Below, in pieces: positions 1-57,075 of a stretch of 57,075 nt of DNA. How positions within the stretch are numbered: the stretch's first letter is position 1; every line of letters begins with the position of its first letter. The notes below the pieces were generated by a model, which did not search any database, was not told where the DNA came from, and saw nothing but the letters and a program-made list of their open reading frames with translations. Location: positions 1 through 57,075 of the forward strand of contig PHDM01000028.1 in assembly GCA_002840985.1 (NCBI GenBank), read 5' to 3'. This stretch comes from Bacteroidetes bacterium HGW-Bacteroidetes-17 (GTDB lineage Bacteria; Bacteroidota; Bacteroidia; Bacteroidales; GCA-2711565). The position numbers were made by a program, and so were the translations under genes.

Positions 1-8
1 AGGGGAGA

Positions 9-28
9 TGTCAGTCGAATGACTGACA
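9..28. repeat. REP-like hairpin with 8-bp perfect stem
   Basis: TGTCAGTC and GACTGACA form a perfect 8-bp stem with a GAAT loop. It is framed by AGGGGAGA on the left and GAGGGGTG on the right. The purine-rich frame around a variable stem looks like the small dispersed palindromes (REP/BIME type) of Bacteroidota genomes. That family link is from memory and not verified; only one copy is visible here. Confidence 0.5.
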
Positions 29-134
29 GAGGGGTGAAATAATGAAAATTCGGTTTTCAGCTTTTTACTGAAATAAAGTCCCTTGGCTTGCCACGGGGAT
101 AGTCAACTTTAAGAATTTTCTTTATTTCAAATCA

Positions 135-173
135 AAACTCAAGGGTGAAGGAACCTCCATCGCCCTTGAGTTT
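135..173 (+). terminator. Intrinsic terminator of an upstream plus-strand gene
   Basis: The arms AAACTCAAGGG (135-145) and CCCTTGAGTTT (163-173) are perfectly complementary and are followed by a T-rich stretch (TTTATTTAA). It probably ends a plus-strand transcript entering from left of the window. The remaining 174-351 holds no gene. It contains an 18-bp perfect inverted repeat (TAACTAA, AAAA, TTAGTTA at 287-304) of unknown role. I see no convincing sigma-54-like element ahead of the first permease. Confidence 0.6.
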
Positions 174-351
174 ATTTAACATGGTTAAGAATAATAGGGT
201 AAAATATCATTCTTAATTTTAGTTGTAGTATTTTGTTTAAAAATTCATCTTATTTAAATATATTTTCAGGTGCATTGTTGTTTTAGTAACTAAAAAATTA
301 GTTATATAATATTATTTATTAACTTTATACCTTCATAAACCTGATTGAAAA

Positions 352-2748
352 ATGATTACAAATTATTTAAAAACAGCCCTTAGGGTACTATTCCGCCAAA
401 AATCCTATTCGGCTATTAATATTGGTGGCTTGGCTATTGGCATTTCTGTTTGCATCCTTATTTTAACCTATGTATTGTATGAACTGAGTTACGATAAATT
501 TCATGAAAAATCCGAGCAAATTTACCGGGTTTGTGTTGATGCAAATATTGGTGGTACGCCAATGGATCTTGCTCTGACCAGTGGACCTATGGGGCCGGCA
601 TTGGATGAAGATTATCCGGAAGTGTTAAAACAAACACGGATTTTTCAAACCGGCAGAAAAATCCTGGTTACACAGGGTGAAAATAAATTTTATGAAGGGA
701 ATTTTTATTACGCTGATTCAACTTTTTTCAATATTTTCTCTTTTCAGCTGATCAGAGGGGAAGCAGATAAGGTATTGACGGCTCCGAATAGTATGGTCCT
801 TACCGAAAAACTGGCCCGTAAATACTTTAACGAAGAGGATCCGATTGGTAAGGTGTTGCGCATTAACGACAATTCCAATTTTACAATTACCGGAGTAGTT
901 TCAGATGTTCCGGGCAATTCACATTTTCAATTTGACGCTTTGTTTTCAGCCTCTACATTAAGTGGGGATCCTCAATCCGGTTTGGTAAATTGGGGCGCTG
1001 TATCAAAAAATACTTACATATTGTTAGATAAGGATGTTGATTATCGTGCTTTTCAGGATAAATTTAAAGATTTTGAAGATCGTCATATGAGTTTCTTAAA
1101 ACAGGCGAATGTGATTTTTAAATTGTACCTGCAACCTTTAACTGATATTCATTTATATTCAAAATTACGTGGAGAGTTAGGAACAAATGGAGACATCAAA
1201 TACATTTATATTTTTTCGGCAATTGCAATTTTTATCCTGATTATTGCTTGTATCAATTATATGAATTTAGCTTCGGCCCGATCTTTCAAAAGAGCTAAGG
1301 AAGTTGGAATGAGAAAAATTCATGGTGCTGTAAAGGGTCAATTGGTCAGGCAGTTTTTAGGCGAATCGGTATTGTTGAGTTTTATTGCACTGATTATTTC
1401 GGTTGTAATTGTTAAAGTTAGTATGCCCGGATTTAGTGATTTGGTGCTAACCCAGGGAACACTTACCGTATTTAATAACCTTTTAATTATCCTGTTGTTT
1501 TTTTTAATATTGACCATTGTTGTCGGATTAGTGGCAGGAAGTTACCCTGCTTTTTATCTTTCTTCCTTCAAACCCATTTCTGCATTGAAAGGAGGTGGAA
1601 TTACCGGTAAAAAGAAGTCGTATGTTCGCAATGTATTGGTGGTCCTGCAATTTACCATCGCCACTGTACTAATTATTTGTACAGGGATTATTTACAGTCA
1701 GCTCAATTATATGAACCATAAAGATTTGGGCTTTAACAAAGAAAATAAAATGGTGATTGAACTTCGCAATCAAAACTTGATTTCGAAAATTGAAATCCTA
1801 AAAGCAGAATTTAAAGGATTATCCGTCGTGAAAAATATTAGTACAGCCACCAGCCTTCCGGGATCAACGATTAATGGAACAGGATATTTCCCTGAAGGAA
1901 AGGATCCGGATACACCGATTATCATGTTTAATTTGACTACCGATGAAGATTTTTTTGACACCTTTGAAATGAAATTTGTGGAAGGCCGGGGATTCTCACA
2001 TGAATTTGGCACCGATTCAATGGCCATCGTTATAAATCAAACCTTGCAAAAGCAAATGGAGTGGGACGAACCAATCGGAAAAATAATCAGGACCAATCCA
2101 ACCAGAGAAGATTCAAGGGCCTATAAAGTGATCGGAGTGGTTAAGGATTATCATTATACTTCATTGTTGGATGAAATTGGCCCTATGCTCATACATTATT
2201 ATCCTTCAAGAACGAATACGCTGATTTTAAATCTGAACGAAGCAAACACTCAAAGTCAAATTGAGCAGGTTAGGGCCAAATGGGATGAATTGGTTCCCGA
2301 AATGCCACTGGAATATAGTTTTGTAAAAGAAAATTTTGAACGCCGCTACCTTTCTTATTTAAAGATGGGTAAGCTGTTTACTGCTTTTTCAATCATTGCG
2401 ATTTTTATCGCCTGTATTGGATTGTTTGGGTTGGCTTCATTTCTTACCGAAATCAGGACGAAAGAAATCGGGATCAGAAAAGTGAATGGGGCTTCGGTAC
2501 TAACCATTGTTCGATTGCTTAATATTGAATTTGTAAAATGGGTACTGATTGCAAACATCATTGCCTGGCCAACTGCATATTATTTTATGTCGGACTGGAT
2601 TCAGAATTTTTCGTACCGAATCGAGTTAACCTGGTATTATTTTGTAATAGGCGCAATCATTTCACTATTAATAGCTTTAATTACCGTAAGTTATCAAACG
2701 ATTATGGCTGCCTTAAGAAATCCGGTAGATTGTTTGAGATATGAATAG
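352..2748 (+). CDS. MacB/FtsX-type ABC transporter permease 1
   Basis: 798-residue inner-membrane permease with two FtsX units. TM1 (about 20-42) leads into a large periplasmic MacB_PCD-like domain (about 45-245), then three TM helices (about 284-410). A second half follows with TM5 (about 428-448), a second periplasmic domain and three C-terminal helices. The FtsX hallmark occurs twice, as KEVGMRKIHGA and KEIGIRKVNGA. The C-terminus NPVDCLRYE matches the family tail. No Walker motifs are present, so an ATPase must come from elsewhere. It ends convergently against HK1 across a 36-bp palindrome. Unlike permeases 2, 4, 5 and 7 it has no visible -24/-12 promoter; an upstream partner may lie outside the window. 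The substrate is unknown; MacB/Lol-like mechanotransmission is the family expectation. Confidence 0.9.
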   Translation: MITNYLKTALRVLFRQKSYSAINIGGLAIGISVCILILTYVLYELSYDKFHEKSEQIYRVCVDANIGGTPMDLALTSGPMGPALDEDYPEVLKQTRIFQTGRKILVTQGENKFYEGNFYYADSTFFNIFSFQLIRGEADKVLTAPNSMVLTEKLARKYFNEEDPIGKVLRINDNSNFTITGVVSDVPGNSHFQFDALFSASTLSGDPQSGLVNWGAVSKNTYILLDKDVDYRAFQDKFKDFEDRHMSFLKQANVIFKLYLQPLTDIHLYSKLRGELGTNGDIKYIYIFSAIAIFILIIACINYMNLASARSFKRAKEVGMRKIHGAVKGQLVRQFLGESVLLSFIALIISVVIVKVSMPGFSDLVLTQGTLTVFNNLLIILLFFLILTIVVGLVAGSYPAFYLSSFKPISALKGGGITGKKKSYVRNVLVVLQFTIATVLIICTGIIYSQLNYMNHKDLGFNKENKMVIELRNQNLISKIEILKAEFKGLSVVKNISTATSLPGSTINGTGYFPEGKDPDTPIIMFNLTTDEDFFDTFEMKFVEGRGFSHEFGTDSMAIVINQTLQKQMEWDEPIGKIIRTNPTREDSRAYKVIGVVKDYHYTSLLDEIGPMLIHYYPSRTNTLILNLNEANTQSQIEQVRAKWDELVPEMPLEYSFVKENFERRYLSYLKMGKLFTAFSIIAIFIACIGLFGLASFLTEIRTKEIGIRKVNGASVLTIVRLLNIEFVKWVLIANIIAWPTAYYFMSDWIQNFSYRIELTWYYFVIGAIISLLIALITVSYQTIMAALRNPVDCLRYE

Positions 2749-2754
2749 TGAAGT

Positions 2755-2790
2755 AAGGGATGGCTTCCCCAATTGGGGAAGCCATCCCTT
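2755..2790. terminator. 36-bp perfect palindrome between convergent genes
   Basis: A perfect inverted repeat with centre CCCCAATTGGGG lies between permease 1 and HK1, which converge here. It probably acts as a bidirectional transcription barrier, although no clear T-run follows on either strand. Its core is shared with the palindrome at 10364-10411, with one base pair swapped (C-G to A-T). Confidence 0.7.
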
Positions 2791-2802
2791 AGGGTTGCTA
2801 AC

Positions 2803-4152
2803 CTAAAAATTCAATGTAAAAGTTGTTTTTTCTTTTGGGATTGACTGAACCGAGATGCTTCCTTTATGCAGATACATGATTTGACGCGAAAGGCTTAAGC
2901 CGATGCCTGAACCGTTTTCTTTGGTTGAATAAAATGGAATGAAAATCTTGTCTAACTCAGACTCTGGTATTCCATAACCGTTGTCCTCTATTTTGATCAT
3001 TAAGATTCCTTCGCTCGATTTTTTTGCTGTAATCTTAATTTTCGGATTTGGACTATCAACAAGTGCCTCCAATGAATTTTTTATGAGATTGATCAGCATT
3101 TGCTCGATGAGCGATTCATCCGCAAAAAGGTCAAGATCAGGATCAATATGATATTCAAATTCAATTTGTTCGGACCTGAACCTATCCTGATAAAATTTTT
3201 GAATTTTTTCAACGGTATGGGTAATTTTAAACTTTGTCAGATTAAGTTTGGGGTTCTTGGTGACGTTTTTATAAACCTCGATAAAATCAACCAAGCCTCT
3301 TCCTCTTTCTTCAATGATCTCGGTATTGATCGCGATGTCCTTAATAATTTCATCATCCAATTCAGATGCTTTTTTAATCACTCCATCCTGATGGATGTAG
3401 CGCCTGATCACCTTTGATAAGGAAGTAATGGGTGTGAGAGAGTTCATGATTTCATGATTCAAAACCTGAATCAGTTTTTGCCACGATTCCAATTCGTTAT
3501 GATCAAGTTCACGACGGATATTTTGAAAAGAGATAATATGGATGGTATTTGAACCAATTTGGATGAGGGTCCTTTTGATCGCCAGGTTTTGGATTTCAGC
3601 ATTCAGGTTTATTTTTACGACTTGGGTTTTCTCGGTTTTCGAATCAGTAATTGCCTGATGAAAGTCGGGACATTTTTCGAATAAGGTATTCATAAATTTG
3701 CAGGCTTCGCAATGCAGGATATTTGATGCTTCAGGATTAAAAAGCTCAATTTTACCTTTATCATCAAAAGCGATAATGCCAATTTTTACATGATTTACAA
3801 TAGTATTCAGATAATGGGTTTTTTGCTCATTTTCAATGCGTATTTGTTGTAATTCTTTATTGATGTAATCAAATGAAAAATTAAGCCCTTTGAAGTTTTT
3901 CATTACATGCTCATCCTGATAATTTACGGCTGTATCTTTTGATTGAATCCTGAGAAAAAATGCGGCGAGGTTTCTGTTTGTTTTATTAATGTAATTGATG
4001 AGTAAAATCGTTTGGGCCACAATTAGAACAAATGAGATGATGCTTGCCATGATTTTATCTTCTTGCCTTATCATAAAAGCAAATAAAACACCCATGATAA
4101 CAATCAGTATCACCCGAAGGATGATGGAGACATAAAATCGGTTAAAGCCCAT
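2803..4152 (-). CDS. Sensor histidine kinase 1 (PAS, NtrY/NtrB-like)
   Basis: Membrane sensor kinase of about 449 residues. There are two N-terminal TM helices with almost no periplasmic loop, then a coiled linker and a PAS-like domain (about 105-200). A HisKA H-box follows, NHEIMNSLTPI with the phospho-accepting His near residue 235. The HATPase has N-box NLIKNSLEAL, G1 DNGYGIP and G2 GSGIGLSLSRQI. The tiny periplasmic part suggests it senses within or at the membrane, or through its partner permease. The PAS region contains HCEACKF and then FEKC, a cysteine cluster absent from the other three kinases. I chose ATG 4152 over an upstream TTG at 4161: it gives the same 11-bp overlap with the RR stop as in the other pairs. 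It is cotranscribed with RR1. Confidence 0.92.
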   Translation of the reverse strand: MGFNRFYVSIILRVILIVIMGVLFAFMIRQEDKIMASIISFVLIVAQTILLINYINKTNRNLAAFFLRIQSKDTAVNYQDEHVMKNFKGLNFSFDYINKELQQIRIENEQKTHYLNTIVNHVKIGIIAFDDKGKIELFNPEASNILHCEACKFMNTLFEKCPDFHQAITDSKTEKTQVVKINLNAEIQNLAIKRTLIQIGSNTIHIISFQNIRRELDHNELESWQKLIQVLNHEIMNSLTPITSLSKVIRRYIHQDGVIKKASELDDEIIKDIAINTEIIEERGRGLVDFIEVYKNVTKNPKLNLTKFKITHTVEKIQKFYQDRFRSEQIEFEYHIDPDLDLFADESLIEQMLINLIKNSLEALVDSPNPKIKITAKKSSEGILMIKIEDNGYGIPESELDKIFIPFYSTKENGSGIGLSLSRQIMYLHKGSISVQSIPKEKTTFTLNF

Positions 4153-5515
4153 GTTTTTCAATTTTTAGATAGAGGGTGGTACGCGAAATATTCAATTCCT
4201 GGGCGGCTTTGGTCAGGTTACCCTGATGTTTGTCAAGTACTTTTTTAACAATGTATTTTTCAACATCAGCAAGTTTGTTTGAAGAGCCCAAATCCCAATT
4301 GTTGTTGGGTTTTATTTCAATCCGAAAGTCTTCCGGCCTAAGAATGTCGGATTCTGCCAGGATTACTGCTTTTTCGATAGTGTGTTTTAACTCTCTTACA
4401 TTTCCGGGCCAACTGTGGTTTAGCAGGGCATCAATTCCTGTACTGCTGATCTTGATTTCTCCTTTATTATATTTCTTGGAATATCGTTTAAGATAAAAAT
4501 CTGCTATGATCAGAATATCGTCACCTCTTTCACGTAGTGGTGGGATTTCAATTTTTATGGTATTTAACCGATACAATAAATCTTCTCTGAATAATTCCTG
4601 ATCCATAAGTAAAAATGGATTTTTGTTAGTAGCTGAAATTAAACGGATGTCAATCTTCAAGGCCTTGTCCGAACCCACCGGGATTACTTCCCTGCTTTGC
4701 AAAACCCGCAACAATTTTGATTGTAAATTCATCGAGAGGTTGGTAATTTCATCCAGAAATAAAGTTCCACCTGATGCTGCTACAAATCTACCTGTTCGAT
4801 CACTTTGTGCATCGGTAAAGGCACCTTTTTTATGTCCGAACATTTCGCTTTCAAACAGATTTTCATTGATCGAACCCAGATCAACACTCACGAATAATTC
4901 TTTTTTTCGCCCTGAGAATTTGTGTATTTCACTGGCTACTAATTCCTTTCCTGTTCCGTTTTCGCCCAATATCAAAATGTTTGCATCGGTAGCTGCCACT
5001 TTACGGATGGTTTTAAAAACTTCGGTCATTTTTGGTGATGATCCCAGAAAATCATTCTGAACATTCAAGGAATTTTCTATCAATACCTCTTGAAATCCCT
5101 TTAGTTTTTTAACTTTTCGTTCTGCTTCACGCAGTTTAAGTGCAGCGTGCAAACTGGCAATCAGTTTGTCGATGTCCCAGGGTTTGGTAATAAAATCGTA
5201 AGCTCCCTCTTTGATCCCTTTCACTGCAATATCAACTTCACTATAGGCTGTGATCAAAATAACCAGAATTTCAGGATTGCTTTCCTTGATTTTTCTTAAC
5301 CAGAACAAACCTTCATTCCCTGAATTCACCCCAGCCTTAAAATTCATATCCAGCAAAATAAGATCCCAATCTTTTTCATTCAAAAGGTTTGGAATTAAAT
5401 TGGGATTGCGAACAGTTTCTATTTCCTCAAATTCGTACTTTAATGATTGCTTAAGTGTAAGCAGAATGCTTTCGTTATCGTCAATAATTAATATTTTTCC
5501 TTTGGTCGGATTCAT
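4142..5515 (-). CDS. Sigma-54-dependent response regulator 1 (NtrC family)
   Basis: 457 residues in three domains. The receiver (about 1-125) has phospho-acceptor Asp in LLDMNF and an unusual insert (KAGVNSGNEG) after it. The AAA+ domain (about 155-390) has Walker A GENGTGKE, Walker B GTLFLDEI and SWPGNVREL. A Fis-type helix-turn-helix lies at the C-terminus (about 415-457). The sigma-54 contact loop reads GAFTDA, not GAFTGA. It should bind the twin sites at 5553-5591 and activate permeases 2 and 3 from the -24/-12-like element at 5655-5670. One site lies close behind its own -7 box, so autoregulation is likely. The product name is sure; the targets are inferred from position. Confidence 0.93.
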   Translation of the reverse strand: MNPTKGKILIIDDNESILLTLKQSLKYEFEEIETVRNPNLIPNLLNEKDWDLILLDMNFKAGVNSGNEGLFWLRKIKESNPEILVILITAYSEVDIAVKGIKEGAYDFITKPWDIDKLIASLHAALKLREAERKVKKLKGFQEVLIENSLNVQNDFLGSSPKMTEVFKTIRKVAATDANILILGENGTGKELVASEIHKFSGRKKELFVSVDLGSINENLFESEMFGHKKGAFTDAQSDRTGRFVAASGGTLFLDEITNLSMNLQSKLLRVLQSREVIPVGSDKALKIDIRLISATNKNPFLLMDQELFREDLLYRLNTIKIEIPPLRERGDDILIIADFYLKRYSKKYNKGEIKISSTGIDALLNHSWPGNVRELKHTIEKAVILAESDILRPEDFRIEIKPNNNWDLGSSNKLADVEKYIVKKVLDKHQGNLTKAAQELNISRTTLYLKIEKHGL

Positions 5516-5537
5516 TGAAAGACAGCTTATTAAAAAA

Positions 5538-5545
5538 CAAATATA
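5538..5545 (-). promoter_or_regulatory. -7 box of RR1-HK1 promoter
   Basis: On the minus strand this reads TATATTTG, a perfect TAnnTTTG box of Bacteroidota primary-sigma promoters. It ends 23 nt before the RR1 ATG. The first operator half (5553-5569) lies immediately upstream, where the -33 region would be. Confidence 0.6.
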
Positions 5546-5552
5546 ATAATTT

Positions 5553-5591
5553 TGTTCAGATGCCGAACGCTAATTGTCCAGACTCTGAACA
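5553..5591. promoter_or_regulatory. Twin 17-bp operator for RR1 (predicted enhancer)
   Basis: TGTTCAGATGCCGAACG (5553-5569) and TGTCCAGACTCTGAACA (5575-5591) match at 12 of 17 positions. Their starts are 22 bp apart, two helical turns, so dimers bound to both would face the same side. Each is an imperfect palindrome (GTTC/GAAC type). The spacing to the -24 element is 63 bp. The same layout recurs at the three other RR-permease junctions, which is the main support. Confidence 0.65.
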
Positions 5592-5654
5592 GTTTAATAA
5601 TAATTCATCATTAATAATAAGTTAAGTCATTGAAAAAGAACCACTAAAATATTT

Positions 5655-5670
5655 TGGCATTGGCTTTGAC
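5655..5670 (+). promoter_or_regulatory. Sigma-54-like -24/-12 promoter of permeases 2-3
   Basis: TGGCAT, five bases, TTGAC. The -24 half and the spacing fit the sigma-54 consensus (TGGCAC-N5-TTGCW), but the -12 half has TTGA instead of TTGC. The start codon of permease 2 lies 28 nt downstream. The same variant is found at 13250, 28343 and 39671. Confidence 0.65.
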
Positions 5671-5697
5671 TTAACCTATGCATAAAATTCACTCAGA

Positions 5698-8028
5698 ATG
5701 ATCAAATCTTATTTTACGTCCATACTTAGAAACTTTAGTAAGAATAAAGTTTTCACCTTTATTAATGTTTTTGGATTGACGATCGCTATCTGTCTGGGCA
5801 TTCTTTTGATGCTTTATGTCTATGCTGAAATGTCAACAGATAAGTTTCATGAAAAAAGAGATCAGATATATCGTTTGGTTAATCTTACAAATAAAAGAGT
5901 AAAAACCAATGTTTTTTTTGCCGAGTATGTTAAGGATAATTTTCCTGAAGTTGAAAAAACATGCCGTTATGCTTTATTTGGGGGAAATTGGTATTATCAA
6001 GATCATGAGTATAATCTTGATAAGGTGTTCATGTGTGAGCCCAGCATTTTTGATATTTTTTCTTATAATTTCTTAATTGGGAGCAGTGGATCAGTCTTTA
6101 GTGATCCCAATTCAATTGTATTAACAAAAAGTACAGCCAGTCGATTTTTTGGGAATGAGGATCCTATGAATAAAATTATTAAACTGAATAATGCATATAG
6201 TTTAAGGGTGAGCGGTGTTATTGATGATTTTGCTGCCAATTCATCATATAGTGCTCAGGCTTTAATCCCTTTTGATGTTATGAAAGAATGGCGTCCTGAA
6301 CTGTGGACAAATGAAGGCTTTTGGTCAGTATCAACCCTATTATTAATGAATAAAAAAGTGGATGTTGATAAATTTCACGAAAAACTTCAGCCGATGATTG
6401 TTGAACGATTTAATCGGGAGTCGGATTTTACGATACAGCCTTTATCTGATATCTATTATAATAATACCATAAGTGATGATGAACCACACGGAAATAAAAA
6501 TTTAATGATTTTATTTATTGTGATTGTAATCATTATTATTGTTATTGCCAGTATTAATTACATCAATATTACAACTGCACGTGCTCCATTAAGGGCGAAA
6601 GAGATCGGGCTACGAAAAGTAGTTGGGGCCAGTAGGAATGTGTTGGTATGGCAGTACTTAGTAGAATCCTGCATCATTAGCCTGTTTTCACTTTTTCTGG
6701 GTTTTGTTCTCGCGGAACTTTTCATTGGTATTTTCAATACTTACGTTAATAGCAACCTATTAGTTAAAACATTCTACTCAATTAAATTCCTTCCTTTTAT
6801 CATTTTGTCAGGTATTATATTTGGACTTCTTTCGGGTTTGTATCCTTCCTTTTTTATTACTTCATTTAAAACAACAGAAGTACTAAAAGGCACAAGATCA
6901 GGTAAAATAGGAGGCTCTTTTTTAAGAAGGATTTTATTGGTTTTTCAATTTGTTATTTCAATTTGTCTAATGGTTGCTACCATTGCCGTTTACAAACAAT
7001 TAAGTTTTGTAAAACATTTGGATATTGGTTTTAAAAAGGATCATATCGTTTGTTTGAATCTTCCACCATTGCAAGGAAAACAGGATAGCATTATGCGTGA
7101 AATAAAAACTTTCAAAAAGGAATTATTAAATATCCCTACTGTTGAGACTGCCACATATTCAGAGGGAATCCCGGGACGTGTTAGAAACGGAATGGTTGGC
7201 AAAAATAGTGTTACGGGCGAACAAATTCAAATGCGGCATATTATGGTTGAATCTGAGTTTATTGATTTATATGGGTTGGAAATAATAGAAGGTCGGAATT
7301 TTAAAGTTGACAACATTGATGATCAAAATAATTCATTTTTAATCACCTCAGAAGCGTTGAAGAAATTTGATTTAAGGGACCTTTATAATGCAAAAATTTA
7401 TGGACGCAAATGTATCGGAGTCGTCAAAGATTTTAATTTCAAGTCATTACATACGCCAATCGAACCTTTGTTTATAACCAATATTCCCAAATTTTCAGAT
7501 TTAAGTATCCGAATGAATCCTAACAATATAGATCAAACGATGAAAGACATAGAAAAACTATGGGATCGTTTTTTTCCTGATCTTGTCATGGATTATAATT
7601 TTGTAGATGAAGTTTTTGATTTACAGTATAGAAGGGAAGAGCAATTGGGGAAAGTATTCATGTATTTTTCTGTTTTCTCCATTTTTATTGCCAGTCTGGG
7701 ATTATTGGGCTTATCATCTTATCTGATTATACAAAGAACCAAAGAAATTGGGATCCGAAAAGTGATGGGTGGATCATTAAAAAATATAATAGTTCTTTTG
7801 AGTAAAGAATTTGTTGTATTGATATCCATTGCATTCGTCATTTCAATCCCATTATCCTGGCTTTTAGTAAATTCACTTCTGGAAAATTTTGCCTATAAAA
7901 CCCAATTTTCATGGTGGATTTATGCCATTGCAGGAGCGTCAGCCTTGGTAATAACAATGATTACTGTAACCATTCAAATATGGAAAGTGATCATTAAGAA
8001 TCCGATAGATAGTTTGAGATACGAATAA
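5698..8028 (+). CDS. MacB/FtsX-type ABC transporter permease 2
   Basis: 776 residues with the two-unit FtsX architecture: TM1 about 20-42, periplasmic domain, TMs about 265-290, 315-345 and 360-385, then the second unit. Hallmarks are KEIGLRKVVGA and KEIGIRKVMGG, and the C-terminal tail is NPIDSLRYE. It is the first gene of a two-permease operon; permease 3 starts 16 nt after its stop. It is driven by the -24/-12-like element that ends 28 nt before its ATG, hence probably by RR1. No ATPase motif is present. The periplasmic domain is shorter than in permease 1. Two adjacent permeases could act as a heterodimer, but each could also form homodimers. Confidence 0.9.
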   Translation: MIKSYFTSILRNFSKNKVFTFINVFGLTIAICLGILLMLYVYAEMSTDKFHEKRDQIYRLVNLTNKRVKTNVFFAEYVKDNFPEVEKTCRYALFGGNWYYQDHEYNLDKVFMCEPSIFDIFSYNFLIGSSGSVFSDPNSIVLTKSTASRFFGNEDPMNKIIKLNNAYSLRVSGVIDDFAANSSYSAQALIPFDVMKEWRPELWTNEGFWSVSTLLLMNKKVDVDKFHEKLQPMIVERFNRESDFTIQPLSDIYYNNTISDDEPHGNKNLMILFIVIVIIIIVIASINYINITTARAPLRAKEIGLRKVVGASRNVLVWQYLVESCIISLFSLFLGFVLAELFIGIFNTYVNSNLLVKTFYSIKFLPFIILSGIIFGLLSGLYPSFFITSFKTTEVLKGTRSGKIGGSFLRRILLVFQFVISICLMVATIAVYKQLSFVKHLDIGFKKDHIVCLNLPPLQGKQDSIMREIKTFKKELLNIPTVETATYSEGIPGRVRNGMVGKNSVTGEQIQMRHIMVESEFIDLYGLEIIEGRNFKVDNIDDQNNSFLITSEALKKFDLRDLYNAKIYGRKCIGVVKDFNFKSLHTPIEPLFITNIPKFSDLSIRMNPNNIDQTMKDIEKLWDRFFPDLVMDYNFVDEVFDLQYRREEQLGKVFMYFSVFSIFIASLGLLGLSSYLIIQRTKEIGIRKVMGGSLKNIIVLLSKEFVVLISIAFVISIPLSWLLVNSLLENFAYKTQFSWWIYAIAGASALVITMITVTIQIWKVIIKNPIDSLRYE

Positions 8029-8044
8029 TAAATAAAACTGAATC

Positions 8045-10363
8045 ATGATTAAATCTTATATTATAATAGCACTAAGGAGTTTTACGAAAAATATCACCTT
8101 CTCCTTAATTAACCTATTTGGATTGAGTATCGCCTTTGCTTTATTCATCTTGCTTTCGCTTTATATCACAAGCGAACTGACCACTGATAGCCATATCCAA
8201 AACAAAGAGAATATCTATTGTTTATTGGAGAAAAACAACAGCCATATCTATAGTGGTGGAATGTTTGCAGAGTTCATTTATGGACGATATCCTGAAATTG
8301 AACAAGTTTGCCGATCCTATATGTTCGATGGAGAGATTTTTTTAAAGGACGGCACTTTTGTATATTTTGATAACATAGGAACAGTAGATTCAAATTATTT
8401 TGAGATCTTCAAGAGCAATGCTTTGTTAGGAAGTCTAAAACATTCATTAGACGGGGATAATGGGATGGTATTAACCGAAAGTTCTGCTAAAGCTTTGTTT
8501 GGAGATCGAAATCCAATTGGTGAAAGTGTAAACTGGGACAAAAACCATGATTTTATTGTGAATGCAGTAATCCCTGATTTACCTGAAAATTCCACATATC
8601 AAGCAGATTGTTTTGTTTCGGTTTTGTGCTTAAATACTTTGGCTCCAGATATGCTAACTAATCCAGGTAACTGGTCGATGACCACTTTTGTACAGCTAAA
8701 AGAAAATTCGGATGTACCCCAACTAGAAGCAAAATTAAGTAAGGATTTATTGGAACAATTCAAACGGAACACTAATTGGGGTTTGCAGCCCTATTTGGAT
8801 ATTTATTTTAACCAGAAAGTGAGGGGTCCGGAAGGTTTTAGTCACGGGAATAAGCAATTTGTAATGTTGTTTATCGGGATCGCGTTATTCATCATAGTTA
8901 TCGCCTGTATTAATTATATCAATCTAACAACCGCAAGAGCCAGTGCTCGTGCGAGAGAAGTTGGGATCAGAAAAGTGGTAGGAGCTTACAAACAAAAATT
9001 GATGAAACAGTTCTTAACTGAATCTGTTTTATTGATACTTATTTCACTGATCCTTGGATTTTTTTTGGCCGAACTCTCAATTGCTGAGTTTAACCGACTG
9101 GCTGAAACAAATCTGCGTGTAAAGGCTTTTTACGGATTTCCTTTTAACTTCATTTTTATCTTGGGTGCAATTATTGTGGGAATTATTTCAGGTTTGTACC
9201 CTGCATTCGCTTTGACTTCTTTTAAAACTGTTGAGGTAATTAAAGGCAAGGTTTCAAAAAGCAGAAGCGGTGTGATTGCCAGAAAAACATTGATGGTTTT
9301 TCAATTTATTATTTCTCTGATCATGATTGTTGGAACCATTGTTATTTATCGACAGATCAATTTTGTAAAGCATATCAATCTTGGTTTCAATAAAGAAAAT
9401 ATTGTTCGCTTAAAAACGAATGATGAACCGTATAAAAATGCCCAGGCATTTAAAAATGAATTGCTAACAATTCCCGGTGTTGAAATGGTATCTTTTTGCA
9501 ATGGCGTACCCGGGGATATCACCAATGGGATGTACGATGTTAATGATGGGCAGGAAATTCAAATGCGCCATCTATATTGTGATGATAAGTTTGTTGATTT
9601 AATGGGATTAAATTTGGTAAGTGGCAGGAATTTTTCTGGTGAAGATAATGCTGATATCAGGAAATCTTATATGGTTAATGAAGCTGCTGTGAAAAAATTT
9701 GGCTGGGACGATCCTTATCAAATTAAACTTTGGGGATTAAAATTGATAGGTGTTGTGAAAGATTTTAATTTTCAAAGTCTGCACCAACCTATTGAGCCAT
9801 TGTTTATTACCTTTTTTGATAACATGGATGAAATTCTGATTCGTATTTCAGGATCGAATCAGTTGGCAACAATTGAAAACATTGAAAAAGCATGGATCAA
9901 AAAATATCCTCAGGATCCTTTCGATTTTGAGTTTGTTGATCAGGTAATGGATAAACAATATAAAGCTGAAGAACGTTTGGGTAAGATAGTTAGCTATTTT
10001 TCAATCTTTGCATTGATTATTGCATGCATGGGATTATTGGGGATGACATCTTATATGATTCATCAAAGGAAACGTGAAATCGGGATTCGTAAAGTTCATG
10101 GTGGTGCTGTTATACAAATTATTAAAATGTTGTCCTTTGAATTTGTGAAATGGGTAGTGCTGGCATTTATAATTTCGGTACCCATTTCTTATTTTTTGAT
10201 GAAAACATGGTTGACAAATAACTTTACCTATCAGGTAATTATTGAATGGTGGATTTATGTTCTGAGCGGTTTGGCTGTTGTAATAGTATCATTAGTAACG
10301 GTGAGCATTCAATCTTATCGTGCAGCAATCATGAACCCGGTGGATAGTTTGAGGTATGAATAG
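8045..10363 (+). CDS. MacB/FtsX-type ABC transporter permease 3
   Basis: 772-residue partner of permease 2, which it resembles most within the window: both lack the longer periplasmic insert and share the stretch GVVKDFNF(K/Q)SLH-PIEPLFIT. FtsX hallmarks are REVGIRKVVGA and REIGIRKVHGG, and the tail is NPVDSLRYE. It has eight predicted TM helices and no nucleotide-binding domain. It is expressed with permease 2 and ends convergently against HK2 across a 48-bp palindrome. The pair probably arose by tandem duplication, as did permeases 5-6 and 7-8. Confidence 0.9.
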   Translation: MIKSYIIIALRSFTKNITFSLINLFGLSIAFALFILLSLYITSELTTDSHIQNKENIYCLLEKNNSHIYSGGMFAEFIYGRYPEIEQVCRSYMFDGEIFLKDGTFVYFDNIGTVDSNYFEIFKSNALLGSLKHSLDGDNGMVLTESSAKALFGDRNPIGESVNWDKNHDFIVNAVIPDLPENSTYQADCFVSVLCLNTLAPDMLTNPGNWSMTTFVQLKENSDVPQLEAKLSKDLLEQFKRNTNWGLQPYLDIYFNQKVRGPEGFSHGNKQFVMLFIGIALFIIVIACINYINLTTARASARAREVGIRKVVGAYKQKLMKQFLTESVLLILISLILGFFLAELSIAEFNRLAETNLRVKAFYGFPFNFIFILGAIIVGIISGLYPAFALTSFKTVEVIKGKVSKSRSGVIARKTLMVFQFIISLIMIVGTIVIYRQINFVKHINLGFNKENIVRLKTNDEPYKNAQAFKNELLTIPGVEMVSFCNGVPGDITNGMYDVNDGQEIQMRHLYCDDKFVDLMGLNLVSGRNFSGEDNADIRKSYMVNEAAVKKFGWDDPYQIKLWGLKLIGVVKDFNFQSLHQPIEPLFITFFDNMDEILIRISGSNQLATIENIEKAWIKKYPQDPFDFEFVDQVMDKQYKAEERLGKIVSYFSIFALIIACMGLLGMTSYMIHQRKREIGIRKVHGGAVIQIIKMLSFEFVKWVVLAFIISVPISYFLMKTWLTNNFTYQVIIEWWIYVLSGLAVVIVSLVTVSIQSYRAAIMNPVDSLRYE

Positions 10364-10411
10364 AAAAGCAAGGGATGGATTCCCCAATTGGGGAATCCAT
10401 CCCTTGCTTTT
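10364..10411. terminator. 48-bp perfect palindrome, bidirectional terminator
   Basis: A perfect inverted repeat of 24-bp arms with centre CCCCAATTGGGG and AAAA/TTTT ends. It lies between convergent permease 3 and HK2, so it can end transcripts from both sides. The inner 30 bp equals that of the hairpin at 2755-2790 except for one compensated base pair. Confidence 0.8.
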
Positions 10412-10417
10412 GCAGAC

Positions 10418-11770
10418 TTAAAATTTTAAACTAAAAATGGTTTCTTTTCCAGGAATAGACTGAACAGAAATACTTCCTTTGTTCATCCTAACAATTTGCC
10501 GGGAGAGGCTCAACCCAATTCCAGAGCCATTTTCTTTTGTAGTGTAGAAAGGAATATAAATTTTGTCGATTTCATCTTTTGAAATGCCAATCCCATTGTC
10601 CTTAATTTGGATCAACACTTCATTTTTGTCAGTTCGAAAGGCTTCAATAATGATCTGTCCATTATCAATTCCACTAAGTGCATCGATTGAATTTTTTATC
10701 AGATTTATAAGCACTTGGGTGATTAGTTTTTCATCCACCGTAAGGATTAATTCAGTTGTTGAAATGATTGAAATAAGTTTAATCCCTTTTGATTTTAGCT
10801 CCTCACTAAATAAAATATTGATGCTGTCAAAAAGTGCGCTTACCTCCACTTTTTCGAAAACGGGTAAAGGGATTTTTGTAAGGTTCCGGTAAGATTCGAC
10901 AAATTTTAACAATCCCTGATTTCGTTTATCGATGGCATTCAATCCTTCCAAAGCTTTTTCAATGGTTTCGGATGAAAGTTGATCGATGGTTTTGGCTTTT
11001 TTATTGTCGGATAATAATCGGATAATGGTGTTGGTCAGTGAATGGATAGGAGTAATCGAATTCATGATTTCATGCCTCATTACCTTAATCAACTTTTGCC
11101 AGGCATCTAGTTCTTCATTATCAAGTTCAGTACTGATGTTTTGAAAAGAATATAAACGTAAATTTTTATCCTGGTTTTTAAAACAACTGCAACTGATATT
11201 CAACATCAGCATTTCCGAACCAACCTTTAACTTAAATAAACTTTGTTCATTGTTTTTTAAATTATCCATATGTGCAACGAAATCAGGATATAATTCCCTA
11301 AGCTGATTAATGGTTCTGATGTTCTCGATATTGAGTAATTCTCGGGCAGCTTTATTTATCAGATCAATTTTTCCATGCTCATCAACCGAAATAATCGATG
11401 TTCCAATAATTTCGAGGGTTTGCAAAAAATATAAATGCTCTCCTTCTTTCTCAAGTTTAGAATTCGCAATTAACTGAATGATTTCATTATATAGCTGGTT
11501 TAGTTTTTCATTCGAATCGCCGGCATTGATTTGTTCGAAGCGTTCCATCAAGCCCTGATTTTTGATCAATTCCATGAATCGGGCAAATCGTCGGTTGGAA
11601 TTTTTAATGTAATTTATCAGCATGAATATTTGCAGAATAAATAAGCCAAGAAAGGTAAATCTGGCTATTTGCAGATGTTCCTGATATAATGACCATGAAA
11701 ACAATATACTGGTTAACCCAATCAAAATTATCCTGAAAACAATACGGAAGTTGAATTGATTATAGACCAT
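10418..11770 (-). CDS. Sensor histidine kinase 2 (PAS, NtrY/NtrB-like)
   Basis: 450 residues. Two TM helices (about 8-28 and 33-53) with a minimal loop, then a coiled linker and a PAS-like domain containing IISVDEHGKIDLINKAA. The H-box is RHEIMNSITPI, the N-box NLIKNSIDAL, G1 DNGIGIS, and G2 GSGIGLSLSRQI. The ATG lies within the end of RR2, giving an 11-bp overlap (11760-11770) that suggests translational coupling. It should phosphorylate RR2 and so control permease 4 and the secreted protein behind it. The PAS region lacks the cysteine cluster of HK1 but has an unrelated SCSC sequence. Confidence 0.92.
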   Translation of the reverse strand: MVYNQFNFRIVFRIILIGLTSILFSWSLYQEHLQIARFTFLGLFILQIFMLINYIKNSNRRFARFMELIKNQGLMERFEQINAGDSNEKLNQLYNEIIQLIANSKLEKEGEHLYFLQTLEIIGTSIISVDEHGKIDLINKAARELLNIENIRTINQLRELYPDFVAHMDNLKNNEQSLFKLKVGSEMLMLNISCSCFKNQDKNLRLYSFQNISTELDNEELDAWQKLIKVMRHEIMNSITPIHSLTNTIIRLLSDNKKAKTIDQLSSETIEKALEGLNAIDKRNQGLLKFVESYRNLTKIPLPVFEKVEVSALFDSINILFSEELKSKGIKLISIISTTELILTVDEKLITQVLINLIKNSIDALSGIDNGQIIIEAFRTDKNEVLIQIKDNGIGISKDEIDKIYIPFYTTKENGSGIGLSLSRQIVRMNKGSISVQSIPGKETIFSLKF

Positions 11771-13115
11771 ATTTTTTAAGTTTATTGTACAAGGTTTTAC
11801 GGCTGATCCCTAATACATCAGCTGCCGACGAATAATTACCTTTTGCTTTATTGATGGCTTTCAGGATGAGTTGTTTTTCGTTGTTTTCAAGATTTAATGA
11901 ATCATTCGAACCTGACAATTGCATGGATAAAGCCGATTCATTGACATTAAAGGCTTCAAGATCATTTAATATAATTGCCTTTTCAATGAGGTGTTCAAAT
12001 TCCCGGATATTCCCGGGCCATGAATATTTCTGCAAATTCTGGATATGCTTTTTGTTGTAATTTAATGAAGGCATCTTGTATTTTTCCGAATATTTTTTCA
12101 TGAACAAATCGAGCAAAGGTGGAATATCTTCAGTTCGTATTCGCAAAGGCGGGATTTCTATTTGGATGGTATTGATGCGATATAACAAATCTTCACGGAA
12201 TTCCGAATTTTTGGCCATTTCGTACAAAGGCTTGTTTGTTGCAGTGATCAAACGAATGTCAATGGGTATATTCCTGTTATCGCCAATTCGGGTCACTTGC
12301 TTGTTTTGAATGACTGATAACAATTTCGACTGTTGATTTAAAGAAATATTCCCGATTTCATCTAAAAACAAAGTTCCTTCCGATGCTACCTCAATGCGAC
12401 CTGTTCGATCTTCTTTTGCGTCGGTAAAAGAACCTTTTTTATGACCGAATAATTCACTTTCGAACAACGATTCGCTTAATGAGGCTAAATCAACCTTAAC
12501 AAATAATTCCTTCGACCGGTTCGAAATTTTATGAATTTCCCGCGCGATAAGCTCCTTGCCTGTGCCATTCTCCCCCAGAATCAGAATGTTGGCATCGGTA
12601 ATTGCAACTTTTCGGATGGTCTCCCAAACTGTTTTCATCGCTGTTGATTCACCAAAAAATAAAGGTTGTTCATCAGCTACCGATTGTGAGATATGTGCTT
12701 GTTTGGCCTTAAGTTTTTGGATCTCCATGCGCGAACTGCGAAGTTTATATGCCGATAAAACCGTTGCCAAAAGCTTTTCGTCAACCCAGGGTTTTTGGAT
12801 GAAATCGGTGGCTCCTTCTTTGATGGCCCTTACCGATAATTCGATATCTCCATAAGCTGTAATAAAGATGATGATGGCTTCTTTATCCATCTTTAAAATT
12901 TCACGCATCCAGAATATGCCTTCGTTTCCGGTACTTTTCCCTGTCGAAAAATTCATGTCGATGATAAATAAATCGAACGAATTTTGCTTGAGCAATGAAG
13001 GGATCAGATTTGGATTTTTCTCGGTCACAACTTCAAACTGTTCTCCTAAAAAAAGTTTTAGGGCAAGCAGGATTTCTTCGTTATCATCAACAATTAATAT
13101 TTTTCCTTTTCTCAT
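11760..13115 (-). CDS. Sigma-54-dependent response regulator 2 (NtrC family)
   Basis: 451 residues: receiver (Asp in IIDMNF with the extra STGKSTGNEG segment), AAA+ ATPase (GENGTGKE, GTLFLDEI, SWPGNIREF) and a C-terminal Fis helix-turn-helix ending in KKYGL. The sigma-54 contact loop reads GSFTDA, departing from GAFTGA at two positions. It is divergent from permease 4, with the twin sites at 13159-13197 and a -24/-12-like element at 13250 in between. A TATATTTG -7 box lies 19 nt upstream of its ATG, so it is likely expressed by the housekeeping sigma factor and modulated by its own binding. Confidence 0.93.
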   Translation of the reverse strand: MRKGKILIVDDNEEILLALKLFLGEQFEVVTEKNPNLIPSLLKQNSFDLFIIDMNFSTGKSTGNEGIFWMREILKMDKEAIIIFITAYGDIELSVRAIKEGATDFIQKPWVDEKLLATVLSAYKLRSSRMEIQKLKAKQAHISQSVADEQPLFFGESTAMKTVWETIRKVAITDANILILGENGTGKELIAREIHKISNRSKELFVKVDLASLSESLFESELFGHKKGSFTDAKEDRTGRIEVASEGTLFLDEIGNISLNQQSKLLSVIQNKQVTRIGDNRNIPIDIRLITATNKPLYEMAKNSEFREDLLYRINTIQIEIPPLRIRTEDIPPLLDLFMKKYSEKYKMPSLNYNKKHIQNLQKYSWPGNIREFEHLIEKAIILNDLEAFNVNESALSMQLSGSNDSLNLENNEKQLILKAINKAKGNYSSAADVLGISRKTLYNKLKKYGL

Positions 13116-13133
13116 GTTCTTTGTTAATCAACA

Positions 13134-13141
13134 CAAATATA
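13134..13141 (-). promoter_or_regulatory. -7 box of RR2-HK2 promoter
   Basis: The minus strand reads TATATTTG, a perfect TAnnTTTG box, 19 nt before the RR2 ATG. This is the same box and nearly the same distance as for RR1. Confidence 0.6.
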
Positions 13142-13158
13142 GAATTGATTTTTACAAA

Positions 13159-13197
13159 TGAGTAAAAATTACCCGAAAAGTGTGAAAAATTTACCCA
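13159..13197. promoter_or_regulatory. Twin 17-bp operator for RR2 (predicted enhancer)
   Basis: TGAGTAAAAATTACCCG (13159-13175) and TGTGAAAAATTTACCCA (13181-13197) match at 13 of 17 positions with starts 22 bp apart. Each contains an imperfect GTnAAAAATTnAC palindrome. The second copy ends 52 bp before the -24 element. The sequence differs clearly from the RR1 sites, as expected for a different regulator. Confidence 0.65.
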
Positions 13198-13249
13198 CTT
13201 AAAAATTGCACAACTTTGTATTAAGTTATATATCAACCTGATGTAAGTT

Positions 13250-13265
13250 TGGCATATCAATTGAC
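13250..13265 (+). promoter_or_regulatory. Sigma-54-like -24/-12 promoter of permease 4
   Basis: TGGCAT, five bases, TTGAC. It is identical in both halves to the element at 5655-5670. The ATG of permease 4 lies 57 nt downstream. Confidence 0.65.
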
Positions 13266-13321
13266 AATAGCTACTCAAATAATTGTTAAATTCAAGCATT
13301 CGGCTTGCTAAAAAAATAGCC

Positions 13322-15724
13322 ATGATCAAGAACTACCTAAAAATAGCATTAAGAAACCTGAAACGAAATATTACGATTTCAGCCATAAATATTTTTGGAT
13401 TAACATTTGGCTTGGCTATCGCATCATTAATTGTTTTGTACGTCCAAAATGAATTAACCTACGATGCGTATCATAAGGATGCAAAGCAGATTTATCGGAT
13501 TGACGAAGTGGTTGAGCTGGGCGGTTATAGTATTGGAAATACAAGGGTATGTGCACCAATGGGGCCATATTTGGTTGAAAAATTCCCAAAAGTAATTGCA
13601 CAAACAAGGATAAGCAGGCCTGAAGATTTGAAGTTTGAAATTGGGGAAAACTCAATTGAGGAAGAAATATTCTATGCCGATTCCACTTATTTTCAGATCT
13701 TCACCTTTGATTTCATTTTCGGAAATCCAAAAACAGCTTTAATTGAACCATTCTCTTTAGTACTGACAAAGCATATTTCTGAAAAATTCTATGGTAATAA
13801 AAACCCAGTTGGGGAGGTTATTAAGGCTAAAAATGGGAAACTTTATAAAGTGACTGCTGTTGTTGAAGATACCCCCCAAAATACACATCTTAAAGTCAAT
13901 ATGATCAGTTCTTTTGCCAGCCTTTACCAACTAATGGAAGGTGAAAATAAAATTGATGGGTGGGGGCTTGATTACAATTCATACGGTACGTACATCAAGT
14001 TAAGTAAAGAGTATCCGCTTGAGCAATTTAAGAATGAATTTCCTATTGTTGTCAAAACATTTCTTTCCGATAAACCTGATCAGGTTTACAAGCATAGTTT
14101 TCAGGCAATAAAAGATATTTATTTATATCATGATGGTGGAGGAGATTTATCTCGGGTCATACTTTTTGCCGTAATTGGCATTTTTGTTCTGATCATCGCC
14201 TGTATTAACTATATGAATTTGAATACGACTGATTCAGTAAAAAGGCTGAAAGAAATTGGAATGAGAAAAGTTTTAGGGGCAGGACGCAAGCAATTGATTC
14301 GCCAATTACTGTTTGAGTCTATCGCGTTAAGTATGGTTTCGTTGATTTTAGCATTGACCTTGGCCGAAATATTGCTGCCCATTTTTAACAACATCTTGCA
14401 AAAAGATTTGAGTTTTGAGTACCTTAGTAACTGGCCATTAAGCCTTACATTTGTTATGCTGGCTTTTCTGACAGGGGTTTTAGGGGGAACCTATCCTGCC
14501 TTTTATTTATCAGCCATTATTCCGGTTAATGCACTTAAGGGAAAGTTCGTGTTTGGATCAAAACATGCCTTTTTTAGAAACATCCTGGTTGTTTTACAGT
14601 TTGCAATTACCATCTTTTTAATTTGTTGTACAGGTATTATTTATATGCAAATAAGGCATACCTCAAAATCTGATTTGGGCTTTCAAAAAGAAAATGTTTT
14701 AATCCTTGAATTACAAATGAAACAAACAGATCAAAATTCAAATAAAGCGGAGGATTTTAACGATAATACTACCGTTCAAATCAGAAATGAACTTAACAGT
14801 TTTCCTGAAATTTCAATGGCATCCATTGCTTCAGGTTTTCCTTTTGGAAGTATCATGGTTGGCCACTATAAAACTGAGGGGATCGAGAAAAATCAGACAT
14901 TGATATCATATCTGGTCGATAATAATTATATTGATTTACTCAAATTAAAAATTATTGATGGAGAAGGCTTTAGTGAACATGGTACAGTCAATAAGAATGA
15001 AGTAATTATTAATGAAACCCTTGCCAGGATAATGAATTGGGACATTCCAATCGGTAAAACCTTTACTTCAAGTGATGATAAAACCCAGGAATTTAAAGTG
15101 ATAGGGTTAATAAAAGATTATCATGTAAAATCTTTCAGGGATAGAATTTACCCAATTTACCTAAAATATGATGAACAGCCGAAGTATTTTCGAAGTATTG
15201 GGATCAAATACCAAACTACTGATGTTCAGGGATTGATTAGTAGAATTGAAAATGTTTCTCATGAAATTGATCCCTCACAAGAAATTACCACAAAATTTAT
15301 GTTTCAGATAGTCGAAGATGAATACATGGAAGAGTATCGTACCGGAAAAATGTTTACCAATTTTGCCATTCTTGCCATCATTATCGCCGCAATGGGATTA
15401 TATGGACTTGCATTGTTCATCAGTAAACAAAAGACGAAAGAAATCGGTGTAAGAAAAGTCTTTGGTGGCAGTATTGAAGAAATTATCATCATTCTTTCAA
15501 AGAATTTCATCAAATTGGTTGTGATTGCAGCAATAATTGGGATCCCTGCTGCCTGGTATTATATGGATAAATGGTTGCAGACGTTTGTTTATCAGGTGCA
15601 AAATCGATGGATTGTGTTTGTTCTGGCAACGATCTTAGCGATAGTGATTGCCTTCGTTACTATTTTTTACCAGTCTTATAAAGCAGCAAATTCCAATCCT
15701 GTTGACGCGCTAAAGTATGAGTAA
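13322..15724 (+). CDS. MacB/FtsX-type ABC transporter permease 4
   Basis: 800 residues from ATG 13322, which aligns with the MIxNYLK start of its paralogues; an upstream in-frame TTG at 13283 is less likely. It has the two-unit FtsX architecture with KEIGMRKVLGA and KEIGVRKVFGG and the tail NPVDALKYE. The N-terminal motif GPMGP after the first periplasmic strands is shared with permease 1. It is the only permease here whose operon partner is not a second permease: its stop codon overlaps the start of a CarboxypepD_reg-like secreted protein by 8 bp. Control by RR2 through the element at 13250 is inferred. Confidence 0.9.
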   Translation: MIKNYLKIALRNLKRNITISAINIFGLTFGLAIASLIVLYVQNELTYDAYHKDAKQIYRIDEVVELGGYSIGNTRVCAPMGPYLVEKFPKVIAQTRISRPEDLKFEIGENSIEEEIFYADSTYFQIFTFDFIFGNPKTALIEPFSLVLTKHISEKFYGNKNPVGEVIKAKNGKLYKVTAVVEDTPQNTHLKVNMISSFASLYQLMEGENKIDGWGLDYNSYGTYIKLSKEYPLEQFKNEFPIVVKTFLSDKPDQVYKHSFQAIKDIYLYHDGGGDLSRVILFAVIGIFVLIIACINYMNLNTTDSVKRLKEIGMRKVLGAGRKQLIRQLLFESIALSMVSLILALTLAEILLPIFNNILQKDLSFEYLSNWPLSLTFVMLAFLTGVLGGTYPAFYLSAIIPVNALKGKFVFGSKHAFFRNILVVLQFAITIFLICCTGIIYMQIRHTSKSDLGFQKENVLILELQMKQTDQNSNKAEDFNDNTTVQIRNELNSFPEISMASIASGFPFGSIMVGHYKTEGIEKNQTLISYLVDNNYIDLLKLKIIDGEGFSEHGTVNKNEVIINETLARIMNWDIPIGKTFTSSDDKTQEFKVIGLIKDYHVKSFRDRIYPIYLKYDEQPKYFRSIGIKYQTTDVQGLISRIENVSHEIDPSQEITTKFMFQIVEDEYMEEYRTGKMFTNFAILAIIIAAMGLYGLALFISKQKTKEIGVRKVFGGSIEEIIIILSKNFIKLVVIAAIIGIPAAWYYMDKWLQTFVYQVQNRWIVFVLATILAIVIAFVTIFYQSYKAANSNPVDALKYE

Positions 15725-16928
15725 TAATTTTGTTATGATGCGGTTAATTTATGTTTTATTCTTTTTGCCTGCTATTGTGTTTGGCCAACAAAATATAACA
15801 GGCATTGTTTCTGATGCAAAAACAAAACACGCCATCCCACTTGCAACCGTTTATATAAATGGAACAACTGTTGGAACGACTACGGATAATGAGGGGGCAT
15901 TTTCAATTTCAGTTACGAGCATCCCATGCCAGATCGTAATTAGTCATATTGGTTATGAGCCAAAAGTTTTATCTGTCGAAAATCTCAATGAAACTCATAA
16001 AAAAGTTGAATTATTTCAAAGGTTAGTGCAGATGGATGAAGTAAATGTGAAAGGTAAAAACTTAAGGGCAAAAAACATCGATGAATTTAAAATGTGGTTT
16101 TTGGGGTTTGATTATTGGGGCAAGAATGCCATATTGTTAAACGATGAGGTTCTTTCTTTTAGCAGGGATCGGAAAAAATGGGGAATGAAGATAATTCCTG
16201 AAATCCAGGATGGGAAAAGTATTTTTTTAAGTGACAAAAGCTGGGTTTCCGGAGATGTTGAATGGGCCAAAGACAGCTCCGAAATATTTATGAATAGAGC
16301 AATCAATCTTAAAGCAAGTGCTAAAGAACCTTTAACAGTTAATTTGCCCCTTTTAGGTTATACATTGCAAATTGAGCTGGTTGATTTTATTGTTCAATAT
16401 GCATCTGAAAATGGAGGTCTTCAAACTTCCTTTTTGGGCTATTATTATTTTATTCCCTATAAAACAGAACGAGAAAAGGACCTGAAAAAATTTGAGAAAA
16501 ACAGGCAAAAAGCCTATTTTAATTCAAGTCAGCATTTTTGCAGATCACTTTATGACAAAAAGCTACAAGAAAGTGGGTATCAGCTTTTTGAGCAAATTAT
16601 TGATAGCATCTCAAAACAAAAATTATACAAGGAATTTATAATTGATGAATATCTGAATTATATTGAGAACGATGAATTGCAAATTAAGGGTCTGAATAAT
16701 AAACATTTTTACCTTTTTTACTACGGCAATTCAAAAGGAGAGCCGAAAGATTTAACCACCCAAAAACCCTGGGTGCCGATTCAATCCGAAATTTACTTTT
16801 TAAGTGATACATGCCTGATTCGATCCAATGGTATTATTCCAAATAATAGCATTGTATTTAGCGGTGCAATTTCCGAAAAGAAAGTGGGCTCTATGTTGCC
16901 GGAAGACTATAAAATAAATGATAAATGA
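15717..16928 (+). CDS. Secreted protein with N-terminal CarboxypepD_reg-like domain
   Basis: 403 residues. A signal peptide (MMRLIYVLFFLPAIVFGQ) is followed by a carboxypeptidase-regulatory-like beta-sandwich (about 25-105; VSDAKTKHAIPLATVYINGTTVGTTTDNEGAFSI). The rest is about 300 residues rich in aromatic and charged residues that I cannot place in a named family. Such N-terminal modules are common on Bacteroidota surface proteins and TonB receptors, but no beta-barrel or plug is evident. The ATG at 15717 overlaps the permease 4 stop (ATGAGTAA context); a second start at 15735 would give a shorter signal peptide. Translational coupling suggests a joint function with permease 4, perhaps as a periplasmic or surface accessory. 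Confidence 0.8.
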   Translation: MSNNFVMMRLIYVLFFLPAIVFGQQNITGIVSDAKTKHAIPLATVYINGTTVGTTTDNEGAFSISVTSIPCQIVISHIGYEPKVLSVENLNETHKKVELFQRLVQMDEVNVKGKNLRAKNIDEFKMWFLGFDYWGKNAILLNDEVLSFSRDRKKWGMKIIPEIQDGKSIFLSDKSWVSGDVEWAKDSSEIFMNRAINLKASAKEPLTVNLPLLGYTLQIELVDFIVQYASENGGLQTSFLGYYYFIPYKTEREKDLKKFEKNRQKAYFNSSQHFCRSLYDKKLQESGYQLFEQIIDSISKQKLYKEFIIDEYLNYIENDELQIKGLNNKHFYLFYYGNSKGEPKDLTTQKPWVPIQSEIYFLSDTCLIRSNGIIPNNSIVFSGAISEKKVGSMLPEDYKINDK

Positions 16929-17343
16929 TAATTGTTAAATGTGCTTTACCAATGGTTCAGTTTATTATTTCTACCATTGTACTTATTCCATAAGTTTCAC
17001 GGACAATCAATAAAATAGGGATAAATTTATTGGTAAATTGTAAGTGTTTTAGCCCCAATATGCATCATTCTAAAAATTAGGTCAAAAACAGCAAAGATTT
17101 GATAGGATAGATGCACGGATTTGTGGTTAACTTTTCTGTGTATATCGAATATCTGAAGCATACATCCTTTTTTAGCAGTTTTTTAACACATTAGTGAAAG
17201 TTTTGACCTGATTAATTGTCTAATTTTGCGACAATCATTAAATGTGGTCGTTAAACATTAAACGTTTATTAATAAGAAGCTTAAATAGTACCAGTTGTTC
17301 AGATAATTGAATAAAATTATATTATTACTTTGATATTTTTTTT
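16929..17343. other. 415-bp intergenic region ahead of the RND operon
   Basis: No open frame of note is present. The visible signal is a primary-sigma promoter (TTTG at 17202-17205 and TAATTTTG at 17221-17228). It leaves an untranslated leader of roughly 110 nt before the adaptor gene. I found neither the -24/-12-like element nor twin operator sites, so this operon appears to be outside the sigma-54 network. Confidence 0.5.
17202..17228 (+). promoter_or_regulatory. Bacteroidota-type promoter of the RND efflux operon
   Basis: TTTG, 15 bases, TAATTTTG. The -7 half is a perfect TAnnTTTG. The gap to the -33-like TTTG is somewhat shorter than commonly quoted for this phylum. Confidence 0.5.
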
Positions 17344-18429
17344 ATGAATAAAATTGTAAAACAGGGATTAACAGTTGTCATTATTATTGTTATTGCCGGC
17401 ATTATTGTTTACCCAAAGGTAAAGCCACTTTTAACCGCGAAAACAGAAGGTTCTGGAAATGCCATGCGGAATTCAAGTCGACAAGTGCTCAATGTAAGTG
17501 GTTATTTGATAAAACCCCAGCAACTTAGTGAAATTGTTGAATCAACTGGTACCTTGCGCCCAGATGAGGAAGTTGATTTGTCGTTCGAAACTTCCGGGAA
17601 GATTGTAAACATAATGTTTACTGAAGGAACGAGAGTTAAAAAGGGCGATCTACTTGCAAAAATAAATGATAAACCTTTACAGGCACAATTGCAAAAATTA
17701 CAGGCGAACCAGAAACTAGTTGAAGCAAAAGAGTTCAGGCAACGAAGCTTGCTCGATAAAGATGCCATAAGCCAGGAAAGTTACGATCAAATTGTAACTG
17801 AACTCCAAACGATATCGGCTGATATAAATCTTATCAACGCCCGGATTTCTGAAACCGAGCTTCGGGCTCCATTCGACGGAATTATCGGTTTGCGTTATTT
17901 AAGCGAGGGAGCCTATGCAAATTCATCTACAAAAATTGCAAAGCTTATTAAAATTACTCCATTAAAAGTTGAATTTTCAATCCCTGGTAAATATGCACAG
18001 GAAATAAAAATTGGTTATCCCTTGACTTTTACTGTGAATAAAATTGATTATTATGATGCAAATGTATATGCCGTTGATCCCAAGATTGATCTGGAAACCA
18101 GAACACTAGTCCTAAGAGGATTATATCCTAATAAAAATGAAGAACTTAAATCCGGAAACTATGCTGAAATAACATTGCAGATGTCAAAAATCGAGGATGC
18201 AATTTCAATTCCTACTGAAGCTTTAATCCCTGAAATGGATGGTGAAAAAGTATTTGTTTACAGATCGGGGAAGGCAAAATCCATAAAAGTTGATATTGGG
18301 CTCAGAACGGCTTCGGAAATTCAGATCACTAGTGGCCTTAAATTTGGCGATACTTTATTAACAACAGGAATCCTGCAACTAAGAGAAAACCTCCCTATAG
18401 TTCTGGATACACTCTTGAATAAAAATTAA
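17344..18429 (+). CDS. RND efflux periplasmic adaptor (membrane fusion protein)
   Basis: 361 residues. An N-terminal hydrophobic anchor (about 8-27) is followed by a barrel-sandwich hybrid split by a short alpha-hairpin (LEKLQANQKLVEAKEF and LDKDAISQESYDQIVTEL region). The lipoyl half-motifs are GKIVNIMFTEGTRVKKGDLL and ELRAPFDGIIGLRYLSEGAY, and a beta-barrel and membrane-proximal domain follow. This is the HlyD/AcrA-type adaptor bridging the pump at 18434 and the channel at 21462. There is no lipobox. It is the first gene of a compact three-gene operon, with a 4-nt gap to the pump. Confidence 0.92.
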   Translation: MNKIVKQGLTVVIIIVIAGIIVYPKVKPLLTAKTEGSGNAMRNSSRQVLNVSGYLIKPQQLSEIVESTGTLRPDEEVDLSFETSGKIVNIMFTEGTRVKKGDLLAKINDKPLQAQLQKLQANQKLVEAKEFRQRSLLDKDAISQESYDQIVTELQTISADINLINARISETELRAPFDGIIGLRYLSEGAYANSSTKIAKLIKITPLKVEFSIPGKYAQEIKIGYPLTFTVNKIDYYDANVYAVDPKIDLETRTLVLRGLYPNKNEELKSGNYAEITLQMSKIEDAISIPTEALIPEMDGEKVFVYRSGKAKSIKVDIGLRTASEIQITSGLKFGDTLLTTGILQLRENLPIVLDTLLNKN

Positions 18430-18433
18430 AACT

Positions 18434-21400
18434 ATGAGTCTTTCATCAGTCAGTATACAAAGACCCGTTCTAGCAACGGTAATGGCGTTGGTAATTTTAC
18501 TGTTCGGATTTGTAGGTTTGACCTATTTGGGTGTTCGTGAATTCCCAAGTGTCGATCCGGCGATTATATCGGTAAGTACCTCATACCCTGGAGCAAATTC
18601 GGATGTTATCGAAACCCAGATTACAGAACCACTTGAACAATCAATCAATGGAATACCAGGTGTTCGTTCACTAACCAGTTCAAGTAGTCAAGGGAACAGT
18701 AGAATTACTGTTGAGTTTGAGCTTTCTGTAGACATGGAAACTGCTGCCAACGACGTAAGGGATAAAGTTTCTCAAGCCGCGAGAATGTTACCGCGTGATT
18801 GTGACCCATCTACAGTATCCAAAGCAGATGCAGATTCAAGTCCAATCATGTTTATAACCGTTGGTAGCAAAAAGAGATCACTTCTTGAGATTTCAGAAGT
18901 TGCAGAATTAACCCTGAAAGAACAACTTCAAACCATATCCGGAGTTTCCAGTGTAATGGTTTGGGGCCAGAAAAGATATGCCATGCGATTATGGCTCGAT
19001 CCTGTTAAACTTGCCGGGTATAAACTCACCCCTCTGGATGTGAGAAATGCAATCAATCGTGAAAATGTCGAATTACCTTCTGGGTCCATTGAAGGTGATA
19101 ATACGCAGTTGACCATAAGAACACTTGGGTTGATGACTACCCCCAAGGAATTTAACGATTTGATTATTAAACAATCAGGGGATCAGATTGTTCGTTTTCA
19201 GGATATTGGCCGAGCAGAATTAGGTCCTGAGGATTTAAGAGGAATCCTTAAACGGGATGGCATTCCGATGGTTGGTTGTGCCATTGTTCCTCAACCGGGT
19301 TCTAACCATATCGATATTGTTGATGAAGTATATCGTCGACTCGACTATATTAAAAAGGATTTAGCTGAAGATGTTGAAGTAAAAATCGGATTTGATAATA
19401 CCCAATACATTCGTTCCTCAATAAAAGAGGTAAAAGATACCATTTATATCGCTTTCTTTCTGGTTGTTATAATTATTTATTTCTTTTTGCGAAGCTGGCG
19501 TGCAACCTTAATCCCAATTTTAGTAATTCCCGTTTCATTGATTGGTTCTTTCTTCATCATGTACCTTGCAGGATTTTCTATCAATGTCTTAACGTTACTC
19601 GCGATTGTACTTGCCATTGGTATTGTGGTTGATGACGCTATTGTCGTAATGGAAAACATCTACGTAAAAGTTGAACAAGGGATGAGTCCGTTAGAAGCAG
19701 CTTTATCGGGTTCAAAGGAAATCTATTTCGCGATTATTGCCACGACAATTACATTAATTTCGGTATTTTTCCCTATCGTTTTTCTTGAGGGATTAACAGG
19801 TCGGCTTTTCCGCGAGTTTAGTATTGTTATGGCAGGTGCCGTTGGAATTTCGGCCTTCCTTGCATTATCTCTTACCCCAATGGTGGCAAGTAAGCTGTTA
19901 AAGCGCCAGACTGAACATAGCTGGTTTTTTAGAAAGACAGAACATTTCTTTGATAATCTGAATGCCGGATACAAAAAAAGCCTGAACAAATTTCTGGAAA
20001 GACGTTGGATTTCGTTCTTCATTGTAGCTGCTTCCTTTGGTCTGATTATTTTACTTTGGAAGGTTATTCCGGCTGAAATGGCTCCGCTTGAGGACCGTTC
20101 GCAACTTTCAGTAAGTACTTCCGCGTTTGAAGGTGCGACATATGAATTCATGCTAGCATATACCGATGATATTGAGAAAGCAGTTATTGAGGAGGTTCCT
20201 GAGTTAGATGGAATTACCAATATGATAAGAGGAGGTGGTTCGGGGAATATTACGGTGATGTTGCCAAAACCGGATCAAAGAGAACGTACCCAGCAAAAAA
20301 TAGCAGATGATTTAGCTGAGGTACTCAGGACAAAAACCAAAGCGAGAGCCTTTGTCAATCAACAATCTACTTTTGGTGGAAGACGTTCCGGACGACCTAT
20401 TCAGTACGTTCTTCAGGCAACATCAATTGAAAAGCTGAGAGATATCATTCCTCCATTTATGGCTAAAGTAATGGATAATCCAACTTTCCAGCAAGGGGAT
20501 GTTAATCTCAAGTTTACCAAGCCTGAATTGAGGATACATATCAATCGTGAAAAAGCAACATCCTTGGGCGTTTCTACTCAAAATATTGGTCAAACACTTC
20601 AATTGGCACTCAGTGGTCAACGGTTCGGTTATTTCTTCATGAATGGGAAACAATATCAGATATTGGGCGAACTTGCGCGAAATGACCGTAACAAACCACT
20701 GGATCTGCAATCTTTGTATGTTCGAAATAATAATGGGGATATGATCCAGTTTGATAACCTTGTTACTTTTACTGAAGAAACAGCCCCTCCTCAGCTCTAT
20801 CGTTATAATCGATTTGTAGCAGCAACGATTTCAACAGGTTTGGCTAAAGGAAAAACCATTAGTGAGGGTCTGGAAGAAATGGATAAAATTGCTGCTGAAG
20901 TGCTTGATGATACTTTCAGGACCGCTCTGGCCGGAGATTCGAAAGATTTTAGAGAGAGTTCGTCAAGTTTGATGTTTGCTTTCGTACTTGCGTTAATCTT
21001 AATATTCCTGGTTCTTGCTGCACAATTTGAAAGTTTTAAAGATCCACTAATTGTGATGATGACTGTACCATTAGCACTAACAGGTGCCTTGATTTTTATG
21101 TGGTACTTCAATATAACCATGAATATTTTTAGCCAGATTGGAATCATCATGTTGATCGGACTTGTTTCGAAAAATGGTATTCTAATCGTTGAATTTGCCA
21201 ACCAACGAAAGCGGTCAGGAATGTCAAAGATGGAAGCAATCAAATTTGCTTCTGCCTCTCGTTTCAGGCCTATTTTGATGACAAGTATGGCAACAATACT
21301 GGGAATTGCTCCTTTGGTCCTTGGATTAGGTGAAGGGGCTCAAAGTCGTGTTGCAATTGGAACCGCTGTAATTGGTGGGTTATTAATATCTACCTTTTTA

Positions 21401-21481
21401 ACACTATATATAGTCCCGGCTATTTACACATTTATTTCTAGTGAAACAAAAAAGTCTGAAAATGAGGTTCATTTATCTTAG
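18434..21481 (+). CDS. RND efflux inner-membrane transporter (AcrB/MexF-type)
   Basis: 1015 residues, the usual length of HAE1-type RND pumps. TM1 is at about 10-30. A large periplasmic porter domain follows, then the central TM bundle. TM4 contains GIVVDDAIVVMEN, with the paired Asp residues used for proton relay. The second half repeats the layout (ILIFLVLAAQFESFKDPLIVM, GLVSKNGILIVEFANQ). It exports hydrophobic or amphiphilic compounds by proton antiport together with the adaptor and the TolC-like protein. The exact substrate cannot be told. Its end overlaps the channel gene by 20 bp. Confidence 0.95.
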   Translation: MSLSSVSIQRPVLATVMALVILLFGFVGLTYLGVREFPSVDPAIISVSTSYPGANSDVIETQITEPLEQSINGIPGVRSLTSSSSQGNSRITVEFELSVDMETAANDVRDKVSQAARMLPRDCDPSTVSKADADSSPIMFITVGSKKRSLLEISEVAELTLKEQLQTISGVSSVMVWGQKRYAMRLWLDPVKLAGYKLTPLDVRNAINRENVELPSGSIEGDNTQLTIRTLGLMTTPKEFNDLIIKQSGDQIVRFQDIGRAELGPEDLRGILKRDGIPMVGCAIVPQPGSNHIDIVDEVYRRLDYIKKDLAEDVEVKIGFDNTQYIRSSIKEVKDTIYIAFFLVVIIIYFFLRSWRATLIPILVIPVSLIGSFFIMYLAGFSINVLTLLAIVLAIGIVVDDAIVVMENIYVKVEQGMSPLEAALSGSKEIYFAIIATTITLISVFFPIVFLEGLTGRLFREFSIVMAGAVGISAFLALSLTPMVASKLLKRQTEHSWFFRKTEHFFDNLNAGYKKSLNKFLERRWISFFIVAASFGLIILLWKVIPAEMAPLEDRSQLSVSTSAFEGATYEFMLAYTDDIEKAVIEEVPELDGITNMIRGGGSGNITVMLPKPDQRERTQQKIADDLAEVLRTKTKARAFVNQQSTFGGRRSGRPIQYVLQATSIEKLRDIIPPFMAKVMDNPTFQQGDVNLKFTKPELRIHINREKATSLGVSTQNIGQTLQLALSGQRFGYFFMNGKQYQILGELARNDRNKPLDLQSLYVRNNNGDMIQFDNLVTFTEETAPPQLYRYNRFVAATISTGLAKGKTISEGLEEMDKIAAEVLDDTFRTALAGDSKDFRESSSSLMFAFVLALILIFLVLAAQFESFKDPLIVMMTVPLALTGALIFMWYFNITMNIFSQIGIIMLIGLVSKNGILIVEFANQRKRSGMSKMEAIKFASASRFRPILMTSMATILGIAPLVLGLGEGAQSRVAIGTAVIGGLLISTFLTLYIVPAIYTFISSETKKSENEVHLS

Positions 21482-22778
21482 TTTAATCATAATAACATCC
21501 TTATCTTCAATTAAGGCCCAAACTGTCTATGGGCTTAAAGATTGCATTGGGATAGGGTTAGAAAGAAATTTTTCTCTTCGTGTTGCCCGTAACAGTGAAT
21601 CGATAACAAAGAATAATTACACAAAAGGGAATGCAGGGTATTTGCCTAGCCTAGATCTTAGCAGTAGATACAGCGGGACTCTCAATAACACGACTCAAAA
21701 TTTGGTTGATGGTAGCCAAACCAAAACAAATGGTGTAAATAATACTACTGCCAATGCTGCATTAGCTTTGGGTTGGACTATTTTCGATGGGTTTAGTGTT
21801 CAAACTACTTATAAAAAGCTAGGTGAATTGGAACAACTTGGAGCGTTAAATACCCAAATGTCGGCAGAAAACTTGATTGCTAATATCATTTCGGGATATT
21901 ATAATTATATCCAACAGGTTCAGATGCTAAACAATATGAAGTACGCGATGGAACTTTCAAAAGAACGTTTAAGGATTGATGAGGAAAGATACCTACTGGG
22001 TTCTAGTTCAAAACTACAGGTTTTACAATCGCGTGTGTATTTAAATGCCGACAGTTCAAAACTTTCTAAACAATTTGAGGTAGTTAGAACAGCTCAAATT
22101 GGCTTAAACGAACTCATGGCCGTTGAGGATTTAGGAACTGAATTTATAACAAAAGATGCCACTATTGATGTAATCGAACAGTTTATCTACGAAAAGTTAT
22201 TAGAAGAAACCCTGATGCGCAATACCAGTCTTTTAATTGCATCGAAAAATAAGGTAGTTTCTGAATATGATTATAAATTGATAGAATCAAGGTCTTATCC
22301 ATATCTGAGTTTATCATCCGGATATAGTTATAATCTGAATACTTATTCAAATAGTACGAATAAAAATCAAATAACCAATGGTATGAACTATGGTTTGACA
22401 CTTGGGATGAATTTGTTTGATGGATTTAATCAGAGAAGAAGCCTCAATAACTCTTCGATTGAAATACAAAATAAAGAATTGAAATATGCAGAAGTTGAGC
22501 AGGGTGTCAAAGCCGATCTGATTAGCATTTATAATGCGTATACCAATAATCTGAGGCTTATAAATTTAGAAGAGCAAAACGTTCAAACCGCTACCGAGAA
22601 TCTTGATATTGCATTGGAAAGTTATAAGCTTGGAAGTCTTTCAGGACTAGAACTTCGTGAGGTACAGAAGAGCCTTCTCGATGCTAAGGACAGATTGTTT
22701 TCTATCCATTATCAAGCAAAACTTGCCGAGATTTCATTACAACTTATTTCCGGTAATATTATGGCTTATTACGAATAG
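21462..22778 (+). CDS. TolC-like outer-membrane efflux channel
   Basis: 438 residues from ATG 21462; an in-frame ATG at 21441 lies deep inside the pump gene and would spoil the signal peptide MRFIYLSLIIITSLSSIKAQ. It contains two repeated outer-membrane-efflux-protein units made of long helices and short strands. Characteristic stretches are LGWTIFDGFSVQTTYKKL and LGMNLFDGFNQRRSLNN. It completes the tripartite pump. The start overlaps the pump stop by 20 bp, indicating translational coupling. The operon ends at the hairpin 22792-22839. Confidence 0.92.
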   Translation: MRFIYLSLIIITSLSSIKAQTVYGLKDCIGIGLERNFSLRVARNSESITKNNYTKGNAGYLPSLDLSSRYSGTLNNTTQNLVDGSQTKTNGVNNTTANAALALGWTIFDGFSVQTTYKKLGELEQLGALNTQMSAENLIANIISGYYNYIQQVQMLNNMKYAMELSKERLRIDEERYLLGSSSKLQVLQSRVYLNADSSKLSKQFEVVRTAQIGLNELMAVEDLGTEFITKDATIDVIEQFIYEKLLEETLMRNTSLLIASKNKVVSEYDYKLIESRSYPYLSLSSGYSYNLNTYSNSTNKNQITNGMNYGLTLGMNLFDGFNQRRSLNNSSIEIQNKELKYAEVEQGVKADLISIYNAYTNNLRLINLEEQNVQTATENLDIALESYKLGSLSGLELREVQKSLLDAKDRLFSIHYQAKLAEISLQLISGNIMAYYE

Positions 22779-22791
22779 GTTAGTTTACCTT

Positions 22792-22839
22792 AAGAAAAGG
22801 GACGCCATCCGCCTATTGGCGGTTGGCGTCCCTTTTCTT
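22792..22839. terminator. Bidirectional terminator between RND operon and hydrolase
   Basis: Two 22-base arms (22792-22813 and 22818-22839) pair with a single mismatch around a TATT loop. They have A-rich and T-rich ends on either side. It lies between the convergent RND and hydrolase operons. A further inverted repeat CAGTTC/GAACTG (22877-22899) in the 95-bp remainder resembles a dispersed repeat. Confidence 0.8.
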
Positions 22840-22934
22840 TTCTGAGTATCGAGCTAGATGAGAGGCATCATGGGACAGTTCTCGACAGGCTCGAACTGAC
22901 CAATCATCAAGTATAGAAAGAATGACCCCTAAGT

Positions 22935-25508
22935 TTAGATCCCTTTCCGAAACCCTATTTCATCTAAAATGATGACTGCTTTTGAGGTTTTATTGAAAAT
23001 GAATTTGATCTGTTCCAAATTTTCAACTGAAAACTCCGGATTCTTTAATTTAAATAAATCCATTGGAATGCTAACCGTTTGCAAAACCGGTTCGCTGGAT
23101 TTACCAAAATCTGTTTCTAATTTCTTATATCTGGTATAGATAACTTCCAGTGGAGGCATGATTGAAATAATTTCGGAAACCGGAATAGATGAAATATGTC
23201 CCTCTGCATCTTTTAACTCAATTGTGAAATCGACCGGAATTTTAAGCTTGTCTTTTTCATCGTCTTTCTTTTTATCCTTTTTCTTGTCGCTTTTCTCATC
23301 CTTGTTTTTGTTCACATTTTTATTCTTGTCCTGATTCTCATTGGTGTTCTCATTCTCCTTTTCAGCTTTATCACTGTTGTTATCATCATTGAACGACCAG
23401 TTTTCTTTTTCTTCGGCTGTATCTAAGCTATCATGCTTAGGTACTTTTTCATCAAGCTGGGCAACAGAAAATACCATACTTAAATCCTGACTTTTCAATA
23501 TTTCAAGTTGCTCAGGATCGGGCATTTTAAAAGTGTAAGAAGGATAGGTTTTAACTAAAGTACAGGTGTCAATTTCCTGAATAGTATCAACCTTGCTAAT
23601 CATTTCAGTGCTGTCCGGCGATATCGAATCTTTTTTGATTTCAGGGTTTTCCCAGCCCAGATAAACAGCTTTATTTAAACGCAATCCGGTTCCCTGTCTA
23701 AACCCAAAGTCCTCTTCTCTCCATATTCTTAATTCCTCACCGATGAGTTTTCCACCATCAATAGTGCTTGTGGTTACGTCAATATCCTCTTCAAAATCTA
23801 CCAGAATATTAGTTTCTGAATCCTCGAAACGATTGATGTATAGGGTTTCGGGCAGCCATTTTTCGGCATAGCGGTAATCTTTAAAAATTGGGAGGTACGA
23901 CTGATTTCCTTTTAAGGTCATTTCCAGAAAGGCCCCCATGTAAACCTTGGCGATTTGCCTCTGCTCTTCACCTTTCAATAAGGCTTTCGTATTTAGCAGC
24001 AATGCGCCGGGCATACCGCTGTCATGGTTTCCCCAAACGGTATTGAATTGTCCGTGATTGGCTCTATAGATGTAGATCGAAGTTTTGAATTTATATGCTC
24101 CATCGTCAAACTTAATCCTTTTAAATTGCTTGTCGCCTGAGAAGGAAGAAACATCCGAATCATGTGAACCATGAAGCAATAAATAATTGATATTTTTTAA
24201 TGGAGTTGGTTGATCAGATGGTTTGTACTGCCCATCAACAGGAGCAATGGCAATAATGGATTTAATGTTAAAATTGAAATCGAATTTAACCTTCGCGTCA
24301 TCCGGATAATGGGATAAATTATTAAATGATGCTGCAATTGCAACCGCTTCTCCACCTCTCGAATGCCCGATCAATGAAATATTATCCATATCCACTTTTC
24401 CATAGAAAGGATTTTCGGGATTTTTTTCCCATGCTCTCCAAACCGATAAATGCTTCAACAGAACCCAACCCCTGCCATCACTTTCGGTTTTATAGTTTTG
24501 GGTCCAGTCACCGTTCAAAAAGTTTTCATCTACGGAAACAACAATAAACCCCCTGCTTGCTAAAAACTCACCTAAATAGGCATAACCGGGATCAGAATAT
24601 TCACGCATGCTGTGATTTCCATGAACAATTAAAACCAATGGGAATTTACCTTCTCCTTCAGGATACCAAACCCGACCATTGATGGGAAACTTGGTTCGGT
24701 TGAACCCCCAGTATTTCAACCTAAGTTTATTAAAACGACCACTCAGTTTATTTACAAATGGTTTTGCGTTTACACTTTCCGTAATGATATGGGCATCCTT
24801 CCCGAAAATATCCCGCCTATCTTTTCCACTTCCATAACTGGTAGTTTTTACCACATATTCTCCAATGATGGATGGATCTGGGACATCTTCTAATGCCAAT
24901 GGTTGATATTCGTATTTGTCAACTTTTATCAGGCCTTTTTCGGTTCCTGTTTTTCCAAGCCAAATAATGAAAACAACAATGCTTGCCACAGAAATAAGAA
25001 AAGCAAGAAGGACAAACACTTTGCTTAGGATCTTGGTATTTTTAAAACCACCAAAGAAAAATGCATAAATTGAACCTCCTAAAAGGGCAAAAGCTAAATA
25101 AACCCAGGCTATAAATGGAAGTGCGTTCTTTGAAGATTCAGAAAAAAGTATCAAGGTAATCAATCCTGCGATAAATAAACCACCATATTTTATTGGTATT
25201 TTCGATACAATTCTTAAAACGAACCTGGTACCTAAAGTCAATAGTGCCAGACAAAGCGCAGCAATTACAATTCCGATGGTAATGTCAAAAAGAATTCCTT
25301 CACCCGATCTAAGGGTGATCGCAGCCAAATATCCCAGATAAACAATAATTGCAAAAAATATGGACACGATTGCACCCTTTTGCGTATTCACTGATGGTCC
25401 GTTCTTGACCAGCCATTTTTGAAATTTTGTAAAAATTCGTTTAATAAAACTCCAAAATTTCTTAGCTATTTTCTTGATTTTTTTAAAAAGTTTACGAAGG
25501 CTTTGCAT
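22935..25508 (-). CDS. Membrane-anchored alpha/beta hydrolase (chlorophyllase/PETase-like fold)
   Basis: 857 residues. The N-terminus is basic (about 1-40) and followed by about five TM helices (about 45-205). A large extracytoplasmic alpha/beta-hydrolase domain follows (about 270-560). It shows an oxyanion-type LIVHGNHSMR, nucleophile elbow GHSRGGEAV (Ser near residue 385), IAPVDGQY, and a late HGSHDSD with a candidate Asp/His. The C-terminal part (about 570-857) contains a K/N/D/E low-complexity linker (about 715-750) and a beta-rich end. The substrate is unknown; a secreted ester or lipid hydrolase is plausible. It starts 35 nt after the HK3 stop on the same strand, so it is probably the third gene of the RR3-HK3 operon. 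Confidence 0.75.
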   Translation of the reverse strand: MQSLRKLFKKIKKIAKKFWSFIKRIFTKFQKWLVKNGPSVNTQKGAIVSIFFAIIVYLGYLAAITLRSGEGILFDITIGIVIAALCLALLTLGTRFVLRIVSKIPIKYGGLFIAGLITLILFSESSKNALPFIAWVYLAFALLGGSIYAFFFGGFKNTKILSKVFVLLAFLISVASIVVFIIWLGKTGTEKGLIKVDKYEYQPLALEDVPDPSIIGEYVVKTTSYGSGKDRRDIFGKDAHIITESVNAKPFVNKLSGRFNKLRLKYWGFNRTKFPINGRVWYPEGEGKFPLVLIVHGNHSMREYSDPGYAYLGEFLASRGFIVVSVDENFLNGDWTQNYKTESDGRGWVLLKHLSVWRAWEKNPENPFYGKVDMDNISLIGHSRGGEAVAIAASFNNLSHYPDDAKVKFDFNFNIKSIIAIAPVDGQYKPSDQPTPLKNINYLLLHGSHDSDVSSFSGDKQFKRIKFDDGAYKFKTSIYIYRANHGQFNTVWGNHDSGMPGALLLNTKALLKGEEQRQIAKVYMGAFLEMTLKGNQSYLPIFKDYRYAEKWLPETLYINRFEDSETNILVDFEEDIDVTTSTIDGGKLIGEELRIWREEDFGFRQGTGLRLNKAVYLGWENPEIKKDSISPDSTEMISKVDTIQEIDTCTLVKTYPSYTFKMPDPEQLEILKSQDLSMVFSVAQLDEKVPKHDSLDTAEEKENWSFNDDNNSDKAEKENENTNENQDKNKNVNKNKDEKSDKKKDKKKDDEKDKLKIPVDFTIELKDAEGHISSIPVSEIISIMPPLEVIYTRYKKLETDFGKSSEPVLQTVSIPMDLFKLKNPEFSVENLEQIKFIFNKTSKAVIILDEIGFRKGI

Positions 25509-25542
25509 ATCGAGATTTTTTAATTGCTATAAATTTAACAAT

Positions 25543-26880
25543 TTAGAACTTAAGTGTGAATGTACTGCCAACATCTTTTTTTGATTCGACCGAAATGGTG
25601 CCTTTATGTAAACGCATAATCTGGCGAGAAAGGCTCAACCCAATCCCGCTTCCTTTTTCTTTAGTTGAGAAAAATGGGATAAAAATCTGATCCATGATTT
25701 CATCATCAATTCCTTGTCCGTTATCGGTTACTGTGATGATGGTATTTTGTTCTTTAAGTTTAGCGCTTAAAATAATTTCGGCGGGTTCAGTTTTCGATGT
25801 AAAATATATGGAATTGTTGATCAGGTTAATAAGCACTTGTTCAATAAGTTTTTGATCAGCAATAATTTTCAAATCATTTTCCCCAAAAGCCTTGAATTGT
25901 ATGTTTTTTTGTTTTAATTCTTCTGCAAAAAGAGTTTCCATGGTTTCAAAAAGTTGACTGATTTTTAGTTCTTTAAATTGAGGAGCAGGAATTTGCATCG
26001 ACGAGCGGTAATCTTCTACAAATGATGACAGACCTTTGCTTCTGCTTTGAATAACCTTCAGCCCTTGAAGTAAATCTTTGAAGTTTTCCTTCCCAAATCC
26101 TGAAGATTGGTTCTTGTTTCTTTCAATATTATTGATTAACCCGGAAGAAAGTAAAGTAATAGGACTAACTGAATTTAAAATCTCATGGGTCATTACCCTA
26201 ATCAATCCTTGCCAGGCTTCCATTTCGCCTTGTTCTATTTCATTACGGATATTTTGGATAGACACAAGTATAATGGGTTTTTTATCTATTTTGAAATTTG
26301 TGGCATGAAAAGATAATTGTTTTAAATCGTGGCCAATTTTAAGTTTTATAAGTTCAGGCGTATTTGGCTTAAGCTTTTTTAAAGTTTCATCAAATCCGGA
26401 TTTAATTTTATTTAATGCCTCGATGTTTATAAATACCGGAAGACCTAGCAATTCGTTGGCAGCTTTATTACATAGATGGATATGACCATTTTCGTCAAAG
26501 GCAATAATTCCAACCCCAATGTGCTGGATGGTTGCCTGAAAAAACTGGTATTCGCTTTCTTTTTCGGCTTTAATTTTGCCAAATGCATTTACTACTTCTT
26601 CAAAACTTTGATAAAGTTCGTTAAACGGGCTTTTGGTGTCTTTATTAAACTTAATGGTGCTGTCGTTATATTTGATGGATTGCAGGAATCGGTTCAGTTC
26701 CCGATTCGTTTTCTGAACATACCTGATCAAGAAAATTATTTGAATGAACCAAAGCAGAATTAAGGAATACCTGGTGATGAGCATATATTCCATGGAGTAG
26801 GTCCAGATGAATAAACTGGTATTGAGCCCGATCAAAACAACCTGAAGTATGATCGATAAGTTGAAGCGGTTAAAGATCAT
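25543..26880 (-). CDS. Sensor histidine kinase 3 (PAS, NtrY/NtrB-like)
   Basis: 445 residues. Two TM helices with a minimal loop, a linker, then a PAS-like domain (VGIIAFDENGHIHLCNKAA). The H-box is THEILNSVSPI, with G1 DNGQGID and G2 GSGIGLSLSRQI. The N-box reads NLINNSIYFT, more divergent than the NLIKNSxxAL of the three sister kinases; the core Asn is kept. The ATG overlaps the end of the RR3 reading frame by 11 bp, as in the other pairs, so the ancestral layout is intact even though RR3 is broken. The divergent N-box may reflect relaxed selection after the loss of RR3; that is inference. Confidence 0.88.
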   Translation of the reverse strand: MIFNRFNLSIILQVVLIGLNTSLFIWTYSMEYMLITRYSLILLWFIQIIFLIRYVQKTNRELNRFLQSIKYNDSTIKFNKDTKSPFNELYQSFEEVVNAFGKIKAEKESEYQFFQATIQHIGVGIIAFDENGHIHLCNKAANELLGLPVFINIEALNKIKSGFDETLKKLKPNTPELIKLKIGHDLKQLSFHATNFKIDKKPIILVSIQNIRNEIEQGEMEAWQGLIRVMTHEILNSVSPITLLSSGLINNIERNKNQSSGFGKENFKDLLQGLKVIQSRSKGLSSFVEDYRSSMQIPAPQFKELKISQLFETMETLFAEELKQKNIQFKAFGENDLKIIADQKLIEQVLINLINNSIYFTSKTEPAEIILSAKLKEQNTIITVTDNGQGIDDEIMDQIFIPFFSTKEKGSGIGLSLSRQIMRLHKGTISVESKKDVGSTFTLKF

Positions 26881-28211
26881 ACTTTTTCATTTTATCGTAG
26901 AGTGTTGAACGGTTTATTCCAAGTTCTTTTGCGGTTAAGCTCATATTCCCTTGAAATTTTTGAATGGCTTTCAAAATAATCTGCTTTTCATGATCGGCTA
27001 AATTGAAGTTCTCAATTTCGAATGATTTTGGGGCGGTTTTACTAAAAGCGAAGTCATTGGCTACTATCTGTTCTGCTTCTGTCATGATAACTGCCTTTTC
27101 AATGGTATGCTGTAGCTCGCGAACATTTCCGAACCATGAATGCTTTTTTAATTTTTCGATGGCTGCTTTACTGATGCCAATCGTTTTATTTCTGTATTTC
27201 TGAGAGGTTTTCAATGTCTTCTGTCCGCTCCCGGAGCGGAGGAACCTCAATTTGTATGGTATTGATGCGATAGAGCAAATCTTCCCGAAAACTGTGTTCT
27301 TCAACCATATGGTAAAGATCCTTATTGGTGGCACAAATAAGACGGATATCAATGGGAATTGTTACACTGGAACCAACTCTGGTAATTTCACGATTTTGTA
27401 GTACCGTTAGCAATTTTGATTGTAGGTGAAGTGGGAGATTCCCAATTTCATCCAAAAACAAGGTACCTCCGGAGGCAATTTCAAATCTTCCGGCACGGTC
27501 TTCTTTGGCATCTGTAAAAGCGCCTTTTACATGGCCAAATAATTCTGACTCAAACAAACTTTCGCTGACAGACCCTAAGTCAACCTTTACAAAAATCTCA
27601 TTTTTTCTGGCTGAATGCTGATGTATTTCTCGGGCAACAACTTCTTTCCCTGTTCCATTTTCGCCCAACAATAAAATATTCGCATCAGTGGCCGACACTT
27701 TTTTTATGGTTTCAATCACCTTTAGAATTGAAGGGGACGACCCGTGAACAAAATGATGTTGCTGTTGAATGTTTTCATTCAGATGTTTTTGTTTTGATTT
27801 TAGATGATGAATTTCCTGCTTCGATTTTCGCAATTTGTAAGCCGACAATACAGTTGAAAGAATTTTCTTTTCGTCCCACGATTTTTGGATAAAATCAGCA
27901 GCGCCTTCTTTTATTGCTTTCACGGCCATTTCCACATCGCTGTAGGCTGTAATGAAAACAATGCATGCAAGCGGATCGATTTTTAGGATTTCATTCATCC
28001 AAAAAAAGCCTTCGTTTCCTGAATTAATCCCTGCTGAAAAATTCATATCCAGGAGAATAATGTCAAAATTATCTTTAATTAGAGCAGGGATGAGATTTGG
28101 ATTTTTTTCAGTTACGATTTTTAAAAAATGCGGAGCCAGAAAAACTTTCAAAGCCAACAACAGTTCCTCATTATCATCTATAATTAAAATACTTCCCTGT
28201 TTATTCTCCAT
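26870..28211 (-). pseudogene. Sigma-54-dependent response regulator 3, broken by a 26-bp deletion
   Basis: The 5' part (27186-28211) encodes a complete receiver (Asp in LLDMNF with SAGINSGNEG after it) and most of the AAA+ domain (GENGTGKE, GAFTDA, GTLFLDEI, VPPLRERTEDI). It then runs into a stop about 8 codons later. The 3' part, in another frame down to 26870, encodes HSWFGNVRELQ and the Fis helix-turn-helix ending KKYDL. Between EDI and the SW pair the three intact paralogues have 99 nt; here there are 73, a net loss of 26 nt. The truncated product lacks the DNA-binding domain. It is either a real pseudogene or an assembly error. I start it at ATG 28211 (MENKQG) rather than the upstream in-frame start at 28265. 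Confidence 0.82.
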
Positions 28212-28251
28212 ATTTAGATTTAAATTTACGTTATAAAGATATAAAATAATT

Positions 28252-28289
28252 TGTATTAAAAACAAACACGAGTGTTGGAATATCCAACA
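28252..28289. promoter_or_regulatory. Twin 17-bp operator for RR3 (predicted enhancer)
   Basis: TGTATTAAAAACAAACA (28252-28268) and TGTTGGAATATCCAACA (28273-28289) share TGT-N11-ACA ends and match at 11 of 17 positions. Their starts are 21 bp apart. The second is a perfect palindrome (TGTTGGA, ATA, TCCAACA). The distance to the -24 element is 53 bp. The site still looks intact although its regulator is broken. Confidence 0.6.
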
Positions 28290-28342
28290 AATATTAAAAT
28301 TAAAAATTTTGTAAGTATCAGAAAAACAAATGATAATGTCTT

Positions 28343-28358
28343 TGGCACAGGTGTTGAG
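28343..28358 (+). promoter_or_regulatory. Sigma-54-like -24/-12 promoter of permeases 5-6
   Basis: TGGCAC, five bases, TTGAG. It has the full sigma-54 -24 consensus with the same TTGA -12 variant as the other three loci. The ATG of permease 5 lies 48 nt downstream. Confidence 0.7.
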
Positions 28359-28405
28359 TAATTATCCATTCCATTTAATCTTAACAACATAAAGAACCAT
28401 AATAG

Positions 28406-30760
28406 ATGATCATCAACTATGTAAAAACAGCAATTAGAAATTTACTTCGGAATAAAGTATTTTCGATCATAAGCATTTTTGGCTTAGTTGTTGGCATCAC
28501 CTGTTTCCTGCTCATCTATATTTGGATGAATTATGAAACCGGATTTGATACTTTTCATAAGAATGCGGAAAACTTATATCGGGTTAATAATAAATGGCCA
28601 ACAAGTGAATACAGTCTGAGTTGTCCGGGGCCAACGGCTCAAATGTTAAAAAAAGACTACCCTGAAATTGTTAATGCCACCCTTTATTGCAAACTTGAAG
28701 GAATAAAAGTATCGCATGAAAATGATCATTTTTTCACAAGCTATACTTTTGTCGATTCTACTTTTTTTCAAATGTTTGATTTTTCGCTTGAAACCGGTAA
28801 TGTCAGCACTGTGTTTAGCGATCCTTATTCCATCGTATTATCGAATAAATTATCAGCAAAGTTATTCGGTAATGCCGATCCTATCGGTCAAATCATCAGT
28901 ATTGATGACGGGTACTATAAACTTAAGGTTTCGGGGGTTTTAAAAGAAATACCAAAGAATTCACATATTCAAATTGATTGTTTAATCTCATCCGACATTG
29001 GGATGGAACCCTTAAAAACCTGGCATAATAACTGGCCTTCAGCTTATGTTCAATTGGCAGATAATCTTGATTACCACGTAGTAAGTGATAAAATATCAGG
29101 TGCCATTATTAAGCATATGCCCGAGAACGTGAATACTTTATCCTTAGAGCCATTCTTGCGTATTCACCTATATGATAGAAATGGCGGAGGTTTGATAAAA
29201 TATATTCTTATTTTTTCTGCAATTGCATTTGTTATTTTGCTAATCGCTTGTTTTAATTTCATCAATCTGTCGACTGCCCAAGGATTAAAAAGAATGAAAG
29301 AACTTTCAATTCGAAAAATTGTGGGTGCTTCGCGTCAACGGCTGATTGTTCAATTATTTGCCGAAACTTTTTTTATCTCCATTTTGGCTGCTATGATGGC
29401 TTTAATTTTATTGGAAATTTTAAGGCCCTTGTTCAGCAGCTTTTTAAATCTGGAATTGGTAATCACCTACGGCTTTGAGTTTTTTCTGGTGATCATAAGT
29501 ATCGTTATATTTATTACTTTTCTGGCTGGTTTATATCCTGCTTTATATTTTTCGGCAGTTAAACCAATTTCAATTTTCAGGAAGGTAGCGAATGTTAAAA
29601 CAGGCTTTAAGTTTAAAGGAAAATTGAAATCAGTTTCACTTCGGAATACTTTAATTATACTGCAATATATTTTATCCATTTCGTTAATTGCATCCTCTAT
29701 TGTTTTCTACTCTCAACTTAGTTTCTTAAATAATAAAGATTTAGGATATAATAAAAATGGCATTGTAATTATTCCTTATCAATACACAATCAAAGAAAAA
29801 ATGGATGTCCTGAAAACGTCTCTTTTAACTAACCCATCCATATTGTCAATTACCCGATCTTATCCGCATCCGGTAATTCAGAGGGGAAATAATACAACAG
29901 TAAAATGGGATGGGATGGATGAAAATATCGAGATACTCTCATTTTTTAAATGGATCGATTATGACTTTTTCATAACCTATGATATCCCAATTGTAGCAGG
30001 AAGATATTTTTCTGAAGGATTCGGTACTGATGAAGGAAATTTTATCGTCAATGAAAAGTTGGCGAAAACACTAGGGTTTGACGACGCAGTCGGTCAAAGC
30101 ATTTATATGTTGATTAGCGGGCAGAAATACTATGGGAAAATTATCGGGGTTGTTAAAGATTTTATCAATCAGCCATTGTATCTAGAGCAACAAAATTTAA
30201 TTTTATGGCTGAGAAACAGCCATTACTCGCATCTAAGCATTAAAATTAACACCAACAATATTAGCAAGATATTGACCGAAATTGAAAGCAAATTTCATGA
30301 AGTGGCCCCGGATTTTGTTTTCGATTACGAATTTTTGGAGAATGAACTGATAGAGTCGTATGCGCAAGAAACCCAATCAGGTAAATTGGTATTGTTGGCT
30401 GCTATACTTTCAATTACCCTCTGCAGTCTTGGGTTGTATGGATTGGTGTTGTTTACCATCCAGAAAAGAAGGAAAGAAATCAGCATTCGGAAGGTAAACG
30501 GGGCAAGTGTCATGAAAATCATCTCCCTAATCCTTAGCGATTTTATTATTTGGAATATTCTTGCCTTAATCATCGCTGTTCCGGTTACCTATTTTGTTTT
30601 GCAGGAATGGCTCGGCAATTTTGCTTTTAGCATAAAAATCAGTCCCTGGATCTATGCAGTTGCATTTATGGTTTCCATTTTAATATCTGTACTTGCCGTA
30701 TTTTATCACACGGTTAAAGCAGCTTCCGAAAATCCTGTGGAAAATTTAAAATACGAATAA
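28406..30760 (+). CDS. MacB/FtsX-type ABC transporter permease 5
   Basis: 784 residues with the two-unit FtsX architecture. The first hallmark reads KELSIRKIVGA and the second KEISIRKVNGA, so both replace the usual Gly-Ile with Ser-Ile. The tail is NPVENLKYE. It is the first gene of a two-permease operon; permease 6 starts 12 nt after its stop. A stretch near its 5' end (28423-28464) is almost identical in DNA to permease 6 (40 of 42 bases), far more than the rest of the pair, which suggests gene conversion. Its dedicated activator RR3 is broken, so it may be silent or driven otherwise. Confidence 0.9.
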   Translation: MIINYVKTAIRNLLRNKVFSIISIFGLVVGITCFLLIYIWMNYETGFDTFHKNAENLYRVNNKWPTSEYSLSCPGPTAQMLKKDYPEIVNATLYCKLEGIKVSHENDHFFTSYTFVDSTFFQMFDFSLETGNVSTVFSDPYSIVLSNKLSAKLFGNADPIGQIISIDDGYYKLKVSGVLKEIPKNSHIQIDCLISSDIGMEPLKTWHNNWPSAYVQLADNLDYHVVSDKISGAIIKHMPENVNTLSLEPFLRIHLYDRNGGGLIKYILIFSAIAFVILLIACFNFINLSTAQGLKRMKELSIRKIVGASRQRLIVQLFAETFFISILAAMMALILLEILRPLFSSFLNLELVITYGFEFFLVIISIVIFITFLAGLYPALYFSAVKPISIFRKVANVKTGFKFKGKLKSVSLRNTLIILQYILSISLIASSIVFYSQLSFLNNKDLGYNKNGIVIIPYQYTIKEKMDVLKTSLLTNPSILSITRSYPHPVIQRGNNTTVKWDGMDENIEILSFFKWIDYDFFITYDIPIVAGRYFSEGFGTDEGNFIVNEKLAKTLGFDDAVGQSIYMLISGQKYYGKIIGVVKDFINQPLYLEQQNLILWLRNSHYSHLSIKINTNNISKILTEIESKFHEVAPDFVFDYEFLENELIESYAQETQSGKLVLLAAILSITLCSLGLYGLVLFTIQKRRKEISIRKVNGASVMKIISLILSDFIIWNILALIIAVPVTYFVLQEWLGNFAFSIKISPWIYAVAFMVSILISVLAVFYHTVKAASENPVENLKYE

Positions 30761-30771
30761 AAATTTAAAAG

Positions 30772-33168
30772 ATGATCTTCAACTACTTAAAAACAGCATT
30801 TAGAAATTTACTTCGGAATAAGGTATTTTCTTTTATCAATATCTTGGGTCTGGCTATCGGAATGGCAGCCTGTTTACTCATCATGCTATGGATTCAGAAC
30901 GAGTTAAGCTTTGATACTTTTCATAAGAACAAGGATAAAATGTATCGGATCATGACTTATGGCAAAGACATAGTATCCTCTACTGTACCAGCGCCCCTGG
31001 GGATGCAGGTTGCCAAAACGATGCCCGAAATTGAAAAAGCCACCTTATTTGAGGGGATTAGTGATTTGATGTTTCAGTATGGCGATAAAGGGTTTTATCA
31101 GGATGGTGGTATCCAGGCAGATAGCTCTTTTTTCAATTTCTTCGACTTCGAATTTATTGAAGGAAGTTCAAAGCACATATTCTTAAGTGGCAATGAAATT
31201 GTGATTGACGAAGAGATTGCCCGAAAGTTGTTTGGGGATGGAAAGGCACTGAACGAAGTAATTAAGATTGGAGGTGAGGAGCAAGTGAAAGTGGTAGGAG
31301 TTATTAAAAAAGTGCCTGATAATTCTTCAATCATTTTTAAATATATGGTTCCTTTTGATTACTCGAATTTGAATAGGGGTAGTTATAGCTGGGGCCGTTT
31401 TATGTTTGCTACTTTTATACAGTTAAATGAACAGGCCAATATTGATTCGGTTGCAGTTCGTTTGACAAGATTGGCTGCCGAAGCTAAATGTCCCCAGGTT
31501 TTACAATATGGGTTCACGTTTAAAATTCAGGAATTTTCAAAAGTTCATTTGGATGGCTCAAGGCAGGGGGGTGACCATTGGAGCTATTATAACCTCACCG
31601 ACAGAAAATATGTTATTGCATTTAGTGTAATTGCCTTGTTTATCCTCATCAATGCTTGTTTTAATTATATAAACTTGTCAACGGTACGAAGCGAACGAAG
31701 ATCGAAAGAAGTGGGTATTCGTAAAGTCATCGGTGCTCATTTTCAAAATCTGTTTAAACAATTTATTGGAGAGTCACTGTTGGTTACCCTTATAGCGACA
31801 GTGCTGGCTTTAATTTTACTTGAATTGGCCCGGTCAGTTTTTAGTGAGCTGACCAGCAAACTCATGGTTATTGAATATGCCAGTTTTAGTTTTATCGGAA
31901 GCGTTCTTTTCCTTTTTGTTGTTACCGGTTTGTTGGCTGGTAGTTACCCTGCACTGATGATGTCCTCTTTCAGCCCGATGAGCATTTTGCGAAAATCTTC
32001 TGTAAAAAGAGGTTCAGGAGTTTTCCGAAACATTCTGGTCATCATCCAGTTTTTTGTCGCCTCAGTGCTGATCATTGGTTCGGTTATCATCATGAGGCAA
32101 TTGAATTTTATCGAGAAAAAAGATATTGGTTTTAGCCCGGAAAATATTGTGATCATCCCATTTAAGGAGAACCTCCCTAAAAATTACAAATTTATAAAGT
32201 CAAATCTTTTGAAAGATCCAAACATTGTATCGGTTTCAGCTTCTGATTATTTATGGGCCTCGAATGAGAATAGCTGTGCAGGATGCTTTTCATGGGATGG
32301 TTTTGATTGGGATAACCCCATTAATTTCCATTTGCCTGAGGTCGATTTTGATTACTTCAAAACCCTCGGCATCAAGGTTTTGGAGGGAAGGGATTTTTCG
32401 AGCACTATTTCATCCGATTCTACCTTAGCATTTATGGTGAATGAAACAGCTGCAAAATTAATTGGGAAAGAAAGCCCGGTTGGAATGTCAGCAAAATTTG
32501 GATATTCTGCTGCCGGCCTTAAAAGTGTTCAAATTATAGGAATCTTCCCGGATTTTAATTATGGATCGTTAGAAAGAAAGATTGATGCTCAGGTAGTAAG
32601 AATCCTTAGTAATCCGGAAGAAATTGGCCGAAATGGGGTGATGCTTGTTAGAATTAATGACGCTAATGTTGATGCCGCCATAAAAGTGCTTGAGAAAGAA
32701 TGGAATGCAGTAAATCATCTGATCCCGTTTGAGTATCATTTTTTGACTCAAATTTATGATGAGCTTTACAGAGGTGATAAGGATATGGCCCGATTGGTAA
32801 TATATTTTACCCTGTTTTCTATACTCATCGCTTGCCTTGGAATACTTGGGATGACGATATTCGTAACCGAAAGAAAAACAAAAGAAATTGGAATTAGAAA
32901 AGTAAACGGAGCCAGCCTTAGTCAATTGATTTGGGCCATCATTGGGCGATTTATGATGTGGATTGCGATTGCATTTTTTATTGCGGTTCCGGTTAGTTAC
33001 CTGCTTATGGAAGAAGTTTTAAAAAGATACTCGTATCGGATAAGCATCGGGATTCAGGATTATCTATTTGCAATTTTAATTGTAGTTTTGGTTAGTCTGA
33101 GCTCAAGTATTTATCAGGCTTACAAAGCAGCCACTTCAAACCCTGTAGATGCTTTGCAGGTTGACTAA
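30772..33168 (+). CDS. MacB/FtsX-type ABC transporter permease 6
   Basis: 798 residues, two FtsX units, hallmarks KEVGIRKVIGA and KEIGIRKVNGA. It alone among the eight ends in NPVDALQVD instead of an (R/K)YE tail. The same ending is encoded by the orphan remnant at 36791-36829. It has no ATPase motifs. The second periplasmic domain contains a Cys pair (NSCAGCFSW), unusual in this set. It is cotranscribed with permease 5. No terminator hairpin is evident right after the stop. Confidence 0.9.
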   Translation: MIFNYLKTAFRNLLRNKVFSFINILGLAIGMAACLLIMLWIQNELSFDTFHKNKDKMYRIMTYGKDIVSSTVPAPLGMQVAKTMPEIEKATLFEGISDLMFQYGDKGFYQDGGIQADSSFFNFFDFEFIEGSSKHIFLSGNEIVIDEEIARKLFGDGKALNEVIKIGGEEQVKVVGVIKKVPDNSSIIFKYMVPFDYSNLNRGSYSWGRFMFATFIQLNEQANIDSVAVRLTRLAAEAKCPQVLQYGFTFKIQEFSKVHLDGSRQGGDHWSYYNLTDRKYVIAFSVIALFILINACFNYINLSTVRSERRSKEVGIRKVIGAHFQNLFKQFIGESLLVTLIATVLALILLELARSVFSELTSKLMVIEYASFSFIGSVLFLFVVTGLLAGSYPALMMSSFSPMSILRKSSVKRGSGVFRNILVIIQFFVASVLIIGSVIIMRQLNFIEKKDIGFSPENIVIIPFKENLPKNYKFIKSNLLKDPNIVSVSASDYLWASNENSCAGCFSWDGFDWDNPINFHLPEVDFDYFKTLGIKVLEGRDFSSTISSDSTLAFMVNETAAKLIGKESPVGMSAKFGYSAAGLKSVQIIGIFPDFNYGSLERKIDAQVVRILSNPEEIGRNGVMLVRINDANVDAAIKVLEKEWNAVNHLIPFEYHFLTQIYDELYRGDKDMARLVIYFTLFSILIACLGILGMTIFVTERKTKEIGIRKVNGASLSQLIWAIIGRFMMWIAIAFFIAVPVSYLLMEEVLKRYSYRISIGIQDYLFAILIVVLVSLSSSIYQAYKAATSNPVDALQVD

Positions 33169-33202
33169 TTTATATTTGGAGATAGTTTGAATATTGGCTA
33201 AA

Positions 33203-33325
33203 TTATCCAATATAAGATTTCAATACCCCCAATAAAACTACAAAACCAAAAATAAGAGCGAAGCTTACAAGTATCTTGATCCATTCATCCTGCTTACTTT
33301 GAGATTCAATATTTTCCGGATGGCT
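33203..33325 (-). pseudogene. Possible remnant of a small membrane protein
   Basis: A 40-codon open frame without any start codon encodes a charged stretch (PENIESQSKQDEWIK) and one TM helix (ILVSFALIFGFVVLLGVL) before a stop. Upstream, a different frame reads SFSQQIKAIRK. The coding-like look without a start suggests a decayed small gene downstream of the M1-like peptidase. I do not recognise the family. Confidence 0.3.
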
Positions 33326-33428
33326 TTAATCTGTTGAGAAAAGCTCAAAATATCATTACCATGAAGAGCTGATCAGACCTGAGATTCCTGCAATGGGTCT
33401 CAAGAATAAAATAAAGGTTTTTTCCCTT

Positions 33429-35744
33429 TTATTTCTTTTTTAATTCTTGATTGCGTTTTTCTCTTTGCATCAAATTTTCCCGACTCATTTGGGTACTTTT
33501 AAACAATTGGAATTTTGACGGATGAGCTTTTCGTGGCCAATCATTGTTGCTAAGATCTGTATCTGCAGTTTCTAACCATGGATCCAATTCAATACTGGCA
33601 AGTTCTTTTTTAAAGAAAAATACTTTAGATATATTTTTATCATTTTTTCTCCAGATTTCTGCCGGAATTCTTACCACTTCTGTTGAGCCATCTGTAAAAG
33701 TGAAGTTTAAAATTAACGGCATCACTAATCCACCAATGTTTTCAAACTCAACATTATAATAATTATCGTTTGATTCCAATAATTTGATTTCATCCTTGGT
33801 TAGATTGGAAATGTATTTATTATAGTCGGCTTTATCTACCAATGTAACCTCAAAAGGATCATATTTGTTGTAAAAATCAAGTGTTGATGGATCTTTTTCG
33901 CTGTATGTTTGTTGGAGATCTTTTTGGTTTCTTGTAATGCCAATAAACACAGCCTTGTTCTCTTCTGTTTTCTTATCAATAGCTTTTTCCACTTCTGGAT
34001 TTTTAGTATCGATTTTAAACCAGTCTACCTTTTTAATACCAAGATCAACAAAATCAGTTGTAAAGAACCAGCCTCTCCAGAACCAATCTAAATCAACTCC
34101 TGAAGCATCTTCCATTGTTCTGAAAAAATCGGCTGGAGTTGGGTGTTTAAACTTCCATCTTTCAGCATAAGTTTTAAAAGCAAAATCAAATAATTCCCTT
34201 CCCATCACCGTTTCTCTTAAAATATTTAATGCTGCGGAAGGCTTACCATATGCATTATTTCCAAATTGGAACAAGGATTCTGAGTTAGTCATAATTGGAG
34301 TTATGTTTTTTTGATCTCCTTTCATATAATCAACAATAGCTACAGCGGGCCCTCTCCTTGAAGGATAATTCCGTTCCCATTCTTGCTCGGTCAGATACTG
34401 AGTAAAGGTATTTAAGCCCTCGTCCATCCAAGTCCATTGCCGCTCATCTGAGTTGATGATCATTGGAAAAAAATTATGACCCACCTCATGAATAATAACA
34501 CTGATCATTCCATATTTGGTTCTTTCAGAATAGGTTCCATCAGCGTCAGGCCTTCCACCATTAAAACAAATCATTGGGTATTCCATACCTTGTCGGTCGG
34601 TGTGTACTGATATTGCTACAGGATAAGGATAATCAATGGTATGTTTAGAATAGGTAGCTATGGTGTGGGCAACAACTTTTGTGCTGTATGCCTCCCAAAG
34701 TGGATTTCCTTCTTTTGGATAAAAGCTCATCGCCAAGGTAGATTTCCCATCATAATTGACGGTCATGGCATCCCAAATAAATTTACGAGAACTGGCAAAA
34801 GCAAAATCTCTAACATTGATTGCTTTAAATGACCATGTTTTGGTGGTGTTAGATTTTTTCGTTTCAGCTTCTTCAGCTTCTTTTTGGTTTACAATCATTA
34901 CTGGCGTAACATATTCTGTTTGTGCTTTTTTAAATCTTTCACGTTGTTCTGAATTTAAAACAGCAGTAGCGTTTGTGAGCGTTCCTGTTGCAGCAATGAT
35001 ATGATCCGAGGGAGCTGTTATGTTTACTTCAAAATCTCCAAATGGTAAGGTAAATTCACCATTACCTAAAAATTGTTTGTTTTGCCATCCTTCTACATCG
35101 TTATAAACTGCCATTCGGGGATAAAACTGTGCAATTGTGTATAAATAATTATCATCTTTTTCAAAATATTCATAGCCGGATCGGCCTCCTATTTCCATGC
35201 GATTATTGATATTGTACCACCAACCAATCTTTAATGAACAGGTTTTCCCCGGAGCTAAAGGTGTTGGTAAATCTATACGCATCATGGTTTTATTAATGGT
35301 ATATTTCAATTCTTTCCCTGCACCATCCTGTACGTATTGCAGTTTAAAACCCCCATCGAAATCATTATGTAATCTGGCGAGTTGAGAAAAATTCATTCTT
35401 TCACTTATATTGATACTATTTATCAATTTAGTGTCAGAACTTCTTGCACGGTAATTTTGATCTAATTGAATCCATAAATAATCCAGTTTGTCTGGCGAAT
35501 TGTTTATATAAGTTATGGTTTCTTTACCGGATATTTTTTGATTTTTATCATCTAAAGAAATATCAATAGCATAACTGGCTTTTTGTTGGTAATATTCATG
35601 ACCCGGAGCACCTGATGCAGTCCGATATACATTAGGTGTTGCTAGTTCTTGCTTTAATTGACGGAATTTATTTAAGTTAATATGTTCCTGTGCAAATAAT
35701 TGACTAGTTAAAATTAGCAGTGTTAGTAACGATAGTTTTTTCAT
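33429..35744 (-). CDS. Secreted M1-like zinc metallopeptidase
   Basis: About 771 residues from ATG 35744, which opens a clean signal peptide (MKKLSLLTLLILTSQLFAQ). The 17 upstream in-frame codons are not signal-like. An N-terminal beta-saddle domain (about 35-260) precedes the catalytic domain. That domain has HEVGH (near residue 418) and a downstream glutamate in WMDEGLN, the gluzincin HExxH-x18-E arrangement. The aminopeptidase GxMEN motif is replaced by GMEYP, so classical aminopeptidase activity is uncertain. The C-terminal part is beta-rich and ends in a basic tail. It probably acts in the periplasm. It lies 82 bp behind the DUF6702 gene on the same strand. The 81-bp gap contains TGCCT/AGGCA, a weak hairpin. 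Confidence 0.88.
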   Translation of the reverse strand: MKKLSLLTLLILTSQLFAQEHINLNKFRQLKQELATPNVYRTASGAPGHEYYQQKASYAIDISLDDKNQKISGKETITYINNSPDKLDYLWIQLDQNYRARSSDTKLINSINISERMNFSQLARLHNDFDGGFKLQYVQDGAGKELKYTINKTMMRIDLPTPLAPGKTCSLKIGWWYNINNRMEIGGRSGYEYFEKDDNYLYTIAQFYPRMAVYNDVEGWQNKQFLGNGEFTLPFGDFEVNITAPSDHIIAATGTLTNATAVLNSEQRERFKKAQTEYVTPVMIVNQKEAEEAETKKSNTTKTWSFKAINVRDFAFASSRKFIWDAMTVNYDGKSTLAMSFYPKEGNPLWEAYSTKVVAHTIATYSKHTIDYPYPVAISVHTDRQGMEYPMICFNGGRPDADGTYSERTKYGMISVIIHEVGHNFFPMIINSDERQWTWMDEGLNTFTQYLTEQEWERNYPSRRGPAVAIVDYMKGDQKNITPIMTNSESLFQFGNNAYGKPSAALNILRETVMGRELFDFAFKTYAERWKFKHPTPADFFRTMEDASGVDLDWFWRGWFFTTDFVDLGIKKVDWFKIDTKNPEVEKAIDKKTEENKAVFIGITRNQKDLQQTYSEKDPSTLDFYNKYDPFEVTLVDKADYNKYISNLTKDEIKLLESNDNYYNVEFENIGGLVMPLILNFTFTDGSTEVVRIPAEIWRKNDKNISKVFFFKKELASIELDPWLETADTDLSNNDWPRKAHPSKFQLFKSTQMSRENLMQREKRNQELKKK

Positions 35745-35825
35745 AAGTTTGTAATTTATTTTCAGTAGTGAGATGCCTGACTTGTAGGCATACAATGAAC
35801 TTTCCGCAATAAAAAGGGATTCACT

Positions 35826-36335
35826 TCATTTTTTTATTTTTAATATATCTGATGCTAGTGTTTCCTCATGATTAAAAGTAAAACTTAAATTTTCATCTCC
35901 AACTTTCAGGTTAACGATGTTTGATTGTTCATCAAACATTTCTATAAGTAAAGTGTTTTTTATATCGACATTCTTTATAACTGGAATTTCATTTGTTTCC
36001 AAGTAGCAGTACATAAAATCATTGTCCTTTACTTCTTTCCCAATAAATTTGAATGTCAGGTTTTTATCATTAACTATTAGCTGAAAATTCTTATCAATAT
36101 ATTGTTTTAGATATTCATTTGCCTTTTCATTTTCATTTGGCGCTCCAAGATTCAGTGAAGGAACACCTGCATTTTCTAATGCATCCTCCAGATCATGGCC
36201 TATAAATTTAATGGATATCTCGAAAGTATGAGATCTGCTATTATACTCCAATTCAGTAATTGAAACATAATATTTATGCATGGCAGAACCTAAATTTACC
36301 AGCAAAATAATTGTGAAAAGAAACCGACTAATCAA
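35826..36335 (-). CDS. DUF6702 family exported protein
   Basis: 169 residues starting with TTG (36333-36335). The next ATG is at codon 19 and would remove the signal peptide (ISRFLFTIILLVNLGSA). The mature part is a beta-rich domain beginning HKYYVSITELEYN, with FEISIKFIGHDLEDAL and a C-terminal FTFNHEE strand, as in DUF6702 proteins that often sit beside M1-like peptidases in Bacteroidota. The function is unknown. It precedes the peptidase on the same strand, so the two likely form an operon. Confidence 0.75.
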   Translation of the reverse strand: MISRFLFTIILLVNLGSAMHKYYVSITELEYNSRSHTFEISIKFIGHDLEDALENAGVPSLNLGAPNENEKANEYLKQYIDKNFQLIVNDKNLTFKFIGKEVKDNDFMYCYLETNEIPVIKNVDIKNTLLIEMFDEQSNIVNLKVGDENLSFTFNHEETLASDILKIKK

Positions 36336-36790
36336 TGGATTGTATATAAGTAATCATGCACTAAAATACAAAAAAAGAAATAACTCACTTTGTTTTAGGG
36401 GTAACAATTTGCTTAATATCCATTAATCACTTGAAAAATTCGACATAATATCAAATACGCTGTATGAATAATGGCTTGTTTTTACTGTTATTATTGCAGA
36501 TCAGAATTTGCAGCGGAGTTAACATTGCTTTTTGCTGTATTGAAAACCTTTTGCAAAAGCTATTCGTATTTCAATTCGGGTTTAAAATCTAAAAACTGCT
36601 AATAACAATCCGTTTTAATGTGGGTTTATTATCAATGTGTTAAAGAATTTAATATTTAATTTTCTTTTTTAAAACTTTTGGCTGTTGGCATTTAGCTATT
36701 GGGAAAGGTTAAAAGCATAAAAATGCTGCATCCTAATTGTTAAACATTGAAATTCTCCATTAAGAACCAAACTTAAATTTTGACATATTC
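36336..36790. other. 455-bp gene-free stretch upstream of DUF6702 and behind HK4
   Basis: No open frame of significance, no strong hairpin and no clear twin operator was found. A TGGCAT-N5-TATTG string at 36686 resembles the -24 half of the permease promoters but not the -12 half. Together with the permease tail that follows, this may be what is left of a deleted permease unit. Confidence 0.3.
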
Positions 36791-36829
36791 GGCTACTTCA
36801 AATCCGGTTGATGCTTTACAGGTTGATTA
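36791..36829 (+). pseudogene. 39-bp tail of a deleted FtsX permease
   Basis: The plus strand encodes ATSNPVDALQVD and a stop, identical in protein to the end of permease 6 (33130-33168). The two 39-bp stretches differ at six bases, all in third codon positions without changing the residue. Nothing permease-like precedes it. It overlaps the HK4 stop region by 3 bp. It marks a lost permease that once converged on HK4, as permeases 1 and 3 do on HK1 and HK2. Confidence 0.7.
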
Positions 36830-38179
36830 AAAGCTCAATGTAAAAATGGTTTCAACCTGGGGAATGGATTGAACAGAAATGTTTCCCCCATGCATCCGCA
36901 TAATTTGGCGGGAAAGGCTCAGACCGATGCCTGAGCCTTTTTCTTTAGTGGTGAAAAAGGGCACAAAAATATCATTAATCAAATTAGAAGGAATCCCAAC
37001 CCCATTGTCCTTTACCTGAATGCAAATTTTTCCATTATCATTGAAAGCAGTTATTGAAAGTTTCGGATTTTCAATACTTTCGAGTGCCTGGATGCTATTT
37101 TTGATCAGGTTGATCAGGACTTGTTCGATGAGGTTTGGATCGGCATTAATAGTTAAAGAATCCTCTGCCTTTGTGAATTCAAATGCAATATGATTTTTAA
37201 TCAATTCGGGTTTCCATAATTGTTCGGCATTTTGCAAAAGATCATTCACTGCAACAGTTTCTATTTTAGGTTGAGGTATTTTTGTAAGTTTACGGTATTC
37301 AGTCACAAAATCAAATAAGCCATCACTCCGGTTTTGGATGGTTTTTACACTCCGGATCACATCACGGATTTGTTCGGTGCTTAAATCTTCAATGTTCACC
37401 TTGTTTTCATCTTTGCCCAAAATCATCAAAATAGTTTCGGTAAGCGATGAAATAGGAGTTACCGAATTCATAATTTCATGGTTTAAAATCCGAATCAGCC
37501 TGATCCATGCCTCAGCTTCCTTTTGTTCAATTTCACCTTTAATATCCTGAAAGGAAATAATGATATGATTTTCTTCCAACAATAAGCTGCTACTTACATT
37601 AAGTGATAACTGTTTTTTGCTTTCTTCCAATTCGATTAGTTTTTTTCCGCCAGTAGTTAATTTATCTACTTCCGATGTAAAGACAACAATTTTGGTAGCA
37701 AGTTGATTCCAGGTCTTGGTCTTTTTTACTCCAAGTATATTCTCCGCAGCCGAATTCATTAAAATGAGCTCTTTGTTTCCATTCAATGCAATCAGGCCCA
37801 CGTTGATTTGTTCAACGATTAATGTTAAAAACTGAAGTTGTAATTCTTTTTCAATTTTAATTTCTTTAAAGGAAACAATGATCTCATTAAAAGCCTGATG
37901 TAAATCACCCACGTAAGATTTTTTATGTTCGGTTGAATAATAAACCGAAAAATCGGAATGCTTGATTGACATCAAGAACTTGGCCAGCTCCCTGTTGGTG
38001 CGGGTAACATAAATAATCAGATTTGAAATGAGGAATCCGAAAACACTTAAACCGACGGTAAAAGTAAAAATCAACTGGTTTCTATCCAATATAAAATAGC
38101 AAACAGATAAAAGAACAATGGAAATCAGAATACCAAATATCCTGATCACAACCCCGAATATGAATTTTTTAGAGACCAT
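36827..38179 (-). CDS. Sensor histidine kinase 4 (PAS, NtrY/NtrB-like)
   Basis: 450 residues from ATG 38179; the in-frame TTG at 38188 is less likely since the ATG restores the 11-bp overlap with RR4. Two TM helices (about 5-25 and 35-55) with a minimal loop. The PAS-like domain contains VGLIALNGNKELILMNSAAENIL. The H-box is NHEIMNSVTPI, the N-box NLIKNSIQAL, G1 DNGVGIP, and G2 GSGIGLSLSRQI. It should act on RR4 and permeases 7 and 8. Its 3' end directly touches the permease-tail remnant. Confidence 0.92.
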   Translation of the reverse strand: MVSKKFIFGVVIRIFGILISIVLLSVCYFILDRNQLIFTFTVGLSVFGFLISNLIIYVTRTNRELAKFLMSIKHSDFSVYYSTEHKKSYVGDLHQAFNEIIVSFKEIKIEKELQLQFLTLIVEQINVGLIALNGNKELILMNSAAENILGVKKTKTWNQLATKIVVFTSEVDKLTTGGKKLIELEESKKQLSLNVSSSLLLEENHIIISFQDIKGEIEQKEAEAWIRLIRILNHEIMNSVTPISSLTETILMILGKDENKVNIEDLSTEQIRDVIRSVKTIQNRSDGLFDFVTEYRKLTKIPQPKIETVAVNDLLQNAEQLWKPELIKNHIAFEFTKAEDSLTINADPNLIEQVLINLIKNSIQALESIENPKLSITAFNDNGKICIQVKDNGVGIPSNLINDIFVPFFTTKEKGSGIGLSLSRQIMRMHGGNISVQSIPQVETIFTLSF

Positions 38180-39545
38180 ATTTTTCAAGTCTGCGGTAAA
38201 GTGCCGTACGGGCTATTCCCAAATCTTTAGCTGCTTTTGTTATGTTACCTTTGTTTCTACTGATTGCCTTTAAAATATGTTTCTTTTCCATTTCTTCCAA
38301 ATTAAGGTTATCCTCTGTATTCCCCTGAATTTTCGTATTTGAAAAATCGCTGGCAAAATCCTGAAAGTTCAATTTAATCCCATCACTCAATATTACGGCT
38401 CTTTCGATCAAATGCCCCAACTCCCGAATATTGCCGGGCCAACTGTATTTTGATAAAAGGTTAATGACATTTTGAGGAAGCTTAAGTTTTGGTTTGTTGT
38501 ATTTTTTTGTAAATTTTTTCATGAAGAAGCTAACCAAGAGGGGAATGTCTCCGCTCCGTTCTTTCAAAGAAGGAACTTTTATTTCTACAACATTAATTCG
38601 GTAAAGCAAATCTTCACGAAATTCGCCTTGCTGAACCATTTCGTACAAAGGCATGTTGGTGGCGCAAATCAGCCGGAAATCGACCGGGATTTCCTTGCCC
38701 GAACCAATCCGGTTTACTCTTCTGTTTTGCAATACGCTTAAAAGTTTCGCTTGTAAAGGAAGACTTAGGTTGCCTATTTCGTCCAAAAAAATAGTTCCTT
38801 TTTGGGCCAATTCGAAACGCCCGGCTTTATGGGTATGAGCATCTGTAAATGCTCCCTTTACATGGCCGAAGAGTTCACTCTCAAAAAGATTTTCGTGAAT
38901 GGCTCCCAGATCAACAGGAATAAAAGCCTCATTTTTTCGATTCGATTGTTTATGAATTTCACGGGCAATGAGTTCTTTTCCGGTTCCGTTTTCTCCTAAA
39001 ATTAAAACATCGGCATCTGTTGTTGCAACCTTTTCAATAAGGCCAAATACCTTTTGGATTGCCAATGAATTTCCAACAAACTCCTTAAAATGCTGATTGA
39101 TTTCCTGATCCAACGTATCATTTGTAAACCTTAATTTCTCAACTTCAAGTTTAGATTTTCTCAATTGAAGTCCTGCCAAAATACTTCCAAGTAATTTGTC
39201 ATTCTTCCATGGTTTTATCAAAAAATCGAAACAACCAACTTTCATTGCCTGAACTGCAATATCAATACCACCATATGCCGTGATGAAAATAACAACAGCG
39301 GCCGGATTGATTGAAAGAATCCGGTTCAGCCAGTAAATCCCTTCTTCCCCGTCGTTTTTCCCTTTGGTAAAGTTCATGTCAAGCAGGATCACATCAAAGT
39401 CGATAATTTCCATCAATTCAGGGATTTTATCAGGGCGCTGTTCAACCCTCACTTCCGTGAAAAGTTGTTTCAGGAAAATCTGAGCACTTACCAATACATC
39501 CAGGTCATCGTCAACGATTAAAATGCTTGCTTCGGTTTTCGACAT
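38169..39545 (-). CDS. Sigma-54-dependent response regulator 4 (NtrC family)
   Basis: 458 residues: receiver with Asp in LLDMNF and the insert TKGKNDGEEG, AAA+ domain (GENGTGKE, GAFTDA, GTIFLDEI, SWPGNIREL) and a Fis helix-turn-helix with GIARTALYRRLEKYGL. GAFTDA replaces GAFTGA as in RR1 and RR3. It is divergent from permease 7, with the best-conserved twin operator (15 of 17) and a full TGGCAC -24 element between them. No perfect TAnnTTTG box is seen upstream of its ATG, unlike RR1 and RR2. Confidence 0.93.
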   Translation of the reverse strand: MSKTEASILIVDDDLDVLVSAQIFLKQLFTEVRVEQRPDKIPELMEIIDFDVILLDMNFTKGKNDGEEGIYWLNRILSINPAAVVIFITAYGGIDIAVQAMKVGCFDFLIKPWKNDKLLGSILAGLQLRKSKLEVEKLRFTNDTLDQEINQHFKEFVGNSLAIQKVFGLIEKVATTDADVLILGENGTGKELIAREIHKQSNRKNEAFIPVDLGAIHENLFESELFGHVKGAFTDAHTHKAGRFELAQKGTIFLDEIGNLSLPLQAKLLSVLQNRRVNRIGSGKEIPVDFRLICATNMPLYEMVQQGEFREDLLYRINVVEIKVPSLKERSGDIPLLVSFFMKKFTKKYNKPKLKLPQNVINLLSKYSWPGNIRELGHLIERAVILSDGIKLNFQDFASDFSNTKIQGNTEDNLNLEEMEKKHILKAISRNKGNITKAAKDLGIARTALYRRLEKYGL

Positions 39546-39565
39546 TTGAAAATATTTAATGTAAA

Positions 39566-39604
39566 TGTACTAATAACAAACATATGTTGTACTAAAAACA
39601 GACA
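39566..39604. promoter_or_regulatory. Twin 17-bp operator for RR4 (predicted enhancer)
   Basis: TGTACTAATAACAAACA (39566-39582) and TGTACTAAAAACAGACA (39588-39604) match at 15 of 17 positions, with starts 22 bp apart. They are direct repeats with TGT and ACA ends. They lie 66 bp from the -24 element. This is the clearest of the four sites. Confidence 0.75.
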
Positions 39605-39670
39605 CTTAAATTAGATGTTCTTTTTTTTGTTAATATTGTAATATGTTGATAATAAGCATAAAAAAATTAA

Positions 39671-39686
39671 TGGCACATGCTTTGAC
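39671..39686 (+). promoter_or_regulatory. Sigma-54-like -24/-12 promoter of permeases 7-8
   Basis: TGGCAC, five bases, TTGAC. It has a full -24 consensus and the TTGA -12 variant. The ATG of permease 7 lies 24 nt downstream, leaving a very short leader. Confidence 0.7.
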
Positions 39687-39709
39687 TCTATTTAAAAAAT
39701 AATTTTATC

Positions 39710-42052
39710 ATGATCAGAAATTTGCTAAAAATAACCATCCGGAATTTTAAAAGGCAATTTGGATTTTCATTGCTTAATATACTTGGGCTAACCATTGGAA
39801 TGGCAAGTTTTATTTTAATATTCTTATGGATAAGTGATGAGTTGAGTTATGAAAAATCCTATAAAAATGCTGATCAGATATATTTGGTACATAAGGAATA
39901 TCAGGTAGCCGGACAGATTCAATACAATTCAACAACCCCATTGCCATTGGCTCCAAGATTAAAAAACAGTTTTGCAGAGATTGAAAGCGCGATCAGGATT
40001 TCCAATATGAGGTCAACAGTTGAATATGATGGACAGACTTATTCTAATCAGCGATTATGTGCATCCGATCCGGATTATATTAACCTATTTGATTTAGAAT
40101 TTATTGCCGGAGACCGGAATACAGTATTAGATGAGCCGCATTCTGTAATAATTGCAAAAAAAATTGCGGATCGTTATTTTAAAAATGAAAACCCATTAGG
40201 AAAGGTACTTAAAATAAATAACAATAAAAGCTTGACCGTTACAGGGGTTTATAAAAATCCTCCGGAGAAATCTACAATCAGATATGAGTTAGTTGGTCGT
40301 TTTGATTTTTTAGTTGAAAATGATGATAACAGAAATGATTGGGCAAATCATCGGTATCGAACCATGATTTTGGTTAGTCCGGATGCCGATATGAAAGCAT
40401 TGGATCAAAAAATGAGCGATCTGATTCAGGCACAAATCCCGGAAGAAAAAATTGCAATAAAAACGCTCGCCCTTGATAAACTGAGGCTTTATACCATCGA
40501 TGGTAAAAACCAGAGGATACAATACGTTCATTTATTTATGGCTATAGCCTTCTTTATTATTTTCATAGCCTGCATCAATTTTATGAATTTATCAACGGCC
40601 AAAGCTTCTCGTAGAAGTAAAGAAATTGGTTTGAGGAAGGTAGTAGGAGGCAGTCGTGGGATGCTAATTTTTCAGTTTATCACCGAATCGGTTTTGTTTG
40701 CAGCAATATCAATTTTTTTGGCGATGATGCTTGTTGAATTGTTCCGACCAATTTTTAATCAGCTCACTAGTAAACAGATAAGTATTGATTATTCGGATAT
40801 CATGGTATATATCAAGCTTGCAGTTTTGGTTTTGTTTATGGGGATATTGTCAGGCAGTTACCCTGCATTCGTGATGTCTTCTTTTAAACCCATACTTGCC
40901 ATCAAGAATGGAATCCATTTAGGTGTTAAAGGCGTTTTGTTCAGAAAATTTCTTGTCATCCTTCAGTTTACCATCTCCATTTTTTTAATCATTTCTACGT
41001 TTTTTATCTTTTTTCAAATCAGAAGCATACAACATAAAGATCTTGGATTTGATAAGAAAAATGTAATTGCTTTTGATGCAGAAGGAAAAATTGGCACCAA
41101 TTTTCAAGCGTTTAAAAACGAATTGTTGAGCAATAAAGAAATTGTAAATGTAACCAGAGCTACGCAGCTCCCAAACGACATTGAAAATATTTTCAGGAAT
41201 GTCAGCTGGGAAGATATGCAGCAGGAGGAAGGTTCAACTTTCGGAGCAGGTACCATTGATTATGATTATTTCGAAACCATGAAAATGGAAATTGTAGAAG
41301 GAAGAAGTTTTTCAAGGGAATATGGACGAGATTCGATCAATGTAATCTTTAACCAAACTGCCATTAAACTGATGGGATATGAAAATCCAATTGGAAGAAG
41401 TTTTGCCGTTGATGATGCAAATCCCGGGAAAATTATAGGGGTGGTAAAGGATTTTAACTCGCGTCCTTTAACCGAAAAAATTGAGCCTGTTATGTTTATT
41501 ATTTATCCTCAATGGTGCAGGGTTGTTTTAGTGCGCCTTGAGAAAACTGAGACAGAATCAGCACTTAAGCATATTGAGAAAACGTACAAGGAATTTGCTC
41601 CGCAACATCCTTTTAATTATACCTTTTTAGATCAAAGCATTAATGAGCAATACCAATCCGAACAAAATATTGGGACCTTATCCGCCATTTTCTCTTTTAT
41701 TGCCATCATCATATCTTGCCTTGGATTGTATGGTCTTGCAGCTTACACTGCTGACCAGAAGAAAAAGGAAATCGGGATTAGGAAAGTTTTTGGAGCTGAT
41801 ACCAATGGAATTATCTATAAATTATCCAAATCTTTTGCAATTTGGGTGCTAATTGCCAATATTATTGCCTGGCCTTTAGCATGGCTAGTGATGGATAATT
41901 GGCTGAAAAATTTCGCTTATCGAATAGATTTATATTGGTGGGTTTTTGTATTATCGGGAGTACTCGCTTTATTAATTGCACTTGCCACTGTTGTATTTCA
42001 GGTAACAAAAGCCAGCAGGAAAAACCCGATGGAATCATTGAGGTATGAATAG
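39710..42052 (+). CDS. MacB/FtsX-type ABC transporter permease 7
   Basis: 780 residues, two FtsX units. Hallmarks are KEIGLRKVVGG and KEIGIRKVFGA, and the tail is NPMESLRYE. TM1 is at about 20-42, the first TM triple at about 268-400, and the second unit begins near 415. It is the first gene of an operon with permease 8, 16 nt apart. It is directly behind the -24/-12-like element at 39671, hence predicted to be RR4-dependent. There is no nucleotide-binding domain. Confidence 0.9.
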   Translation: MIRNLLKITIRNFKRQFGFSLLNILGLTIGMASFILIFLWISDELSYEKSYKNADQIYLVHKEYQVAGQIQYNSTTPLPLAPRLKNSFAEIESAIRISNMRSTVEYDGQTYSNQRLCASDPDYINLFDLEFIAGDRNTVLDEPHSVIIAKKIADRYFKNENPLGKVLKINNNKSLTVTGVYKNPPEKSTIRYELVGRFDFLVENDDNRNDWANHRYRTMILVSPDADMKALDQKMSDLIQAQIPEEKIAIKTLALDKLRLYTIDGKNQRIQYVHLFMAIAFFIIFIACINFMNLSTAKASRRSKEIGLRKVVGGSRGMLIFQFITESVLFAAISIFLAMMLVELFRPIFNQLTSKQISIDYSDIMVYIKLAVLVLFMGILSGSYPAFVMSSFKPILAIKNGIHLGVKGVLFRKFLVILQFTISIFLIISTFFIFFQIRSIQHKDLGFDKKNVIAFDAEGKIGTNFQAFKNELLSNKEIVNVTRATQLPNDIENIFRNVSWEDMQQEEGSTFGAGTIDYDYFETMKMEIVEGRSFSREYGRDSINVIFNQTAIKLMGYENPIGRSFAVDDANPGKIIGVVKDFNSRPLTEKIEPVMFIIYPQWCRVVLVRLEKTETESALKHIEKTYKEFAPQHPFNYTFLDQSINEQYQSEQNIGTLSAIFSFIAIIISCLGLYGLAAYTADQKKKEIGIRKVFGADTNGIIYKLSKSFAIWVLIANIIAWPLAWLVMDNWLKNFAYRIDLYWWVFVLSGVLALLIALATVVFQVTKASRKNPMESLRYE

Positions 42053-42067
42053 TAAAAATATATTGCC

Positions 42068-44407
42068 ATGACCAAAAATTATTTTAAAAACATGATAAGA
42101 AACCTCAACCGTAATAAATCTTTTTCGGTCATCAATATATTTGGCCTTGCGATTGGATTAACAGTGGGCATTATGATTCTGCTTTGGGTAGAAGATGAAT
42201 TGTCATACGATTCATTTCATAAAAATCATAAACAAATTTATAGGGTTGTACATGAGTCGTTTAGTGCGGATAAAAGTATGCATTTCTCAAGTTGCCCGGC
42301 TATTTTGGGAGCATTGATAAAAGAAAGGTATCCTGAGGTAAAAAACATGTTCAGGTTTCAATCATTTGGTGCAGGAAAAGCAGCCTATGAAGACAAGGTA
42401 TTTATGATTCGTTATTATTTTTATGCAGATAATGAAATCTTAAATGTGCTTAGTTTCGATTTTGTATACGGAAATGCTGAAACAGCCCTTGATGAAGCAT
42501 CGAATATCATAATATCCCTTTCAACATCAAAAAGGCTATTTGGAGACGCAAATCCTGTTGGGAAGGTCATTCAAGTTGATGACGTTGACAGCTTCACCAT
42601 CATGGGGGTGTATAAAGATTTTCCTCTGAACAGTACCTTAAGATTTGACCTCATTGTCCCGTTTACCTATCTGGAAGAGATTGGCTTTAGTACCGATGGC
42701 TGGGATTCATTCAGCTGGCAGACATTTTTCTTAGTCGATGGGTCATTAAATATGAACTCATTTAAAGACAAGATAAAAGACTTTATGGATGAGTTTGTTG
42801 ATGATGAAAAATATATTCTGAAATTACAAAGTCTGGATGATGTACATTTTTATAACATGGATGGAAGCGCAGGAAGAATTAAATATATAAACATTTTTAT
42901 CATCATCGGGATTGTTATTATTTTGCTTGCATGCATCAATTTTATGAATCTTTCAACGGTAAGAGCTATAAAAAGGACAAGGGAAATCGGTCTTAGAAAA
43001 GCCATTGGGGCTGGTAAAAAAGAATTGATTAAGCTTGTAATGGGTGAAACTTTTGCAATGGTTTTTATAGCACTGATCATTTCAATGTCCCTAGTGGAAT
43101 TAACCAGGCCATTTTTCAATGAAATCACAGGGAAAGGCATTTCACTTGCCTATCTGAACGGAAAATTTATCGTCATACTCAGTATTATTGCAATTATTAC
43201 AACCATTTTATCCGGCTTTTATCCGGCTTTTGTTTTGTCTTCATTAAATCCGATCAATGCATTAAAAGGAATTAAAGATTCGGGAAAAGGAAAAGCCAGA
43301 GTCAGGAAAATATTAGTGATTATCCAGTTTACCATAACCATTATTTTAATCAGTGGAAGTGTGACCGTTTTTAGGCAGTTAAAATATATGAATAATCGTG
43401 ATTTGGGAATCGCAAAAGATAATATCATTTATGTTGAAATTGATGAAAAATTGAAAAACCAATTCGAAGCATTCAAAAATGATTTAATTACTAATCCTAA
43501 TATAGAAAGTGTAACCAAGACTTTTCAAATGCCTTCATACAATAAATTGTCGACAAATATAGGTTGGGATGGACAGGAAGAAGGATATAATTTGGTCATG
43601 AACGTCAGCGTTGCTGATCACGATTATATTAAAACATTTGGATTGAAAATAATTGAGGGCCGTGACTTTATAAAAGGGTCATCCACCGATTCATCTGGAA
43701 TTATTATAAACGAGGAAGCAGTTAAACAAATGAAGCTTAAAAACCCGGTAGGAACGAATATATTCCTTTGGGGCGATGGCAAAATATTAGGCGTGATGAA
43801 AGATTATAATTTCATGCCCCTTACCGAAAAAATTCAACCGATTGCTTTAAAGATCAGAAAAGATGGGCTGTATAAATATGCTGTCATCAGCATTAATGAA
43901 AATGAGTTACAAAATACCTTGGATTTTATTGAATTGAAATTTGCAAGTTACAGTTCAAATCAACCATTCGATTACCATTTTATGAATGAAGATTTTGATC
44001 TAATGTATCGTTTTGAAACCCGTTTATCAAAAATATTAAAATACTTCACCTTACTCGCAATATGCATTGCCCTACTTGGATTATATGGGTTATCTGCTTT
44101 TATCTCTGAACAAAAAACAAAGGAAGTTGGCATTCGAAAAACTTTGGGTGCATCCGTTTGGGGTTTATTAATCACCTTTGTATTTGATTTTTGCAAGTGG
44201 GTATTAGTGTCTGCAATAATTGCTATCCCTATTACCTGGTATATTTTACAAAACTGGCTCGAAAGCTATGCTTACCGGATAATTCTCACCGCTGATGTTT
44301 TTATATATTCTGGATTGATTGCAATTGCCGTAGCAGCGGTTACAGTTGGATTAGAAGCATTTAAATCTGCTATTCAAAATCCCATCAATGCACTTCGTTA
44401 TGAATAA
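42068..44407 (+). CDS. MacB/FtsX-type ABC transporter permease 8
   Basis: 779 residues, two FtsX units with REIGLRKAIGA and KEVGIRKTLGA; the tail is NPINALRYE. It is the partner of permease 7 and the last gene of the array. The first periplasmic domain contains FSSCPAILGALIKERYPEV, equivalent to the GPMGP region of permeases 1 and 4. No terminator hairpin is obvious behind the stop; instead an inverted repeat TGTTCA/TGAACA follows at 44413-44428. Confidence 0.9.
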   Translation: MTKNYFKNMIRNLNRNKSFSVINIFGLAIGLTVGIMILLWVEDELSYDSFHKNHKQIYRVVHESFSADKSMHFSSCPAILGALIKERYPEVKNMFRFQSFGAGKAAYEDKVFMIRYYFYADNEILNVLSFDFVYGNAETALDEASNIIISLSTSKRLFGDANPVGKVIQVDDVDSFTIMGVYKDFPLNSTLRFDLIVPFTYLEEIGFSTDGWDSFSWQTFFLVDGSLNMNSFKDKIKDFMDEFVDDEKYILKLQSLDDVHFYNMDGSAGRIKYINIFIIIGIVIILLACINFMNLSTVRAIKRTREIGLRKAIGAGKKELIKLVMGETFAMVFIALIISMSLVELTRPFFNEITGKGISLAYLNGKFIVILSIIAIITTILSGFYPAFVLSSLNPINALKGIKDSGKGKARVRKILVIIQFTITIILISGSVTVFRQLKYMNNRDLGIAKDNIIYVEIDEKLKNQFEAFKNDLITNPNIESVTKTFQMPSYNKLSTNIGWDGQEEGYNLVMNVSVADHDYIKTFGLKIIEGRDFIKGSSTDSSGIIINEEAVKQMKLKNPVGTNIFLWGDGKILGVMKDYNFMPLTEKIQPIALKIRKDGLYKYAVISINENELQNTLDFIELKFASYSSNQPFDYHFMNEDFDLMYRFETRLSKILKYFTLLAICIALLGLYGLSAFISEQKTKEVGIRKTLGASVWGLLITFVFDFCKWVLVSAIIAIPITWYILQNWLESYAYRIILTADVFIYSGLIAIAVAAVTVGLEAFKSAIQNPINALRYE

Positions 44408-44412
44408 TCGCC

Positions 44413-44428
44413 TGTTCAAATCTGAACA
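44413..44428. repeat. 16-bp perfect inverted repeat upstream of the TfoX-like gene
   Basis: TGTTCA, AATC, TGAACA. A second TGTTCAA begins 20 bp further on (44433), within an imperfect palindrome ending GGTCAAC (44454). The pattern resembles the RR1 operator sequence. A TGGCAT-N5-TAGAT string at 44505-44520 then lies 32 nt ahead of the TfoX-like ATG. It may be a degenerate fifth copy of the operator/-24 layout, or only an unusual 3' end of the permease operon. Confidence 0.35.
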
Positions 44429-44551
44429 TTGATGTTCAACCGTGTGCGGTCAACTTCCTGAAAAGAATCGCCTAACATTCAGAATACCAGCATCTGGGAT
44501 TGAGTGGCATGATCTTAGATATTTGTCGATTAGCTATTTAATTCTTTTATC

Positions 44552-44821
44552 ATGAAAAACTTATCTCAATTACCAAACATTGAAAAACCCTTGGAAGAAA
44601 AATTAATACTATTGGGTATTAATACCCCAAGTGACCTTAATTATTTAGGAAGCAAAGAAGCTTATCTTCGTTTGAGATTGATTTTTCCGAATGAAGCACC
44701 AATCAATATTTTATATGCACTTGAAGGCGCCATTCGCGGAATTAGCTGGACCCGGCTAAGAGCAGATATCAAAGCTGATTTGAACAGATTTTATCGCTTA
44801 TTCGTGAAACTCAATGTTTAA
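44552..44821 (+). CDS. TfoX C-terminal-domain-like small protein
   Basis: 89 residues, all helical in appearance. LPNIEKPLEEKLILLGINTPSDL resembles a helix-hairpin-helix entry. It is followed by GSKEAYLRLRL and YALEGAIRGISW, a pattern of TfoX/Sxy C-terminal domains (competence regulator family). In Bacteroidota such stand-alone domains are common and have no proven role. It is monocistronic. The 130 bp behind it contain two small inverted repeats. Confidence 0.75.
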   Translation: MKNLSQLPNIEKPLEEKLILLGINTPSDLNYLGSKEAYLRLRLIFPNEAPINILYALEGAIRGISWTRLRADIKADLNRFYRLFVKLNV

Positions 44822-44858
44822 AAGCGAAGTGAATCGGACATTGAAAGTTGAACAGCTG

Positions 44859-44910
44859 CCTGCCGAAATGTAGTACAGGCAGGAATCCCGAAACGTTACG
44901 CTATCGGGAT
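44859..44910. repeat. Two adjacent REP-like inverted repeats
   Basis: CCTGCC/GGCAGG (44859-44883) and ATCCCG/CGGGAT (44885-44910) lie between the convergent TfoX-like and lnt genes. The segment TGTAGTACAGGCAGG (44869-44883) recurs exactly at 52277-52291. A similar CCCGA/TCGGG pair is found at 49227-49250. They look like short dispersed repeats and might also serve as terminators. Confidence 0.5.
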
Positions 44911-44951
44911 CAGTTCGATATGATAATTTCAGTATCCTTTCGTTTCTTAAA

Positions 44952-46580
44952 TTATGATCTCACTGATTTAAGTGATTTTTTTCTGTTTCTCAAAGCCATT
45001 GAAATAGTTATAAGTATAAAAAATGCAGTGATCAGTGAAGAAATCCTTGCCAGATAATCACCATTTTTTACGTAGAATGTTAACTCTTTATTCAGATTAA
45101 TTTTTTGCCTGATCACGGCAGGTTCCCAATACTTTGTTTGCTGGCTTACATCCCCACGTTGATTTATAAATGCCGAAATACCTGTATTCGCTGAACGTGC
45201 TATCGATCTTCGGTTTTCAATCGCCCTGATTTTTGCATAAGCAAAATGTTGACGGTGACCGGCCGTATTGCCCCACCAGCCATCGTTGGTGATGATGAAT
45301 ATAACCTGGGCACCATTCCTTACAAATTGCGAAACAAACTCACCATAAATCGATTCGTAGCAAATGGCTGTAGCGGTTTTAACGGAATCTTTGGTGATGA
45401 AATTTTTTCGCAGATCATCGGTGGCAAGGGTGCCGATTGTTCCTCCTAAATCAATGGCAAATTTTTCGAGTGGCCGTAATATGCGCCATGAAGGCATCAT
45501 TTCAACTCCGGGCGTAAGTTTCGATTTATGATATAATTGATAGTCTTCGGAAGCATTTAAAAAAATGCCGGTATTAAATGCAAAATAGAAACCGCCTCCA
45601 TTTGCTAATTTCCTTGCAGCCTGTTTTAATGTATCAATACCGTTAATTATTTTAAAGGTTGATGCCCCAACAACCATATAGGTATTCGGATAATCATGTA
45701 AATAATTTTTGAGCTTACGGATTGTAGAATAATATTCCAGGTTATGTTCGAAAATCAGTTCCTGATTTGCAGATTCGGGGAATACCATAAAATCGACAGC
45801 CGAATCCATTTTTGGTCCGGCTATCTTTAACATTCGATTGATTACAATATTCGGATCTAATCCGTATTGTTCACTATAAGGATCCAGGTTTGGCTGAACC
45901 ACTACTACATCAATCGGATTTTCAGTTTCTGTATAATTACTGTAAATATTTAGTGAAATAATGATCGGTACAATAATGATCAATAAAATAGATGCTAATT
46001 GAACATAGTTTTTTGGTTTCAATTCTTTATTTTCAAGATAATTGGCAATAAACCGATAAATCAAAATATTGATTAAGAGGATCCAAAATGTACCTCCCAA
46101 AGCTCCTGTATATTCATACCATTGTATCCATTTATGCCAGTTTGCGAATCCATTTCCGAGGTTTAGCCAGGGATATGACAGGTCCCAATCCAGATGAAAA
46201 TACTCAAATGCCATCCAATAAAAAAGCAATAAAAAATGACCTTTGTGATATTTATAAAGTACCCGTCTGCTAAAATGATAAGCGGTAAACGGTACTGTCA
46301 TAAAAAATGAATTCAGGAACAGAGCCCCAATTCCACCTGCTACGGTTGAATTCCAAATCCAATAATTGGTTAATAGGTTCAGCACAAAAAATGCCAGATA
46401 GCTATATAAAAGAACATTGTATCTGCTATAATCTGCTCTGTGTTTCGTGAAATAATCTTCTACATAAAGTAACGGGACAAAGCCAATAAATAACAAAACG
46501 GGGAACCCATTCAAGGGCCAGCCCAAGGCAATAATAATCCCTGATAAAATGGATAAAGCAAGGAGGTGGATTCTTTTCAT
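44952..46580 (-). CDS. lnt: Apolipoprotein N-acyltransferase
   Basis: 542 residues from ATG 46580; the open frame extends 7 codons further to a TTG, but the ATG gives a proper MKRIHLLALS start. The N-terminal membrane domain has about six TM helices (to about 205) and is followed by a periplasmic nitrilase-like domain. The catalytic triad is visible: Glu in FPESANQE, Lys in YHKSKLTPGVEMMP and Cys in TAICYESIYGEF. A final TM helix (FFILITISMAL) and a basic tail close it. It transfers the third acyl chain to the N-terminal cysteine of lipoproteins in the inner membrane. It is monocistronic. Confidence 0.93.
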   Translation of the reverse strand: MKRIHLLALSILSGIIIALGWPLNGFPVLLFIGFVPLLYVEDYFTKHRADYSRYNVLLYSYLAFFVLNLLTNYWIWNSTVAGGIGALFLNSFFMTVPFTAYHFSRRVLYKYHKGHFLLLFYWMAFEYFHLDWDLSYPWLNLGNGFANWHKWIQWYEYTGALGGTFWILLINILIYRFIANYLENKELKPKNYVQLASILLIIIVPIIISLNIYSNYTETENPIDVVVVQPNLDPYSEQYGLDPNIVINRMLKIAGPKMDSAVDFMVFPESANQELIFEHNLEYYSTIRKLKNYLHDYPNTYMVVGASTFKIINGIDTLKQAARKLANGGGFYFAFNTGIFLNASEDYQLYHKSKLTPGVEMMPSWRILRPLEKFAIDLGGTIGTLATDDLRKNFITKDSVKTATAICYESIYGEFVSQFVRNGAQVIFIITNDGWWGNTAGHRQHFAYAKIRAIENRRSIARSANTGISAFINQRGDVSQQTKYWEPAVIRQKINLNKELTFYVKNGDYLARISSLITAFFILITISMALRNRKKSLKSVRS

Positions 46581-46808
46581 GCAATGGAATATTTTATCCA
46601 AAGATAAATGTTTTCATTTGAAATTAACCAATTCGTTGATGTGCTAATTAGGCAATTTGAAAATTGGTTAATTTGAAGATTTGAAGCGACTAATAAATCC
46701 CAGTCAATGTCTTGTCCTAAATAATTTTACACAAAACGTTGGTTTTGATGAATTAAGAAATAACTTATTGATCCATCTAAAACGAGTATGTTTTTTACAA
46801 AACATCCA

Positions 46809-47522
46809 TTACACTCTTTTGTATATGAAATTCGGAGCAAGTTTTAAAACGATAGCAATGAGAAACCAACGTTTGGTAATATATCCAATATCTTTTTTGT
46901 TTTTTATGCAGTTATAAATTTGTTTCACAGCTTTTTCTTTAGTGGATACCCAAAATTTACCTTTGTATGTTGAAAAATCGGTATCCACAAAACCAGGTCT
47001 GATATCAGTAATATAGATCGGTTTACCACTTTTTTTGGCTTTTTGCCTCAAGCCTTCCAGATAATTTATTTGATATGCTTTTGAGGCATTATAAGCAGGC
47101 GCTACCCGGCTGCCACGAAGTCCGGAAATGGAACTTATGGCTACAAAATGTCCGTGGCCCTGATCCTCAAAAAAACGATATGACCAATCAGCAATTTCAT
47201 TAAATGCCAATACATTTAATTTGTTGGCAAGATTTTCAACTTTAAACCCTAAATTTTTATTCAAATTTCCAATACCAGCACTAAAAATCAACAAATCTAA
47301 GCCCCCCAATGCTTTTACTAACTCAGTTATTTTTTGGGAGTTATTATCTTTTGTGCAGTCGAATGGGCTTATAACAGTCTGTTCTGGATTGGGTTTTTGA
47401 ATTTTCTCTAAAATTTCCTGTTCTTTACCTGTTATCCCAACTTTATAATCCTTTGCAGTAAGCAATTTAGCCAGTTCTTCACCTATTCCTGAAGTGGCAC
47501 CAATAACAATTGCTTTTTTCAT
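46809..47522 (-). CDS. Short-chain dehydrogenase/reductase (SDR)
   Basis: 237 residues with a classical Rossmann fold. The nucleotide motif is GATSGIG at the N-terminus, followed by FSAGIGN (NNAG-equivalent), the catalytic Ser in AISSISGLRG and Tyr-Lys in YNASK. The C-terminus is hydrophobic and basic (RWFLIAIVLKLAPNFIYKRV), suggesting membrane association. The substrate is not predictable. It is preceded by a possible tiny membrane peptide on the same strand. The interval between this gene and lnt (46581-46808) holds nothing I recognise. Confidence 0.88.
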   Translation of the reverse strand: MKKAIVIGATSGIGEELAKLLTAKDYKVGITGKEQEILEKIQKPNPEQTVISPFDCTKDNNSQKITELVKALGGLDLLIFSAGIGNLNKNLGFKVENLANKLNVLAFNEIADWSYRFFEDQGHGHFVAISSISGLRGSRVAPAYNASKAYQINYLEGLRQKAKKSGKPIYITDIRPGFVDTDFSTYKGKFWVSTKEKAVKQIYNCIKNKKDIGYITKRWFLIAIVLKLAPNFIYKRV

Positions 47523-47578
47523 ATTTTAATTTTGGTCATTAGGCGATATAACTCATACAATGAATAGTTCATTAATTT

Positions 47579-47692
47579 TCAATTTCTTAGCTTATATACC
47601 AGGATTAGCATAAAGCCATAGAACAGAATTAGTTGTATAAAGATAATAAATTTTAGCAGGACTTTCAATAGTAGTAACATATAGAAGACCAT
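47579..47692 (-). CDS. Possible 37-residue membrane peptide
   Basis: An ATG-started frame encodes a strongly hydrophobic peptide (MVFYMLLLLKVLLKFIIFIQ, then LILFYGFMLILVYKLRN), one or two TM helices with a basic end. It lies 57 bp upstream of the SDR gene on the same strand. AT-rich DNA can yield such frames by chance, and no ribosome-binding site is clear. The remaining interval 47693-47888 shows no feature. Confidence 0.3.
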   Translation of the reverse strand: MVFYMLLLLKVLLKFIIFIQLILFYGFMLILVYKLRN

Positions 47693-47888
47693 ACTTTTAA
47701 ATCGAAAATCGTCAAATTTATAAGCTAAAATGAATTAAAAAAATCAGGCATTTCGACCTATCTTAATGAAATACATTTCACTTCGTTTCATCTGGAATGA
47801 CAAATATTTTCATTGCAAATGATAATACCATTGATTTTTGAAGTAAAACAATTAGTACGGAATTTATCCCCGGAACTCAATTATTGAA

Positions 47889-48557
47889 CTAAAAAGGCAT
47901 GAAAGTGAATCCAATTGAAAACGGATGCATTTCAGGACCTCTTTCAAGTTGAAAAACCCTCGATAATGAGTAATTAAAAACTAAATTAATTTTTTTGTAT
48001 CCTGCTCTTAATGTAGATGTTACAAATATTTTTTCGGTATTCAAAATATCTTTTTCCTTAATTGTTTCTTTTACTCCGGAATCATCAAGTCGTTCTCCTT
48101 TATACTTGGAATGATTATCAAGCCTGAACCCAATTTTAATTCCGATAGCTAACCTGAATTGTTTTGGTGTTTTATATCTGAGTTCAATCGGGAAATCAAG
48201 GTAAGTAAAAGTTACTTTGCTTCTATCATAATCAATTCCACTTGCTATGGTATCAAATGTAATAACATCAGCTAAAGCATCATGAATTACTGAGTTTGAA
48301 CTCAAACTAATGGAAGAAATTCCAACCCCACCTGCAACACTTAATGGACTTTTTTTGAGCATACGGTTATACATCCCATATACGCTATAACCCATATTGA
48401 GCCCTTTTTGTTCCACTTTGTCTGGCAATTTCATCCAAAAGTTGGAATAAACATCCAATCCGATATTAAAATTCTTATCGTAAAGATCGTTTGCCTGTTG
48501 TGCGAAGGAAGTAATTCCAAAAAATATAAAAGTAATAAGTATTGCAATCTTTCTCAT
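47889..48557 (-). CDS. Outer-membrane beta-barrel protein (PorT-like)
   Basis: 222 residues. A signal peptide (MRKIAILITFIFFGITSFAQQ) is followed by alternating amphipathic strands ending in an aromatic C-terminus (PFSIGFTFMPF), as in the 8-stranded OMP_b-brl_2/PorT-like families. Short loops carry acidic residues. The function is unknown. It is monocistronic; a TATATTTG -7 box lies 20 nt upstream of the ATG. Confidence 0.78.
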   Translation of the reverse strand: MRKIAILITFIFFGITSFAQQANDLYDKNFNIGLDVYSNFWMKLPDKVEQKGLNMGYSVYGMYNRMLKKSPLSVAGGVGISSISLSSNSVIHDALADVITFDTIASGIDYDRSKVTFTYLDFPIELRYKTPKQFRLAIGIKIGFRLDNHSKYKGERLDDSGVKETIKEKDILNTEKIFVTSTLRAGYKKINLVFNYSLSRVFQLERGPEMHPFSIGFTFMPF

Positions 48558-48576
48558 AACCGTTTCAATTAAGGTG

Positions 48577-48584
48577 CAAATATA
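48577..48584 (-). promoter_or_regulatory. -7 box of the beta-barrel protein gene
   Basis: The minus strand reads TATATTTG (TAnnTTTG consensus), giving a leader of roughly 12-15 nt before ATG 48557. Confidence 0.55.
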
Positions 48585-48688
48585 GTGTTTTTCAATAATT
48601 AATAGTAAATACTATAATTGAAGAATTAACGCAATTTACGCTGAATAATTTTGCTAATAAATTAACTTAACTTTTATTAACAATAAAA

Positions 48689-48716
48689 AAGGCTGCCCTA
48701 ACCACAAGGCAGCCTT
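48689..48716 (-). terminator. Orphan intrinsic terminator
   Basis: On the minus strand, AAGGCTGCC, a 10-nt loop and GGCAGCCTT are followed by a U-rich tract (TTTTATTG). It faces a minus-strand transcript coming from 48717-49165. There I see no open reading frame longer than a few codons and no recognisable RNA gene. Confidence 0.7.
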
Positions 48717-49165
48717 CATCCCATTAAACCAATCAATTAAAATCAAACCATTAACCAAATCGACTAAACGTGTGAACCCTTTATCTATACTCGAAAAAAC
48801 ATTAAATAATTATTTTCTTATAATTGTTTTACTTATTTGTCAACCTCAAAGAGAGCTTCTGTTCATATAATTCACTTGGTCAATTTGTTCTGACACTAAA
48901 TTACAACATGATTTTTGCTAAGTATATAGGCAGATTGCTTAATTTTCAGATAGGTTTATTACCTAAAATTTTATGTGTTAGAAATGCATAAAGGTTAATT
49001 ACAATGACTTAAATTTTTTATTCTCGGTTCGATGATATATTAAATTTATTAGCATTTGCAAAATCAAAGGAAAAATAAACAATTAAGTAAATGTATTAAC
49101 TGGTTTATTATTCATTGAATTACGATCCAATGTTACTGCTAATTTAAATAAGGGTTAGTTTTTAT
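48717..49165 (-). other. Gene-free interval bounded by two minus-strand terminators
   Basis: About 450 bp without coding frames, upstream of the orphan terminator and downstream of the tRNA terminator copies. The end next to the hairpin is rich in repeated AACCA/ATTAA words. It could hold a small non-coding RNA; I found no TAnnTTTG box on the minus strand here to support that. Confidence 0.25.
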
Positions 49166-49225
49166 AAAAAACGGAACACCTTTGTTTAAAGGCATTCCGT
49201 TTAAATTCGTGGGCCCACCAGGACT
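49166..49225. repeat. Copy 1 of a 60-bp direct repeat (tRNA 3' end plus terminator)
   Basis: It matches 49287-49346 at 59 of 60 positions, 121 bp away. It contains the terminator hairpin and the last 15 or so bases of the CAU tRNA (T-arm side and acceptor stem) but no tRNA body. It is either an attachment-site-like scar or a local duplication. A small CCCGA/TCGGG inverted repeat (49227-49250) lies between the copies. Confidence 0.75.
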
Positions 49226-49286
49226 TCCCGACATTGCTTTGCTCATCGGGATGAACTTCTCTTCCAGTCAGAAATCATAAAGTATA

Positions 49287-49330
49287 AAAAAACGGAACAC
49301 CTTTGTTTAAAGGCATTCCGTTTAAATTCG
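49287..49330 (-). terminator. Terminator of the CAU-anticodon tRNA (repeat copy 2)
   Basis: On the minus strand, ACGGAAT, a pairing AAAGGTGTTCCGT and a T-run of seven follow immediately after the tRNA. The stem ACGGAA/TTCCGT encloses CCTTT/AAAGG. This is a standard intrinsic terminator and forms the left two thirds of the 60-bp repeat copy 49287-49346. Confidence 0.8.
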
Positions 49331-49404
49331 TGGGCCCACCTGGACTCGAACCAGGGACCAATTGATTATGAGTCAACTACTCTAACCAGCTGAGCTATAG
49401 GCCC
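49331..49404 (-). tRNA. tRNA with CAU anticodon (Ile2 or elongator Met)
   Basis: 74 nt on the minus strand. The acceptor stem GGGCCTA pairs with TGGGCCC, with discriminator A73. The D-arm is AGCTCAGCTGGTTAGAG, the anticodon loop CTCATAA with anticodon CAT, and the T-arm CCTGG-TTCGAGT-CCAGG. CCA is not encoded. The GACTCATAATC core and the TTGGTC-CTGG variable/T region resemble Ile2 tRNAs that carry lysidine, but an elongator Met tRNA cannot be excluded by eye. Its 3' end is duplicated at 49211-49225. Confidence 0.9.
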
Positions 49405-49451
49405 TAAGTATATTGTTGTTTGATATACTTGCTTTCGATTAAAAAGCGAAT

Positions 49452-49459
49452 GCAAATTT
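49452..49459 (-). promoter_or_regulatory. -7 box of the CAU tRNA
   Basis: The minus strand reads TAAATTTG (TAnnTTTG consensus), about 48 nt upstream of the mature tRNA 5' end. Confidence 0.5.
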
Positions 49460-49506
49460 ATATATTTTTATGTTTTAATAAGGTAATTTTTTAATTTTTT
49501 ATTTCA

Positions 49507-50163
49507 ATGACAGTAATTAAAAATATCATTTTCGATTTTGGAGGTGTGATCTATGATATAGACTTTAATCGTGCCAGAAATGCCTTTGCGGAAATTGGAG
49601 TCGCAAATTTTGATGAGCTTTATTCGCAAGCAAACCAAAATCATTTGTTCGAGAAATTGGAGAAGGATTTGATATCACCGGATGAATTCCGCAGCGAAAT
49701 AAGAAATATTACAAGCAAAGCACTTTCCGATATTGAAATTGATGCGGCATGGAATGCTTTGCTCGTTGGGTTTTGTAATGAAAGACTGGAATTATTGCAA
49801 TCAATTAGAAATAATTATAAAATATTTCTGTTCAGTAACACAAATAGAATCCATTATGCTCACTTTTTAAAGCAATTTCAAAATTTAACAAATTTTAAAT
49901 CATTCGATGGACTATTTGTAAAGTCCTTCTTTTCATTTGATATAAAAAGAAGAAAGCCTGACGTGGATGCTTATTTTTATATCATTGAGAATATGAAATT
50001 GATTCCCGAAGAGACGTTATTTATTGATGATTCATTACAAAACATTAGGCCTGCCGGAGAGATTGGAATTAAATGCTGGCACCTGACGGATGAAGTGACA
50101 ACTTTATTTTCGAACAATAAACTTAAACAGGAAATTATTGATCAATTGAGTTGGGATTTATAA
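49507..50163 (+). CDS. HAD-superfamily (subclass IA) phosphatase-like hydrolase
   Basis: 218 residues. Motif I is FDFGGVIYDID (nucleophile Asp), the helical cap lies at about 20-85, motif II is LFSNTN, the motif III lysine sits in KRRKPD, and motif IV is FIDDSLQNI. This is the YihX-like family, acting on small sugar or nucleotide phosphates; the substrate is unknown. The 3' end overlaps the convergent dus gene by 22 bp. Confidence 0.88.
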   Translation: MTVIKNIIFDFGGVIYDIDFNRARNAFAEIGVANFDELYSQANQNHLFEKLEKDLISPDEFRSEIRNITSKALSDIEIDAAWNALLVGFCNERLELLQSIRNNYKIFLFSNTNRIHYAHFLKQFQNLTNFKSFDGLFVKSFFSFDIKRRKPDVDAYFYIIENMKLIPEETLFIDDSLQNIRPAGEIGIKCWHLTDEVTTLFSNNKLKQEIIDQLSWDL

Positions 50164-51131
50164 TAAGCTTCAATTTCATTTAAAGTCTCAAAGATCTCAA
50201 TAGGATTTTCCAAACTCACAAGTTTTACTTTAAAAGGTTTGAAATTTTCGAGCCCTTTAAAATAGTCACCGTAGTGTTTGCGAATTTCATGAATGCCCCT
50301 ATTCTCTCCTTTCCAATCTAGTGACTTTTCTAAATGTAATTTGCAAATTCTGACTTTTTCAGAGATACCGGGTTTGGTCAGCAATTCCCCGGTTTCAATA
50401 AAGTGTTTTATTTCCCTGAAGATCCAGGGATTTCCATAACTCGCACGGCCAATCATCAATCCGTCAACACCATAATTATCCTTGAAGTGTTTAGCAGTTT
50501 GAGGACTTGTAACATCGCCATTACCGAAAACCGGGATCGACATACGTGTATTGTTTTTAACCTCTCTGATAAGTTCCCACTCAGCTGCTTCGCTTGATTT
50601 CATCGTTCGTGTTCGACCATGAATGGTAATTGCTTTAATTCCAACGTCCTGAAGTCGTTCAGCAATATTGACTATTTCACGGTGATCGTTGTCGTAACCC
50701 AATCGTGTTTTAACTGTAACCGGAAGTTTAGTCGCTTTGACTACAGCTTCAGTCATTTTAACCATTTTTGGAATATCATTCAGAATTCCTGAACCTGCTC
50801 CTCTTGCAACAACTTTACGAACAGGACAGCCATAGTTAATATCAATAATATCAGGTTGTGAAGCTTCGGCATATTGTGTGGCTTTTATCATCGACTCAAT
50901 ATTATGTCCAAAAATCTGAATCCCTATCGGGCGCTCAAATTCTGAAAAATCCAATTTTTTAACACTCCTCGCTGCATCACGGATCAATCCCTCCGATGAA
51001 ATAAATTCGGTATACATGACATCTGCCCCAAACATTTTACATAAATATCTGAAAGGTGGATCAGTTACATCCTCCATAGGTGCCAATAATATTGGAAATT
51101 CTCCAACTTCAAGATGAGCTATTTTAACCAT
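50142..51131 (-). CDS. dusB: tRNA-dihydrouridine synthase, DusB-like
   Basis: 329 residues from ATG 51131 (MVKIAHLEVGEFPILLAPMEDVTD). The open frame runs 47 codons further into the divergent CPBP gene region but with no sequence resembling the family. It is a TIM-barrel flavoenzyme. The FMN site is APMEDVTD, the catalytic Cys lies in INYGCPVRKVVARGAGSG, and TIHGRTRTM and GNGDVTSP follow. It reduces uridines in the D-loop of tRNAs with NADPH. A TAATTTTG -7 box lies 18 nt upstream. It is divergent from the CPBP protease with a 56-bp shared control region. Confidence 0.93.
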   Translation of the reverse strand: MVKIAHLEVGEFPILLAPMEDVTDPPFRYLCKMFGADVMYTEFISSEGLIRDAARSVKKLDFSEFERPIGIQIFGHNIESMIKATQYAEASQPDIIDINYGCPVRKVVARGAGSGILNDIPKMVKMTEAVVKATKLPVTVKTRLGYDNDHREIVNIAERLQDVGIKAITIHGRTRTMKSSEAAEWELIREVKNNTRMSIPVFGNGDVTSPQTAKHFKDNYGVDGLMIGRASYGNPWIFREIKHFIETGELLTKPGISEKVRICKLHLEKSLDWKGENRGIHEIRKHYGDYFKGLENFKPFKVKLVSLENPIEIFETLNEIEAYYKSQLN

Positions 51132-51148
51132 AAGCGTTTTGCAAACTG

Positions 51149-51156
51149 CAAAATTA
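51149..51156 (-). promoter_or_regulatory. -7 box of dusB
   Basis: The minus strand reads TAATTTTG (TAnnTTTG consensus). It lies in the 56-bp gap between the divergent dusB and CPBP genes. Confidence 0.5.
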
Positions 51157-51187
51157 TTAATTTTACGGTCAACTAGACATAAATTAT

Positions 51188-52138
51188 ATGATGATTGAGA
51201 AAGATCCAATACTTGCAAATTACTCAGCTCCGTTAAAGTTAGTAGCACTGCTAATTCTTTTAATATTGTCACTCTTGTTTACTTCCCTGTTTGGGATTGC
51301 ATTTGCACTGCCATTTTGGGGTTTTGATGTGGTTGAGTTAACTGTAAATTCAGATTATTCTAATCCTGAGACAATAAGCCTGCTTAAATATCTTCAGGTG
51401 GTAAATCAGCTGGGCTTGTTTATTTTTCCTCCTATATTGTTCGCTTATTGGGTTTCGCGTAAAATAACTGCTTACCTTTTGTTGAATATTAAACCACAAT
51501 TAAGAGTAATTGTAGTTTCGATCATGATCATATTTGTTTCACTTCCGTTCATTGGCTGGTTAGGTGAGATAAATCAATCTTTAAGTTTACCGGAGTCTTT
51601 ATCGGGAATTGAAAACTGGATGGAAAGGATGGAAAATAAGGCAAATGAACTCATCATCGCATTTTTGAATGTGAAGAGCATGGGAGGGATGATGTTTAAT
51701 GTTTTTATGATCGCGATAATACCTGCAGTTGGGGAAGAATTTCTTTTTCGAGGAGTTATTTTACGTCTGTTTAAAGAATGGACTAAAAATGCACATATAG
51801 CAGTACTGGTTTCAGCATTTCTGTTTAGTGCTTTACATATGCAGTTTTATGGATTTCTGCCTCGTTTATTATTAGGCATCATATTAGGGTATTTGTTTGT
51901 TTGGTCAGGATCTTTATGGATTCCAATGTTAATTCATTTTATAAATAATGCTTTTGCCATCATTTATATTTATGCGACAGGTTCAATAGATTTGCTTAAT
52001 TCTGATGTCGATTCGATTGGAACCTCGGATAATGCATTTATTATTGCTATGAGTGCAACATTTATGATTTTTCTGATGTTGATTGTGTATAAATGGTACA
52101 GAGATAAGTATATAACTGAAACTGGTGTGGATTCATAA
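51188..52138 (+). CDS. CPBP-family intramembrane metalloprotease
   Basis: 316 residues with about eight TM helices. The CPBP (CAAX-processing/bacteriocin-protection) motifs are present: GEEFLFRG (EExxxR), FLFSALHMQ (FxxxH) and HFINNAF (HxxxN). It is an inner-membrane glutamate-type protease of unknown substrate. Two adjacent ATGs (51188 and 51191) are possible starts. A long first loop carries acidic residues. It is monocistronic and ends before the terminator at 52385-52427. Confidence 0.9.
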   Translation: MMIEKDPILANYSAPLKLVALLILLILSLLFTSLFGIAFALPFWGFDVVELTVNSDYSNPETISLLKYLQVVNQLGLFIFPPILFAYWVSRKITAYLLLNIKPQLRVIVVSIMIIFVSLPFIGWLGEINQSLSLPESLSGIENWMERMENKANELIIAFLNVKSMGGMMFNVFMIAIIPAVGEEFLFRGVILRLFKEWTKNAHIAVLVSAFLFSALHMQFYGFLPRLLLGIILGYLFVWSGSLWIPMLIHFINNAFAIIYIYATGSIDLLNSDVDSIGTSDNAFIIAMSATFMIFLMLIVYKWYRDKYITETGVDS

Positions 52139-52443
52139 TTGAGGTTTTACTTTGACAACCATGAATGTATAGGTGGTTTTTATTCGTGAAACCCAGATTT
52201 CAAAAACAGCCTGTCCCACAGTTTATGCAGGTTTGTGAATTGAAATATGTAAGCGAACGCTTGTGAATGCCTAAACTGTAGTACAGGCAGGCACTCTGAT
52301 GCTTGCATCGTCAATAAATAGCATTTCAAATTTGATACCTTTAGCTTGTTGTGAGGTATCAATTTGATTAACATTGGCTAGTAGTAACAAAAAAGAGGAA
52401 ATAGATTCTATTTCCTCTTTTTTGTTAATTTAAAAAATTTGCT
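52139..52443. other. 305-bp interval between convergent CPBP and ExbD genes
   Basis: No gene. It contains TGTAGTACAGGCAGG (52277-52291), an exact copy of a segment at 44869-44883, within a small GCCT/AGGC inverted repeat. The bidirectional terminator at 52385-52427 follows. Confidence 0.6.
52385..52427. terminator. Bidirectional terminator
   Basis: Perfect 21-base arms (52385-52405 and 52407-52427) around a single T. They have six A bases on the left and six T bases on the right, giving a U-tract on both strands. It serves the convergent CPBP and ExbB/ExbD units. Confidence 0.85.
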
Positions 52444-52911
52444 TTATTTACGACCAACAAGTTTTCTTGTTGAATAGTTAATTTTGAATGCACCTGCTTT
52501 ACGCAATTCTTGTTTGATATCAGAAACCAAACCCATCTTAGTCTCATTATGAATTTTTAATGAGGTTGTTATGAATTTACGATCTACTTCGTCACGAGCA
52601 TCTCTTTCTAGAGTAACGAATTCCTGAATTTCAGAAACCAATGCAAAACGATCATTTAATTGAATACGGGGTTCTGTACCATAAACCGCCTTATTTTGAG
52701 GTGGCCCAACATGAATAAAACTCACCAGCGATTTTTTCTCTAATTTTTCAACTTCAGATGCCTGTGGTAGGGTATTTCTAACCATAACAGTTGTTTGTTT
52801 CATGGTTGTAGTAACCATGAAAAAAAACAGTAGCATAAAAATGATATCAGGCATAGAAGAAGTACTAATTGCCGGAACATCTTTTGATCCTTCTTTTTTA
52901 AATCTTGACAT
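52444..52911 (-). CDS. exbD: ExbD/TolR-family protein 2
   Basis: 155 residues. A short cytoplasmic N-terminus precedes a single TM helix with the conserved Asp (SMPDIIFMLLFFFMVTTTM), then a periplasmic domain ending in RKLVGRK. It works with ExbB as a proton-driven stator energising TonB-type transporters. It lies one base behind exbD-1, as the last gene of the operon. Confidence 0.92.
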   Translation of the reverse strand: MSRFKKEGSKDVPAISTSSMPDIIFMLLFFFMVTTTMKQTTVMVRNTLPQASEVEKLEKKSLVSFIHVGPPQNKAVYGTEPRIQLNDRFALVSEIQEFVTLERDARDEVDRKFITTSLKIHNETKMGLVSDIKQELRKAGAFKINYSTRKLVGRK

Positions 52912-52912
52912 A

Positions 52913-53485
52913 TTATTTACCTCCTATATCTTCAGGTTCAGCTTCCGAAACGCTAAGTTTGATCGCTTTATTAATAGCGTCAATTAAATTTGGGTCAACA
53001 AGTTTATCCTGTTTTTTGCCAAATTTTTGCATAGCTAATTCATCTCTCAGATCAGAAAAGGCCGCGGCAATTTGATCCTGAATTTTTATATACATCTCGT
53101 ATGAAGTACCACGTAAACTTTTTAAAGAAACAATGCCTCTTGAAACCTGTATCTCTCCCAAATAATCAAATGTTTTCAATTCAACTACCGGATAAGCGGG
53201 ATCATCTGGATGAATGGACATAAAATCCTTAACATCGGCTCTTAGTGTGCTAATGTCAGCAGGTTTTCCATTTATCATCAGCGCATCTTGATTATTAACC
53301 AAGATAGTCATCATATTTCTTTTATTAATATCTGGTATGGGGGCGTCTTTTGGTGGAGGTGGTGATAACTGACGGATGATTCCTGTATCAACATCCATGG
53401 TTGTTGTAACCAGGAAGAAGATAAGCATCAAGAATGCAATATCAGCCATCGATCCAGCATTTACCTCCGGAGTTTTCCTTGCCAT
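52913..53485 (-). CDS. exbD: ExbD/TolR-family protein 1
   Basis: 190 residues, longer than typical ExbD (about 140). The TM helix with the protonatable Asp is SMADIAFLMLIFFLVTTTM. The periplasmic part begins with a proline-rich stretch (SPPPPKDAPIPD) and has an extended C-terminus (LRDELAMQKFGKKQDKL). Two successive ExbD genes of unlike length are usual in Bacteroidota and may form a heteromeric stator. It is the third gene of the operon. Confidence 0.92.
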   Translation of the reverse strand: MARKTPEVNAGSMADIAFLMLIFFLVTTTMDVDTGIIRQLSPPPPKDAPIPDINKRNMMTILVNNQDALMINGKPADISTLRADVKDFMSIHPDDPAYPVVELKTFDYLGEIQVSRGIVSLKSLRGTSYEMYIKIQDQIAAAFSDLRDELAMQKFGKKQDKLVDPNLIDAINKAIKLSVSEAEPEDIGGK

Positions 53486-53504
53486 TTCTTAAATATTTTT
53501 AATG

Positions 53505-53924
53505 TTAATTAAACATTTTCCTAATACTGGCTGCAGCCAATGAAAGTATTGTAATTCCAACTAGAATATAAGTCATGATCAGTCCACCTCCGATAAATTT
53601 TGAGATGCCGGGAGTTACATGAGCTTTTTCATAGATGTCTGCATTGGTAGCGTCTGATGCGAATGCATAAGAGATCCCATAAAGAATTGCAAATCCTACT
53701 ATTACGATTAACATTCTTAACCCACTTTTAGGGTTTTTAATGAAAAAAGCAATAGGGAATCCAATCAACAACATGATGGTAAAGGCAAATAAAATATATG
53801 CCCATGTTAGTACCGTATCGGTCATTGATTCTCCGTTAATATAAAATAATACAAATAGAATAGCTGAAATTGCAAATACAACTAGCAACCCAATTTGTAA
53901 TATCTTGTTAATAGTATCAGTCAT
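53505..53924 (-). CDS. Membrane protein of the ExbB-ExbD operon, unknown function
   Basis: 139 residues from ATG 53924 (a TTG two codons earlier is less likely). There are about four TM helices (about 7-28, 37-60, 68-87 and 108-132) and a short periplasmic segment (SDATNADIYEKAHVTPGISK). I do not recognise a named family. It lies 6 bp after exbB and 19 bp before exbD-1, so it is very likely a subunit or assembly factor of the same energising complex. Confidence 0.8.
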   Translation of the reverse strand: MTDTINKILQIGLLVVFAISAILFVLFYINGESMTDTVLTWAYILFAFTIMLLIGFPIAFFIKNPKSGLRMLIVIVGFAILYGISYAFASDATNADIYEKAHVTPGISKFIGGGLIMTYILVGITILSLAAASIRKMFN

Positions 53925-53930
53925 GATCAA

Positions 53931-54743
53931 TTAGTTTTTTGATTTGAATTTTGTAAGAATGTCAATAAAAGTGATAGTGCTATCTTCCATATCGTTTATT
54001 AAACCATCAACTTTAGCAAGAAGATAATTATAGAAGATTTGAAGAATAACAGCTACGATCAAACCAAATACAGTTGTTAAAAGCGCAACTTTCATACCTC
54101 CGGCAACAATGTTTGCAGAAATATCACCAGCAGCTTCAATAGCTTGGAAAGCTACGATCATACCAATTACAGTACCCATGAAACCAAGCATTGGTGCAAC
54201 TGAAATGAATAATGAAATCCAAGATAATCCTTTCTCTAATCGGCCCATTAAAACACTACCATAAGAAACGATAGATTTCTCTACAATTTCAATTCCTTCA
54301 GAATAGCGGTCCAATCCTTGATAAAAAATACTTGCAACAGGTCCTTTAGTGTTTTGGCAAATGTCTTTTGCAGCTTCAATTCCTCCTGTTTGCAATGCAG
54401 ATTCAACCTGATTTAATAATTTTTGGTTGTTGGTTGTAGCAAGATTTAAATAAATAATTCTCTCAATACTTAAAGCAAGACCAAGAACCATTGTAATCAA
54501 TACTAAACCCATAAATCGCCAGTCACCTGCGATAAATTGTTCTTTTATTACTTGTTGAAACCCCTGACTTTCTACAGCTTCAGTTCCAAGAGTATTAACA
54601 ACTTCAGTGGCTTGTGCTTCAACTGGGGTTGTTTCAGATGTCATTTCAGTATCGCCAGCAGCATTATTCTGTGCCACCACCATGTTTGAAAATCCAAAGG
54701 TTAGCATTCCTGCTATCGTCATTAAAGCAATTAATTTTTTCAT
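53931..54743 (-). CDS. exbB: MotA/TolQ/ExbB-family proton channel protein
   Basis: 270 residues from ATG 54743; an ATG three codons upstream (54752) is possible, but the later one opens a standard signal peptide (MKKLIALMTIAGMLTFGFSN, ending VVAQN). A periplasmic Glu/Thr-rich stretch precedes TM1 (MGLVLITMVLGLALSIERI). The ExbB core follows with LGFMGTVIGMIVAFQAIEA and ALLTTVFGLIVAVILQIFYNYL. It is the first gene of the exbB-X-exbD-exbD operon that energises outer-membrane transport. A TATATTTG -7 box lies at 54830-54837, giving a leader of about 75-80 nt. Confidence 0.93.
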   Translation of the reverse strand: MKKLIALMTIAGMLTFGFSNMVVAQNNAAGDTEMTSETTPVEAQATEVVNTLGTEAVESQGFQQVIKEQFIAGDWRFMGLVLITMVLGLALSIERIIYLNLATTNNQKLLNQVESALQTGGIEAAKDICQNTKGPVASIFYQGLDRYSEGIEIVEKSIVSYGSVLMGRLEKGLSWISLFISVAPMLGFMGTVIGMIVAFQAIEAAGDISANIVAGGMKVALLTTVFGLIVAVILQIFYNYLLAKVDGLINDMEDSTITFIDILTKFKSKN

Positions 54744-54829
54744 AGTTAACATTTATTTTTCTTAATAATTCAAACTTAAAAAAGTGATCAATTTACTGTT
54801 TTTTAAATATTTCTGGTTTTTATAGTTCG

Positions 54830-54837
54830 CAAATATA
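54830..54837 (-). promoter_or_regulatory. -7 box of the exbB operon
   Basis: The minus strand reads TATATTTG, the TAnnTTTG consensus, between tRNA-Ser and exbB. Confidence 0.55.
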
Positions 54838-54890
54838 AATATTTATTTTAATTGAGTAAAACATTTACCTAATTTTTAGAATAAAAATTG

Positions 54891-54978
54891 CGGAGAGGAA
54901 GGGATTCGAACCCCCGGTACACTTTTGGCGTACACACGCTTTCCAAGCGTGCGCCTTGAACCGCTCGGCCACCTCTCC
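54891..54978 (-). tRNA. tRNA-Ser (GGA anticodon)
   Basis: 88 nt on the minus strand, with the long variable arm typical of Ser. The acceptor stem GGAGAGG pairs with CCTCTCC, with discriminator G73. The anticodon stem CACGC/GCGTG encloses loop TTGGAAA with anticodon GGA, reading UCC and UCU. The variable arm is GTACGCCAAAAGTGTAC and the T-arm GGGGG-TTCGAAT-CCCTT. CCA is not encoded. Confidence 0.95.
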
Positions 54979-55004
54979 AGGTTTCATAACTATTATTTTC
55001 GTTG

Positions 55005-55012
55005 CAAAAATA
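55005..55012 (-). promoter_or_regulatory. -7 box of tRNA-Ser
   Basis: The minus strand reads TATTTTTG (TAnnTTTG consensus), 26 nt upstream of the mature tRNA 5' end. Confidence 0.5.
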
Positions 55013-55127
55013 TAAAAATTTTCATCTGTTTATAATTTGTTTTTTGTTAGCCACTCGTAATACTGCATAAATAAATTCCTAAGGCCACATAAAATCTATT
55101 TTTTCATCTCTTTTTTATACTGACCTA

Positions 55128-56156
55128 TTAAATTGTCAGTTCGCCACGTAATGAAGTTTGTAATAATTTTTTAGTTTTAGTAAGGGTGAAGTTATTTCCC
55201 AATAAATACATCAATTTTGCAATGGCCGATTCTGTTGTTATGTCATAACCCCCAATAACCCCTATCTTACCAAGATTCATACTTGTTTCATATTTGCCAA
55301 TTTCTACCGAACCTTCTTTACATTGTGTAACGTTAACAAGGATGATTCCATCCTGAATGGCATCGTTTAATTCTTTTAAAAACCATTTATCGGTAGGTGC
55401 ATTGCCCGCCCCAAATGATTCCAAAATTACTGCTTTTAAACCGGGTATTTTTAAAATCGCCTGAACCGTCATCTGCGATATTCCAGGAAATAGCTTTAAA
55501 ATTGCAACTTTATTATTTAAATTGGTATGTATGATCAGCGGTTTACTATTTGCTTTTCTGATGTAATTCGAATTGTATTTTATATGAACACCAACTTCAG
55601 CCAATGGCGGGTAATTCCCGGAAAAGAAAGCATTAAAATTTTCCGCATTCATCTTACTGGTTCTGTTTCCCCTTAATAATTTATTTTCAAAATATATCGC
55701 AACTTCCGGGATAATAGGAAGTCCATTCTTTTTTGATGCTGCAATTTCAATGGCAGTGATAAAGTTTTCACGACCATCCGTTCTGATCATACCTAAAGGC
55801 AATTGTGATCCTGTTAAAATTACAGGTTTATTTAAGTTTTCGAGCATAAAGCTTAATGCAGAAGCAGTATAGGCCATTGTATCTGATCCATGAAGTATTA
55901 CGAAACCATCGTAATTATGATATTCTTTATCGATAATTTCAACAAGTTTTACCCAAAAATCAGGATGCATATTGGATGAATCAATGAGCGGGTCGAAGGA
56001 ATGAAATTTCAAATCGCATCCAATTCTGTTTAAAACAGGAATCTGATCGTAAATTTTATCAAAATTAAAGGGTTGAAGAGCCCCGGTCTCTGCATTCTGA
56101 ATCATCCCAATGGTTCCTCCGGTGTATAATACCAATATTGAAGATCTCGTCGTCAT
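55128..56156 (-). CDS. ansA: Type I (cytoplasmic) asparaginase
   Basis: 342 residues without signal peptide. The first catalytic Thr lies in LYTGGTIGM, and the second Thr-Asp pair in HGSDTMAYTASAL, with TGSQLPLGMIRTDGREN following. The C-terminal domain contains GAGNAPTD. The length and lack of a signal fit AnsA-type enzymes hydrolysing L-asparagine to aspartate and ammonia. It starts 6 bp after the tatD stop, so the two are probably cotranscribed. The 149-bp gap to tRNA-Ser shows no clear terminator. Confidence 0.93.
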   Translation of the reverse strand: MTTRSSILVLYTGGTIGMIQNAETGALQPFNFDKIYDQIPVLNRIGCDLKFHSFDPLIDSSNMHPDFWVKLVEIIDKEYHNYDGFVILHGSDTMAYTASALSFMLENLNKPVILTGSQLPLGMIRTDGRENFITAIEIAASKKNGLPIIPEVAIYFENKLLRGNRTSKMNAENFNAFFSGNYPPLAEVGVHIKYNSNYIRKANSKPLIIHTNLNNKVAILKLFPGISQMTVQAILKIPGLKAVILESFGAGNAPTDKWFLKELNDAIQDGIILVNVTQCKEGSVEIGKYETSMNLGKIGVIGGYDITTESAIAKLMYLLGNNFTLTKTKKLLQTSLRGELTI

Positions 56157-56162
56157 AATTTA

Positions 56163-56933
56163 CTAATCAATTTTAAAAAGGCATTTGGCATTATGTGTGG
56201 TAATTTCTGCCACATTTTCAATACTCGTTTGTTTTATTTCTGCAATTTTTTTGGCTACATAATAGGTATGAGCACTTTCATTACGTTTTCCCCTATGCGG
56301 AACTGGTGTTAGAAAGGGGGCATCAGTCTCTAAAAGTAAGTTTTTCAGATCTATAGCTGCTACAATTTTATCGAGTCCAGCATTTTTAAATGTCACCACA
56401 CCGCCAATTCCCAACAAAAATCCCATCTCAATTACTTCATTTGCCTCATCCAATGTTCCATTGAAACAATGAAATACACCTGTGATCTTTTCTAAATTCA
56501 TGGATTTAAGAACAGATAAGATTTCTGTCATCGAATCTCTGGAATGGATAACAATTGGTAAATTATATTTTCTGGCCAGTTCAATTTGAAATGTAAAGGC
56601 TTTAATTTGTTCGTTTATAAAAGTTTTGTCCCAGTATAAATCGATGCCGATCTCACCAACAGCAATAAATTTCCTTTTTGCAAGCCAATCTGAAACAAAG
56701 TTTAATTCGGATTGGTAATCTTTTTTCACATCTGTTGGGTGCAATCCCATCATTGCAAAACAATGCGTAGGGTATTTTTCTTCCAAACTTATCATTCCTG
56801 CTACGGATTTACTGTTAATATTGGGAAGAAACATGTACTTTACACCCTTCTCAATTGCATCTTTCACAACCTGATCCCGGTCGTTATCAAATTCACTTAA
56901 ATATAAATGGGTATGCGTATCAATGAGTATCAT
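56163..56933 (-). CDS. tatD: TatD-family metal-dependent hydrolase/DNase
   Basis: 256 residues from ATG 56933 (MILIDTHTHLYLSEFDND). The upstream 47 in-frame codons have no family similarity and run into the divergent promoter. It is a TIM-barrel amidohydrolase with metal ligands visible in HTH, GEIGIDLYWDKT, VIHSRDS, FHCFNGT and LETDAPFL. TatD proteins are 3'-5' exonucleases and quality-control hydrolases acting in the cytoplasm. It is the first gene of a tatD-ansA operon. Confidence 0.93.
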   Translation of the reverse strand: MILIDTHTHLYLSEFDNDRDQVVKDAIEKGVKYMFLPNINSKSVAGMISLEEKYPTHCFAMMGLHPTDVKKDYQSELNFVSDWLAKRKFIAVGEIGIDLYWDKTFINEQIKAFTFQIELARKYNLPIVIHSRDSMTEILSVLKSMNLEKITGVFHCFNGTLDEANEVIEMGFLLGIGGVVTFKNAGLDKIVAAIDLKNLLLETDAPFLTPVPHRGKRNESAHTYYVAKKIAEIKQTSIENVAEITTHNAKCLFKID

Positions 56934-56980
56934 GCCGCAAAAATAACATAAAAGAAGGGTATTAACTTGAAGAAATTGAA

Positions 56981-57007
56981 TTTGAAATTGCATATTCTTT
57001 ATATTTG
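56981..57007 (+). promoter_or_regulatory. Promoter of the glycosyltransferase-9 gene
   Basis: TTTG (56981-56984), 15 bases, TATATTTG (57000-57007). The -7 half is a perfect TAnnTTTG, and the spacing equals that of the RND operon promoter at 17202-17228. It leaves a leader of only about 8-14 nt before the TTG start. Confidence 0.55.
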
Positions 57008-57021
57008 CACAAAAGCCGGCA

Positions 57022-57075
57022 TTGAAAAAAGTTTTAATTATAAGATTTAGTTCAATTGGGGATATCGTTCTCACA
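57022..57075 (+). CDS. Partial glycosyltransferase family 9 (heptosyltransferase-like)
   Basis: The first 18 codons only, cut by the window edge: TTG start, then KKVLIIRFSSIGDIVLT. This N-terminus (KILIIRxSxxGDIxLT) is the nucleotide-sugar transferase signature of the ADP-heptose:LPS heptosyltransferase family, which builds the LPS inner core. TTG is the only start in frame near the promoter. The remainder lies right of the window. Confidence 0.75.
   Translation, partial: MKKVLIIRFSSIGDIVLT

Follow-up and report, generated by a model that had tools for sequence, protein, structure and literature searches.

Encoded on the minus strand of the window (the whole 57,075-nucleotide stretch of DNA analysed here) is an intact tRNA gene with anticodon CAU, followed by a duplication of its own 3′ end. 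Read in the sense of the tRNA, the order is tRNA, terminator, 61 nt, a copy of the tRNA 3′ end starting at T-loop position A58, and a second terminator. The 61 bp between the copies are not filler; they hold a conserved structured motif, referred to here as P, for which a covariance model (R1) was built. The features are as follows.

49330–49404, minus strand: intact tRNA, anticodon CAU (ARAGORN; Rfam RF00005, 69.1 bits)
49290–49323, minus strand: terminator hairpin, first copy, directly 3′ of the tRNA and within the 60-nt repeat (consensus terminator scan)
49226–49268, minus strand: P palindrome (R1 match 49218–49268; structure analysis)
49209–49225, minus strand: second copy of the tRNA 3′ end, A58 to C74, with one mismatch to the tRNA (repeat search)
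49166–49202, minus strand: second terminator hairpin, with a shorter T-run (from the repeat; the hairpin does not pass the consensus scan)
49507–50163, plus strand: flanking HAD-like hydrolase gene (Pfam)

From its anticodon loop, CTCATAATC, we take the CAU tRNA to be likely a tRNA-Ile2 of the lysidine type rather than a tRNA-Met. The direct repeat was located by a repeat search at 49166–49225 and 49287–49346 (60 nt, 59/60 identical, 98%; spacing 121 bp), in agreement with the coordinates and the 61-bp separation given in the preliminary description, and its 59/60 identity rules out a chance repeat. The copied segment is composed of the 3′ side of the T-loop and T-stem, the acceptor 3′ strand and the terminator hairpin; with a single tRNA detected by ARAGORN, the repeat does comprise a tRNA 3′ end and terminator without a second tRNA body. 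The geometry had been likened to that of an attachment site, and the arrangement is indeed that of an insertion at the T-loop with the tRNA restored. As to the proposal that read-through of the first terminator would meet a second one, a second hairpin is present, but only the first passes the consensus scan, and the T-run of the second is shorter.

The P motif of the window consists of a remnant of the T-stem 5′ strand, GAGAAGTTCA, and a hairpin CCCGAT...TGTCGGG; part of its outer stem has decayed (GGAA faces GTCC). Although R1 scores it at 59.3 bits (49268–49218), this is no independent proof, owing to its presence among the 62 sequences from which the model was built; independent support comes from similar units elsewhere, in other genomes.

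Structure of the P palindrome

P-units have the consensus (T-stem 5′ strand)GGRC-GAGAAGYYYR-TCCCGA-loop-TCGGGA and adjoin, with the joint at A58, a duplicate of the 3′ end of the local tRNA. The outer stem is the T-stem extended by two extra pairs with T-loop positions 59 and 60, a stem that the tRNA itself does not form, and it covaries with tRNA type. Among 87 units taken without hand choice, pairing exceeds that with shuffled partners at positions 59 (80 vs 56.9), 60 (83 vs 61.8), 63 (63 vs 32.2), 64 (60 vs 44.8) and 65 (53 vs 35.4), positions 61 and 62 being fixed by the search pattern and filter. From position 66 on the excess is small (about 2 s.d. at 66, 67 and 68, less at 71 and 72), with several positions falling below the shuffles and an exception at position 80 (52 vs 40.2 shuffled, s.d. 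4.1).

Alignment A1 contains 62 of 88 distinct cores, near-duplicates and several cores with poor outer stems having been left out. In these chosen sequences 91.7% of cells pair (79.8 when shuffled and at most 49.0 when slid), and the covariation score is 0.340 vs 0.120 shuffled, a score in which the choice of sequences favours helix 1; pairs changed on both sides show no excess (8 vs 7.3 shuffled). The inner hairpin TCCCGA/TCGGGA is invariant in the alignment because the search demanded it, and other inner hairpins turn up among R1 matches. The apical loop frequently has the form GC-GNA-GC, which is unusually stable in single-stranded DNA. Mispairs are more often G-U (36) than A-C (18), a count on which the selection for A1 also bears, suggesting that it is the tRNA-sense strand that folds. 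The DNA folding energies of three units are not unusual (z of −0.02, −0.78 and −1.50).

Covariation of the structure, together with G-U pairs that point to the tRNA-sense strand, is what recommends an improbable alternative, namely that P-units are a functional RNA, a tRNA-linked small RNA freed from the tRNA transcript like the RtT RNA of the E. coli tyrT operon. Some units fit it by position, being no more than some 20 nt away from the preceding tRNA or standing in a tRNA-Ile/tRNA-Ala interval. Against it, a terminator-like hairpin precedes 37 of 64 first units (tRNA-to-unit intervals below 150 nt; 5% in shuffles), the tRNA-to-unit distance being 6–100 nt in these 64 measured cases (looked for up to 150 nt), and the location of many units beyond a terminator argues for a role at the DNA level or for none. 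The presence of units also differs between relatives, and P matches no Rfam family at threshold, with sub-threshold matches only. The Rfam model of RtT RNA, presumably RF00391, does not match P-units.

Distribution of P-units

Units of the family occur widely in Bacteroidota and related phyla, are specific to the tRNA that they follow and form tandem arrays. By a pattern scan of species genomes (at least 118 stretches), P-units adjoin many tRNAs and the tmRNA in Bacteroidota, Neomarinimicrobiota and Chlorobiota, matches elsewhere being GC-rich chance matches. Set aside by eye as chance matches, before the recombinase scan and later analyses, were 33 loci, mostly GC-rich coding sequence of other phyla with flanks other than GG..GA, and a few in Bacteroidota. 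One match (L152) lies in a record labelled as a Bifidobacterium breve MAG, perhaps a mislabelled bin. A cognate 3′ end, either of a called tRNA or after TTCG/TTCA, is found within 300 bp upstream in 68 of the 98 GG-flanked matches listed; the remaining 30 include at least five chance coding matches, array members, contig-end cases, diverged copies and cargo cases. By the strict pattern, all but one of 24 genomes have one to three copies each; the exception has 12.

With R1, 25 of 395 genomes of the phylum are positive at an E value of 0.001 or better, the window genome (G000) included, in a scan whose filters lose weak matches. Within 300 nt upstream of 20 of the 30 R1 loci fetched is a same-strand tRNA or tmRNA end, two of these loci being G000 units on which the model was trained; the other ten comprise three cut off upstream by a contig end, three not located by the regular expression, an array member at 343 nt, and three without a called tRNA. 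The strict pattern detected no P in viral contigs, and one consensus query gave only partial matches in plasmids and phages. A phage attP was rejected as the identity of P, as the six viral matches are GC-rich, coding-like and without tRNA genes, and the plasmid and phage matches are partial.

G000 itself has four R1 matches: behind tRNA-Ile2 (in the window), of the Gln type at a contig end, behind tRNA-His, and a weak, degenerate one behind tRNA-Arg-CCT whose tail is no longer cognate. The contig-end stretch, found by a search of the genome against itself, resembles the 61 nt of the window but is joined to a different tRNA tail. In a genome of the same genus (G001), two complete units and a degenerate third come after the orthologous tRNA, and a Gln-type unit stands behind an intact tRNA-Gln, with both the Gln tail and the Gln terminator repeated. 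G003 carries a single unit, whose terminator differs, and no unit accompanies the tRNA in G002 and G004. Further afield, a unit behind the tmRNA ends with the tmRNA tail (G036), five units stand in a row behind tRNA-Trp (G133), and in G278 a unit follows tRNA-Ile at three places with tRNA-Ala next, probably in the rRNA spacer. The 3′ units also have a mirror image: partial tRNA copies in tandem, whose D-loop region bears a palindrome, precede tRNA-Lys and tRNA-Ile2 (L048, 3230–3400, minus strand; L041, 790–1040).

A second 3′ end is present in 5 of the 30 tRNA-Ile2 loci examined, a share that is if anything too high, since these were the best matches of a query containing the unit; the tandem copy is not a constant, element-free feature of all relatives, which would have told against an insertion site. 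Presence and absence were also seen in Algoriphagus, where a tRNA-Leu(caa) query matches 70 of 72 genomes, often by the tRNA alone. Among 40 of these loci, hand-chosen from the query matches and read, the site occurs in three states: lacking any cassette, holding a P-unit or holding a GIY-YIG gene. P-units are present in at least eight of the 40, six within the stretch read (one of them without the tRNA body) and two further downstream, the latter from a search that covered only some of the loci. Within the stretch read, several genomes have only the terminator that follows the P-unit in G068 and G517, and others (G488 and G508) only one that resembles the terminator preceding it; by eye, terminators look swapped as modules.

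Modular terminators bear on plain tandem duplication of tRNA tail and terminator by slippage or unequal crossing-over, without function, which we regard as very improbable. The repeated terminators are nearly identical in G000 and G001, and the array of full and degenerate units in G001 is as such duplication would leave it, but terminators differ between copies in G003 and in several Algoriphagus genomes, P is conserved across phyla and at non-homologous tRNAs, and its outer stem is tuned to each tRNA. Duplication explains the length of arrays, not their origin.

Recombinases, cargo and GIY-YIG genes

The preliminary description saw either the scar of an excised element or a target used by elements in relatives, and suggested looking for integrase-bearing islands at this tRNA in related genomes. 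Relatives do carry elements at the tRNA, whereas an integrase island found no support: a generic tyrosine-recombinase motif is absent from all 30 tRNA-Ile2 loci (searched up to 1.7 kb downstream, about 120 nt only in two). At 90 P loci (626 kb), a wide motif gave five open reading frames, of which two are convincing, a narrower regular expression having proved too strict (no matches); one genuine tmRNA unit (L101), at first removed by the filter, was included in the recombinase and GIY-YIG counts of these 90 loci only. Both convincing integrases belong to elements whose right end lies directly upstream of a P-unit, one in the anticodon region of a tRNA-Lys (L125, 1437–2708) and one in the T-loop of a tRNA-Leu (L060, 4798–6063). 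They were rejected as partners of P owing to another tRNA remnant, with a joint of its own, between integrase and P-unit. Behind the shared terminator of Algoriphagus tRNA-Leu(caa) loci (for example, L251 and L267), and also beside the L060 integrase, are TTGGCAAAC repeats, probably arm sites of an integrase element.

Some P loci hold other genes. In two genomes (G060 and G061), Fic islands, with AbiH too in G061, lie behind tRNA-Ile2 between P-units or between the tRNA and a P-unit:

L218, 3773–11376: Fic island, with AbiH too, bounded by P-units behind tRNA-Ile2
L219, 958–7269: Fic island bounded by P-units behind tRNA-Ile2

The block of Fic and unit is 97.9% identical over 2.1 kb; comparison regions are 93.0% (downstream flank), 76.4% (250 bp of upstream flank) and 94.8% (another block of 562 bp) identical. 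On the minus strand of L122, P-like matches at 6061–6120 and 3866–3914 enclose some 2.2 kb that include a gene of the Fic/Doc family; at one side is a P-like unit behind tRNA-Met, at the other a copy of the tail beginning precisely with A58. Further R1 matches of this locus are at 1074–1134 and 1210–1270 (plus strand). No GIY-YIG gene was seen in the open-reading-frame lists of the G060, G061 and L122 cargo loci. A transposase-like gene, which we take to resemble an ISL3 transposase, lies within a P-unit of a tRNA-His array (L203, 2200–3650) and was not accepted as cassette cargo, being inside the unit.

These islands bear on the possibility, somewhat unlikely in our view, that P and the adjoining tRNA 3′ end form an attachment site, or an attR left behind, of T-loop tyrosine-recombinase elements, P being one arm of the site, and that the units are sites emptied of cargo. 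A variant would make it an integron-like site that folds when single-stranded, with a 7-bp outer stem, an unpaired spacer, an inner stem and a variable tip. The joint exactly at A58, in the Doc-like segment of L122 as elsewhere, the Fic/AbiH cargo between P-units with a block more alike than its flanks, and the use of the same tRNAs by the integrase elements of L060 and L125 are all consistent with it. Weighing against it are the two integrases at 90 P loci, both separated from P by a tRNA remnant, the 30 tRNA-Ile2 loci devoid of the recombinase motif, and the viral, plasmid and phage searches above. Units so alike across phyla and tRNAs would, moreover, be a poor fit to independent scars of unrelated elements. 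The earlier reading was right in kind, the 3′ end of the tRNA being a place of insertion that elements use in relatives, but an integrase scar is not supported on present evidence.

Sister cassettes with a nuclease gene have a related anatomy: small GIY-YIG genes stand behind tRNAs and are followed by tRNA remnants in which a palindrome replaces the anticodon loop or T-loop. In a genome of the same order (G055), the orthologous tRNA-Ile2, assigned as such from a similar HAD-like gene (by eye) on its far side, is followed by two tandem GIY-YIG genes encoding 94 amino acids each (the first matching Pfam GIY-YIG at 1.8e-15), each with a tRNA remnant bearing a palindrome in the T-loop, the second remnant being truncated. 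Both kinds of insertion share one array in a Cyclobacteriaceae genome (L059, from G071, grouped into the same genus as Algoriphagus), with tRNA-Ile2, P-unit, GIY-YIG gene and a remnant with an anticodon-loop palindrome. GIY-YIG frames, some broken or partial, occur in 11 of the 40 Algoriphagus tRNA-Leu(caa) loci by HMM, the count used here in place of a short DNA regular expression that undercounted them (4/40).

Small GIY-YIG genes are associated with tRNAs more generally. Among the 30 Algoriphagus matches listed of 82, which come from eight genomes and are in part dependent through tandem arrays, 21 of 26 small GIY-YIG genes lie no more than 1 kb downstream of a tRNA on their own strand (14 of them no more than 150 nt), as against none of four long GIY-YIG proteins. 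Copies of the tRNA 3′ part lie behind the GIY-YIG gene in 9 of 19 loci tested (two belonging to one array), with no matches in loci of other tRNAs. The palindrome of the remnant often replaces the anticodon arm (Ala and Asp; Val and Asn in the order of the window) or sits in the T-arm (Thr). Tandem GIY-YIG genes with periods near 400 bp were seen in G492 (C1:2784365–2785753 and 3264284–3265360). For the order of the window, 3 of 16 small GIY-YIG loci and none of 15 long ones are behind a tRNA, in the part of the matches that was fetched. The two small GIY-YIG genes of G000 have no tRNA within the approximately 3 kb fetched around each; a regular expression found no GIY-YIG gene behind the tRNA-Ile2 of the window, and the four PF01541 matches of G000 are on other contigs. 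The fetched DNA contains a GIY-YIG frame at only 4 of 90 P loci (86 without), so that the link between P and GIY-YIG rests on few composite arrays.

Interpretation and known systems

We consider it an even call that the window holds a gene-less cassette of a mobile family of tRNA 3′ ends, probably moved by GIY-YIG homing nucleases. The data establish how the units are built and where they occur; the moving enzyme is an inference. The cassette would consist of a tRNA 3′ end from A58, a terminator and the P palindrome, inserted at the tRNA T-loop; with the tRNA body on one side and the original 3′ end on the other, it would leave the tRNA whole and a palindrome-tagged tail remnant downstream. 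As the putative moving enzyme, a GIY-YIG nuclease may cut tRNA genes in the anticodon loop or T-loop, and subsequent recombination may spread or amplify cassettes, as with phage SegB. The palindrome could then disarm the remnant, which would offer neither a target loop nor a competing tRNA fold, and the copy in the window would be a derivative that has no gene. Counted against this are the few P loci with a GIY-YIG frame, the small GIY-YIG genes of the window's order that mostly do not follow a tRNA, the Fic, AbiH or Doc-like cargo of G060, G061 and L122, the one covariation measure that does not exceed shuffles, the ordinary DNA folding energies, and the plain anticodon-arm palindrome, in place of the P motif, that GIY-YIG remnants often carry.

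Rather unlikely, in our estimate, is a broader tRNA-anchored cassette system, in which both GIY-YIG and Fic/AbiH/Doc cargo enter the T-loop or anticodon loop, the palindrome-tagged arm is a folded single-strand recombination site, and the window holds an empty cassette; each insertion would in that case restore the tRNA. The preferred reading, of a gene-less cassette, brings oddities of tRNA genes (tail duplications, palindromes, orphan GIY-YIG genes and tandem arrays) under one testable anatomy and offers a route by which mobile DNA could occupy essential tRNA genes harmlessly. P-sites may mark gathering places of defence-like genes, and the conserved motif is a handle with which to find them. 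Neither P-units nor GIY-YIG cassettes at bacterial tRNAs were found described in a search of open-access PMC text.

Several known systems share parts of this anatomy. Integrase attachment sites in tRNA genes reportedly include a T-loop class (Williams 2002). Like these, the units show 3′-end duplication with the tRNA restored; they differ in that no integrase was found at the window locus, a conserved structured P takes the place of diverse element ends, and the gap between tRNA and unit is only 6–100 nt in 64 cases (searched to 150 nt). The attC sites of integrons have an outer stem, an unpaired spacer, an inner stem and a variable tip, and form arrays. P resembles them in outline, with two stems, an asymmetric unpaired spacer and a variable tip, in arrays with occasional cargo; unlike attC, its outer stem sequence follows the tRNA, and most units were seen without cargo.

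The closest repeat geometry is that of tyrT/RtT. The E. coli tyrT operon contains 178-bp repeats holding 19 bp of tRNA-Tyr, and P-units similarly recur in tandem after a tRNA, every repeat including part of its 3′ end. RtT is an RNA released from tRNA operons (PMC4986893). P-units differ in being palindromic, joined at A58, located behind many tRNAs and unmatched by Rfam.

The closest tested system is SegB of phages T4 and T6, a free-standing GIY-YIG homing endonuclease encoded beside tRNA genes; in T6 escape mutants, a segment with a tRNA and truncated segB forms tandem repeats (PMC13096335). The cassettes of relatives differ in that their putative nucleases are encoded in bacterial chromosomes, with one tRNA each and palindrome-bearing remnants, and the copy in the window differs in having no nuclease gene. 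The two systems have in common a small GIY-YIG gene beside tRNA genes and tandem repeats with a tRNA and an intact or truncated nuclease gene.
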